A stretch of DNA of 44,860 bases from Eubacteriales bacterium (GTDB taxonomy: Bacteria; Bacillota; Clostridia; Lachnospirales; Lachnospiraceae). This document shows, in pieces, positions 1 through 44,860 of this stretch. Position numbers and translations under genes: made by a program. The stretch's first letter is position 1. Each line of letters starts with the position of its first letter. The notes under the pieces are model-generated. The model had not been told where the DNA came from. It did not search any database and worked only from the letters and a program-made list of their open reading frames with translations. Where the stretch lies: contig JAUNDV010000020.1 of NCBI GenBank assembly GCA_030525875.1, positions 1 to 44,860 on the forward strand, in the 5' to 3' direction.

Positions 1-11
1 ATTGCCTTTTT

Positions 12-36
12 AAAGATTCTTCGAGTCTTTTATCTT
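12..36 (+). terminator. Small hairpin upstream of the tRNA cluster
   Basis: Positions 12-19 (AAAGATTC) pair with 23-30 (GAGTCTTT) through eight pairs including one G-U, with a three-base loop, followed by a T-rich stretch. It could be the weak end of a transcript entering from the left or a processing hairpin. What lies upstream is outside the window. Confidence 0.3.
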
Positions 37-65
37 TCGGTATTTGATTTTTGAGGTACTGATAT

Positions 66-139
66 GGCCTGGTGGCTCAGCTGGTTAGAGCGCCGCCCTG
101 TCACGGCGGAGGTCGTGGGTTCGAATCCCATCCGGGTCG
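66..139 (+). tRNA. tRNA-Asp (GTC)
   Basis: Cloverleaf with a 7-bp acceptor stem (66-72 with 132-138, including G-U pairs), a CCGCC/GGCGG anticodon stem, anticodon GTC in the loop CTGTCAC and a GGTTCGAATCC T-arm. The discriminator base is G139. The 3' CCA is not encoded. It is the first of six tRNA genes in a head-to-tail cluster. Confidence 0.96.
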
Positions 140-160
140 TTAACACATGGTTGTGTTTGT

Positions 161-190
161 TTGACACATATGCAGCCGCGTATGTGTTAT
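161..190 (+). other. Perfect hairpin in the tRNA-Asp/tRNA-Tyr spacer
   Basis: Positions 164-173 (ACACATATGC) pair with 178-187 (GCGTATGTGT) through 10 uninterrupted pairs with a 4-base loop. No T-run follows directly, so an RNA processing or stabilising element in the polycistronic tRNA precursor is more likely than a terminator. An alternative pairing of 141-148 with 183-190 is also possible. Confidence 0.45.
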
Positions 191-211
191 TTACATTTAA
201 ATAATTATTTT

Positions 212-293
212 GGATGGGTTCCCGAGTGGCCAAAGGGGGCAGACTGTAAATCTGTTGTCGACGACTTCGGTGGTTCGAATCCACCCCCATCCA
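212..293 (+). tRNA. tRNA-Tyr (GTA)
   Basis: This is an 82-nt class II tRNA with the long variable arm expected of bacterial tRNA-Tyr. The acceptor stem is GGATGGG/CCCATCC (212-218 with 286-292), the discriminator is A293, and the anticodon is GTA in the loop CTGTAAA. CCA is not encoded. tRNA-Val starts 4 nt downstream. Confidence 0.96.
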
Positions 294-297
294 TTAA

Positions 298-370
298 GGG
301 GTCTTAGCTCAGCTGGGAGAGCATCTGCCTTACAAGCAGGAGGTCATAGGTTCGAGCCCTATAGGCCCCA
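298..370 (+). tRNA. tRNA-Val (TAC)
   Basis: The 73-nt cloverleaf has acceptor stem GGGGTCT/AGGCCCC (298-304 with 363-369), anticodon loop CTTACAA with anticodon TAC, and T-arm GGTTCGAGCCC. CCA is not encoded. Confidence 0.96.
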
Positions 371-386
371 TATATTATTTTATTAT

Positions 387-460
<74 letters not shown>

Positions 461-474
461 TTTTTTTATTTATG

Positions 475-500
475 AAAGCTGTTTTATTTGCAACAGCTTT
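475..500 (+). other. Spacer hairpin between tRNA-fMet and tRNA-Lys
   Basis: AAAGCTGTT (475-483) and AACAGCTTT (492-500) form a perfect 9-bp stem with an 8-base loop, followed only by a short mixed T/A stretch. It may be a leaky terminator that lowers expression of the two distal tRNAs, or a processing site. Confidence 0.4.
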
Positions 501-514
501 TATTATGTAAAAAA

Positions 515-587
515 GGGCGTGTAGCTCAGTCGGTAGAGCACTTGACTTTTAATCAAGTTGTCAGGGGTTCGATTCCCCTCACGCTCA
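515..587 (+). tRNA. tRNA-Lys (TTT)
   Basis: The 73-nt cloverleaf has acceptor stem GGGCGTG/CACGCTC with one G-U pair, anticodon loop CTTTTAA with anticodon TTT, and T-arm GGTTCGATTCC. CCA is not encoded. It is separated from tRNA-Phe by 4 nt. Confidence 0.96.
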
Positions 588-591
588 ATAA

Positions 592-664
592 GCCTCGGTA
601 GCTCAGTTGGTAGAGCAATGGACTGAAAATCCATGTGTCGCTGGTTCGATTCCTGCCTGAGGCA
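592..664 (+). tRNA. tRNA-Phe (GAA)
   Basis: The 73-nt cloverleaf has acceptor stem GCCTCGG/CTGAGGC with one G-U pair, anticodon loop CTGAAAA with anticodon GAA, and discriminator A664. CCA is not encoded. It is the last tRNA of the cluster, directly before the terminator. Confidence 0.96.
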
Positions 665-671
665 TGTAGCA

Positions 672-720
672 AACTCGTAGATGACCTTTTTCGAAGGCAT
701 TTACGGGTTTTCTTTTTTTT
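672..720 (+). terminator. Intrinsic terminator of the tRNA cluster
   Basis: AACTCGTAGATG (672-683) pairs with CATTTACGGGTT (698-709) over 12 uninterrupted pairs including two wobbles, and is followed by an 11-nt T-tract. This is a textbook Rho-independent terminator closing the tRNA operon. Confidence 0.85.
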
Positions 721-742
721 GAAAAAATGTTAAACTATCGGT

Positions 743-2326
743 ATGAAAAAATCTAGAAAAAGAAAAAAAAATAATAATTACGGCAGGGATATTTTAAAGA
801 TGATTATATCATTTATTTCTATTGCCCTTGCCATTTTTGTTGTTATATTTGTTTACGAAAAAATACGTAGCGCAAATTTTTTACCATCTATGGAGATGTC
901 CACACTGTCCGATGAGTCAGAATCTGATATTATTAGCCAGAGCGAAAGCGAGGAGGAAAAACTAGGCTTTTTTGTTAATCCAGAAGGAAATACAGTTTAC
1001 TATCTGGAAGATGGAAGTACTGCCTCTGATCTATGGATAGTTGAAGATGATAAACTTTACTATATAAATTCTGATGGATATTTACAGCTAGGAACTTTTA
1101 GTGAAGGTGCTATGGATTATGATACAGATGATTCAGGAGAAATCATTTCCATTAAATATAATATAAATTATAGTCCTTCTGAGGATACAGCCATTCAGGG
1201 ATTTGATAATTTGACAACTAATAAAAATTTATGGGTTTATACTGATAGTAATTCAAAGCTGGGATGTTTCTATTCCCTTATGTATAAATCTACTACTGAG
1301 GCTATGTCATATGTACTTGGAGGAAATTCAAATCCTCAATATTCAAGTCCAAATAGTGTTCAGCTTAAGGATGATTATGTTTACTACCTCCCTTATACGA
1401 ATTCTCCATCTGAAGAGGAACTTCTTATTAACAAGAAGTTATTTAGAATTAAAGCTGGGGATAATAAGTCTTATGTCGGTGCTGAAAATGTAGAAGGATT
1501 TAAGCTTGTAGAGGATAAAATATTTATATATTCTGATGATAAGATTTCTTGTATTGAAGATAGTGATTTTGAAGAAAGCGATACAATAAATACATCCTGG
1601 ATGGAGGCAGAAAGTTTTCTTGTTGATTATGAATCTGAGCCAGGAAACATTTTCCTTACTACTGAGAATGGTATAAGAGCACGTGGATATGATAGCAGTG
1701 ATTATTTTAAGGCAGGTAATTTTTATTATAAATTATCGCCAGAAGGATATATAACTGATGTCAGAGAAAAAAATTCTGTAAATATAGGTGGATATATTTA
1801 TACAGTAGAGAAGGATAAACTTTTTGGAAAAAATGTATCGAGGGTTGTACGTACAGATTCTTCAGGAAGAAAAGAAATAATTTCTTCAGAATTTTCAGGT
1901 AATGTTCAGAACATGCATTATGATTATGAGTCTGGATGTATATTTGCAGAATATTCAGAAAATGATGTTGTTAACAGAATTATAAGAATAGATCTTAGTG
2001 GAGATGTGGATTATTTAGAAGATCAAGGTATTAATGGTGGACAGCTTCAGCTTATTGCCCTTCAGGATAATAAAGCCATAGTTAAAGAGAGTGTAGGAGA
2101 GCTTGTTAATTATTATGCTTTGAGAACTAGAGCAACTGTTCCTCTTGCACTGAGCGTTGAACCTCTTACTATAGACGAATCATCAGTTCCATCTGACAGT
2201 GGAGCTACTATATCTGGAGGTGAATCAGAGATAGTTATTCCTGACGCTCCAGGAGAAGTATTAGACAATGCTTCACCTGATAATACAGATAAGTCAGTTG
2301 TAATAGGAGGCTCTCCGGGACAATAA
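743..2326 (+). CDS. Membrane-anchored extracytoplasmic protein, function unknown
   Basis: The protein has 527 residues. The N-terminus is strongly basic (residues 2-11 rich in Lys/Arg), followed by one hydrophobic segment at about residues 18-41. This suggests a type II membrane anchor with the bulk outside the cell. Residues 75-115 contain aromatic/Gly 'YY...DG' repeats loosely like cell-wall-binding repeats. Residues 150-470 hold recurring beta-strand-like blocks (YYLPY, LFRIKAG, IFIYSDDKI) that resemble DUF5050-type propeller proteins, which is inference only. The last 55 residues are Ser/Asp/Gly-rich and probably disordered. No clear Shine-Dalgarno precedes the ATG. It lies 16 nt before the guanylate-kinase-like gene and may share its transcript. 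I do not recognise a function. Confidence 0.75.
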   Translation: MKKSRKRKKNNNYGRDILKMIISFISIALAIFVVIFVYEKIRSANFLPSMEMSTLSDESESDIISQSESEEEKLGFFVNPEGNTVYYLEDGSTASDLWIVEDDKLYYINSDGYLQLGTFSEGAMDYDTDDSGEIISIKYNINYSPSEDTAIQGFDNLTTNKNLWVYTDSNSKLGCFYSLMYKSTTEAMSYVLGGNSNPQYSSPNSVQLKDDYVYYLPYTNSPSEEELLINKKLFRIKAGDNKSYVGAENVEGFKLVEDKIFIYSDDKISCIEDSDFEESDTINTSWMEAESFLVDYESEPGNIFLTTENGIRARGYDSSDYFKAGNFYYKLSPEGYITDVREKNSVNIGGYIYTVEKDKLFGKNVSRVVRTDSSGRKEIISSEFSGNVQNMHYDYESGCIFAEYSENDVVNRIIRIDLSGDVDYLEDQGINGGQLQLIALQDNKAIVKESVGELVNYYALRTRATVPLALSVEPLTIDESSVPSDSGATISGGESEIVIPDAPGEVLDNASPDNTDKSVVIGGSPGQ

Positions 2327-2342
2327 ATATTTGGAGATAATA

Positions 2343-2918
2343 ATGGGTAAATTATTTTGTATAATGGGTAAGTCTGCTTCAGGTAAAGATACTATATTTT
2401 CCAGAATAATGCAGGAAAGACCGGAATTAAAAACTTATCTTATTTATACTACAAGACCAAAGCGTGAATTTGAAGAAGAGGGTGTAAACTATCACTATGT
2501 TTCAGCCGAAAAACTTAATAGCTTTGAAGAAGAAGGTAAGCTTATAGAAAAAAGAATTTATAATACCATACATGGACCTTGGATATATGCAACAGTTGAT
2601 GATGGACAGATAGATTTGGATAAATATTCATATTTAGTACCAGCGACCCTTGAATCATATGAAAAGCTCAAGAGTTATTTTGGTGTAGATAAAACTGTAC
2701 CTATTTACATTGAAGTTGAAGATGGAATCAGACTTATGAGAGCTTTGAAGAGGGAAATGAAAGAGGAAGTTCCAAAATACAAGGAACTATGCAGAAGATT
2801 TCTAGCTGATGCAGAAGATTTTTCAGAGGATGCCATTACAAAGGCTCATATCAGTAAGAGGTATAATAATCTTGATTTTGAGGCATGTGTAGCGGAGATT
2901 CTTAAGGATATGAGGTAA
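2343..2918 (+). CDS. Guanylate kinase-like P-loop kinase
   Basis: The 191-residue protein has a Walker A loop near its N-terminus (GKSASGKDT). The following TTRPKR segment and the GVNYHYV motif match the GMP-binding core of guanylate kinase (family pattern TTRxxRxGExxGxDYxF). Later motifs diverge: the usual YHGNxYGT region reads HGPWIYAT here. Length fits a single guanylate-kinase domain. I chose ATG 2343 because GGAG (2333-2336) sits 6 nt upstream; an in-frame TTG at 2331 overlaps that ribosome binding site. It sits 5 nt before holB, where Bacillus carries tmk nearby. It is probably a nucleotide kinase, but whether the substrate is GMP is unproven, and a canonical gmk may exist elsewhere in the genome. 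Confidence 0.8.
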   Translation: MGKLFCIMGKSASGKDTIFSRIMQERPELKTYLIYTTRPKREFEEEGVNYHYVSAEKLNSFEEEGKLIEKRIYNTIHGPWIYATVDDGQIDLDKYSYLVPATLESYEKLKSYFGVDKTVPIYIEVEDGIRLMRALKREMKEEVPKYKELCRRFLADAEDFSEDAITKAHISKRYNNLDFEACVAEILKDMR

Positions 2919-2923
2919 AATCT

Positions 2924-3919
2924 ATGATTGGATTTAATGATATAATTGGAAATGAGCTTTTAAAAAGGCAATTTTCAGAGGCTATAAAACATGAGAGTAT
3001 TTCTCATGCCTATATTCTTTCTGGAGAAAAGGGAATAGGAAAAAAAATAACTGCAGAAGCTTTTGCGCTTAATCTTTTATGTGAGAATAGGGATGAAGAT
3101 GGAAATGCTTGTCTTAACTGCCCTTCATGTAAAAAAATTATAGAAAATAATCATCCTGACGTTATCAGGGTTTTACATGAAAAGGATAATATTATTACTG
3201 TAGATGAAATAAGAGAACAGCTTATTGATACTATAGATATAAGACCATATTACGGAAAGTATAAAATATATATTGTAAATGATGCAGATCTTATGAATCA
3301 GCAGGCTCAGAATGCTCTTTTGAAGAGTCTGGAGGAACCGCCGGAATATGTTGTTATAATGCTTTTGTGTCAGGATGAAAAGAATCTTCTGGACACAATT
3401 TATTCAAGAGCATTTAAGGTGAAATTAAAGCCTTGTACAGATAGCCAGATTAGAAGGTATCTGGATGATAATTTTCCTCAGGATGAGGATAGAAAAGATA
3501 TAAGTATTGCATTCTCAAGAGGAAACCTGGGAAGGGCAATTTATCTTATGACCAGTGATGAGTTTCTGGTATGGTATCACAAGATAATTAAGATATGCAA
3601 ATCCGTAAAAAATATGGATACTTTGGAAATACAGCAGCAGATTAAGGAGCTTATATCAGAGTGTTCGGATATATACGAGGCTCTGGATCTTATCCAGCTT
3701 TGGTACAGAGACCTTATGATGTATAAGGTTACAAAGGATATGAATGGTCTTGTTTTTAGCAATGAAAGAAAGGCTCTTATGGATCTTGCTTCTCTTAGCT
3801 CATATGAAGGAATAGAAGAGATAATGGATGCTATAGAAACATGTAGAATAAGATTAAAGGCCAATGTTAATACGGAGCTAGCCCTTGAGTTGTTATTGTT
3901 AAACATGAAGGAGAAATAA
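2924..3919 (+). CDS. holB: DNA polymerase III subunit delta'
   Basis: The 331-residue AAA+ clamp-loader subunit has a P-loop-like segment (GEKGIGKKI, residues 34-42) and a four-Cys zinc site (Cys54 through the CLNCPSC segment). The sensor region NALLKSLEEPP is the hallmark of HolB/DnaX proteins. Delta' works with delta and tau/gamma (dnaX, also in this window) to load the beta clamp. GAGG inside the 3' end of the upstream gene is the likely ribosome binding site. The stop codon abuts the ricT start, so the two are translationally coupled. The gene order holB-ricT-trmN6 matches Bacillus subtilis apart from yabA, which is missing. Confidence 0.93.
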   Translation: MIGFNDIIGNELLKRQFSEAIKHESISHAYILSGEKGIGKKITAEAFALNLLCENRDEDGNACLNCPSCKKIIENNHPDVIRVLHEKDNIITVDEIREQLIDTIDIRPYYGKYKIYIVNDADLMNQQAQNALLKSLEEPPEYVVIMLLCQDEKNLLDTIYSRAFKVKLKPCTDSQIRRYLDDNFPQDEDRKDISIAFSRGNLGRAIYLMTSDEFLVWYHKIIKICKSVKNMDTLEIQQQIKELISECSDIYEALDLIQLWYRDLMMYKVTKDMNGLVFSNERKALMDLASLSSYEGIEEIMDAIETCRIRLKANVNTELALELLLLNMKEK

Positions 3920-4834
3920 ATGGTAAATGTAATCAGTGTTCGTTTTAGACAAGCTGGAAAAATATATTATTTTAATCCCGGTGATTTGAAAATAGAAGCA
4001 GGTGAACATGTAATAGTGGAGACTGCCAGAGGCATAGAATATGGAGAGGTAGTTTTTGGAAATCATCAGGTTGAAGATGAAAATGTTGTTCAGCCACTTA
4101 AGGAAGTTATAAGAGTTGCGACTGATGAAGATATTCAGCATGAAGCAGAAAATAATAAAAAGGAGCTTGAAGCTTTTGTAATATGCTTCGATAAAATAAA
4201 AAAGCATGAGCTTGAGATGAAGCTAATAGATTGTGAGTATACCTTTGATAACAGTAAGATACTTTTTTATTTTACAGCTGATGGAAGAATTGATTTCAGA
4301 GAATTAGTAAAGGATCTGGCATCTGTATTCAGAACAAGAATAGAGCTTAGACAGGTAGGAGTCCGAGATGAAACTAAAATACTTGGAGGTATAGGAGTAT
4401 GTGGAAGAACTCTTTGCTGCCACAGTTATTTGAGTGATTTTGTACCTGTTTCAATAAAAATGGCAAAGGAACAAAATCTTTCACTTAATCCTGTCAAGAT
4501 ATCAGGAGTATGCGGAAGACTTATGTGCTGTCTGAAAAATGAAGAAGAGGTATACGAGGAACTAAACAAGAAGCTTCCAAATGTAGGAGATTATGTAACA
4601 ACATCAGATAATCTTAAGGGAGAGGTTCAGTCAGTCAGCATTTTAAAACAGCTTGTAAAGGTTATAGTAAGTCTTCCTCATGACGAAAAAGAAATAAGAG
4701 AGTATCCTGTATCAGAGCTTAAATTTAAGCCAAGACGTAAGGATAAAAATAATAGTAAAAACGTAGACAAGGAACTGGAAGAACTGGAAAAGCTTGAGAA
4801 AAAGGATAAAAAGAATTCTAAGCTGGATGATTAA
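3920..4834 (+). CDS. ricT: PSP1-domain regulatory iron-sulfur protein RicT (YaaT)
   Basis: The 304-residue protein has the PSP1 C-terminal domain and the six conserved cysteines of the family: Cys161, 166, 167, 198, 203 and 204, in two CGRxxCC motifs. In Bacillus, RicT with RicA and RicF forms an Fe-S complex that promotes RNase Y-dependent mRNA maturation and Spo0A phosphorelay output. The last 40 residues are a Lys/Glu-rich charged tail, probably disordered. The start follows the holB stop with no gap and has an AAGGAG ribosome binding site within the holB end. ricA and ricF are not in the window. Confidence 0.93.
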   Translation: MVNVISVRFRQAGKIYYFNPGDLKIEAGEHVIVETARGIEYGEVVFGNHQVEDENVVQPLKEVIRVATDEDIQHEAENNKKELEAFVICFDKIKKHELEMKLIDCEYTFDNSKILFYFTADGRIDFRELVKDLASVFRTRIELRQVGVRDETKILGGIGVCGRTLCCHSYLSDFVPVSIKMAKEQNLSLNPVKISGVCGRLMCCLKNEEEVYEELNKKLPNVGDYVTTSDNLKGEVQSVSILKQLVKVIVSLPHDEKEIREYPVSELKFKPRRKDKNNSKNVDKELEELEKLEKKDKKNSKLDD

Positions 4835-4839
4835 TTTTT

Positions 4840-5634
4840 ATGAAATATAAAAATGTAGAAATATTTTCAGGCGAAAGAGTTGATTCGCTGGAAAGAAATG
4901 GTTATGAGATAATTCAAAATGAAAAAGGATTCTGCTTTGGAATGGATGCAGTTCTTCTAAGTGCTTTTGCCAAAGTAAAAAAGGGAGAAATTGCTATAGA
5001 CTTAGGAACGGGAACTGGCATTATACCAATACTTTTGGAAGCCAAAAATGAAGGCAAGCTGTACTTTGGAGTTGAAATACAGTCAGAAGTATATGATATG
5101 GCAAAAAGAAGTGTTGAAATGAATGGTATTTCTGATAAGGTACATATATTATGTGGAGATATAAAGCAAATTGCAGAAAAAAGGCAGCTTAGCGAGACTG
5201 ATCCTTACAATGAAAATGACGAAATAAAGGATTTATTTGGAAAATTCAATGTAGTTACTTCAAATCCACCGTATATGAGAGCAAATAATGGCAAACATAG
5301 TATAGAAGAATTTAAAGCTATATCAAGACATGAGGTAAAATGTAATCTTGAGGATGTATGCAGAGCTGCATCAAATCTTCTTAAAGACAATGGAAGATTT
5401 TATATGGTACACAGACCTTTGAGGCTTGTTGAAATAGTTTCTGCTCTTAAAAAGTATAGACTTGAACCAAAGCGAATTAAGTTTGTACATCCTTTTATTG
5501 AAAATGAAGCTAATATGGTATTGATAGAGGCAATTAAAGGCGCAAAGGGTGAGTGCAGGATAGAAAAACCGATTATAGTATATAGTGAACCGGGAAAATA
5601 TACCGAAGAGATATTAGAAATTTATGGATTTTAA
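4840..5634 (+). CDS. trmN6: tRNA1(Val) (adenine-N6)-methyltransferase-like protein
   Basis: The 264-residue class I SAM methyltransferase has a DLGTGTGIIP SAM-binding motif (about residues 50-59) and the catalytic NPPY motif (about residues 146-149) of N6-adenine methyltransferases. It belongs to the YabB/TrmN6 family. The position directly after ricT agrees with the Bacillus yabB location. The target is inferred to be A37 of tRNA1(Val). A few nucleotides separate it from ricT, and there is no strong ribosome binding site, so translation may be coupled. Confidence 0.88.
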   Translation: MKYKNVEIFSGERVDSLERNGYEIIQNEKGFCFGMDAVLLSAFAKVKKGEIAIDLGTGTGIIPILLEAKNEGKLYFGVEIQSEVYDMAKRSVEMNGISDKVHILCGDIKQIAEKRQLSETDPYNENDEIKDLFGKFNVVTSNPPYMRANNGKHSIEEFKAISRHEVKCNLEDVCRAASNLLKDNGRFYMVHRPLRLVEIVSALKKYRLEPKRIKFVHPFIENEANMVLIEAIKGAKGECRIEKPIIVYSEPGKYTEEILEIYGF

Positions 5635-5667
5635 AAATAAAAAATATATGTCTTAATGGAGAAAAAT

Positions 5668-6723
5668 ATGGCTATTTCAGAAAAAAACATTGGTATTGCC
5701 CCATCCGGGGACGAGGCGGTTTTATACACCATAGTAAATAAGAATGGAACAGAAGCATCTTTTTGTAATATTGGTGCTGTATGGGTGAGCATGCTTGTGC
5801 CAGATAAAAATGGCAAGCTGGGCGACGTTCTGTTGGGATATGATACAGCAGATGGAATTTACAATAATCCTGAGTCCTTTGGTGTAATAGTTGGACGTAA
5901 TGCAAACAGAATTGCAAAAGGAAGATTTAAGCTAAATGGAAAAGAGTATCAACTAGCACTTAATAACAATGGAAACAATCTCCATAGCGGACCTGAGGTT
6001 TTTGGAAAAAGATGTTATAAGGCATTAAAGAATGAGGCGGAAAATAGTATTATATTTAGCCTTGTCAGTGAAGAGGGCGATCAGGGATATCCAGGTGAAC
6101 TTGTAGTTGAGGTCAAGTATGAGCTTACTGATGAGGATGAACTTATCATTTCGTACAGACTTGAGGCCACAACTGAAGATACAGTGGCAAATATGACCTG
6201 CCATCCATATTTTAATCTTGCAGGTCATGCCTCAGGAAGTGCTCTTGAGCAGGAAATGCAGATATTTGCAGATGAATTTTGTGAAATAGACGAGACAGTT
6301 TTAGCATCTGGTACTATTGCAAAAGTTGAGAATACTGCATTTGATTTTAGAGAACCTAAAATGATAGGCACAGATATTAAGTCGGCTAATATGCAGCTTA
6401 AGCTAGCAAATGGATATGATCACAATTTCTGTATAAGAGATTATGATGGAAGTCTTAGACAGGCAGCAGTATGTTATGATAGAAATAGTGGAAGAAAGAT
6501 GACAGTCTATACAAACATGCCTGGAATACAGCTATATACAGGAAATTTCCTTGATGAAAATAACAAGGCTAAGGAAGGCGTTTATTATAAGCCTTATGAT
6601 GGATATGCTCTTGAAACACAGTATTATCCTAATGCTATAAATGTTCCAGAATGGAAACAGCCGGTTATTCACAAAAATGAAGTACAAAATTTTGAAACAA
6701 GATATTGCTTTTCAATAGAATAA
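5668..6723 (+). CDS. galM: Aldose 1-epimerase (mutarotase)
   Basis: The 351-residue protein interconverts alpha and beta anomers of aldoses such as galactose and glucose. Family motifs are present: GRNANRI, NNLHSG with the first active-site His, the second active-site His in the CHPYFNLAGH motif, and the C-terminal GIQLYTGNF block that carries the catalytic region. The start is placed at ATG 5668 because GGAG at 5658-5661 is 6 nt upstream; an earlier ATG at 5656 overlaps that ribosome binding site. No galactose operon genes adjoin it. It is an insertion into the oriC-like gene order and probably runs with proC. Confidence 0.9.
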   Translation: MAISEKNIGIAPSGDEAVLYTIVNKNGTEASFCNIGAVWVSMLVPDKNGKLGDVLLGYDTADGIYNNPESFGVIVGRNANRIAKGRFKLNGKEYQLALNNNGNNLHSGPEVFGKRCYKALKNEAENSIIFSLVSEEGDQGYPGELVVEVKYELTDEDELIISYRLEATTEDTVANMTCHPYFNLAGHASGSALEQEMQIFADEFCEIDETVLASGTIAKVENTAFDFREPKMIGTDIKSANMQLKLANGYDHNFCIRDYDGSLRQAAVCYDRNSGRKMTVYTNMPGIQLYTGNFLDENNKAKEGVYYKPYDGYALETQYYPNAINVPEWKQPVIHKNEVQNFETRYCFSIE

Positions 6724-6745
6724 TAAAACATAGGGAGAAGGAAAA

Positions 6746-7561
6746 ATGGATAAAAAGGTCGCATTTATAGGTGCCGGAAACATGGCAAGTGCAGTTATAG
6801 GTGGAATTATAAATTCAAAACTTATTGAATCATCAAATATATATGTATCTAATCCATCTAATGGAAAACTTGAAAGACTTAAAGCAGAATATGGACTTAA
6901 CATAAGCAATGATAACTGCGAAGTTGCAAAAAAAGGAGAAGACCTTGTTTTTCTCTGTGTTAAGCCTATATTTTTACTGGATGTAATAAATGAGATAAAG
7001 GATAGCATAGGTGAAAATACTACTATAGTATCAGTTGCTGCTGGTAAATCTCTTGCAGTTATGGAGGAGGCATTTGGAAAGAAGGTAAAGCTTATCAGAG
7101 TTATGCCTAATACACCTGCTCTTGTGGGCGAAGGATGCAGTGCAGTTGTTGCAAATGAAGAAGCTTCAAAGCCTGAGAACAGACAGGTATTTGATGACGT
7201 ATGCGAGATATGCAGAAGCTTTGGTGAGGTTGTGGAGGTTCCTGAACGCCTTATAGATGTAGCAGGACAGGTTGGTGGAGCATCTCCAGCATGGATATTT
7301 ATGGTTATTGAAGCACTTGCAGATGGAGCGGTTGCAGAAGGTATGCCAAGAGATATGGCTTATAAATTTGCAATATCTGGAGTTGCAGGAGCAGGAAAGC
7401 TTGCACAAAAGAGAGACATGCATCCGGGTGCATTAAAGGATATGGTAACTTCTCCTGGAGGATGTACTATTCAGGGAGTACGTACACTTGAAGAAAGAGG
7501 CGTAAGAGGAGCATTTATTGATGCTGTTATAAGTGCATGTGAGAAAGCAAGAACTCTATAA
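6746..7561 (+). CDS. proC: Pyrroline-5-carboxylate reductase
   Basis: The 271-residue enzyme catalyses the last step of proline synthesis, NAD(P)H-dependent reduction of pyrroline-5-carboxylate. The N-terminal Rossmann motif is FIGAGNMASAVIGG. The central VMPNTPALVGEG and C-terminal SPGGCTIQGV segments are family signatures. A good ribosome binding site (GGGAGAAGG) precedes the ATG. proB and proA are not in the window. It is followed by rsmI after 18 nt. Confidence 0.95.
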   Translation: MDKKVAFIGAGNMASAVIGGIINSKLIESSNIYVSNPSNGKLERLKAEYGLNISNDNCEVAKKGEDLVFLCVKPIFLLDVINEIKDSIGENTTIVSVAAGKSLAVMEEAFGKKVKLIRVMPNTPALVGEGCSAVVANEEASKPENRQVFDDVCEICRSFGEVVEVPERLIDVAGQVGGASPAWIFMVIEALADGAVAEGMPRDMAYKFAISGVAGAGKLAQKRDMHPGALKDMVTSPGGCTIQGVRTLEERGVRGAFIDAVISACEKARTL

Positions 7562-7579
7562 GGATGATATAGATCTAAA

Positions 7580-8434
7580 ATGATGAATAATAGTATGGAT
7601 GATGGAAATGCAAAGCTGTATATATGTGCTACACCTATAGGAAATCTGGGAGATATGTCACAGAGGGCAATAGAGGTACTAAGGTCAGTAGACCTTATTG
7701 CAGCAGAGGATACTAGAAACTCAATAAAGCTTCTCAATCATTTTGATATAAAAACACCTATGACAAGCTATCACGAGTTCAATAAATATGACAAGGCAGA
7801 CGAGCTTGTTACAAAGATACTTGCTGGAACAAATGTTGCTGTTATTACAGATGCGGGTACACCTTGCATATCGGATCCTGGAGAGGTGCTTGTGCAAAAG
7901 TGTGCAGATGCAGGTATAACTATTGTTTCTGTACCTGGTCCAAGTGCAGTAATAACGGCGCTTACACTTTCAGCTCTCAACACAAGGCGATTTGTATTTG
8001 AGGGATTTCTTCCTCCACAAAAGAAAGAAAGATTAAAGGTGCTTGACAGATTAAAAGATGAGACCAGAACAATGGTTTTATATGAAGCGCCTCATCATCT
8101 TATTTCAACTCTTGAAGAATTAAAGAAAATACTGGGTGGTAATCGAAGAATAAGTCTTTGTCGTGAGATGACTAAAAGATATGAAGAGGTTATTAGAACA
8201 TCGATTGACGAGGCTATATCAATGGAGCCTAAGGGGGAATATGTACTTGTAATAGAAGGACGTTCGGAGAAGGAGCTTGAGGAAGAGAAGCAGGATAAGT
8301 TCCTCTCAATGAGTCTTGAGGAACATATGGAGATATACCTGTCTCAGGGAAATGATAAAAAAGAGGCAATGAAGCTAGTTGCAAAGGACAGAGGTATTTC
8401 CAAAAGAGATGTATATAATATGCTTCAAAAATAA
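7580..8434 (+). CDS. rsmI: 16S rRNA (cytidine1402-2'-O)-methyltransferase
   Basis: The 284-residue protein is of tetrapyrrole-methylase fold. Signature segments are the N-terminal TPIGNLGD, AAEDTRNS, TDAGTPCISDPG and VPGPSA. It 2'-O-methylates C1402 in the 16S decoding centre, acting at the same nucleotide as RsmH. It corresponds to yabC of the Bacillus oriC region, here separated from trmN6 by galM and proC. The likely ribosome binding site (AGGATG at 7561-7566) is rather far (13 nt) from the ATG. The in-frame ATGs at 7583 and 7595 are even further from it. Confidence 0.94.
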   Translation: MMNNSMDDGNAKLYICATPIGNLGDMSQRAIEVLRSVDLIAAEDTRNSIKLLNHFDIKTPMTSYHEFNKYDKADELVTKILAGTNVAVITDAGTPCISDPGEVLVQKCADAGITIVSVPGPSAVITALTLSALNTRRFVFEGFLPPQKKERLKVLDRLKDETRTMVLYEAPHHLISTLEELKKILGGNRRISLCREMTKRYEEVIRTSIDEAISMEPKGEYVLVIEGRSEKELEEEKQDKFLSMSLEEHMEIYLSQGNDKKEAMKLVAKDRGISKRDVYNMLQK

Positions 8435-8462
8435 ATTTTCTTTTTAATGTTGGGGAACGTAA

Positions 8463-9215
8463 ATGAGAGCGGAAGTGTTGGAAATTCTGCTTAAAATGCA
8501 GGATGAAGATTATAAAATATTTGATGACAGACTTGTAAAAAATGGTACAGGTAATCCATCAATAGGAGTAAGAGTTCCGGATTTAAAGAAGTTATGTAAG
8601 GATATTGCTTCTGAAAAATACGGGGAAATATACGATTTTTTCAAAGATATAGATAAACTGCTTAAAGAGAATCCTGAAAGCATATATCAGGAAGAACATC
8701 TTTTATATGGTATGCTTATTGGTATGGGAGATATGTGGTCTGCAAACAGAGAACACTGTCTTGAGCATTGGATTCCAACAGTAATGAGCTGGAAGGATTG
8801 TGACTGCTCAGTTCCTGCATGGAAATTTGTAAAATCTGATCTTGGGTACTGGTATCCATATTTTTATAAATGGATCGGATCAGACAATGAAATGGCTGTT
8901 AGGACAGCTTTGGTTGTATATATGTATTACTACATAAATGATGACTTTATAGATAGACTTTTAGATATATATAGCAGAGATTACAGCAGTTTTCCATATG
9001 CAGAAAAAGCACAGGCATGGGGAATATCTGTAATGTATTTAAAATACCCTGAACAAATTACAGGGCTTTTTGAAAGTAAAAAACTTAAAGCTTCTACGCA
9101 GAATTTATCTATACAGAAGTGCCTTGAATCTTACAGGATATCTGAAGAGGACAAAGCTGAATTAAAAAAACTAAAAATTAAAAATACAGGGAGAAAGAAA
9201 AATGATAGCATTTAA
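8463..9215 (+). CDS. AlkD-like DNA alkylation repair protein
   Basis: The 250-residue all-helical HEAT-like protein belongs to the DNA alkylation repair (AlkD/AlkC) family of DNA glycosylases, which remove alkylated purines. Recognisable features are the N-terminal GVRVPDLKKL segment, a Trp/Asp-rich central section (SWKDCDCSVPAW) and the C-terminal EKAQAWGISV block. The C-terminus is Lys-rich. The ribosome binding site GGGGAA precedes ATG 8463. It overlaps the VOC gene by 14 nt, so the two are co-transcribed. I did not verify the catalytic Asp, so activity is inferred from family resemblance. Confidence 0.8.
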   Translation: MRAEVLEILLKMQDEDYKIFDDRLVKNGTGNPSIGVRVPDLKKLCKDIASEKYGEIYDFFKDIDKLLKENPESIYQEEHLLYGMLIGMGDMWSANREHCLEHWIPTVMSWKDCDCSVPAWKFVKSDLGYWYPYFYKWIGSDNEMAVRTALVVYMYYYINDDFIDRLLDIYSRDYSSFPYAEKAQAWGISVMYLKYPEQITGLFESKKLKASTQNLSIQKCLESYRISEEDKAELKKLKIKNTGRKKNDSI

Positions 9216-9567
9216 TCATTTTAATTTTAATGTTTTTGATTTAGAAAAGAGCATAGAGTTCTACAAAAAGGCCCTGGGTCTTAAAATTGTCGAGGAAAAA
9301 CCTGCTGAGGATGGAAGTTTCAAGATAATTTATCTTGGAAATAATGAAAATGATTTCAGACTTGAGCTTACCTGGCTCAGAGACAGGACAGAAAGATACA
9401 ATCTGGGAGATGAGGAATACCACCTTGCTTTTGTAACTGATGAATATGATAATTATCATGAGCTTCACAAGGAAATGGGATGCATATGCTTTGAAAATCC
9501 AGAGATGGGCATTTATTTTATTAAGGATCCTGATGGATACTGGATCGAGATTGTACCAGTGATATGA
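9202..9567 (+). CDS. VOC-family (glyoxalase I-like) metalloenzyme
   Basis: The 121-residue single-module vicinal-oxygen-chelate protein starts FNHFNFNVFDLEKSIEFY, typical of lactoylglutathione lyases, and ends with KDPDGYWIEIVP, where Glu is a metal ligand. His4 and the C-terminal Glu are likely metal ligands. It may detoxify methylglyoxal, but the subgroup (glyoxalase or related) cannot be fixed from sequence alone. The ribosome binding site GGGAGAAAG lies in the end of the preceding gene. Its own end overlaps ansA by 4 nt (ATGA). Confidence 0.85.
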   Translation: MIAFNHFNFNVFDLEKSIEFYKKALGLKIVEEKPAEDGSFKIIYLGNNENDFRLELTWLRDRTERYNLGDEEYHLAFVTDEYDNYHELHKEMGCICFENPEMGIYFIKDPDGYWIEIVPVI

Positions 9568-10577
9568 AAAAAATATTAATGTTATGTACAGGTGGAACAA
9601 TTGCTTCAAAAAAGACAGAGTTTGGTCTTTCTCCCCAGATTTCTGCTGAGGAGATAATATCATACATACCTGATGTTAAAAATATATGCGAAATAGAGGC
9701 AATCCAGCTGTGCAATATAGATTCAACCAATATGATGCCATATCATTGGCAGCTTATAGTATCTGCAATAGAAGAAAATTATGATGCTTATGATGGTTTT
9801 GTGATATGTCATGGAACAGACACCATGGCATATACCTCTGCTGCACTTTCATACATGATCAGAGATTCATATAAGCCAATCGTTATTACAGGAGCACAGA
9901 AGCCTATAGACAAGGAAAATACTGATGCCAGGACGAATCTAAGAGACAGTGTAATATACGCAGCTGATGATGCATCCTGTAATGTTGTAGTCGTTTTTGA
10001 TGGAAATGTAATAGCTGGTACAAGGGCAAAGAAAATGAGGGCAAAAAGCTATAATGCATTTTATAGCGTTAATTTGCCTAAGTTAGCAGTTATGCCGGAT
10101 GGAAAGCTCATAAGATATATTCCACAGGAGAAGCCAAAGGGGCAGGTAAGATTTATTAAAGATATAAATGACAGTGTAGTTGTCTTTAAGCTTATACCTG
10201 GGACAAAGCCAGAGCTTTTAAAATATTTATTCAAAAATTATGATTGTATAATCATAGAGAGCTTTGGAGTTGGAGGAATACCGGATGTACTTTTGAATGT
10301 CTTCTATGAAGAAATGGATAAATGGAAGGCAGAAGGCAAGATAATAGTTATGGCTACACAGGTTGTAAATGAAGGCAGTGATATGGAAGTCTATGAGGTG
10401 GGACATAAGATAAAAAAGGATTTTCACCTTATAGAGTCATACGATATGACTATAGAGGCAGTTACAACTAAGCTGATGGTACTTTTAAGTCTTTATGGAA
10501 AAGACTACGAAAAAATCAGAAATGCATTTTATGAAACAGTAAACTATGACATACTATGCAAATTTGATGAAGCATAA
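9564..10577 (+). CDS. ansA: L-asparaginase, type I-like
   Basis: The 337-residue enzyme hydrolyses asparagine to aspartate and ammonia. The two catalytic triplets of the family are visible: the first Thr in CTGGTIAS (Thr12) and the HGTDTMAYT motif with the second Thr-Asp pair. No signal peptide is present, which fits the cytoplasmic type I enzyme. It overlaps the VOC gene by 4 nt and ends this transcription unit ahead of a bidirectional terminator. Confidence 0.93.
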   Translation: MKKILMLCTGGTIASKKTEFGLSPQISAEEIISYIPDVKNICEIEAIQLCNIDSTNMMPYHWQLIVSAIEENYDAYDGFVICHGTDTMAYTSAALSYMIRDSYKPIVITGAQKPIDKENTDARTNLRDSVIYAADDASCNVVVVFDGNVIAGTRAKKMRAKSYNAFYSVNLPKLAVMPDGKLIRYIPQEKPKGQVRFIKDINDSVVVFKLIPGTKPELLKYLFKNYDCIIIESFGVGGIPDVLLNVFYEEMDKWKAEGKIIVMATQVVNEGSDMEVYEVGHKIKKDFHLIESYDMTIEAVTTKLMVLLSLYGKDYEKIRNAFYETVNYDILCKFDEA

Positions 10578-10586
10578 AAAATAAAT

Positions 10587-10640
10587 GAGCTATTGCTAAG
10601 GTAGATGAATAAGTCTACTCTTGCAATAGCTCTGTTTTTT
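10587..10640. terminator. Bidirectional terminator between ansA and ribU
   Basis: GAGCTATTGC (from 10587) pairs perfectly with GCAATAGCTC (ending 10632), with an extra inner GTAGA/TCTAC stem. T6 follows on the + strand (10635-10640), and an A-rich stretch on the left gives a U-tract for - strand transcripts. It serves the convergent genes ansA and ribU. Confidence 0.85.
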
Positions 10641-11199
10641 AGTTTGGAATAAGACCAGATTTTCTAAGTGCTGTAACAACAGGCTTATAAATTAAAAATG
10701 CGATTGAAGAATTAAAAAGTCCCTTTAATAAGTTAAAAGGAAGTATTGCCGGTATAAGGAGTTTTACAATTTCTGATCGTGGAGCATTCATATAAATAGG
10801 TGAAAGTATATAGTTCCACAGTAGCATTATTGCTGTCATGAACAGGGTACCTAGTATAAGGCCGATAACAGCACCCTTTCTGGTATGTTTTTTTCTGTAT
10901 ATTACTGAAGCTGTTCCGGCAAAGGCTAAGCTTGCAATTACCTGCATAATGAAGCCTATTATTCCAGTATCGCTTATAGTAATCATCTCTATAAATGAAA
11001 CAATAAGAGATATAAGGAGTGCTTCAACAGGTCCAAAGATAAATCCTCCTATAACAATAATGGCATCTTTTGGATCATAGGTTAAAAATGGGGCAGCAGG
11101 CACAAGCCTAAGATGTACAAGAACCATTACTACATAGGCTATAGCACTTAGCATGGCTATAAGAACCAGACGTTTTGTCTTTGCATCTTTATTTTTCAT
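10639..11199 (-). CDS. ribU: Riboflavin ECF transporter S component
   Basis: The 186-residue integral membrane protein has about six hydrophobic helices after a short basic N-terminus. It is the substrate-binding S component of an energy-coupling factor transporter, and the PxxxYDPKDA segment and general layout fit RibU. The start is ATG 11199 with GGAGG (complement of 11208-11212) 8 nt upstream; a longer reading frame to 11307 runs into riboswitch sequence and is rejected. The FMN riboswitch directly upstream identifies riboflavin as the substrate. The shared EcfA/A'/T energising module is not in the window. Confidence 0.92.
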   Translation of the reverse strand: MKNKDAKTKRLVLIAMLSAIAYVVMVLVHLRLVPAAPFLTYDPKDAIIVIGGFIFGPVEALLISLIVSFIEMITISDTGIIGFIMQVIASLAFAGTASVIYRKKHTRKGAVIGLILGTLFMTAIMLLWNYILSPIYMNAPRSEIVKLLIPAILPFNLLKGLFNSSIAFLIYKPVVTALRKSGLIPN

Positions 11200-11213
11200 A
11201 TTAAAAACCTCCG

Positions 11214-11252
11214 AAAAAAATAATACACTCGAAAAAATAGTCTTCGGGTGTA
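11214..11252 (-). terminator. Attenuator terminator of the FMN riboswitch
   Basis: On the - strand, the complements of 11243-11252 and 11224-11233 form a 10-bp stem, followed by a U-rich tract (complement of 11214-11223) just before the ribU ribosome binding site. A GAAGAC segment in this region can pair with the 5' strand of the riboswitch P1 stem, giving an antiterminator. FMN binding is expected to favour termination. Confidence 0.75.
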
Positions 11253-11258
11253 ATAATA

Positions 11259-11370
11259 CATATCTTCTTCTATCCAGACTATACTGTCGGTTTTGGAATC
11301 TAACCAAATCATGCTTTACGCTCGCGGACTATACCGCCGATCGGGAATTTCACCCTGCCCTGAAGACTTT
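11259..11370 (-). promoter_or_regulatory. FMN riboswitch (RFN element)
   Basis: Read on the - strand, the region shows the conserved RFN blocks in order: CTTCAGGGCAGGGTGAAATT, CCCGATCGGCGGTATAGTCC, then CGCGAGC, then GATTTGGT, GATTCCAAAACCGACAGT and ATAGTCTGGAT. P1 is closed by TCTTC and GAAGA at the two ends. It senses FMN and controls ribU through the terminator placed between it and the start codon. Confidence 0.96.
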
Positions 11371-11390
11371 TTATTCAGATGTTAATTTAT

Positions 11391-11418
11391 ATTTTAGTTA
11401 TTTTATATGCTTTGTCAA
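11391..11418 (-). promoter_or_regulatory. ribU promoter
   Basis: On the - strand TTGACA (complement of 11413-11418) and TAAAAT (complement of 11391-11396) are separated by 16 nt, ending about 20 nt before the riboswitch. It is a good sigma-A promoter by sequence alone. Confidence 0.65.
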
Positions 11419-11509
11419 GATGGAATGAAAGCTGCAAATATGATTAATAAAATACTTTGAATTTAAAAGTAATTAGCTAAGACTAATAATTAAGATTTAA
11501 AGAAGATAA

Positions 11510-11537
11510 TTGACATATGAAAATTTAAGTATATAAT
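11510..11537 (+). promoter_or_regulatory. Promoter of the fab-acc cluster
   Basis: TTGACA (11510-11515) and TATAAT (11532-11537), both perfect hexamers, are separated by 16 nt. Transcription should start near 11544, inside the first of three repeats that follow. Confidence 0.85.
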
Positions 11538-11542
11538 AATGC

Positions 11543-11590
11543 TTTGAAATTCATAAAGTTTGAAATTCAAAATATTTGAAATTAAAATAT
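11543..11590 (+). repeat. Three tandem 16-bp repeats, probable FabT-type operators
   Basis: Three consecutive 16-bp units start with TTTGAAATT at 11543, 11559 and 11575. The middle unit contains the perfect 13-nt palindrome TTTGAAATTCAAA (11559-11571), i.e. half-sites TTTGA/TCAAA with a 3-nt spacer, the kind of site I recall for the MarR-family repressor FabT. The array begins 5 nt after the -10 box, so bound protein would block transcription start. A weaker copy (TTTGAATTTAAAA) lies upstream at 11456-11468. Confidence 0.7.
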
Positions 11591-11617
11591 TTAAAAATTA
11601 TAAGATTAGGAGCAAGC

Positions 11618-12667
11618 ATGTTTTCAAAGATTATCGCAAGCGGAGCCTTTATTCCTAAAGTATATAAGACAAATGATATGCTTGCAGAAATAATGGATAC
11701 AAATGATGAATGGATAAAAAGCAGAACAGGGATAAGCACAAGACATATATCCGAAGATAAAGATGTATTTGAGGATGATAAGCTTACTGACAGGCTGCTT
11801 TATATGTCTGCAAAAGCCTGTGAAGAAGCAATATGTATGGCAGAACAAAAGAATACAGAATTGAGAGAGTCAGGAGATCAGGATTTTATTTTTGATAGAA
11901 ACAATATAGATTTTGTTATTGCAGCGACATCTACAGGGGATTATCTTTTTCCGTCACTTTCATGCAGATTACAGGATAGTTTAGGTATAAAAAGAGCAGG
12001 AGTGATGGATATAAGCCTTGCCTGTACAGGATTTTTAGCAGCATTACAGACAGCTGATGCATATATCAAAGCAGGTATGTATAAAAACGTTCTGGTTGTT
12101 GGTGCAGACATTATGAGCAGGATTGTTGACTGGAGTGATAGAAACACGGGCATTTTGTTTGGAGATGCTGCTGGGGCGGTAATTGTCAGTGGTGATATAA
12201 GATGGAATAGAGGAAGGAATTCAGATATTGTTTTGTCTAATCTTATATCTGATGGAAGTGGAGATCTTTCACTTTACTGTAGAGCTATGTACTTTAACGA
12301 ATCTGACAAACATTCGATAAAGATGGATGGAAGAAGAGTATTTGAATTTGCTGTGAAAAAAGTGCCAGAGGCAATAAGGCTGGTTATTGATGAAGCTGAG
12401 AACAGGATAGGAGAAAAAATAGAGCCTAAGTATTATGTTTTACATCAGGCAAATCTTAGGATTATTGAAGCTGTAGCAAGAAGATTAAAAAAGGATAAGG
12501 AGCTGTTTCCACATAATATTGAAAAGTATGCAAATACAACAGCAGCTACTATTCCAGTGCTCTTGGATGAGCTTAACAGAGGAGAAAAAATCAAAGAAGG
12601 GGACTATATAGTATGTGCCGGATTTGGTGCAGGCCTTTCATATGGAGCATCTTTGATAAGATGGTAA
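11618..12667 (+). CDS. fabH: Beta-ketoacyl-ACP synthase III
   Basis: The 349-residue enzyme condenses acetyl-CoA with malonyl-ACP to start fatty-acid synthesis. The catalytic triad is visible: Cys136 in LACTGF, His276 in LHQANL and Asn306 in YANTTAA. A short charged insertion at about residues 77-95 is longer than in typical FabH. The start is ATG 11618 because AGGAG (11608-11612) lies 5 nt upstream; the reading frame is open to a TTG at 11576, but that lies inside the operator repeats. It is the first gene of the cluster. Confidence 0.95.
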   Translation: MFSKIIASGAFIPKVYKTNDMLAEIMDTNDEWIKSRTGISTRHISEDKDVFEDDKLTDRLLYMSAKACEEAICMAEQKNTELRESGDQDFIFDRNNIDFVIAATSTGDYLFPSLSCRLQDSLGIKRAGVMDISLACTGFLAALQTADAYIKAGMYKNVLVVGADIMSRIVDWSDRNTGILFGDAAGAVIVSGDIRWNRGRNSDIVLSNLISDGSGDLSLYCRAMYFNESDKHSIKMDGRRVFEFAVKKVPEAIRLVIDEAENRIGEKIEPKYYVLHQANLRIIEAVARRLKKDKELFPHNIEKYANTTAATIPVLLDELNRGEKIKEGDYIVCAGFGAGLSYGASLIRW

Positions 12668-12745
12668 TACATTAAATACAGCCAAGTTGCTGATTTAAAT
12701 ACACACACAAACATAAAATAAAAAATTCAGAAAAGAGGAAGAAAA

Positions 12746-12979
12746 ATGTTAGAGAAAATGAAGGAGATTATTGCAGAGCAGTTAGGCGTAGAGGAAAGCA
12801 GCATTACAGCTGAATCACGTTTTTCAGAGGATCTTGAAGCTGATTCATTAGATCTTTTTGAACTTGTTTCAAGTCTTGAGGAAGAGTATGAGGTTGAGAT
12901 CCCTTCAGAAGATCTTGAGAAACTTACAACTGTTGGCGAGGTAATGGACTATTTAAAGTCAAAGGGTGTAGAGGCCTAA
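12746..12979 (+). CDS. acpP: Acyl carrier protein
   Basis: The 77-residue acidic four-helix protein carries the growing acyl chain on 4'-phosphopantetheine attached to Ser34 in the ADSLDLFEL motif. The ribosome binding site AGAGGAAG precedes the ATG. It sits between fabH and fabK, as in streptococci, with unusually long spacers on both sides (78 and 63 nt) compared with the rest of the cluster. Confidence 0.97.
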   Translation: MLEKMKEIIAEQLGVEESSITAESRFSEDLEADSLDLFELVSSLEEEYEVEIPSEDLEKLTTVGEVMDYLKSKGVEA

Positions 12980-12988
12980 AAATAAAGC

Positions 12989-13020
12989 AGCAAACCCGGC
13001 GGTTTTGCCGGGACTTTGCT
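12989..13020 (+). terminator. Hairpin between acpP and fabK (processing or partial termination)
   Basis: AGCAAA-CCCGGC (12989-13000) pairs with GCCGGG-(AC bulge)-TTTGCT (13007-13020). It is the most GC-rich hairpin in the cluster but lacks a T-run, so it may protect the acpP mRNA 3' end or attenuate, rather than terminate fully. Confidence 0.55.
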
Positions 13021-13042
13021 TAATTATTAAGAGGAATAATTA

Positions 13043-13966
13043 ATGAAAACAAGAATAACAGAGCTTTTAAATATTGAATATCCGATTATACAGGGAGGAA
13101 TGGCCTGGGTTGCTGACCATAATCTTGCAGCAGCTGTTTCTAATGCAGGAGGACTTGGTATCATAGCAGCAGCTAATGCACCTTGTGAAGTAGTCAGGGA
13201 CATGATTAGAAAATGCAGGGAAATGACTGATAAGCCATTTGGAGTAAATATTATGCTTATGAGTCCCTATGCCAAGGATATTGCAAGTTTAGTTATTGAA
13301 GAAAGAGTAGCTGTTGTTACAACAGGAGCTGGCAATCCTGGCATTTTTATAAATGCTTTTAAAGAAGCAGGAATCAAGGTTATTCCGGTTGTCGCTTCAG
13401 TTGCGCATGCAAAGCTTATGGAGAGAGAAGGAGCTGATGCTATCATAGCTGAGGGGACAGAGGCCGGAGGACATATTGGCGAATCTACTACCATGACATT
13501 AGTACCGCAGGTTAGTGATGTCGTAAGTATTCCAGTCATTGCCGCTGGCGGAATAGCCGATGGAAGAGGAATGGCAGCAGCGTTTTTATTAGGAGCAGAA
13601 GGCGTTCAGATTGGAACACGTTTTGTAGCTTCAGAGGAAGCAAATGTACACGAAAATTATAAAAACAGGGTAGTAAGTGCAAAGGATATTGACTCAGCTG
13701 TAACAGGAAGGACTCATGGACATCCTGTGAGATGTTTAAGAAATCAGATGACAAGAGATTATATAAAGCTGGAAAATAGTGGAAAGACCTTTGAAGAACT
13801 TGAATATCTTACTTTGGGTTCACTTAGAAAAGCTGTACAGGATGGAGATACAAAGACCGGAACTGTGATGGCTGGACAAATAGCAGGTCTTATAAGAGAT
13901 ATAAAACCTTGCAGCGATATAGTAAAAGAAATGACATATGAATGTGAAAGGCTTTTAAAGCTTTAA
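13043..13966 (+). CDS. fabK: Enoyl-ACP reductase II (FMN-dependent)
   Basis: The 307-residue TIM-barrel flavoprotein of the nitronate-monooxygenase/FabK family reduces enoyl-ACP with NAD(P)H and FMN. Visible motifs are the N-terminal PIIQGGMAWV, the EGTEAGGHIG block with the catalytic His, and AAGGIADGRG plus GVQIGTRF for the FMN phosphate. No fabI or fabL is in the cluster, so FabK is probably the main enoyl reductase. FabK enzymes are known for triclosan insensitivity. The ribosome binding site AAGAGG precedes the ATG. Confidence 0.96.
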   Translation: MKTRITELLNIEYPIIQGGMAWVADHNLAAAVSNAGGLGIIAAANAPCEVVRDMIRKCREMTDKPFGVNIMLMSPYAKDIASLVIEERVAVVTTGAGNPGIFINAFKEAGIKVIPVVASVAHAKLMEREGADAIIAEGTEAGGHIGESTTMTLVPQVSDVVSIPVIAAGGIADGRGMAAAFLLGAEGVQIGTRFVASEEANVHENYKNRVVSAKDIDSAVTGRTHGHPVRCLRNQMTRDYIKLENSGKTFEELEYLTLGSLRKAVQDGDTKTGTVMAGQIAGLIRDIKPCSDIVKEMTYECERLLKL

Positions 13967-13997
13967 TATATAGATATTTTCAGGAGGATAAGTAAAA

Positions 13998-14963
13998 ATG
14001 CCTAAGATAGCACTTTTATATCCTGGACAGGGATCTCAGTACAGCGGAATGGGAAGAGATTTTTATGATGAATTCGAAGAAATAAGAGGTATTTATGCTA
14101 AGGTATCAGAGCTTCTTGGATATTCTGTGGAAGAGCTTTGTTTTAATGCAGATAAAAGATTAGATCGGACAGAATATACTCAGCCAGCAATGGTACTTAC
14201 AGAACTTGTTATGACGAAAATAGTAAAAAATATCTTGGAAGAAAAAGGATTTTCTGTAGAAGCATCAGCTGGACTTAGTCTTGGCGAGTATGCTGCTCTT
14301 TCAGAAGCCGGAGTAATAGATATTTATACTGCTATTTCACTTGTTAGTATAAGAGGCAAACTCATGAGTGAATGTGTTCCTCAGGGTAAAGGTGCAATGG
14401 TAGCAATACTTGGACTCGGTAGAGATATTTTGGACAGTATAATCAGTACAATTGATGGAGCATATCTTGCTAATGATAATTGCCCGGGGCAGCTTGTCAT
14501 TACCGGATATAAGGATGCTGTTAAGAAAGTAATGGAGCTTAGTAAAGAAAATGGGGCAAAGAGAGTTGTGCAGCTTAATGTCTCTGGTCCATTTCATTCA
14601 CCACTTTTAGAAACAGCAGGAGATAAGCTTTATAAAGAGCTTAAGGCAATAAGCATGAATAAGCCTGAGCATCCATATTATAAAAATTGTGATGCTGGAA
14701 TTCAGCTTTGCAGTGAAGGAATAGCAGAAAGTTTAAAAAACCAGGTTTCATCAGCTGTTTTATGGAGACAGAGTGTAGAGAATATGCTTGATGATGGGAT
14801 AGATACTTTTATAGAGGTAGGACCGGGTAAAACATTAACAGGATTTATGAAGAAAATCCTAAAAGAATATGAAGAAAAAAATCCTAAGGCTGTTAAAAAT
14901 GTTACTTTAATGAATATAGATAAGCTTGAGGATATTGAGAGAATTAATGATCTGACATTATAA
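13998..14963 (+). CDS. fabD: Malonyl-CoA:ACP transacylase
   Basis: The 321-residue enzyme loads malonyl groups on ACP. It begins with the PGQGSQ oxyanion motif. The nucleophile is Ser94 in GLSLGEY, and the catalytic His is in GPFHSPLL. Length and motif spacing are normal. The ribosome binding site AGGAGG is close upstream, 31 nt after fabK. Confidence 0.96.
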   Translation: MPKIALLYPGQGSQYSGMGRDFYDEFEEIRGIYAKVSELLGYSVEELCFNADKRLDRTEYTQPAMVLTELVMTKIVKNILEEKGFSVEASAGLSLGEYAALSEAGVIDIYTAISLVSIRGKLMSECVPQGKGAMVAILGLGRDILDSIISTIDGAYLANDNCPGQLVITGYKDAVKKVMELSKENGAKRVVQLNVSGPFHSPLLETAGDKLYKELKAISMNKPEHPYYKNCDAGIQLCSEGIAESLKNQVSSAVLWRQSVENMLDDGIDTFIEVGPGKTLTGFMKKILKEYEEKNPKAVKNVTLMNIDKLEDIERINDLTL

Positions 14964-15000
14964 TAAATACATAATATTTGTATGAAAGAGGTAAATGATA

Positions 15001-15738
15001 ATGGAAAAACAGATTGCATTAGTTACAGGAGCAGGAAAAGGTATTGGGGCAGCAATAGCACAGAGGCTTGCAAAGGATGGTTTCTTTGTAATAGTAAATT
15101 ACAGAAGCTCTGAAGATTCAGCAAATGAAATTATATCTAAGATCAAAGAATTTGGTGGAGAGGCGTGTGGATATAAATGCGATGTCTCAAATGAAGATGA
15201 ATGCGTATCAATGTTTAATGATATAGCTGAAAAATATGGAAATATTTCTGTTTTAGTAAATAACGCAGGAATAACAAGAGATGGACTCCTTATGAAAATG
15301 AGCAGCGAGGCGTTTGACAGTGTAATAAATACAAATCTTAGATCTGCATTTTTATGCTCAAGAGAAGCTTCAAAGCAAATGATAAAAGAAAAATACGGAA
15401 GAATAATTAATATTTCTTCAGTTTCAGGTATTATGGGCAACTTTGGACAGACTAATTATTCAGCTTCAAAGGCTGGTATTATAGGGCTCACAAAGGCAGC
15501 AGCAAGGGAGCTTTGCACAAGAAATATTACTGTAAATGCGATTGCACCAGGATTTATAGATACTGATATGACAAGTGTACTTTCAGATAAAATTAAAGAA
15601 ACAGTAAAGGCTGGCATACCAATGAAGAGCATAGGAGATACTGATGATATAGCAGCGGCAGTATCATTTTTCGCAGCTAAAGAATCAAAATATATTACAG
15701 GACAGGTGCTCGCAGTAGATGGTGGTATGTCAATGTAA
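15001..15738 (+). CDS. fabG: 3-oxoacyl-ACP reductase
   Basis: The 245-residue short-chain dehydrogenase makes 3-hydroxyacyl-ACP with NADPH. Visible are TGAGKGIG for cofactor binding, NNAG, and the catalytic Ser140, Tyr153 and Lys157 in YSASK. I placed the start at ATG 15001, 9 nt after AAAGAGG; ATG 14995 is only 3 nt from it and would add two residues. Both give a normal FabG. Confidence 0.95.
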   Translation: MEKQIALVTGAGKGIGAAIAQRLAKDGFFVIVNYRSSEDSANEIISKIKEFGGEACGYKCDVSNEDECVSMFNDIAEKYGNISVLVNNAGITRDGLLMKMSSEAFDSVINTNLRSAFLCSREASKQMIKEKYGRIINISSVSGIMGNFGQTNYSASKAGIIGLTKAAARELCTRNITVNAIAPGFIDTDMTSVLSDKIKETVKAGIPMKSIGDTDDIAAAVSFFAAKESKYITGQVLAVDGGMSM

Positions 15739-15766
15739 GCCATAAAAGAGGAAGGAAATTTTGCAG

Positions 15767-17002
15767 ATGAGGCGTGTTGTTGTAACTGGTATGGGTGCTA
15801 TTACACCTATTGGAAATACAGTAGAAGAATTCTGGCAGGGACTTAAAGAGGGGAGACTTGGAATAGGTAGTATTACCCAGTTTGACACTACTGAATATAA
15901 AGTAAAGCTTGCCGGAGAAGTGAAAGCTTTTGATCCAAAAAATTATATGGATGTAAAAGCCGCCAGAAGGATGGAAAGATTTTCACAGTTTGCGGTAGCT
16001 GCCTCAGCTGAGGCCATAAGGGACAGTGGAATTGAGCTTGAAAAAGAAGATTCATTTAGGTTTGGAGTGGCCATTGGCTCTGGGATCGGTTCTCTTCAGG
16101 CAGTTGAATTAAATGCAAAGAGGCTTATTGAAAAAGGACCTGGAAAAGTAGAAACGCTTCTTGTTCCAAAGATGATATCAAATATGGCAGCAGGAAATGT
16201 TGCTATAAGATATGGACTCAAAGGAAAAAATATTAACGTAGTTACAGCATGTGCAACAGGAACCCATTGTATAGGAGAAGCTTACAGAAGTATTCAGGCA
16301 GGAGATGCAGAGCTTATGCTTGCAGGAGGAGCAGAAGCAGCCATAACTGAACTCGGAGTTGCTGGTTTTACAGCACTTACAGCACTTACTACGGAAACAG
16401 ATCCTAATAAGGCATCAAGACCTTTTGATAAGGATAGATCTGGCTTTGTGATGGGTGAAGGTGCTGGCGTACTTGTGCTTGAGGAACTTGAACATGCAAG
16501 AAACAGAGGAGCCAGAATATATGCTGAGATCAATGGCTACGGAGCGACCTGTGATGCCTATCATATAACTTCACCAGCTGAAAATGGAGAAGGTGCTGCA
16601 AAGGCAATGGAATATGCAATGAAAGAAGCAAAGCTAGAACCATCAGATATAAACTATATCAATGCACATGGAACAAGCACGCATCATAATGATCTATTTG
16701 AAACAAAGGCAATAAAGCTTGCTTTAGGAGATGCAGCCTATAAGGTAAAGATAAATTCAACAAAATCAATGACAGGACATCTACTTGGAGCAGCAGGAGG
16801 CATTGAGGCAATAGATTGTATAAAATCAATAAATGAAGGCTATGTTCATCTTACAAAAGGCCTTATGGAAACAGAAGAAGAGATGAACCTTGATTATTGC
16901 AAGCTCCAGGGCTGCAAGCTGGAGGTAAATAATGCCATAAGCAATTCTTTAGGCTTTGGAGGACATAATGCAAGTATACTTTTTAGTGCATATAGGGAGT
17001 AA
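15767..17002 (+). CDS. fabF: Beta-ketoacyl-ACP synthase II
   Basis: The 411-residue elongating condensing enzyme has catalytic Cys162 (ACATGTH), His301 (NAHGTSTHHND) and His338 (KSMTGHLLGA). The start MRRVVVTGMG matches the family. A TTG at 15761 in the same frame is possible because GAGGAAGG (15748-15755) is at a workable distance from both. It is 4 nt before accB, implying coupled translation. Confidence 0.95.
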   Translation: MRRVVVTGMGAITPIGNTVEEFWQGLKEGRLGIGSITQFDTTEYKVKLAGEVKAFDPKNYMDVKAARRMERFSQFAVAASAEAIRDSGIELEKEDSFRFGVAIGSGIGSLQAVELNAKRLIEKGPGKVETLLVPKMISNMAAGNVAIRYGLKGKNINVVTACATGTHCIGEAYRSIQAGDAELMLAGGAEAAITELGVAGFTALTALTTETDPNKASRPFDKDRSGFVMGEGAGVLVLEELEHARNRGARIYAEINGYGATCDAYHITSPAENGEGAAKAMEYAMKEAKLEPSDINYINAHGTSTHHNDLFETKAIKLALGDAAYKVKINSTKSMTGHLLGAAGGIEAIDCIKSINEGYVHLTKGLMETEEEMNLDYCKLQGCKLEVNNAISNSLGFGGHNASILFSAYRE

Positions 17003-17005
17003 GCT

Positions 17006-17479
17006 ATGAGATTGGAAGAAATAAAGGAAATCATGAAAGCTATGGAAGAAAATGGTCTAAGCAGCTTTGAATATCAGGAAGGAAATATACACATTTCCCT
17101 TAGAAGAGGAGAGGGTACAACTGAATATAAGCAGGAGACAGAGCCTGTAAATGAAATAAAAGCTGAAAATTCAATAAATAAGGAAAATGATGAAACTCTA
17201 GAAAAGAATGCTCCTGATAAAAAAAATATAGAAGCAGGCGAGCCTGACAAGATTGTTTTATCTCCGCTTGTAGGTGTTTTTTATAAAGCTTCATCTCCAG
17301 AGGCTGAGCCATTTGTAAAGGCAGGAGACAGAGTTTCAAAGGGACAGGTGCTGGGAATCGTTGAGGCTATGAAGCTTATGAATGAAATCGAATCTGAATA
17401 CGATGGAATAGTAGAAGCTGTGCTTGTAGATAATGAAGAGCTGGTTGAATATGGACAGCCATTATTTAGAATAAGATAA
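17006..17479 (+). CDS. accB: Biotin carboxyl carrier protein of acetyl-CoA carboxylase
   Basis: The 157-residue BCCP has an N-terminal helix, a Glu/Lys-rich linker at residues 40-80, and a C-terminal biotinyl domain. Biotin is attached to Lys123 in the VEAMKLMNE motif. It carries the carboxyl group from AccC to the carboxyltransferase. The ribosome binding site AGGGAG overlaps the fabF stop region. Confidence 0.96.
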   Translation: MRLEEIKEIMKAMEENGLSSFEYQEGNIHISLRRGEGTTEYKQETEPVNEIKAENSINKENDETLEKNAPDKKNIEAGEPDKIVLSPLVGVFYKASSPEAEPFVKAGDRVSKGQVLGIVEAMKLMNEIESEYDGIVEAVLVDNEELVEYGQPLFRIR

Positions 17480-17507
17480 ATTTGAATATTATTATTGAGG
17501 TGATTTT

Positions 17508-17930
17508 ATGTTGGGTATAAAGGAAATACAGGAAATTATTCCACACAGACATCCTTTTTTGCTTGTTGACTGTATAGAGGAGCTTGTTCCCGGAGAGAAG
17601 GCTGTAGGATATAAGAGCGTGAGCTTTGATGAATATTTTTTTAGAGGGCATTTTCCTGATGAACCAGTTATGCCTGGTGTATTAATAATAGAAGCTCTGG
17701 CACAGACAGGAGCTGTTGCCATATTATCACTCGAAGAATTGAAGGGAAAGATTGCATATTTTGGGGGAATAAAGAATGCAAGATTCAGGCAGAAAGTTGT
17801 TCCGGGTGACAGGCTTAAACTTTCCTGTGAAATAATAAAGAGAAAAGGGCCTGTAGGTGTTGGAAAGGCTATTGCCTATGTGGGAGATAAGGTTGCTGCT
17901 GAGGCAGAACTCACATTTATGATAGGCTGA
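17508..17930 (+). CDS. fabZ: 3-hydroxyacyl-ACP dehydratase
   Basis: The 140-residue hot-dog-fold dehydratase has the active-site His48 in the RGHFPDEPVMPG motif and Glu62 on the following helix. The N-terminal PHRHPFLLVD is also family-typical. No fabM or fabA is in the cluster, so the route to unsaturated fatty acids, if any, is not visible. It is embedded between accB and accC, as in streptococcal fab clusters. Confidence 0.96.
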   Translation: MLGIKEIQEIIPHRHPFLLVDCIEELVPGEKAVGYKSVSFDEYFFRGHFPDEPVMPGVLIIEALAQTGAVAILSLEELKGKIAYFGGIKNARFRQKVVPGDRLKLSCEIIKRKGPVGVGKAIAYVGDKVAAEAELTFMIG

Positions 17931-17942
17931 CGGAGGTTATTT

Positions 17943-19295
17943 ATGTTCAACAAGGTATTGGTAGCAAATAGAGGAGAGGTTGCTGTAAGAATAATAAGAG
18001 CTCTCAGGGAAATGGGGATAGCATCAGTTGCAGTATATTCAGAAGCTGATAGAGAAAATCTCCATGTTATGCTGGCTGATGAAGCTATATGTATAGGTCC
18101 GGCTGCATCTACAGAAAGTTACCTTAATATGGAAGCAATTATTTCAGCAGCTGTTGCTACTGGTGCTGAGGCAATACATCCGGGATATGGATTTTTATCT
18201 GAAAATGCTAAATTTGCAGATCTGTGTTCGGTATGTAATATAAAATTTATAGGACCTAAAGCAAATATAATTGAGCAGATGGGAAATAAATCTGAAGCCA
18301 AAAATACAATGAGGAAAGCTGGAATACCTACAGTTCCCGGAACAGACGAAGCTATATATGATGTTGAAAATGCTTTGAAAAAAGCTAAAGAAATAGGCTT
18401 TCCTATTATGATAAAGGCCTCCCTTGGAGGAGGTGGAAGAGGCATGAGGGTGGCTGAAAATGAGTCTGTATTTTCAGATATGTTTAAAGCTGCCCAGCTT
18501 GAAGCTAAGAAGGGCTTTGGAGATGACAGCATGTATCTGGAAAAATATATAGTAGACCCTAAACATGTAGAGGTTCAGATACTTGCAGACAGCTATGGCA
18601 ATGTTATTCATCTTGGAGAAAGGGACTGTTCACTTCAGAGACGTCATCAGAAGGTTATGGAGGAAGCACCATGTAATGCCATAAATGATGAGCTTAGAAA
18701 GAAGCTTGGTGAAACTGCAGTAAGGGCAGCCAAATCAGTAAATTATGAAAATGCGGGTACAATAGAGTTTCTTCTGGACAAGGATGGAAGTTTTTATTTC
18801 ATGGAAATGAATACAAGAATTCAGGTAGAGCATCCGGTTACAGAGCTTATCACAGGCGTAGATATGATAAAGGAGCAGATAAGGATAGCCGCAGGAGAAG
18901 AGCTTTCATATAGACAGGAAGATATTGTTTTAAGTGGACATGCAATAGAGTGCAGAATCAATGCAGAGGATCCTGAAAAGAAATTCAGACCATCGCCGGG
19001 ACAGATAAAAGAGATAAATCTGCCGGGTGGAAATGGAATAAGGGTCGATACGCATATATATAACGGTTATACAGTTCCTCCTTATTATGATTCAATGCTA
19101 TTAAAGCTCCTGGTACATGGAAAAGACAGAGAAGAGGCAATTTCAAAGCTGAAGTCTGCTCTTGGCGAGCTTGTTGTTGAAGGAGTAGATACAAATATTG
19201 ATTTTGCATATGACATTGTAAGTAATGAAGATTATATAAATGGCAGTGTAAATACAGGATTTATTGAAAAGCATTTTCCAGAATATATAAAATGA
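17943..19295 (+). CDS. accC: Biotin carboxylase subunit of acetyl-CoA carboxylase
   Basis: The 450-residue ATP-grasp enzyme carboxylates biotin on AccB using ATP and bicarbonate. It begins VLVANRGEVAVRI. It has the glycine-rich ATP loop (LGGGGRGMR) and the catalytic region EMNTRIQVEHPVTE. Full family length. Twelve nucleotides separate it from fabZ, and the ribosome binding site is GGAGG near 17932. Confidence 0.97.
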   Translation: MFNKVLVANRGEVAVRIIRALREMGIASVAVYSEADRENLHVMLADEAICIGPAASTESYLNMEAIISAAVATGAEAIHPGYGFLSENAKFADLCSVCNIKFIGPKANIIEQMGNKSEAKNTMRKAGIPTVPGTDEAIYDVENALKKAKEIGFPIMIKASLGGGGRGMRVAENESVFSDMFKAAQLEAKKGFGDDSMYLEKYIVDPKHVEVQILADSYGNVIHLGERDCSLQRRHQKVMEEAPCNAINDELRKKLGETAVRAAKSVNYENAGTIEFLLDKDGSFYFMEMNTRIQVEHPVTELITGVDMIKEQIRIAAGEELSYRQEDIVLSGHAIECRINAEDPEKKFRPSPGQIKEINLPGGNGIRVDTHIYNGYTVPPYYDSMLLKLLVHGKDREEAISKLKSALGELVVEGVDTNIDFAYDIVSNEDYINGSVNTGFIEKHFPEYIK

Positions 19296-19312
19296 TCAGG
19301 AGAGTCTAAAAA

Positions 19313-21124
19313 ATGCTGAAGGATTTTTTTAATCAGAAGAAAACAGAGACTGGCTCAAAGCTGAATCTTGATAAGCTAAGAGGAAGAATTACAGGCGGCA
19401 GGTCATATGTATTTTCAGGTGAGGAAAAAAATAAAAAGAAATATATTAGTATAAAGAAACCTGAGGTGCCAAATGATTGCTATAGAAAATGTCCAAAATG
19501 TGGAAAGGCTCTTTATAATCAGGATGTGAAGGAAAATAATTATATTTGTCCAAGCTGTGGAGAATATTTCAGAGTTCATGCATATAGAAGAATAGAAATG
19601 CTCTGTGATGAAGGAAGCTTTGAGGAATTTAACCAGGAAATGGATTTTGTAAATCCTTTGGATTTTCCGGGTTATGAAAAAAAGCTAAGGCTTCAGCAGG
19701 AAAAATATAAGCTTAATGAGGCTGTCATAACAGGCTTTTGTAAGATAAAAAATGAAGCTGCTGTAATCTGTGTATGTGACAGCAGATTTATTATGAGTTC
19801 CATGGGGTACAATTTTGGAGAAAAAGTTACAAGAGCAATAGAAACAGCTACGATGAAAAAATTGCCTGTCATAATATATTGTGCTTCAGGTGGAGCAAGA
19901 ATGCAAGAGGGAATAGTTAGTCTTATGCAGATGGCTAAAACCTCAGCTGCTTTGAAAAAACACCATGATGAAGGGCTTTTATATATAAGTGTGCTCACAA
20001 ATCCTACAACAGGAGGAGTAACAGCAAGTTTTGCAATGCTTGGAGATGTAATACTGGCAGAACCAAAGGCACTTATAGGATTTGCAGGCCCAAGAGTTAT
20101 AGAGCAGACAATAGGTCAGAAGCTTCCAGATGGATTTCAAAGCTCAGAATTTCTTTTAGAGCATGGCTTTGTAGATATTATAGCTGAGAGAGAGAAACAG
20201 AGGGATTTAATTTCTTATATTATAAGAAGCTACAAGAGGCATGATTATATAGATATAAGTGGCGAGACAGTTGGTGGATGGTCAGTAGGTAGAGAATCGG
20301 CAGGGAAACTAAAGGGAGCCGATTTTTTAAGTAAGAATGCAAATACGAGAGCCTGGGACAGGGTAGAGCTTTCAAGAAGGTCAGATAGACCAAAAGCTTT
20401 AGATTATATAGAAAATATTTTTGATTCATTTTTAGAACTGCATGGAGACCGTCATTTTGGAGATGACAGAGCAATAGTTGCAGGACTTGCAGAGATAAAA
20501 GGAATTCCTGTAACAGTTATAGCTGAACAAAAGGGACGTAATGTAAAGGAAAATATTGACAGAAATTTTGGAATGCCGGATCCGGAAGGTTACAGAAAGG
20601 CACTTAGACTTATTTTAGAGGCGGATAGAGCAGGAAGACCAATAATATGCTTTGTGGATACTCCGGGAGCATATCCGGGAATAAGCTCAGAGGAGAGAGG
20701 ACAGGGAGAAGCAATTGCAAGATGTTTATTTGAATTGAGTGGTGTAAAGGTCCCTGTACTAAGCATAGTAATATCGGAGGGCGGTTCAGGAGGAGCATTG
20801 GCACTTTCTTTAGCAAATGAGGTATGGATGCTTGAAAATGCAACCTACAGCATCCTGTCGCCTGAAGGCTTTGCAAGTATTCTTTATAAGGATGCCAAGA
20901 GAGCGAAAGAGGCAGCAGAGCTTATGAAAATAACGGCCAGGGATTTGCTTAATTTAAATGTAATTGAAAAGGTAATACCAGAGTTAAAGCCAGCAGACAA
21001 AGACAGTGTTTTAGAGCTCTCAAGGCTTATGAAAAATGAAATATGCTCATTTATAGAAAAGTATGAAAAACTCACAAAAGATGAAATATATAATAAAAAA
21101 CAGCAGAAATTCAGAAATTTGTAA
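19313..21124 (+). CDS. accDA: Fused acetyl-CoA carboxylase carboxyltransferase, beta-alpha (AccD-AccA)
   Basis: This is a single 603-residue protein. Residues 1-310 are AccD, with the four-Cys zinc finger (Cys60, 63, 79, 82) and the ASGGARMQEG acyl-CoA site. Residues 311-340 are a short linker. Residues 341-603 are AccA (ELHGDRHFGDD, DTPGAYPG, SEGGSGGALA). The AccA half lacks the long N-terminal helical region of the E. coli protein, like short streptococcal AccA. There is no stop or ribosome binding site at the join, and both halves keep conserved motifs, so this is a true fusion, not a sequencing read-through. It transfers the carboxyl group from AccB to acetyl-CoA, making malonyl-CoA. Confidence 0.95.
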   Translation: MLKDFFNQKKTETGSKLNLDKLRGRITGGRSYVFSGEEKNKKKYISIKKPEVPNDCYRKCPKCGKALYNQDVKENNYICPSCGEYFRVHAYRRIEMLCDEGSFEEFNQEMDFVNPLDFPGYEKKLRLQQEKYKLNEAVITGFCKIKNEAAVICVCDSRFIMSSMGYNFGEKVTRAIETATMKKLPVIIYCASGGARMQEGIVSLMQMAKTSAALKKHHDEGLLYISVLTNPTTGGVTASFAMLGDVILAEPKALIGFAGPRVIEQTIGQKLPDGFQSSEFLLEHGFVDIIAEREKQRDLISYIIRSYKRHDYIDISGETVGGWSVGRESAGKLKGADFLSKNANTRAWDRVELSRRSDRPKALDYIENIFDSFLELHGDRHFGDDRAIVAGLAEIKGIPVTVIAEQKGRNVKENIDRNFGMPDPEGYRKALRLILEADRAGRPIICFVDTPGAYPGISSEERGQGEAIARCLFELSGVKVPVLSIVISEGGSGGALALSLANEVWMLENATYSILSPEGFASILYKDAKRAKEAAELMKITARDLLNLNVIEKVIPELKPADKDSVLELSRLMKNEICSFIEKYEKLTKDEIYNKKQQKFRNL

Positions 21125-21162
21125 GCTTTGATTAAGTATTAAGTATGGATAAAATGTTTTTT

Positions 21163-21177
21163 TTTGATATAATCAGT
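21163..21177 (+). promoter_or_regulatory. Possible -10 box and operator of the MarR gene
   Basis: TATAAT (21168-21173) is followed by a ribosome binding site and the MarR gene. It is flanked by TTTGA on the left and TCAGT on the right, a degenerate version of the half-sites at the fab promoter, which could allow autoregulation. No convincing -35 hexamer is seen. Confidence 0.35.
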
Positions 21178-21206
21178 AAGAAGCTTTTTTACCGGGGAAG
21201 ATGACT

Positions 21207-21647
21207 ATGAACAATTACGAATACATAAATGATGTGCTTGTTAATCTCTTCAGAGATATATTGTACCTGGAAGAGGAAGCAATGCGAGGAACAGAATATA
21301 AGGACTTAACTATGAATGATTGGCATGTAATTGAGGCCATAGGCGTTAATGAGCCAAAGAGTATGTCCAGCATTGCAAAAGAATTGTCTATAACCGTAGG
21401 CTCTCTTACTACAGCTATGAATGGTCTTTATAAAAAGGGCTATGTCAATAGGAAGAGGGGAGAAGAAGACAGAAGACTTGTATATATTTCTCTTACAGAA
21501 AAGGGAGAATCTGCATACAAATATCACGCAGACTTCCATAGGGATATGGTGAATGCAGCGATTGCAGGGTGTTCATCTGAGGAGACAAGGGTACTGGTGG
21601 ATTGTCTTTCCAAACTGACAAAATTTTTCAGAAGCTTTGGCAAATAA
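21207..21647 (+). CDS. fabT: MarR-family regulator, probable FabT
   Basis: The 146-residue winged-helix protein has the helix-turn-helix at about residues 50-75 (MSSIAKELSITVGSLTTAMNGLYKKGYV) and the wing KRGEEDRRLVYISLT. In streptococci FabT lies at the start of the same gene order and represses the cluster with acyl-ACP as corepressor. Here it is at the downstream end. I placed the start at ATG 21207, 6 nt after GGGGAAG; ATG 21201 abuts that site. The assignment to FabT rests on context and the operator-like repeats, so it is inference beyond the MarR family. Confidence 0.82.
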   Translation: MNNYEYINDVLVNLFRDILYLEEEAMRGTEYKDLTMNDWHVIEAIGVNEPKSMSSIAKELSITVGSLTTAMNGLYKKGYVNRKRGEEDRRLVYISLTEKGESAYKYHADFHRDMVNAAIAGCSSEETRVLVDCLSKLTKFFRSFGK

Positions 21648-21682
21648 AAACATAATCCAATAATATTTAGGAGGCTTTATAA

Positions 21683-22324
21683 GTGAAAAGAGCAGCAGGT
21701 TTTTTAACTATTGTATTATCAGCAGTAATGCTTTCAGCATGTACTCCTTCAAACATCAAGTCTGAGGAGACCATGCCTATGCCAGAAGATGCACTTGAGG
21801 TATCAAAGGATGATTTAAATAAAAAGGCAGGTTATACAAAGGAGTCAAAGGAAGCTTATACAATTCCAGATGATGCACCAGAAGGAGTTGACGGCGGACC
21901 TGGTATGATGGAAACACAGGCTGAAGAGTTTGATAAGAATTATCCAGAAGATAAAAAGAATGTTGCAGATGCAGCCAGTGCACAGGGAAATACAGTATGC
22001 ATCTATTCTCTTGATTATACAGGTGTATATCAGTCATTTGATGTACTTGAGACCTGTGATGCAGACAGCCTTGTTGCAGCTATGGTTTCAAATGGTGTTC
22101 TTGATGCAGGAACAACAGTTGAAGAATTTTCATCAGAAGGAAAGGCTGGAGTTCTTAAGCTTAACCAGCTCAAAGGTGTTTACTCAAAGGCTAAGGATGA
22201 GCAGCTTGTAGCTTGTATAACAAATACTTTTATAGATAATCTTGCACTTGAGACACTTGAGATCAAGGTAGGAGATACCAGCTATGGAGTAAATGAGTTT
22301 ACTTCAGAGTATGATGCTACATGA
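21683..22324 (+). CDS. GerMN-like lipoprotein
   Basis: The 213-residue protein starts with GTG behind a strong AGGAGG. It has a signal peptide ending in a lipobox (LSAC, Cys20), so it is anchored on the outer face of the membrane. Residues 25-90 are acidic/Pro-rich linker. Residues 100-205 have the GerMN pattern: a strand, a helix with VAAMVSNGVL, GTTVEEFS, GKAGVLKL, then a second helix with ITNTF and LEIKVGDTSYG. GerMN domains occur in spore germination and cell-envelope lipoproteins. Only the fold is suggested; the role is unknown. An AT-rich palindrome overlaps its stop. Confidence 0.78.
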   Translation: MKRAAGFLTIVLSAVMLSACTPSNIKSEETMPMPEDALEVSKDDLNKKAGYTKESKEAYTIPDDAPEGVDGGPGMMETQAEEFDKNYPEDKKNVADAASAQGNTVCIYSLDYTGVYQSFDVLETCDADSLVAAMVSNGVLDAGTTVEEFSSEGKAGVLKLNQLKGVYSKAKDEQLVACITNTFIDNLALETLEIKVGDTSYGVNEFTSEYDAT

Positions 22325-22345
22325 TAAATAAGTTTACTTATTTAT
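22324..22345 (+). terminator. AT-rich hairpin after the GerMN-like gene
   Basis: ATAAATAAG (22324-22332) and CTTATTTAT (22337-22345) form a perfect 9-bp stem with a TTTA loop. It overlaps the end of the stop codon. It is AT-only apart from one pair, so termination would be weak. Confidence 0.4.
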
Positions 22346-22368
22346 TTAAAAAGCAAGATTAAGCTTGT

Positions 22369-22396
22369 TTGAAAATTTATAAAAATATGTTAGAAT
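22369..22396 (+). promoter_or_regulatory. Possible metG promoter
   Basis: TTGAAA (22369-22374) and TAGAAT (22391-22396) are separated by 16 nt, each matching the sigma-A consensus at five of six positions. Transcription would start within the palindrome that follows. Evidence is sequence only. Confidence 0.5.
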
Positions 22397-22428
22397 ACAG
22401 TAGTTATAGTATAACTACTGTATTTTTG
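22395..22428 (+). promoter_or_regulatory. 29-nt perfect palindrome followed by T5, upstream of metG
   Basis: Positions 22395-22408 and 22410-22423 are exact reverse complements around G22409, followed by a short T-run. It can be an intrinsic terminator of upstream transcription, a 5'-UTR hairpin, or a repressor operator at the metG promoter start site. No T-box (no TGGNACC bulge) or other known tRNA-sensing leader is visible in 22325-22500. Confidence 0.6.
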
Positions 22429-22500
22429 TATGATAGGAAATTACTCTGTAAGCTTCTTATTCATTTTACAGATAAAATATTACTGCTCAGGGAGGATAAA

Positions 22501-24483
22501 ATGGGAGAAAATATAAATAAGGGAGTTCCATATTATATTACAACTGCTATTGCATATACATCTGGAAAACCTCATATTGGAAATACCTACGAGATAGTTC
22601 TTGCAGATGCTATTGCAAGATTTAAGAGAGAACAGGGCTTTGATGTACGTTTTCAGACCGGAACTGATGAGCATGGACAGAAGATAGAGCTTAAAGCTGA
22701 AGAAGCAGGAATTACACCACAGCAGTTTGTTGACAATGTTGCTGGGGAAATCAGAAATATCTGGGATATGATGAATACCTCATATGACAAATTTGTTCGT
22801 ACAACTGATGAATATCATGTTAAACAGGTTCAGAAGATGTTCAAGAAGATGTATGACAAGGGAGACATATATAAGGGAGCTTATGAGGGCTGGTATTGTA
22901 CTCCATGTGAGTCATTCTGGACAGATACCCAGCTTAAGGACGGATGCTGCCCTGACTGTGGAAGACCTGTAGAGAAGGCAAAGGAAGAAGCTTATTTCTT
23001 CAAAATGAGTAAATATGCTGATAGACTTATAGAGCATATCAATAGTCATCCTGAGTTTATACAGCCTGTTTCAAGAAAGAATGAAATGATGAATAATTTC
23101 CTTCTTCCAGGACTTCAGGATCTTTGTGTTTCAAGAACTTCATTCAAATGGGGAATTCCTGTAGATTTCGATGACAAGCACGTTGTATATGTATGGCTTG
23201 ATGCACTTACAAACTACATAACAGGACTTGGATATGATGTAGATGGCAATTCAGATGAGCTTTACAAGAAGTACTGGCCGGCAGATCTTCACCTTATAGG
23301 TAAGGATATAATTCGTTTCCATACTATTTACTGGCCAATCTTCCTTATGTCACTTGATCTTCCGCTTCCTAAGCAGATATTTGGACATCCTTGGCTTCTT
23401 ATGGCAGATGGCAAGATGTCAAAGTCAAAGGGTAATGTTTTATATGCTGATACACTTGTAGATTTCTTTGGTGTAGATGCAGTAAGATATTTTGTTCTTC
23501 ATGAGATGCCATTTGAAAATGATGGAAGCATCAGCTGGGAGCTTATGGCAGAGAGATTTAATTCTGATCTTGCCAATATTCTTGGAAATCTTGTGTCAAG
23601 AACAGTTTCCATGACAAATAAGTATTTTGGCGGTGTAGTTGAAAATAATGACGTTACAGAGGATGTGGATAACGATCTTATAGATACTATTTTAGATGAA
23701 GTCCAGAAGGCCGAGCAGAAAATGAATGCTCTCAGGGTTGCTGATGCAATAACAGAGATATTTAACATTTTCAGAAGATGTAATAAGTATATTGATGAAA
23801 CAATGCCTTGGGTACTTGCTAAGGATGAAACAAAGCAGGATAGACTTAAGACAGTTCTTTACAATCTTACAGAAGGAATAACTATAGGAGCTTCTCTTCT
23901 TTATAGCTTTATGCCTGAGACTTCAGAGAAGATTTTAAAGGAGCTTAATACAGAAAAGAGAGCACTTTGGGATATGGATACTTTTGGTCTTTATCCTAAT
24001 GGAAATAAGGTTTCAGAGGCACCAGAAATATTGTTTGCTAGAATGGATGTAAATGAGCTTTTGAAGAAGGTTGAGGAGCTGTTCCCTAAGGTAGAGGAGC
24101 CAAAGGCTGAAGAAGTGGCAGAGGAAGAGAGTTTTGAGATAAAGCATAAGCCAAATGTCAGCTTTGAGGATTTTATGAAGCTGGAGCTTAGAGTCGGTGA
24201 AGTAATTGCCTGTGAAGAGGTTCCTAAGTCAAAGAAGCTTCTTAAGGAAACTATTAAATTTGGCAATGAGACAAGAACAATAGTTTCTGGAATTAAAAAG
24301 TGGTATTCAGCCGAGGAGATGGTAGGAAAGAAGGTAATGGTTGTATGTAACCTTGAGCCTAGAGAAATTGCGGGAATTATGTCAGAAGGCATGATAGCTG
24401 CAGCAGAATCACCAGATGGAGAGATGATATCACTTATGTCACCTGACAAAAAAGATATTCCAGCTGGCAGTGAAATCGGTTAA
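22501..24483 (+). CDS. metG: Methionine-tRNA ligase
   Basis: The 660-residue class I synthetase has the HIGH-type motif (PHIGNTY), KMSKS at about residue 306, and a zinc site made by CTPC and CPDC. The C-terminal 110 residues form the tRNA-binding Trbp111/EMAP-like domain (MKLELRVGEV), preceded by a Glu-rich linker. The start is ATG 22501 with GGGAGG upstream; the frame is open to 22369 but that part is leader. It matches metS in the Bacillus order rsmI-abrB-metS-tatD, though abrB is absent here. Confidence 0.97.
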   Translation: MGENINKGVPYYITTAIAYTSGKPHIGNTYEIVLADAIARFKREQGFDVRFQTGTDEHGQKIELKAEEAGITPQQFVDNVAGEIRNIWDMMNTSYDKFVRTTDEYHVKQVQKMFKKMYDKGDIYKGAYEGWYCTPCESFWTDTQLKDGCCPDCGRPVEKAKEEAYFFKMSKYADRLIEHINSHPEFIQPVSRKNEMMNNFLLPGLQDLCVSRTSFKWGIPVDFDDKHVVYVWLDALTNYITGLGYDVDGNSDELYKKYWPADLHLIGKDIIRFHTIYWPIFLMSLDLPLPKQIFGHPWLLMADGKMSKSKGNVLYADTLVDFFGVDAVRYFVLHEMPFENDGSISWELMAERFNSDLANILGNLVSRTVSMTNKYFGGVVENNDVTEDVDNDLIDTILDEVQKAEQKMNALRVADAITEIFNIFRRCNKYIDETMPWVLAKDETKQDRLKTVLYNLTEGITIGASLLYSFMPETSEKILKELNTEKRALWDMDTFGLYPNGNKVSEAPEILFARMDVNELLKKVEELFPKVEEPKAEEVAEEESFEIKHKPNVSFEDFMKLELRVGEVIACEEVPKSKKLLKETIKFGNETRTIVSGIKKWYSAEEMVGKKVMVVCNLEPREIAGIMSEGMIAAAESPDGEMISLMSPDKKDIPAGSEIG

Positions 24484-24489
24484 TAAATA

Positions 24490-25263
24490 ATGTCAAGAAA
24501 TGCGAAACTAAAGTTTAACAAAAGACGTTTGAGAGGTTATTCAGGCAATCAGTTAAAAATGATTGCCTGTTTACTTATGCTGTGTGATCATATAGGCTGT
24601 ATGCTCATAGAAAATGGTGTTCTTTATGGACAAAATCCAGCATACTGGACATTGGCAATAGCTACACCTGAAGGACAGCGCTGGTTGTTTCTTGCAAGAG
24701 TATTGAGAATTATAGGCAGAATGGCATTTCCTATTTTTGCATTTTTGGCTGTGGAGGGTTTCTGTCATACATCTAATGTAAAAGCTTATCTTAGCAGAAT
24801 ACTTATATGTGCACTCGTATCAGAGATACCCTTTAATCTTGCCTGTTATCACAGTTTTTCATATCCGGGATATCAAAATACCTGTTTTACGATATTTATA
24901 GGACTTCTTACACTTTGCGCTATAAAGATGTGTCAGAAAAGACAGTTTATATTTTCAATTCTGGTAGTATCAGGCTTTTCAGCTTTGGCACAGCTTCTTA
25001 AGACGGATTATGGAGCTGAGGGTGTTATACTTATTTCAGTAATGTATATGCTTAGAAATGACAATACTCTGAGATTGTGGGCAGGTGCAGCTATTTCATT
25101 TTTAGAGAGCTTCAGAATGGGCGGAGTTTCTGCACTTTCGTTTGTACTGCTCAGATTTTATAATGGAAAGAGAGGCAGCAGGGCTTTTAAATATTTCTTT
25201 TATTTATTTTACCCGCTGCATATGTTGATATTTTATTTTGGTGTGGTATATGCCAACCGATAA
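24490..25263 (+). CDS. TraX-family membrane protein
   Basis: The 257-residue polytopic protein with roughly six to seven hydrophobic segments begins LKMIACLLMLCDHIG and contains GRMAFPIFAFLAVEG and SEIPFNL, the signature stretches of the TraX family (F-pilin acetylase and relatives of the acyltransferase type). Chromosomal TraX proteins of Firmicutes are not tied to conjugation, and none of the neighbours is a transfer gene. The acetylation role here is inference. It starts 6 nt after metG and is probably cotranscribed. Confidence 0.85.
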   Translation: MSRNAKLKFNKRRLRGYSGNQLKMIACLLMLCDHIGCMLIENGVLYGQNPAYWTLAIATPEGQRWLFLARVLRIIGRMAFPIFAFLAVEGFCHTSNVKAYLSRILICALVSEIPFNLACYHSFSYPGYQNTCFTIFIGLLTLCAIKMCQKRQFIFSILVVSGFSALAQLLKTDYGAEGVILISVMYMLRNDNTLRLWAGAAISFLESFRMGGVSALSFVLLRFYNGKRGSRAFKYFFYLFYPLHMLIFYFGVVYANR

Positions 25264-25289
25264 TTTTATAATTTAGAAGGATTTTGAAA

Positions 25290-26522
25290 ATGGCAGATAA
25301 AAATAATGTTACAGCTGGTTCAGAAACAATAATGCTGACAAATGAAAAGGCGGCAGAGCTTGTAAATAAGTATGGTTCTCCACTTTATGTATATGATGAG
25401 AAGATACTTAGAAAACGCTGCAGAGAAATGAAAGCGCTGATAGATTCACCAAAATACATACCTCTTTACAGTGCAAAGGCAAATACAAATATAGAACTCT
25501 TGAAGATTATAAGAGAAGAAGGTCTTAATGTAGATGCGATGTCAGAGGGAGAAATTCTACTGGAAGAAAAAGCAGGCTTTACTTCTGATGAAATATTAAT
25601 GGTAACTAACAATATTTCCGATGAAGAGATAAGATTTGCAGGAGAGAGAGGAATACTTATGAGCTGTGACTCTCTTTCACAGCTGGATAGATTTGGAAGG
25701 ATATTTCCCGGACGAAAAGTAATGGTAAGGGTCAATCCTGGAATGGGAGCAGGCCACAGCGACAAGGTAATAACAGCTGGAAGCTGTAAATTTGGAGTAG
25801 AGTATTCAAAGGCTGATCTTATAAAGCAGGTTGCTTCAAAATATGATCTTAAGATAGTTGGACTTAATCAGCATGTTGGCTCGCTCTTCATAAATTATAA
25901 TACTTTTGTCGAGGCTTGCAGAATGCTTTTGGAGCTTGCAAAGCAGTTTGAAGGACTTGAGATAATAGATTTTGGCGGAGGCTTCGGAGTACCTTATTAT
26001 GGAGATAAGCGCCTTGATATGGAAGGTCTTGGGGCTGAACTCAAAAAGCTTATTTACGACTTTATAAATGAATACAGCAATAAGGATGTTAAATTCCTTA
26101 CAGAGGCCGGAAGATATATTTCGGCAGAGTGCGGAATCCTTCTTGGAACTGTATACAGCCAGAAAAAGGTATATGGTATCAAATACATAGGTACAGATTT
26201 AGGCTTTAATGTTCTGATCAGACCTATGCTCTATGATTCATATCATGACATTCAGGTTTTTAATAATTCAGAGGATTATGAGACAGTAAATATAGTTGGA
26301 AATATATGCGAGAGCGGAGACATACTTGCTCACAACAGATATCTTCCAATAATGCTTCACGGAGACATTATCGGTGTTAAAAATGCTGGCGCTTATGGAT
26401 ATTCCATGGCATCTAATTATAACAGCAGACTAAGACCGGCTGAGGTTCTTATTAAGGAAGATGGAAGTGATGTACTTATAAGAAAAAGAGATGACTACTC
26501 TGTCATTCTCAACCAGCTTTAA
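25290..26522 (+). CDS. lysA: Diaminopimelate decarboxylase
   Basis: The 410-residue fold-III PLP enzyme makes lysine from meso-diaminopimelate. Lys63 in YSAKANTN binds PLP. HVGS, the phosphate-binding GGGFGVPY, EAGRY and CESGD with the second-subunit catalytic Cys are all visible. The start is ATG 25290, 8 nt after AGAAGGA; a TTG at 25284 is the alternative. The related carboxynorspermidine decarboxylases lack this motif set, so LysA is preferred. Confidence 0.93.
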   Translation: MADKNNVTAGSETIMLTNEKAAELVNKYGSPLYVYDEKILRKRCREMKALIDSPKYIPLYSAKANTNIELLKIIREEGLNVDAMSEGEILLEEKAGFTSDEILMVTNNISDEEIRFAGERGILMSCDSLSQLDRFGRIFPGRKVMVRVNPGMGAGHSDKVITAGSCKFGVEYSKADLIKQVASKYDLKIVGLNQHVGSLFINYNTFVEACRMLLELAKQFEGLEIIDFGGGFGVPYYGDKRLDMEGLGAELKKLIYDFINEYSNKDVKFLTEAGRYISAECGILLGTVYSQKKVYGIKYIGTDLGFNVLIRPMLYDSYHDIQVFNNSEDYETVNIVGNICESGDILAHNRYLPIMLHGDIIGVKNAGAYGYSMASNYNSRLRPAEVLIKEDGSDVLIRKRDDYSVILNQL

Positions 26523-26540
26523 CAGCGGAAAGAGGAAAAA

Positions 26541-27329
26541 ATGATTTTTGACACACATGCTCACTATGATGATATAGCTTTTGACAAAGACAGAGATGAA
26601 GTAATAGACAGTCTTTTGAAAAATGGAATAAACAGAGTCTGCAATGTTGGAGCCAGAATAGAAGGATCAAGAAATAGTGTAGAGTTAGCTGATAAGTATG
26701 ATTTCTTTTATGCTGCGGTGGGTATACATCCAGATGACTGCAAAGATATGACTGAAGCTGACATAGATATACTTAGAGAGCTGGCAGGCAATAAAAAGAC
26801 TGTAGCTATAGGTGAGATAGGTCTTGATTATCATGGCTTTGGAGTATATGAAGATAAAGTAGATAAAGAAACACAGAAAAAATGGTTTAAAAGACAGCTC
26901 GAGCTTAGCATGGAGCTTGATAAGCCAGTTATAATACATTCCAGAAATGCTTCTGAGGATACACTCAATATAATGAAAGAAATGCATCAAAAGGGACTTA
27001 AGGATGCTATAATACATTGCTTTTCATATAGTCAGGAAGCTGCAAAGCAGTATGTTGCAATGGGATATTATCTTGGCTTTGGTGGTGTTGTAACATATGA
27101 GGGACAGAGAAAGCTTACAAAGGTTTTACAAGCAGTTCCAATGGACAATATAGTTTTAGAAACTGACTGTCCTTATCTTGCACCTGCACCGCATAGATAT
27201 GAGAGAAATAACTCATCCTATCTTCCGCTTGTAAGGGACAAGATTGCCGAGATCAAGGGAATAAGTCCTGAAGAAGTCGAGGAAAAAAGCTGGATAAACG
27301 GAAACAGGATTTACAGGATCAAAGATTAA
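26541..27329 (+). CDS. tatD: TatD-family metal-dependent deoxyribonuclease
   Basis: The 262-residue TIM-barrel hydrolase has DTHAHYDD (metal-binding HxH), GEIGLDYH, an HSRNA metal/active-site His, and ETDCPYLAP with the catalytic Asp. In Bacillus the counterpart yabD follows metS directly; here traX and lysA lie in between. The ribosome binding site AGAGGAAA precedes the ATG, 18 nt after lysA. Confidence 0.93.
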   Translation: MIFDTHAHYDDIAFDKDRDEVIDSLLKNGINRVCNVGARIEGSRNSVELADKYDFFYAAVGIHPDDCKDMTEADIDILRELAGNKKTVAIGEIGLDYHGFGVYEDKVDKETQKKWFKRQLELSMELDKPVIIHSRNASEDTLNIMKEMHQKGLKDAIIHCFSYSQEAAKQYVAMGYYLGFGGVVTYEGQRKLTKVLQAVPMDNIVLETDCPYLAPAPHRYERNNSSYLPLVRDKIAEIKGISPEEVEEKSWINGNRIYRIKD

Positions 27330-27365
27330 ATTTTACAATAATATAGTTTTTTAAGAACAAAAAAC

Positions 27366-27427
27366 TTTACAAATCCTTCTTAAGATATAAATCGTAAACG
27401 AAATAAGTTTAGATATATCTTAGGAGG
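27366..27427 (+). promoter_or_regulatory. pst operon promoter/leader region
   Basis: TTTACA (27366-27371) and TTCTTA (27377-27382) stand 11 bp apart, the spacing expected of Pho-regulon TT(A/T)ACA-type boxes, and TATAAA (27386-27391) may be the -10. TAAGATATA (27381-27389) can pair with TATATCTTA (27414-27422) immediately before the AGGAGG ribosome binding site. PhoP control is an inference from gene content. Confidence 0.4.
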
Positions 27428-27436
27428 ATTTTTATT

Positions 27437-28381
27437 ATGAAAAAAAGAACAGCAATTTTTGCAGCAGCTTTACTTATGATGGGAGCTCTCGCTGGATGTT
27501 CATCAAAGGAAGAAGCGGAAACAACCAGTGCAGCAGCAACACAGGCTGAAACAACAGCAGAAGCTAAGGAAGAAACAGAAGGCGAAACAACTGCATCAAA
27601 AATGGAAGGTGCTATAAACGTAATTTCTAGAGAAGATGGATCTGGAACAAGAGGAGCATTTATAGAGCTCTTTAAGATAGAAGAAAAGAATGAAGCAGGA
27701 GAAAAAGTTGATCTTACAACAGAGGAAGCAGAAATTACAAACTCAACAGCAGTTATGATGACCTCAGTTGCAGGAGATAAGTCATCTATCGGATACATTT
27801 CCCTTGGTTCACTTAATGATACAGTAAAGGCTTTAAGCATAGATGGCGCTGAGGCAAATGTAGACAATATTAAGTCTGGAGATTATAAGGTATCAAGACC
27901 TTTTAACATTGTTACTACAGGAAATGAAAATGAACTTGCACAGGATTATATCAAGTTTATTCTTTCTGAGCAGGGGCAGAAGGTAGTAGAAGAGAACGGA
28001 TATATTTCAAATGGAAACAACGGAAGCTACGAAGCTCAGGGACTTAGTGGAAAGCTTGTAGTTGCAGGTTCATCTTCAGTAACACCTGTAATGGAAAAGC
28101 TTAAGGAGGCATATTCAGCACTTAATCCTGATGTAACAATTGAGATTCAGCAGTCTGATTCAACAACAGGAGTTGCAAATGCACTTGATGGAATCTGTGA
28201 CATTGGAATGGCTTCAAGAGAGTTAAAGGATAGCGAGATTGAAAAGGGTGCAGTAGGAACAGTTATAGCACTTGATGGAATCGCAGTTATCGTAAACAAT
28301 GAAAACCCAACAGAGGAGTTAAGCAGTGAACAGATCAAAGATATCTACACAGGAAATGTTACAGACTGGTCAGAGCTCTAA
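27437..28381 (+). CDS. pstS: Phosphate ABC transporter substrate-binding lipoprotein, lobe-permuted
   Basis: The 314-residue lipoprotein has lipobox LAGC with Cys21 and a Thr/Glu-rich linker (25-55). Residues 59-195 correspond to the usual C-terminal part of PstS (VISREDGSGTRGAF, IGYISLG, FILSEQGQKVV). Residues 205-314 correspond to the usual N-terminal part (VAGSSSVTPVME, DIGMASREL, ALDGIAVIVN, YTGNVTDW). The order of the two segments is thus swapped. Phosphate-contacting stretches from both (SGT, GSSS, ASR) are kept, so the protein should still bind phosphate. The C-terminus ends exactly where normal PstS crosses the hinge. It is the first gene of pstSCAB-phoU. Confidence 0.93.
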   Translation: MKKRTAIFAAALLMMGALAGCSSKEEAETTSAAATQAETTAEAKEETEGETTASKMEGAINVISREDGSGTRGAFIELFKIEEKNEAGEKVDLTTEEAEITNSTAVMMTSVAGDKSSIGYISLGSLNDTVKALSIDGAEANVDNIKSGDYKVSRPFNIVTTGNENELAQDYIKFILSEQGQKVVEENGYISNGNNGSYEAQGLSGKLVVAGSSSVTPVMEKLKEAYSALNPDVTIEIQQSDSTTGVANALDGICDIGMASRELKDSEIEKGAVGTVIALDGIAVIVNNENPTEELSSEQIKDIYTGNVTDWSEL

Positions 28382-29258
28382 TAGATTAAAAATAGTTAAA
28401 GCGAAGGAGAAGGCTGCAAAATGCCTTTTCCTCGTCTTTGCCTGTATGAGCATTTTTCTTACAGCGCTTATATGCATATTTTTATTCAAAAATGGTATAC
28501 CAGCTATTATGAAAATAGGAGTAGATGAATTTCTGCTCGGAACAAAATGGAAGCCGGGAAATAACATATATGGAATATTTCCTATGATTTTAGGATCTAT
28601 ATATGTAACCTTGGGAGCAATGATAGTAGGAATACCTACAGGAATACTTACGGCACTGTACCTTTCATATTTTTGTCCTCAAAGGGCATATAAAGTAGTA
28701 AGGCCGGCAATAGATCTTCTGGCTGGAATTCCTTCCGTAGTATATGGATTCTTTGGACTTGTAGTAATAGTTCCAATAGTAGCAAATCTTACAGCCTCTA
28801 TAGGAGGAAAAGGAAAATCTATTTTCACAGCTTCGCTATTACTTGGAATAATGATTCTTCCTACAATAATAGGTGTTGCACATTCTGCCTTAAATGCAGT
28901 TCCCAAAAGTTATTATGAGGGAAGCCTTGCTCTTGGAGCTACACATGAAAGATCAGTTTTCAGTGTAATGCTTCCAGCTGCAAAGTCAGGTATATTTGCA
29001 GGAGTTATCCTGGGAGCAGGAAGAGCTATTGGAGAGACCATGGCAGTTATCATGGTAGCAGGAAATCAGCCTAGAATGCCGGCTGGTATCTTTAAGGGAA
29101 TAAGAACCATGACAGCAAATATTGTAACTGAAATGGGATATGCTACAGATTTGCACAGAGAAGCGCTTATAGCCACAGGCGTTGTATTATTTATCTTCAT
29201 TTTGATAATAAATCTTAGCTTTTCATATTTTAAACGTAAGTCGGAGAGAGAAGGATGA
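28326..29258 (+). CDS. pstC: Phosphate ABC transporter permease PstC
   Basis: The 310-residue polytopic inner-membrane protein has about six transmembrane helices and the coupling-loop region GATHERSVFSVMLPAAKSGI with the conserved EAA-type Gly. It pairs with PstA to form the channel. The start is uncertain. GTG 28326 has a good AGAGGAG (28312-28318) 7 nt upstream and overlaps pstS by 56 nt. ATG 28356 is the other choice, with a poorly spaced site. It overlaps pstA by 4 nt. Confidence 0.9.
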   Translation: MNRSKISTQEMLQTGQSSNRLKIVKAKEKAAKCLFLVFACMSIFLTALICIFLFKNGIPAIMKIGVDEFLLGTKWKPGNNIYGIFPMILGSIYVTLGAMIVGIPTGILTALYLSYFCPQRAYKVVRPAIDLLAGIPSVVYGFFGLVVIVPIVANLTASIGGKGKSIFTASLLLGIMILPTIIGVAHSALNAVPKSYYEGSLALGATHERSVFSVMLPAAKSGIFAGVILGAGRAIGETMAVIMVAGNQPRMPAGIFKGIRTMTANIVTEMGYATDLHREALIATGVVLFIFILIINLSFSYFKRKSEREG

Positions 29259-30133
29259 TAGTAGAAGCTTATAAACAGGAAAATAAAAAAAATACGAATC
29301 CGTTTGCAGATCAGAGATTTACAAGCCGTATACTATCTATCTTAGTAAGAGCTGCCGCGTTTTTTACAGTATTTATATTAGTATTTATAATTTTATACAT
29401 TTTAGTAAGGGGAGTGCCACATCTTAAATGGAGTCTTTTCGCATGGGAATACAATACAGAAAATGTTTCACTTATGCCGGCTCTTATAAATACGATTACA
29501 ATTACTCTTATTTCTCTGCTTATATCCATACCGATGGGAGTATGCTCTGCTATATATCTGGCCGAATACGCTAAGAAGGGAAGCCGTCTTGTAAAGCTTG
29601 TAAGACTTACAACGGAGACTCTTTCAGGTATACCTTCTATTATCTACGGACTTTTTGGCTTTCTCTTGTTTGTAAGTCAGCTTAAGATGGGCTACTCAAT
29701 AATTGGAGGAGCCTGTACCTTGTCTATCATGGTACTGCCTACGATTATGAGAACAACAGAAGAGGCACTTATGTCAGTTCCGGATCAGTTCAGAGAGGGC
29801 TCTTTTGGACTTGGAGCAGGAAAACTCAGGACGATTTTTTCAATAGTTCTTCCTTCAGCAATACCTGGTATAACATCAGGAGTAATACTTGCCATAGGAA
29901 GAATCGTGGGCGAAACAGCTGCGCTTATATATACAGCTGGAACTGTAGCAGGAATTCCTGAGACAGTAATGGAATCAGGAAGAACTCTTGCTATTCATAT
30001 GTATGTTCTTTCAAATGAAGGACTTTATACTAATGAAGCCTATGCCACAGCAGTTGTACTGCTTGTAATAGTAACATTTATAAATGCGCTGTCTGCTTAT
30101 ATAGCTAAGCGTTTTGGAGGAAAATGTGAATAA
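29255..30133 (+). CDS. pstA: Phosphate ABC transporter permease PstA
   Basis: The 292-residue membrane protein has about six helices. The central [19 protein letters not shown] segment and the loop [20 protein letters not shown] are PstA hallmarks. Overlap with pstC is ATGA (4 nt), and with pstB 8 nt. Ribosome binding site GAAGG. Confidence 0.94.
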
Positions 30134-30878
30134 ATTTGATATCGAAAATTTAAATCTATATTATGGAAATTTTCATGCATTAAAGAATATAAATATGAAT
30201 ATTTCTGAAAATGAAATCACTGCATTTATCGGACCAAGTGGATGTGGTAAGTCAACCTTACTCAAATCCATGAACAGGATGAATGACCTTGTAGAGGGAT
30301 GCAGGATAGAAGGAAAAATGTGCCTTTGTGGTCAGGATATATATGATAAGTCCATGGATGTAAATGATTTAAGGCGAAGCGTTGGAATGGTTTTTCAAAA
30401 ACCAAATCCATTTCCTATGAGTGTATATGACAATATTGCCTATGGACCAAGAACTCATGGTATAAGAAAAAAAGAAGAGCTTGATGAGATAGTAGAAACT
30501 TCATTAAAGCAGGCTGCAATCTGGGATGAACTCAAGGACAGATTAAAGAAATCAGCTCTTGGTCTTTCAGGAGGACAGCAGCAGAGACTTTGTATTGCAA
30601 GAGCACTTGCTGTAGAGCCAGAGGTTCTGCTTATGGATGAACCAACATCAGCGCTTGATCCTATTTCGACTTCAAGAATAGAAGATCTTGTAATAGAGCT
30701 TAAAAATAAATATACAATAGTAATGGTAACTCATAATATGCAGCAGGCAGCAAGAGTATCTGATAAAACAGCATTTTTCTTATTGGGAGAGATGATAGAG
30801 ATGGGTGAAACAGAGAAGCTCTTTGCATTTCCAGCTGACAAGAGAACCGAAGATTATATAACCGGAAGATTTGGCTGA
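30126..30878 (+). CDS. pstB: Phosphate ABC transporter ATP-binding protein
   Basis: The 250-residue ABC ATPase has Walker [11 protein letters not shown]-loop [15 protein letters not shown] (typical of PstB), signature LSGGQQQR and Walker [14 protein letters not shown] chose the GTG at 30126, 5 nt after GGAGG (30116-30120); the TTG at 30114 overlaps that site. It energises phosphate uptake through PstC and PstA. Confidence 0.96.
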
Positions 30879-30896
30879 TATATAAGGGGAAAATGT

Positions 30897-31595
30897 ATGA
30901 TGATGAGAAACAGATTTGACAGACAGCTTGAAGATCTCAATGATATGCTGATTCAAATGGGTTCAATGTGTGAGGATTGTATAAGCAACGTTTCACTTGC
31001 ACTTACAGGTGACAGGGCAGAAACAGTAAAAAGCCCGGTTACAGGCATGAATGAAAGACTTATGGAAAGAGTTTATACTACAGATTCCGGGATTGATCAG
31101 ATGGAGAGGGATATAGAGGCACTTTGCCTTAAGCTCCTTCTTCAGCAGCAACCTGTAGCGAGGGATCTAAGACTTATATCCTCAGCCCTTAAAATGATCT
31201 CAGATATGGAAAGAATCGGAGACCAGTGCTCAGATATAGCAGATATAGTAAAGGTACTTGATAAGACAAATATCAGAGAACTCGAGTCATCCGTTCATAT
31301 TCAGGATATGGCAACAGCAACTATGAAAATGGTTACAAGAGCTGTCGATTCATTTGTATCAAAGGATCTTGTGGCAGCCAGAGGCGTTTCAGCTGCAGAT
31401 GACAATGTTGACGAACTTTTTGATAAAGTAAAAAATGAGATAAGCAGACTTATATCAAAATATCCTGAAAAAGGAACCAGCCTTTTAGACATGCTTATGA
31501 TAGCAAAGTATTTTGAGAGAATCGGTGATCATGCAACTAATATAGCCGAGTGGGTAGAGTTTTCGATAACAGGTGAACATGTCAAAATGAATTAA
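30897..31595 (+). CDS. phoU: Phosphate-signalling regulator PhoU
   Basis: The 232-residue protein has two PhoU three-helix repeats (about residues 17-105 and 120-215). The metal-binding ERIGDQCSDIAD motif appears once in each (second copy ERIGDHATNIAE). It dampens Pho signalling and Pst activity when phosphate is plentiful. The start could be the first, second or third of three consecutive ATGs; AGGGGA fits the first or second. No phoPR two-component pair is in the window. Confidence 0.94.
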   Translation: MMMRNRFDRQLEDLNDMLIQMGSMCEDCISNVSLALTGDRAETVKSPVTGMNERLMERVYTTDSGIDQMERDIEALCLKLLLQQQPVARDLRLISSALKMISDMERIGDQCSDIADIVKVLDKTNIRELESSVHIQDMATATMKMVTRAVDSFVSKDLVAARGVSAADDNVDELFDKVKNEISRLISKYPEKGTSLLDMLMIAKYFERIGDHATNIAEWVEFSITGEHVKMN

Positions 31596-31600
31596 AACAA

Positions 31601-31629
31601 TTGACATTTCCAGAAGCTTTTAATATACT
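31601..31629 (+). promoter_or_regulatory. SRP RNA promoter
   Basis: A perfect TTGACA (31601-31606) and TATACT (31624-31629) have an optimal 17-nt spacer, placing the start at about 31636, where the SRP RNA homology begins. The promoter overlaps the extreme 3' flank of phoU. Confidence 0.85.
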
Positions 31630-31635
31630 TAAGTT

Positions 31636-31895
31636 TACGCAGCCGGGGAGATAGCGGTGCCCTGTATCTGCAATCCGCTTTAGCAGAGGTGATATCCTGC
31701 CTAGGGTATTTCATCGCATAGCAGCCCTTTAAGTCAGGTGTTGAAGACGGGGTCCTGCGCAATAGGAATCTGTGAACCGTGTCAGGGTAGGAATACAGCA
31801 GCACTAAGCAGAACCTCTTATGTGCCGTAGGGGTGCCTTGTCCGAGCCGGGCGAGAAGGAAACGTGTGTCTTGATTATTCGAAGCAGGATGCGTA
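31636..31895 (+). ncRNA. ffs: Signal recognition particle RNA, large bacterial type
   Basis: The 5' part holds the Alu-domain blocks GGTGCCCTGTATCTGCAATC and CCGCTTTAGCAGAGG seen in clostridial SRP RNAs. The S-domain has GTGAACCGTGTCAGG, a GTA-GGAA-TAC helix 8 tip with the GGAA tetraloop, then CAGCAGCACTAAGCAG. TACGCA near the 5' end can pair with TGCGTA (31890-31895), giving a closed molecule of about 260 nt, close to the 271 nt scRNA of Bacillus. Ends are approximate. It has its own promoter and terminator. In Bacillus it lies between tadA and dnaX; here it is between phoU and ksgA. Confidence 0.93.
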
Positions 31896-31928
31896 TTTAT
31901 AATTTAATACAGCAGATATATGTATACA

Positions 31929-31964
31929 GTCGTGAAATTAAGGATTTTGCGGCTTTTATTTTTT
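31929..31964 (+). terminator. SRP RNA terminator
   Basis: GTCGTGAAAT (31929-31938) pairs with ATTTTGCGGC (31944-31953) over 10 pairs including three G-U, with a 5-base loop, followed by an 11-nt T-rich tract. Confidence 0.7.
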
Positions 31965-32085
31965 GTTTAAGAAAAATTATGATATTATATAAGCGTAGTT
32001 AAATTTTAAAAATAAAAATATACTGAAAGTTATAGCTGTTTAGAACGTATATATATGTGAAAGCAGTTGATAAGAGGATATCCGG

Positions 32086-32940
32086 ATGGAAAAATACAAG
32101 AAGCTTATAAATCCGCAGAATACTATAGAGCTTGTTAAGAAGAATGAATTTACATTTAAGAAGAGATTTGGACAAAATTTTCTTATAGATGAGCATGTTT
32201 TAAATAAGATAATGGATGGAGCTGAGATAACAAAAGAAGATTCAGTTCTTGAGATAGGTCCTGGAATCGGAACTATGACTCAGGCACTTTGTGAAAGGGC
32301 AGGAGATGTAACAGCTGTTGAAATAGACAGAGATCTTATACCTATACTTAATGAAACACTTTCACCTTTTGACAATGTCAAAGTAATAAATGAAGATGTA
32401 CTTAAGCTCGATCTTAATAGTATTTCTGATAAACCGCTTAAGGTAGTTGCTAATCTTCCGTACTATATAACAACGCCTATAGTTATGGAGCTGTTTGAAA
32501 GTGGCGCAAAGCTTGAATCAGTTACAGTAATGGTTCAAAAGGAGGTTGCCGACAGAATGCAGGCTATTCCTGGCGGAAAGGATTACGGAGCGCTTTCTCT
32601 TGCAGTGCAGTATTATGCTGAGGCAAAGGTAATAGCAAATGTCCCTCCAAACTGCTTTATTCCAAGACCTGGGGTAGGGTCAGCAGTAATAAATCTTAAA
32701 TGTCATAAGATAAAGCCTGTATGCCCCAAAAATGAAGAGCATATGTTCAGACTTATAAAGGCCGCTTTTGCGCAGAGAAGAAAGACTCTTCTAAATGCCC
32801 TGAAAAATGAAAGCTCACTTGGCCTTTCCAAAGAAAGGATACAGGAGGTATTTTCAGAGCTTGGAATGGACGAAAGGATAAGAGGTGAAAAGCTGTCATT
32901 AGCTGACTTCGCAGCTCTTTCGGACAAAATTTTAAAATAA
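32086..32940 (+). CDS. rsmA: 16S rRNA (adenine1518/1519-N6,N6)-dimethyltransferase
   Basis: The 284-residue enzyme (KsgA) dimethylates two adjacent adenines in the 3' hairpin of 16S rRNA. Motifs visible are FGQNFLID, the SAM-binding LEIGPGIGTMT, and the catalytic NLPYY. C-terminal FIPRPGVGSAVI and FAQRRKTLLNAL are also diagnostic. The ribosome binding site AGAGGAT is 8 nt upstream. Its likely partner gene in Bacillus, rnmV, is absent here. The upstream gap is occupied by SRP RNA. Confidence 0.96.
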   Translation: MEKYKKLINPQNTIELVKKNEFTFKKRFGQNFLIDEHVLNKIMDGAEITKEDSVLEIGPGIGTMTQALCERAGDVTAVEIDRDLIPILNETLSPFDNVKVINEDVLKLDLNSISDKPLKVVANLPYYITTPIVMELFESGAKLESVTVMVQKEVADRMQAIPGGKDYGALSLAVQYYAEAKVIANVPPNCFIPRPGVGSAVINLKCHKIKPVCPKNEEHMFRLIKAAFAQRRKTLLNALKNESSLGLSKERIQEVFSELGMDERIRGEKLSLADFAALSDKILK

Positions 32941-32980
32941 GTTATCCTTACATTAGGATTATAGAGAGGAATTATTAAAA

Positions 32981-33550
32981 ATGAGAAAAAAACAGATTAT
33001 AGCTATTTTTGCGGCAGCAGTATTAGGAGCAGCTTCACTCACAGCATGCACAGGTGGACAGTCAGGTTCAGAGCAGACACAGGCAGAGACAGAAGTACAG
33101 AAGATAGTAAATCTTGAAGATATTCATACAGCAATAAAGGAAGCCTATGGTGAAAATTATGTTCCTAACAGTGCACTGGATGCAGAAATGCTCGAGGCGC
33201 TTACAGGAATTAAGGCAGACCAGTATACAGAATTTTTTGCAGAGACCCCTATGATAAGTACCTTTGTAGAAACAGTTATTGGTATCAAGGCTTCAGAGGG
33301 TAATGCTGATAAGGTAGAGGAGGCACTCAATGCCTACAGAGATAACCTTGTGAAGGATACAATGCAGTATCCTATGAATGTGCCAAAGATTCAGGCTTCA
33401 CAGGTTGTACGCCATGGAGACTATATTTTCTTTGTAATGCTTGGTGCACCTACGGATGAATCAATGGAAGAAGGCGAAGAGGCTGCACTTGAATCAGCAA
33501 AGGAAAATAATCAGAAAGCAATAGACGTCATAGACGGATTCTTTAAGTAA
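32981..33550 (+). CDS. DUF4358 lipoprotein
   Basis: The 189-residue protein has a signal peptide and lipobox (LTAC, Cys23), so it is exported and lipid-anchored. After a Gln/Glu/Thr linker, residues 45-189 match what I recall of DUF4358: EAYGENYVPN, AEMLEALTG, and the central GNADKVEEALNAYRD helix. Its function is not known. Its stop overlaps the MBOAT start by one base (TAATG), and DUF4358 genes recurrently flank MBOAT/DHHW genes in Lachnospiraceae, so it probably acts in the same surface-acylation process. Confidence 0.83.
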   Translation: MRKKQIIAIFAAAVLGAASLTACTGGQSGSEQTQAETEVQKIVNLEDIHTAIKEAYGENYVPNSALDAEMLEALTGIKADQYTEFFAETPMISTFVETVIGIKASEGNADKVEEALNAYRDNLVKDTMQYPMNVPKIQASQVVRHGDYIFFVMLGAPTDESMEEGEEAALESAKENNQKAIDVIDGFFK

Positions 33551-34965
33551 TGGTTTTTAGTAGTCTGCTGGTACTTTTTAGATTCCTTCCTATTTTCCTT
33601 TTGTTATATTTTATAGCACCTAAGAAATACAGGAATGGAATTTTATTTGCTGGCAGTTTGATATTTTATGGATGGGGCGAACCGGTATATATCTCGCTCC
33701 TTATTTTTTCTACTCTGGTTGATTTCTTCCACGGCCAGCTGGTAGGAAAATTCAAAGAAAAGAACAGGGATAAGGCTGCAAGAGCTGTTGTTGCTTCATC
33801 TGCAGTTATAAATCTTACACTCCTTTTTATTTTTAAGTATACAGATTTTTTTATAAAAACTATAAATGAAATTTCGGGAATCGGTATTCCACTTCTAGGA
33901 CTTGCCCTTCCTATAGGTATATCTTTTTATACCTTCCAGACTATGTCTTATACTATAGATGTATACAGAGGAGATGCCCCTGTGCAAAACGATATTATTG
34001 CATTTGGCGCATATGTATCAATGTTTCCACAGCTTATTGCAGGACCTATAGTAAGATATAAAGATATTGCAGCAGAACTTAATCAAAGAAATGAAAGTTT
34101 CGAAAGATTTTATATAGGAATAAGACGTTTTGTTATAGGTCTTGGAAAAAAGGTCCTACTTGCAAATCTTACTGGTGCTTTGTGGACAGAAATAAGAGGT
34201 ATAGCTCCTGATGAGAGAAGCATTTTGATGGTATGGGTGGGTATAATAGCATTTTCATTCCAGATCTACTTTGATTTTTCAGGATATTCAGATATGGCAG
34301 TCGGTATGGGACATATGCTAGGCTTTACATTTCCAGAAAACTTTAATTATCCTTATATTTCTAAGAGTATTACTGAATTTTGGAGAAGATGGCATATATC
34401 TCTTGGCACCTGGTTTAAAGAGTATGTATATATACCACTTGGAGGAAATAAAAAGGGCAAGGCAAAACACTTAAGAAATATACTCATCGTGTGGCTCCTT
34501 ACAGGAATATGGCATGGTGCTAGCTTTAATTTTCTTTTCTGGGGATTATATTTTGGAATACTTCTACTTATAGAAAAATTTCTTCTCAAAAATATACTTG
34601 ATAAGCTTCCTACATTCGTATGTCATATATATGCCTGTGTATTGGTTATGCTTGGCTGGGTATTATTTGAATTTATAGATATGAGTCAGGCGGTAGGTTA
34701 TATGGCACAGATGTTTGGCCTTGCAGGAATTCCTTTAAACAATGACAGAACTATGTTCCTTATACTTGGAAATTTAGTTTTACTGCTCTTTGCAGCCATA
34801 GGTTCTACACCTATTCCGTCAAGAGCCGGTGCATATATTATGAAGCTGAAAAATGGAAGTTTAGGAATTATACTTGAGCCTCTGTTTATATTTGCTGTAT
34901 TAATTTTATCTGTGGCTTATCTTGTAGATGCAACTTATAATCCATTTTTATATTTTAGGTTCTAA
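33550..34965 (+). CDS. MBOAT-family membrane O-acyltransferase
   Basis: The 471-residue polytopic protein is related to AlgI/DltB. The catalytic His is in GIWHGASFNF. Preceding ITEFWRRWHISLGTWFKEY and early PIGISFYTFQ are conserved blocks. It should move acyl (probably acetyl) groups across the membrane to an extracellular polymer. The acceptor is unknown. It is placed between the DUF4358 lipoprotein and the DHHW protein, and the three overlap or nearly abut. Confidence 0.93.
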   Translation: MVFSSLLVLFRFLPIFLLLYFIAPKKYRNGILFAGSLIFYGWGEPVYISLLIFSTLVDFFHGQLVGKFKEKNRDKAARAVVASSAVINLTLLFIFKYTDFFIKTINEISGIGIPLLGLALPIGISFYTFQTMSYTIDVYRGDAPVQNDIIAFGAYVSMFPQLIAGPIVRYKDIAAELNQRNESFERFYIGIRRFVIGLGKKVLLANLTGALWTEIRGIAPDERSILMVWVGIIAFSFQIYFDFSGYSDMAVGMGHMLGFTFPENFNYPYISKSITEFWRRWHISLGTWFKEYVYIPLGGNKKGKAKHLRNILIVWLLTGIWHGASFNFLFWGLYFGILLLIEKFLLKNILDKLPTFVCHIYACVLVMLGWVLFEFIDMSQAVGYMAQMFGLAGIPLNNDRTMFLILGNLVLLLFAAIGSTPIPSRAGAYIMKLKNGSLGIILEPLFIFAVLILSVAYLVDATYNPFLYFRF

Positions 34966-34977
34966 GGAGGCATGCAG

Positions 34978-36135
34978 ATGAAGAAAAACAATATATATCC
35001 GATTATTGTAACAATATTATTCTGTGCCTTTTTAGGAATATTAACTCTTGGTTCGATATTTTTACCTAAGAAAGCATTTTCAGATACGGAGAATCGATAT
35101 CTTGCAAAGTTTCCTGAATTTAGCTGGGAAAAGCTTAAGAGCGGAGAGTTTGGAAGAGAATATGAAGAATATCTGAGTGACCAGTTTCCATTTAGAAATT
35201 CGTGGATAGGATTAAAAACAGAAGCTGAGCTTGCAAGATTAAATAAAGAAATCAATAAGGTCTTTATTGGAAACGACGATTTTCTTATAGAAGCTCTCTA
35301 CAATGAAGATATAGATAGAGAATTATACAATAAAAATATAGACAGACTCGTAGTATTTGCCAGAGAGCAGGCGGACAGGCTTGGTAAAGAGCATATCAAA
35401 ATTATGTTAGTTCCTCAGGCTGCTGAAATATTGAAGTCTGAATTACCAAAGTATGCAGCACCTTTTAATCAGGAAGAGGTTTTAAAGCTACTTTCAGAAA
35501 AGGGGCTTTCAGAAATGTTACTGCCTGTAAGAGATGCTTTTCTGGAGAGAGATGATAAAAATCAGCTTTATTATAAAACTGATCATCATTGGACAAGCTA
35601 TGGTGCCTACAGAGCTTATGAAACTTATGCAGATTCAATTGGAATAGAGGCATTTTCGCTTGAAAGCTTTGATAGAAATATTGTAAATAAGGATTTTCTT
35701 GGAACAATTCATTCAAAGTTAAATGTTCCTGTAGAAGCAGATGAAATAGAGCAATTTGTACCACATAACAAACCGGATTGGGAGGTTTATTATGACGGGC
35801 AGGATAAGCGCTTTAATGAGCTTTATAATTATTCTGTTCTTGATACTAAGGACAAATACAGATTTTTTCTGGATGGAAATCATGGTCTTACGAAGATTGT
35901 CAATCCATCTGTAAATAATGGGAAAAAACTAATCATTATAAAGGATTCGTTTGCACATTGCTTTGCACCATTTGCAGCACTTCATTTTGAAGAGACATGG
36001 ATGATAGATCTCAGATACTTTAACGGAAAGATAGGTCAATATATTGAAGAAGAGGGTTTTACTGACATTTTACTTCTTTATAATATACCTGGATTTATAA
36101 AAGACAGAAATATAAGTAAACTCACATGGAAATAA
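34978..36135 (+). CDS. DHHW-family extracytoplasmic protein
   Basis: The 385-residue protein has one N-terminal transmembrane segment (about residues 6-28), then a domain with the family-defining TDHHWTSYGAY motif and a later IIIKDSFAHCF block that resembles the GDS-like nucleophile of AlgX/AlgJ-type SGNH enzymes. It is likely the extracellular partner that completes acyl transfer to a surface polysaccharide. The start is ATG 34978, 7 nt from AAGGAGG; ATG 34972 is only 1 nt from it. Confidence 0.92.
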   Translation: MKKNNIYPIIVTILFCAFLGILTLGSIFLPKKAFSDTENRYLAKFPEFSWEKLKSGEFGREYEEYLSDQFPFRNSWIGLKTEAELARLNKEINKVFIGNDDFLIEALYNEDIDRELYNKNIDRLVVFAREQADRLGKEHIKIMLVPQAAEILKSELPKYAAPFNQEEVLKLLSEKGLSEMLLPVRDAFLERDDKNQLYYKTDHHWTSYGAYRAYETYADSIGIEAFSLESFDRNIVNKDFLGTIHSKLNVPVEADEIEQFVPHNKPDWEVYYDGQDKRFNELYNYSVLDTKDKYRFFLDGNHGLTKIVNPSVNNGKKLIIIKDSFAHCFAPFAALHFEETWMIDLRYFNGKIGQYIEEEGFTDILLLYNIPGFIKDRNISKLTWK

Positions 36136-36138
36136 AAT

Positions 36139-36198
36139 AATGCCGGAACTTAAGAAGCTTTAGAAGCTAGCTTAAGTCCCGGCATTTTGCATTTTTAA
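36139..36198. terminator. Bidirectional terminator between DHHW gene and tadA
   Basis: AATGCCGG plus ACTTAAG (36139-36154) pair with CTTAAGT plus CCGGCATT (36171-36186), with a single opposed mismatch, followed by T-rich sequence on the right and preceded by A-rich sequence on the left. The right arm covers the tadA stop codon. Confidence 0.85.
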
Positions 36199-36687
36199 CT
36201 GTTTATATTTTATCTTTTTACCATGCTTTTTTCTAAGCTCTTTGAAAAAATTCTTCATAAGCAGGGAACATTCCTCTTCAAGAACAGGAGCTGTAATTTC
36301 AACCTGATGATTGAGCTCATTAACATTTAGGACATTGAGAATGGAGCCGGCACAGCCTGCCTTGGGATTCATGCATCCAATAACTGCCCTTTTTATTCTT
36401 GCCTGAACTATGGCACCTGCACACATAGGACAAGGTTCAAGAGTTATATATATAGTACAGTCCTCAAGTCTCCAGTCACCAAGCTTTTTGCAGGCTTTAT
36501 TGATAGCTATAATTTCAGCATGCGATAAGGCATTTCCGGCATTATTTCTTTTATTATATCCTCTGGCAATTATTTTTCCTTCATGGACTATAACACAACC
36601 GATTGGAACATCATCTATATCATAGGCTTTTTTAGCCTGTTTAATAGCTTCTTTCATAAATTTTTCATCATCAGTCAGTTTCTTCAT
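36172..36687 (-). CDS. tadA: tRNA-specific adenosine deaminase
   Basis: The 171-residue zinc deaminase converts A34 to inosine in tRNA-Arg(ACG). The catalytic HAE (His-Ala-Glu) and zinc-binding PCPMCAGA motifs are present. The N-terminal PIGCVIVHEGKIIARGYN is typical. On the - strand AAGGATG is the ribosome binding site. It is one of only two - strand genes. The C-terminal basic tail (about 15 residues) is slightly longer than usual. Confidence 0.94.
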   Translation of the reverse strand: MKKLTDDEKFMKEAIKQAKKAYDIDDVPIGCVIVHEGKIIARGYNKRNNAGNALSHAEIIAINKACKKLGDWRLEDCTIYITLEPCPMCAGAIVQARIKRAVIGCMNPKAGCAGSILNVLNVNELNHQVEITAPVLEEECSLLMKNFFKELRKKHGKKIKYKQLKMQNAGT

Positions 36688-36784
36688 AATTCATCCTTAT
36701 AAAATAGTTAAATATAAAATAGGCTATCACATTTTCCTTAGACTGTAAATGTAGATAAAATTTAATCCAGAAAATGTACATGAC

Positions 36785-36828
36785 TTGAAATAAGTTTTCT
36801 AAAATGATAAACTGAAATTTGAAATTCA
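36785..36828 (+). promoter_or_regulatory. nagB promoter with fab-like operator
   Basis: TTGAAA (36785-36790) and TAAACT (36808-36813) have a 17-nt spacer. TTTGAAATTCA (36818-36828), identical over 11 nt to the first two fab promoter repeats, starts 4 nt after the -10. Regulation by the same MarR protein is speculative. Confidence 0.5.
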
Positions 36829-36893
36829 GGTATAAGGCTGAGGTGTTTTATTACAAGACTGAATATAAAATTAACTTTCAGGAGGGAAAGAAT

Positions 36894-37619
36894 ATGCGTA
36901 TTATCAGAGCAAAAGATTATGAGGATATGTCAAAGAAGGCAGCAGAGATTATTGCATCAGTTGTAACTTTGAAGCCAGACTGCATTTTGGGTCTTGCTAC
37001 AGGATCTTCTCCAATAGGTCTTTACAAAAATCTTATTGAAAAGTGTAAGAATGGAGAATTGGATTTTTCACAGGTTAAAACAGCTAATCTTGATGAATAT
37101 GTAGGTCTTGGACCAGATGATGATCAGAGCTACAGATATTTCATGAACAATAATCTTTTCAATCATATTAATATCAATATTGAGAATACAAATGTTCCAA
37201 ACGGACTTGAAAAGGATGCAGATAAAGAAGTTGCAAGATATGAGAAGCTTGTACAGGATCTTGGAGAGATGGATCTTCAGCTTTTAGGCCTTGGACTTGA
37301 TGGACATATCGGATTCAATGAGCCAGCACCTGTTTTCCCTAAGGTAACCCAGTGTGTAGAGCTTGATCCTTCAACAATAGAAGCGAATAAGAGATTCTTT
37401 GCATCAGCAGATGATGTACCACGCACAGCCTATACTATGGGTATTGGAACTATTATGAGAGCAAAGAAGGTTCTTCTTATTGTAAATGGTAAGGCAAAGG
37501 CAGAGATACTTGCAAAGGTTATCAATGGACCAGTAGACCCTATGGTACCAGCATCTATTCTTCAGTTCCACAATGATGTGACAGTAGTTGCAGATGAAGA
37601 GGCTCTTTCAGCACTCTGA
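36894..37619 (+). CDS. nagB: Glucosamine-6-phosphate deaminase
   Basis: The 241-residue enzyme converts glucosamine-6-phosphate to fructose-6-phosphate and ammonia. LATGSSPIGLY, NLDEYVGL and the LDGHIGFNEP catalytic loop are seen. Start ATG 36894 is preceded by AGGAGGGAAAG; the frame is open to 36819, but that is untranslated leader. nagA is not adjacent. The next gene, pfkA, consumes the product. Confidence 0.96.
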   Translation: MRIIRAKDYEDMSKKAAEIIASVVTLKPDCILGLATGSSPIGLYKNLIEKCKNGELDFSQVKTANLDEYVGLGPDDDQSYRYFMNNNLFNHININIENTNVPNGLEKDADKEVARYEKLVQDLGEMDLQLLGLGLDGHIGFNEPAPVFPKVTQCVELDPSTIEANKRFFASADDVPRTAYTMGIGTIMRAKKVLLIVNGKAKAEILAKVINGPVDPMVPASILQFHNDVTVVADEEALSAL

Positions 37620-37659
37620 TTTACTTAATATAGCCCTTTAATATAGGGTAATACTTAGC

Positions 37660-38754
37660 ATGGAAAGCGAGATGAGGCATATGAGAGTTGGCTTTTTAAC
37701 CAGTGGAGGAGATTGTCAGGCATTAAATGCAACTATGAGAGGCATTGCAAAGGGTTTGTATACTATATATGGCAACGATGTTGAGATTTTTGGCTTTGAA
37801 GACGGATATAGAGGACTTATTTATGGTGACTATAGAAAGATGAAGCCTGAAGATTTTTCAGGAATTCTTACTATAGGCGGCACAATGCTTGGAACAAGCA
37901 GAACTCCATTTAAATATATTGATGAACCTGACGAGAACGGAGTTAATAAGGTCGAAGCCATGGTATTTAATTACAAAAAGCTTAGACTGGATGCACTTTG
38001 CGTACTTGGAGGAAATGGCTCATTAAAAACAGCTAACAGGCTTTCAAAGGAGGGACTTAATGTTATAGGACTTCCTAAGACTATAGATAATGACCTGTGG
38101 GGAACAGATATTACATTTGGATTTCAGTCAGCTGTAAATATAGCAGCGAAGGCAATAGATGATATACATACAACTGCCGCTTCTCATGGAAGAGTTTTTA
38201 TAGTGGAAGTAATGGGACACAAGGTTGGATGGCTGACTCTCAATGCTGGTATAGCAGGTGGGGCAGATATCATTTTGATTCCGGAGATACCATATGATAT
38301 AAATAAAATTGTCGAAGCAATAGCTGAAAGAAATAAAGAAGGAAAGAGATTTTCTATACTTGCAGTTGCAGAAGGCGCTATGTCAAAAGAAGATGCAGCA
38401 CTTTCAAAAAAGGAATTCAAAAAGAAGAGACTTGCCTCAGCTTATCCATCTGTAGCTTATGAGGTTGCTGCAGAGATACAGGCAAGACTTGGTTCTGAGG
38501 TAAGGGTTACAGTACCAGGACATACACAAAGAGGAGGAGCTCCTTGTCATTTTGACAGAGTTCTTTCAACCAGACTTGGTGCTGAGGCAGCCTCACTTAT
38601 TAAGGAAGGTAAATTTGGTGTAATGGTTGCTGCAGAAGGACAGAAAATAACAGCTATACCATTAGAAGAAATTGCAGGAAAACTCAAGACAGTTGATCCT
38701 AAGTCGGATATAATAAGACAGGCTAAGCTTACAGGAATAAGCTTTGGAAATTAA
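37660..38754 (+). CDS. pfkA: 6-phosphofructokinase
   Basis: This is a 364-residue PfkA-superfamily protein. It has SGGDCQALNA at the N-terminus, LGGNGSLKTA at 116-125, PKTIDNDLWGTD at 139-150, and GGAPCHFDR in the fructose-6-P site. Gly120 (the GG.G site) suggests ATP rather than PPi, but the Asp that binds Mg in classic PFKs is Asn119 here and Lys140 is of the PPi-type. Phosphoryl donor is therefore uncertain. The start is uncertain among ATGs at 37660, 37672 and 37681. It follows nagB by 40 nt. Confidence 0.9.
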   Translation: MESEMRHMRVGFLTSGGDCQALNATMRGIAKGLYTIYGNDVEIFGFEDGYRGLIYGDYRKMKPEDFSGILTIGGTMLGTSRTPFKYIDEPDENGVNKVEAMVFNYKKLRLDALCVLGGNGSLKTANRLSKEGLNVIGLPKTIDNDLWGTDITFGFQSAVNIAAKAIDDIHTTAASHGRVFIVEVMGHKVGWLTLNAGIAGGADIILIPEIPYDINKIVEAIAERNKEGKRFSILAVAEGAMSKEDAALSKKEFKKKRLASAYPSVAYEVAAEIQARLGSEVRVTVPGHTQRGGAPCHFDRVLSTRLGAEAASLIKEGKFGVMVAAEGQKITAIPLEEIAGKLKTVDPKSDIIRQAKLTGISFGN

Positions 38755-38778
38755 AATCAAAGAAAGAGCTTTTAATAC

Positions 38779-40452
38779 ATGTCATATCAGGCATTATATA
38801 GAAAATGGCGTCCTGTCACTTTTGATGATGTAAAAGGACAGGATGCTATAATAACAACTTTAAAGAATCAGATAAAAACAGATAGGATAGGACACGCCTA
38901 TCTCTTTTGTGGTACAAGAGGAACCGGAAAAACCTCTATAGCAAAGATTTTTGCCAGAGCGGTCAATTGTGAAAAGACAAAAGAGTTAGATGGAAACCCT
39001 TGTAACCAGTGTGAAAGCTGTAAGTCTATACTAAATAACAGCTCTATGAATATCTTTGAGATAGATGCCGCTTCAAACAATGGTGTTGACAATATCAGGG
39101 ATATAAAGGAACAGGTGGAGTACCCTCCAACAGAAGGAAGATATAAGGTATTTATCATAGATGAGGTGCATATGTTGAGCGTAAGTGCATTTAACGCTTT
39201 GCTAAAGACACTTGAAGAACCGCCTCATTATGTGATATTTATTCTTGCTACAACTGATCCGCAAAAGATTCCACAGACTATTCTAAGCCGATGTCAGAAA
39301 TACGATTTCAGGAGAATGACAACTGATGTAATAGCTGGAAGGATCAAAGAACTAATAGAGGCAGAAGGCATAAGTATCGACGAAAGAGCAATAAATTTCA
39401 TAGCTAAGGCAGGAGATGGCTCGATGAGAGATGCTCTTAGCCTCTTAGATAAATGTCTTGCCTATAATACTGGAGAAGAGCTAAAATATAAGGATGTTTT
39501 AGATATACTTGGTGTTCAGGATACTATTACATATTCTGAATTTTATAGGAAAATATGCAGTGGGGATATAGAAGAGGTAGTTAAAAATCTCAACGATATG
39601 CTCAGTTCAGGATGTGAGATAAATCAGATAATAAATGATTTTATCTGGTATTTAAGAAATATGCTTTTGTGTGGAAGCATGAAGGAAAATGAAGCCATAC
39701 TTGAACTATCTGATGATAATTTTGAATTACTTAAAGCAGACTATAAGATAAATGACAAACAAAGCATTATTGCTATGATGTCAGTTTTGTCAGAGCTTTT
39801 AAACAGGCTGAGATTTTCAACACAAAAAAGAATCTTGCTTGAGGTGGAACTTATAAAGCTAACTTCCCAGAGGGGAAAGGCTGTAAGCTATGCAGCAGTA
39901 AGAAGCGAGAAAACAAATCAGACTTCTTATGACCCAAGGAAGACTCAGCAATCGTACATTCCGGTAAATACAAATGACAGCAGTAAAGCTGTCTTTGACA
40001 CTACTACTTCAATAGCTTCACAAAGAACTGACGAAGTAAAAACGGAAAATGAGCCAGCATCCAGGCCAGTAAATCCGGAGCAGCCTCAAAGAGTAAATAC
40101 GAGTGTTTCAGTAAATGCTTCAGAACGTCTTTCTGTAATAAGAAAGAACTGGAATAAGCTTATATCAGAGCTGATGCCATCAAACAGAGCGGTATTTTCA
40201 GATACAAAGCTGGCTGATGAAAATGGATATATTACAGTTATATTCAGGAATTCTATAAATTACAGGGTTGCAGCAACAAACCGCTTTGAAAATGGACTTA
40301 CAAAGCTTGGAGAGCTTACCAGAGAAAAGCTTGGTATGGATATAAGTTATAGAGCAAGAATAGCAAAGCCTTCAGAATTTGATGCTGAAGGAGAGCTCAT
40401 AACAGATGAAGAGCTCGGGATGATACATTTTCCTATAGATATAGAAAATTAA
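38779..40452 (+). CDS. dnaX: DNA polymerase III subunit gamma/tau
   Basis: The 557-residue AAA+ clamp-loader motor has Walker A GTRGTGKTS, a zinc site from Cys residues around 55-77 (CEKT...CNQCESC), Walker B IIDEVHML and the sensor NALLKTLEEPP. Domain III follows to about residue 370. A Ser/Thr/Gln-rich linker (370-450) precedes the tau-specific C-terminal domain (450-557). No canonical -1 frameshift heptamer in the correct phase was found. It begins the dnaX-ebfC-recR unit. Confidence 0.96.
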   Translation: MSYQALYRKWRPVTFDDVKGQDAIITTLKNQIKTDRIGHAYLFCGTRGTGKTSIAKIFARAVNCEKTKELDGNPCNQCESCKSILNNSSMNIFEIDAASNNGVDNIRDIKEQVEYPPTEGRYKVFIIDEVHMLSVSAFNALLKTLEEPPHYVIFILATTDPQKIPQTILSRCQKYDFRRMTTDVIAGRIKELIEAEGISIDERAINFIAKAGDGSMRDALSLLDKCLAYNTGEELKYKDVLDILGVQDTITYSEFYRKICSGDIEEVVKNLNDMLSSGCEINQIINDFIWYLRNMLLCGSMKENEAILELSDDNFELLKADYKINDKQSIIAMMSVLSELLNRLRFSTQKRILLEVELIKLTSQRGKAVSYAAVRSEKTNQTSYDPRKTQQSYIPVNTNDSSKAVFDTTTSIASQRTDEVKTENEPASRPVNPEQPQRVNTSVSVNASERLSVIRKNWNKLISELMPSNRAVFSDTKLADENGYITVIFRNSINYRVAATNRFENGLTKLGELTREKLGMDISYRARIAKPSEFDAEGELITDEELGMIHFPIDIEN

Positions 40453-40510
40453 TATGCAAAAACTTAGTCTACGGACTGTATTATATAAATGATAAATGAG
40501 GAGATAAAAA

Positions 40511-40864
40511 ATGGCAAAAAGAGGTGGATTCCCTGGAGGTATGATGCCGGGAAATATGAATAATCTTATGAAGCAGGCTCAGCGTATGCAGAGACAGATG
40601 GAGGAGCAGCAGAAGGAACTCGAGGAAAAAATATTTACAGGAACAGCAGGCGGCGGAGCTGTAAGTATCAGTATGACGGGAAAGAAGCTTGTGCAGAAGG
40701 TTGATATTGATCCTGATGCTTGTGATCCTGATGATGTAGAAACATTGGAAGATCTTGTTATGGCAGCAGTAAACGAAGCCTTAAGACAGGTTGAAGAAGC
40801 TAATGCCAATGTAATGGGCAAGCTTGCAGGCGGAATGGGAGGCCTCGGAGGCTTTGGACTTTAA
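40511..40864 (+). CDS. ebfC: YbaB/EbfC-family nucleoid-associated protein
   Basis: The 117-residue DNA-binding protein has a Gly/Met-rich N-terminus (residues 1-15), a central coiled coil (about 17-40), and a C-terminal Gly-rich tail. It lies between dnaX and recR as in most bacteria. GAGGAG precedes the ATG. The stop overlaps the recR start by one base. Confidence 0.94.
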
Positions 40865-41481
40865 TGGACTATTATGGAAGTCACATAACAAGACTTATAG
40901 AAGCGTTTCAATCTCTACCGGGAATAGGTGCAAAGAGTGCGCAAAGACTGGCATTTCACGTTATTAATATGCCAAAGGAGCAGGTTCAAATGCTGACAGA
41001 TGCCATACTTGATGCAAGAACTAATGTACATTATTGTAGCTCGTGCTATACAATAACAGATGATGAGCTTTGTCCGATATGCAAAAGCAAGCATAGAAAT
41101 ACAAGACAGATAATGGTAGTTGAAAATTCCAGAGATCTGGCCGCTTATGAAAAGACAGGAAGATATGATGGACTCTATCATGTTCTTCATGGAGCGATAT
41201 CACCTATGTTAGGTATAGGACCGAATGATATAAAACTCAGGGAGCTTATGACTCGTTTACAGGGAAGTGATGGAAACGCATCAGTAGATGAGGTTATAAT
41301 AGCAACAAATTCCTCACTTGAAGGAGAAACAACAGCTATGTACATATTGAAGCTTATAAAAACTTTGGAGCTTGATATAAAGGTTACCAGGATTGCTTCA
41401 GGAGTACCGGTTGGCGGAGATATAGAAAATATAGATGAAGTTACACTCGAACGAGCTCTTACAGGCAGAGTAGAGATGTGA
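40864..41481 (+). CDS. recR: Recombination mediator RecR
   Basis: The 205-residue protein has a helix-hairpin-helix (GIGAKSAQRLA), a zinc finger (Cys58, 61, 70, 73), and a Toprim domain (VVENSRDLAAYE). It loads RecA with RecO at gaps. The start overlaps ebfC by one base (TAATG). Confidence 0.96.
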   Translation: MDYYGSHITRLIEAFQSLPGIGAKSAQRLAFHVINMPKEQVQMLTDAILDARTNVHYCSSCYTITDDELCPICKSKHRNTRQIMVVENSRDLAAYEKTGRYDGLYHVLHGAISPMLGIGPNDIKLRELMTRLQGSDGNASVDEVIIATNSSLEGETTAMYILKLIKTLELDIKVTRIASGVPVGGDIENIDEVTLERALTGRVEM

Positions 41482-41567
41482 TAATTAAGAAATTTCTATA
41501 ATTGTAAGATAAAATTTATTGATATAGACTTGCTTATAGTTTATTATACTTTCCTTAAGGAGATATC

Positions 41568-43964
41568 ATGGATAAGTACGAATTTAATATAAAAGTAGAT
41601 CAGATAAAGAAGCGTGTAAATGAAGGTGATTATAGAACAGCTATGAAAATAGCTGATTCTATAGACTGGACAAGAGTACGTAATACTAATCTGCTTAGTA
41701 TGATAGCAGATATATACGAAAAGAATGGAGAAATACAGGAAGCAAAAGATAAATTGCTTCTTGCTTTTGAACGCGCACCAAAAGGAAAGAGATTATTATA
41801 TAAGCTTACAGAGCTGTCAGTAAAATCGGGAGATCTGGAAGAAGCTCAGGAATTTTATAATGAATTCAGAGAGATGGCTCCAGATGACACAAGATCATTA
41901 TTATTACAATATATTATTCTTTCTGCGATGCATGCACCTATTGATCAGAGAATACAGGTTTTAGAAGCATTTAATTCGCTTGAACCAGATGATAAGTGGT
42001 TATACGAGCTTGCAGTAAATTACGATTTGAACGGGGATTCCAAGGGCTGTATAAGAGCATGTGACAGACTTACCGTTCTTTTTGGAGCAGGTAAATATTC
42101 AGAAAAAGCAATGAAGCTTAAGCAGAAATATACAGGGCTTTCAGAATATCAGAGAACTCTTGTTGAAGAAAGAGAAGAAGGTTCTAATGTTAAGATAGAA
42201 CTTCCAGAAGATTCAATAGGAAGACTTGCCGATGAAGCAGACAGATTAGAAAGACAGAATTCAGAAAAGCTTAGTCAAAGACCAATAGTTTCTTTAGAAA
42301 ATGCAGAAAATAGAAAAGAAAATGTTGGTTATGAAAAATCCAAGGTGATAAGATATGAAAATGAAGACTCAGTTTTTGAGGCTTATTTAAGAGATCATCA
42401 GCTGGATGGATTTTCGCTTGAAGAAACTAAGATAAATTACAAGGAAGTAATGCCTGATAAGGACATAAGCTACGAAGAAACTCCTGTAAGCGATGGCCTT
42501 TCAAAGCTTATTTCAGAAGATATTATAGGTGCTGGAAATCCTGCATCAGAAGAAAATATTTTCAATGACAGTACCAGAGTTCTGGATGATGAGTGCATTG
42601 AAAAATTAAGAAGTGTAATAATAAAAGATAACAAACTCGTAAACAGACCTGAAATAAGAGAAGTGAACGAGAAAACGGAGATTTTGTCAGAGGATAAAGC
42701 TTTATCAGAGGCTAAGTCTGACGATTCTGCACTTCAGGAAGAAGAAACTGAGACTATTTCTGAAAATGCTATCAATACAGAAAAAAAGGCTGTGCCTTTA
42801 ACTGTTCAGGCTGGCTCAGAAGCTGTAGAAGTGGCAGATGCAAATAAATCAGAGATGGGTGAAGCAGATATAAATAATTCCAATGTTGTTGATGCAGCTG
42901 AAAATGGAGAAGAAATTGCGCATCAGAAGCCTAAGCTTCAGGCCAGAACAACATTTACATCAGGAAAAGAAGCTAAGGAAGAAGTACCTGTCAAAAAACA
43001 TGATTATGTACCAAAGTACCATATGATTATTGAGACAGAAAGTCTTAGTGAAGGTCTTGAGGTTGCAATTGATGAACTTAAATATATTCACAAGGAACAG
43101 GGAATAAACCATCCTGCAGCAAAGACAACAGCAGAAAAGCTTAATGCAAGAGGCCTTTCCAGAAATTCACTAGAGAAGATTAAAGGAAAAGACTTTATAG
43201 TTGTAGGTGCTGGAAGTCTAAAGGAAGAAATAATAGAACAAATCTACCAGCTTATACAGATGGATAGATCTGGAATGATAATTACTCTTGTGGATGTTCC
43301 AGAGGGGCTTGACAGACTTGAGAAGATAAAACCCGAAATATTTGAGCTTTGTGATTTGGTAACAGATTTTGAAGATGAATATAGAGAAGATGAAAATGAA
43401 GAACTTCAGGAAATAGAACCAAAGGTAGAGCGGGAAGTAGAGATAAAAGAGGAATTAAAGGAAAAACCAAAGAAAGAGTCTAAATCCGAAAAAAAATCTG
43501 CAAAAACAGAATATCAGAGGGTAGAACTGGATGATTCTTCAGAATATGATAATAATATAGAATACAATAACGAAGAAGAATATGAAGAAGAGTTAAGAGA
43601 AAAGCCTAAGACAAGGGGTAATGCCCAGGTAAAGAACGACAAACAGAATAATGTGCACCCAAATATACCTGAAAGCTATACAGAAGAAATGGATATAGAT
43701 GATTTTGCACAGTATTGCTGTCAGTATGCTGATATGGTAGAATGCAGTATTACCGGAAAGAGTATGCTTGCTTTGTATGAAAGAATAGAACTTATGGAGG
43801 AAGATAATATACCTCTTAATAAGCAAACTGCAGAGGATTTGATTGAAGAAGCCGCAGACAGAGCAGAAAAACCACCTATCGGAAAGAGACTCAAGAATCT
43901 TTTCCAATCAAAATATGATAAAAATGGTTTACTCATTTTAAAGGAAGATGATTTTATTTATTAA
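41568..43964 (+). CDS. Large TPR protein with alpha/beta domain, function unknown
   Basis: The protein has 798 residues. Residues 1-195 form tetratricopeptide-like helical repeats (NGEIQEAKDKLLLAFERAP type). Residues 195-475 are an acidic, low-complexity linker. Residues 480-605 look like an alpha/beta domain with strand IVVGAGSL and strand GMIITLVDVPEGLD, with an arrangement like an AAA/P-loop protein but lacking a Walker A lysine loop. Residues 615-690 are Glu/Lys-rich, and 705-798 a compact C-terminal domain (SITGKSMLALYERIE). No signal peptide is seen. AAGGAGATATC precedes the start. I recall homologues near recR in Lachnospiraceae. Not verified. Confidence 0.8.
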   Translation: MDKYEFNIKVDQIKKRVNEGDYRTAMKIADSIDWTRVRNTNLLSMIADIYEKNGEIQEAKDKLLLAFERAPKGKRLLYKLTELSVKSGDLEEAQEFYNEFREMAPDDTRSLLLQYIILSAMHAPIDQRIQVLEAFNSLEPDDKWLYELAVNYDLNGDSKGCIRACDRLTVLFGAGKYSEKAMKLKQKYTGLSEYQRTLVEEREEGSNVKIELPEDSIGRLADEADRLERQNSEKLSQRPIVSLENAENRKENVGYEKSKVIRYENEDSVFEAYLRDHQLDGFSLEETKINYKEVMPDKDISYEETPVSDGLSKLISEDIIGAGNPASEENIFNDSTRVLDDECIEKLRSVIIKDNKLVNRPEIREVNEKTEILSEDKALSEAKSDDSALQEEETETISENAINTEKKAVPLTVQAGSEAVEVADANKSEMGEADINNSNVVDAAENGEEIAHQKPKLQARTTFTSGKEAKEEVPVKKHDYVPKYHMIIETESLSEGLEVAIDELKYIHKEQGINHPAAKTTAEKLNARGLSRNSLEKIKGKDFIVVGAGSLKEEIIEQIYQLIQMDRSGMIITLVDVPEGLDRLEKIKPEIFELCDLVTDFEDEYREDENEELQEIEPKVEREVEIKEELKEKPKKESKSEKKSAKTEYQRVELDDSSEYDNNIEYNNEEEYEEELREKPKTRGNAQVKNDKQNNVHPNIPESYTEEMDIDDFAQYCCQYADMVECSITGKSMLALYERIELMEEDNIPLNKQTAEDLIEEAADRAEKPPIGKRLKNLFQSKYDKNGLLILKEDDFIY

Positions 43965-43977
43965 TTTTTAGAAGGAA

Positions 43978-44004
43978 CCGCCCTAAAGCAAGTCTTTGGG
44001 GCGG
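43978..44004 (+). terminator. Hairpin between the TPR gene and cvpA-like gene
   Basis: CCGCCCTAAAG (43978-43988) and CTTTGGGGCGG (43994-44004) form an 11-bp stem with one T-G pair and a 5-base loop. It is GC-rich but lacks a T-run, so it may act as partial terminator or mRNA-processing hairpin. Confidence 0.5.
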
Positions 44005-44017
44005 ATTTGATTATTAA

Positions 44018-44662
44018 ATGGAAATATTGAATTTTATTAAAGGAAAAGAAATGCTTATATTTACTGTTATATTTATGACAGCACTTACGCTTTATGGACA
44101 TAGAAAGGGACTTATCCATATGGCTGTATCTATAGGCAGCCTTATTATGACATTTATACTTGTAGATGGTATTTTACCATATGCAGAAAAAATAATTATG
44201 AAAAGCTCCTTTATACGTGAAATGATGGAGGGGTGGAATGAAAATCTGAGTAGTAAATTAGGAGAGATAGAATATTCCCCTCTATATGAACTGTTAGGGC
44301 TTGAAGAGTTGTGTGAAAGAACAGGGGAAGTCCTTTTTGAGGCTTTAGTAAAAGGAATAAGCTTTCTCTTTTTATTCATATTGATATTTCTTATTATAAG
44401 AATAGTAGCAGCAATACTTAATATCTTCGCAAAGCTGCCTATCATATATGGCTTAAATCAATTAGGCGGAGCTGCAATAGGTTTTATAGAGGCTATTTTT
44501 GTTATATGGATAATAATGGTATTTGTCAGCTTCTTTCCAGGTGGAGAATTATGTGGACAAATAATGAAACAAATTTACACATCCGATTTTTTACTTTATA
44601 TATATAAAAATAATATCATAATGAGAATTTTAACTGGTGTGTTAAGTCTCGCTGTTTTTTGA
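44018..44662 (+). CDS. CvpA-family membrane protein
   Basis: The 214-residue protein has about four hydrophobic helices (around residues 11-29, 34-50, 110-138, 145-172). The YGHRKGLI turn after the first helix and GLNQLGGAAIGFIEA near the end are typical of CvpA/colicin V production proteins. The function of this family is not settled. No clear ribosome binding site is seen. It is the last gene in the window. Confidence 0.8.
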   Translation: MEILNFIKGKEMLIFTVIFMTALTLYGHRKGLIHMAVSIGSLIMTFILVDGILPYAEKIIMKSSFIREMMEGWNENLSSKLGEIEYSPLYELLGLEELCERTGEVLFEALVKGISFLFLFILIFLIIRIVAAILNIFAKLPIIYGLNQLGGAAIGFIEAIFVIWIIMVFVSFFPGGELCGQIMKQIYTSDFLLYIYKNNIIMRILTGVLSLAVF

Positions 44663-44759
44663 AATAAAAAGCATGCGGAGGAAAAACTCATTTTCATTAA
44701 ATGTATGGTTACAAAGATACAAAGCACGAAAAGGCAGAAATGTTGAAATGAACTTTTCA

Positions 44760-44822
44760 ATTTACGAAAAATTGAAAAAAATAAAAAAAGAGCTTGACGG
44801 GAGATAAAAAAGCATATATAAT
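44760..44822 (+). promoter_or_regulatory. Very strong stable-RNA promoter with UP-like element
   Basis: TTGACG (44794-44799) and TATAAT (44817-44822) have an optimal 17-nt spacer. An A-tract-rich segment (44766-44791) sits just upstream like an UP element. No start codon with a ribosome binding site follows within the remaining 38 nt. I infer an rRNA or other stable RNA operon starting off the right edge. Confidence 0.6.
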
Positions 44823-44860
44823 ACGAACCACTGCGACAGAAACAGCCAGTAAAACAGCTT

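Follow-up and report, generated by a model that had tools for sequence, protein, structure and literature searches.

The stretch of DNA analysed in this study (the window, 44,860 nucleotides at its full length) carries a pst operon in which pstS is linked to pstC, pstA, pstB, and phoU (Table 1). The ribosome-binding site and the first codons of pstC appear to lie within the 3' coding end of pstS (28313-28381), with an overlap of 56 bp. A search of this genome (1.83 Mb, 97.75% complete) gave no further PF12849 locus.

Table 1. Features of the pst operon and its flanks in the window
Feature	Position	Strand	Remarks
tatD	26541..27329	+	upstream flank, common to congeners
pstS ribosome-binding site AGGAGG	27422..27427	+	read in sequence
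permuted pstS	27437..28381	+	lipoprotein of 314 aa; lipobox LAGC in the signal peptide, Cys21
pstS residues 59-195	27611..28021	+	PF12849 132-266, TIGR02136 164-294; VIA-align 52-192 = 1twy 136-276
pstS linker, residues 196-204	28022..28048	+	between the two profile matches
pstS residues 205-314	28049..28378	+	PF12849 10-125, TIGR02136 41-154; VIA-align 201-314 = 9l8j 2-116
pstC permease	28326..29258	+	GTG start, GAGGAG 7 nt upstream; permuted-type PstC lineage
pstA permease	29255..30133	+	permuted-type PstA lineage
pstB ATPase	30114..30878	+	clusters with permuted loci (97, 7-row set); identity gap small
phoU	30897..31595	+	groups with congeners, not permuted loci
bacterial large SRP RNA	31635..31896	+	Rfam RF01854, 168 bits; between phoU and ksgA
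ksgA	32086..32940	+	downstream flank, common to congeners

Order of the two halves of PstS

The earlier note on this DNA had proposed that the two halves of PstS, at residues 59-195 and 205-314, stand in swapped order, and had suggested aligning each half separately with PstS. PF12849, TIGR02136, and the PDB chains all gave the reversed order, and the profile matches showed both boundaries to be correct. PF12849 was split between residues 200-313 (profile 5-125) and nucleotides 27608-28030 (profile 132-266), and each half was significant alone (E-values of 9.7e-25 for the second half and 3.3e-11 for the first). TIGR02136, with a length of 295, was swapped in the same way (Table 1), with E-values of 1.1e-30 for the second half alone and 4.9e-27 for the first. 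Residues 59-195, which contain SREDGSGTR, represent the second half of ordinary PstS, and residues 205-314, which contain GSSS, ASR, ALDGIAVIVN, and W, represent its first half. The linker connects what are the C- and N-termini in ordinary PstS.

The canonical PstS structures align to the window PstS model one half at a time, with no full-length match in normal order. The 4gd5 chain matched in two swapped pieces (query 194-314 to chain residues 27-146, and query 59-187 to 152-273), and so did 4q8r and 1twy. A single unbroken alignment linked chain 6-263 of 4h1x with query 55-313 (E 1.2e-65), and the window PstS showed the same fold and chain order as the 4H1X type. A circular permutation of PstS is thus supported by the sequence, by its relatives, and by a co-linear solved structure.

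The whole window PstS reached 124.2 bits with PF12849, above the cut-off of 27, but fell below the curated cut-off of TIGR02136 (187.9 versus 206.6 bits) because its halves, which scored 106.8 and 94.9 when taken singly, stand in swapped order. All 10 canonical PstS controls exceeded 206.6 bits, and 2 of 62 permuted proteins reached E 5e-61, the estimated equivalent of this cut-off. Few permuted members pass the PstS model since profile searches split them.

In a scan of genome contigs, at least 517 stretches encoded a relative, and a permuted ORF was present in all of the best 80 that were examined, complete chromosomes included. Among the fetched loci, 142 PstS ORFs were permuted and 34 ordinary (124 and 32 after merging copies), and no PstS of mixed order was seen among these 176 ORFs (156 distinct). 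The next recognised gene after a permuted PstS, that is, the next ORF matching a window gene, with or without an unrecognised gene between, was pstC in 113 of 124 cases and a second permuted PstS in four, while seven had none; in L150 the second permuted PstS is not directly adjacent. This second gene of L150 (6487-7164) is a truncated copy adjoining a RelA/SpoT-domain gene, and the second permuted PstS gene of L155 (2235-3149) adjoins a histidine kinase/response regulator pair.

The earlier note had expected similar proteins in other Lachnospiraceae. They were found there, but this range was too narrow, as they also occur in Streptococcus pneumoniae (4h1x), in Monoglobus, and on a Treponema plasmid. 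With about one Lachnospiraceae genome per genus, at least 50 of 150 genomes encoded a permuted PstS (an unbroken match longer than 200 residues), and a phylum-wide draw gave at least 10 of 299 by the same measure; both counts were made by hand among the matches listed. A second Lachnospiraceae sample, which overlaps the first, gave 88 of 299 genomes at E 1e-40. Outside the phylum of the window, the survey covered the PDB and a collection of plasmids. One complete plasmid, from Treponema saccharophilum, carries the permuted gene together with pstCAB-phoU, annotated just as a substrate-binding domain protein, and a generic name was found on both annotated plasmid copies inspected.

The window lies on one of the 36 contigs of its assembly, and two pieces of a normal pstS might have been joined in the wrong order. 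However, the same order with a near-constant linker in all of the best 80 loci, some on complete chromosomes, in the complete Treponema plasmid, and in the crystallised 4h1x protein rules out such an artefact, to which we attach practically no weight.

Break point, phosphate site, and probable function

The earlier note had placed the end of the protein at the point where the chain crosses the hinge. Our mapping through known structures puts the break elsewhere, inside lobe II. R65 of the window PstS aligns with Arg125 of 4Q8R, a phosphate contact which, according to passages of PMC12421899, corresponds to Pro169 of CpPstS, and Pro169 lies inside the second domain of CpPstS (112-278). Based on this correspondence, both chain ends (residues 60 and 314) would fall inside lobe II, so that the lipid anchor would be borne by lobe II. 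By this mapping, residues 59-195 comprise the core of lobe II and the return to lobe I. The long predicted strands 153-160 and 273-286 may be the two hinge crossings, and the chain would then follow a lobe path of II, I, II, as against I, II, I in ordinary PstS.

Accessory features were near-constant among permuted proteins. The joining linker measured 10-12 residues between model envelopes in all 89 permuted representatives, and in 124 of 139 permuted ORFs the C-terminus lay 4 or 5 residues past the last W. Cys21 of the lipobox was unchanged across 62 aligned permuted proteins, and the lipobox pattern was found in 132 of 139 permuted ORFs, a count that left out three copies of the window (L001, L002, and L083). 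When the seven misses were inspected by eye, L007 and L073 had an ordinary lipobox outside the searched stretch, L082, L151, and L166 had a variant lipobox, L075 resembled a standard signal peptide, and L150 was truncated in its second copy.

In the circularly permuted chain the ordinary C- and N-termini are fused by the short linker, and we propose that the new termini would lie in lobe II, between the helix past the conserved W and the strand leading to R-x-x-G-S-G-T-R. The fold and the phosphate site between the lobes are unchanged from ordinary PstS, and the chain ends and the lipid anchor would move from lobe I to lobe II.

By analogy with PstS and from its operon, the window protein is expected to capture phosphate and hand it to PstCAB. 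A PstS-like fold with another function, either sensing or the binding of a different oxyanion, could be considered from the TIGR02136 score under the curated cut-off and from one divergent permuted branch that now stands outside the pst operon. However, the low score is explained by the order of halves that score well alone, R65, S69, G70, T71, S212, S214, D280, and W311 are invariant among 62 permuted proteins, pstCAB-phoU lies directly downstream, and the genome search gave no second PF12849 locus. In addition, the 4h1x protein SP_2084 is a component of Pst1, a phosphate transporter of the pneumococcus, as stated in parts of PMC6722419, and the Pst1 operon is induced more than 100-fold at low phosphate via PnpRS, as stated in parts of PMC4913102, where an encapsulated strain is also described as needing either Pst1 or Pst2. 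We therefore consider another function very improbable and keep phosphate capture as the preferred reading.

Origin of the permutation and its permease partners

In a 59-row PstS tree, 25 of 26 permuted rows, including 4h1x and the window, formed a clade (98/94, with the bootstrap not settled), and the remaining one, the divergent long-branch protein L092, was placed with ordinary rows. One origin was recovered in 35% of the bootstrap trees, and a single clade of all permuted rows was not rejected (p-AU 0.445). A quick tree of 124 rows placed all 90 permuted rows on one side of a branch with a support of 71, and in a tree of the C-half the permuted rows formed one clade (96). The tree of the N-half was poorly resolved and needed four order changes. 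The PstS trees omitted L147 and L148, which are second copies of canonical loci, and L160, on a very long branch, was left out of the 59-row tree and of the branch-support trees of PstC, PstA, and PstB.

On the one hand, the position of L092 and the four changes in the N-half tree would fit a permutation that arose more than once, in which case the permuted proteins would not be one family. On the other hand, the 98/94 clade with 4h1x, the AU result, and the single clade of the C-half speak against this, as do the PstC and PstA trees, which place every permuted locus on one side, and the near-constant linker length and distance from W to the C-terminus. Accordingly, we consider several origins unlikely, though deserving some weight, and the permutation probably arose once. 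The locus of L092 (L146 in genome G145) is very divergent and may represent a second origin; in the PstC and PstA trees it was located on the permuted side, on long branches.

As a route to the permuted PstS, the duplication with loss of the outer halves that the earlier note had raised is plausible, since pstS tandems of either order occur. Tandem permuted pstS genes precede one pst operon in L014, L023, and L156, and an ordinary-order tandem was found in L143, but these tandem copies prove no route. No fused duplication intermediate was found among the 176 PstS ORFs (156 distinct). Long open frames in G198, G090, and G412, considered as fusions, turned out to be separate canonical ORFs.

When the PstS order was mapped on trees of the operon partners, one change was needed for each of PstC, PstA, and PstB, and six for PhoU. 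The branch parting permuted from ordinary loci had a support of 95 for PstC, 98 for PstA, and 78 for PstB, indicating that the permuted receptor travels with its own permease lineage, while the six changes indicate that PhoU has been exchanged. These four trees exclude loci with both orders or neither. At most 70 permuted rows were used for order mapping and for the PhoU grouping, and the branch-support trees of PstC, PstA, and PstB kept roughly a third of the permuted rows. No starred set of the PstC and PstA trees contained the window's PstC or PstA. We propose that, since its origin, permuted PstS would have travelled with its own PstC and PstA, and perhaps PstB, partners.

One divergent permuted branch (L149, L151, L152, and L154) is without pstC and stands directly upstream of NptA-type genes, which encode Na_Pi_cotrans (PF02690) and a PhoU domain. 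A profile built from these four loci was used to survey 299 genomes, and the best 12 matches (L207-L218) included the queries. In nine of the 12, a permuted PstS lipoprotein lies directly beside an NptA-type gene on the same strand; four of these are the query loci and five are new. The NptA-type gene was downstream in seven and upstream in two, and in three it was on neither side within the flanks. For none of the 12 matches did the retrieved flanking DNA, about 1.5 kb, show pstC. The divergent NptA-adjacent loci recorded are L149, L151, L152, L154, L207-L213, L216, and L217. Na_Pi_cotrans genes occur in 287 of 299 genomes with few copies per genome, and their adjacency in nine genera is therefore hardly due to chance, by estimate and not by a computed probability. 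We tentatively suggest, as a possibility that is rather doubtful, that permuted PstS is a separate phosphate-receptor lineage, one branch of which left the ABC transporter for a secondary Na+/phosphate symporter. Cooperation of PstS and NptA, if it occurs, would make the pair a phosphate symporter that depends on a binding protein. Linkage to an NptA gene may also be frequent for the permuted ABC operon: a Na_Pi_cotrans match was found about 3 to 14 kb from permuted pst, on the same contig and strand, in G420, G441, G335, G471, G480, G492, G537, and G521.

Probable displacement in this genome and its significance

Among 25 genomes of the genus, 15 had canonical PstS at the fetched loci, and the permuted form was found solely in the genome of the window. 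Of the remaining nine, one gave a fragment, four gave weak matches to other proteins, and four gave nothing. A congener locus, L185 (1222-3327), encodes a large lipoprotein in which WG repeats (PF14903) come after a PstS-like domain of canonical order (PF12849), and weak matches to large ORFs were also seen in G460, G450, G452, and G455. Two congeners, G464 and G462, carry a canonical operon at the same site as the window, in the order metG-traX-tatD-pst-ksgA, and in some other congeners the operon is located at another place.

Identity to these two same-site operons was 46-49% and 33-34% for the PstS halves, 45-46% for PstC, and 43-44% for PstA, and it was 72-75% for PstB, 64-65% for PhoU, 71% for TatD, and 63-65% for KsgA. 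With permuted loci of other genera, the maximum was 79% and 77% for the PstS halves, 75% for PstC, 74% for PstA, 82% for PstB, and 61% for PhoU. PstB separates poorly in identity to the window (71-76% for congeners and 71-82% for permuted loci), and PstB alone would not reveal a replacement. In the PhoU tree, the window grouped with G464 and G462 at 95, and with a third congener at 98. PhoU of congener operons at other sites showed 43-56% identity to the window, below the 61% of the best permuted loci.

That phoU is congener-like while pstS, pstC, and pstA are not fits a replacement in the lineage of the window. Judging from these comparisons, horizontal transfer probably brought in a permuted pstSCA(B), which took the place of an ordinary pstSCA(B) at the site flanked by tatD and phoU, and the native phoU would have been retained. 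Replacement in place with phoU left behind is the simplest reading, in which the direction would be from ordinary to permuted. Alternatively, the permuted operon could be ancestral in the genus, with the congeners having gained the ordinary one, and the site between tatD and ksgA does carry a pst operon of either kind. However, 15 of the 25 genomes are ordinary and one is permuted, and the window's phoU resembles that of the two same-site congeners whereas its pstS, pstC, and pstA do not. We consider an ancestral permuted operon quite unlikely and prefer replacement in the lineage of the window. Taken as a whole, we are highly confident in the reading of a permuted Pst phosphate-binding lipoprotein of likely single origin whose operon was probably transferred and displaced an ordinary one.

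The permuted lineage has been crystallised since 2012, when 4H1X (SP_2084 of Streptococcus pneumoniae TIGR4) was released, and we found its order described nowhere in the open literature searched. The PDB title of 4H1X does not mention permutation, '4H1X' was not found in the open-licence PMC literature searched, and 'permut' is absent from PMC4913102 and PMC12421899. SP_2084 comes from another organism and has another sequence, but it shares the permuted order and falls in the same clade as the window PstS. The pneumococcus has a second Pst system, according to excerpts of PMC4913102, whereas a single PF12849 locus was found in the window genome. The names call for care: SP_2084/4H1X is PstS 2 in the PDB and the PstS of the Pst1 system in excerpts of PMC6722419, while PstS2 is also applied to SP_1400 in excerpts of PMC11075461, with a risk of mix-up.

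Canonical PstS (4GD5, 4Q8R, 1TWY; TIGR02136) has homologous halves, site motifs, and operon partners as in the window, but the opposite half order, and its termini are in lobe I, in contrast to the lobe II mapped here. OpuAC of Bacillus subtilis (2B4M, 2B4L), which binds glycine betaine and so has another ligand, showed 11% identity and an rmsd of 4.0-4.7 A. Treponema pallidum MglB-2 (Tp0684, 'Cluster Bc') is likewise a natural circular permutation in a lipid-anchored binding protein. Compared by description in passages of PMC4990184, it is a Type I glucose-binding protein with another break and an extra hinge crossing, whereas the window protein has the PstS fold and would still have two crossings. 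The structural alignments of the window PstS listed no TpMglB-type protein, which does not count against a relation. The authors of that work suggested that the permutation may be an adaptation to tethering (passages of PMC4990184). By analogy, this idea could apply to permuted PstS. Gram-positive PstS proteins of either order are generally lipoproteins, and tethering alone is therefore no explanation. Instead, the trees of PstC, PstA, and PstB suggest that permuted PstS may be matched to a particular permease lineage.

The permuted form in this genome occupies the place where congeners keep the ordinary form. It represents a natural experiment with the same fold and site, the membrane anchor mapped to the other lobe, and its own permease lineage, in which the moved anchor may have an effect.
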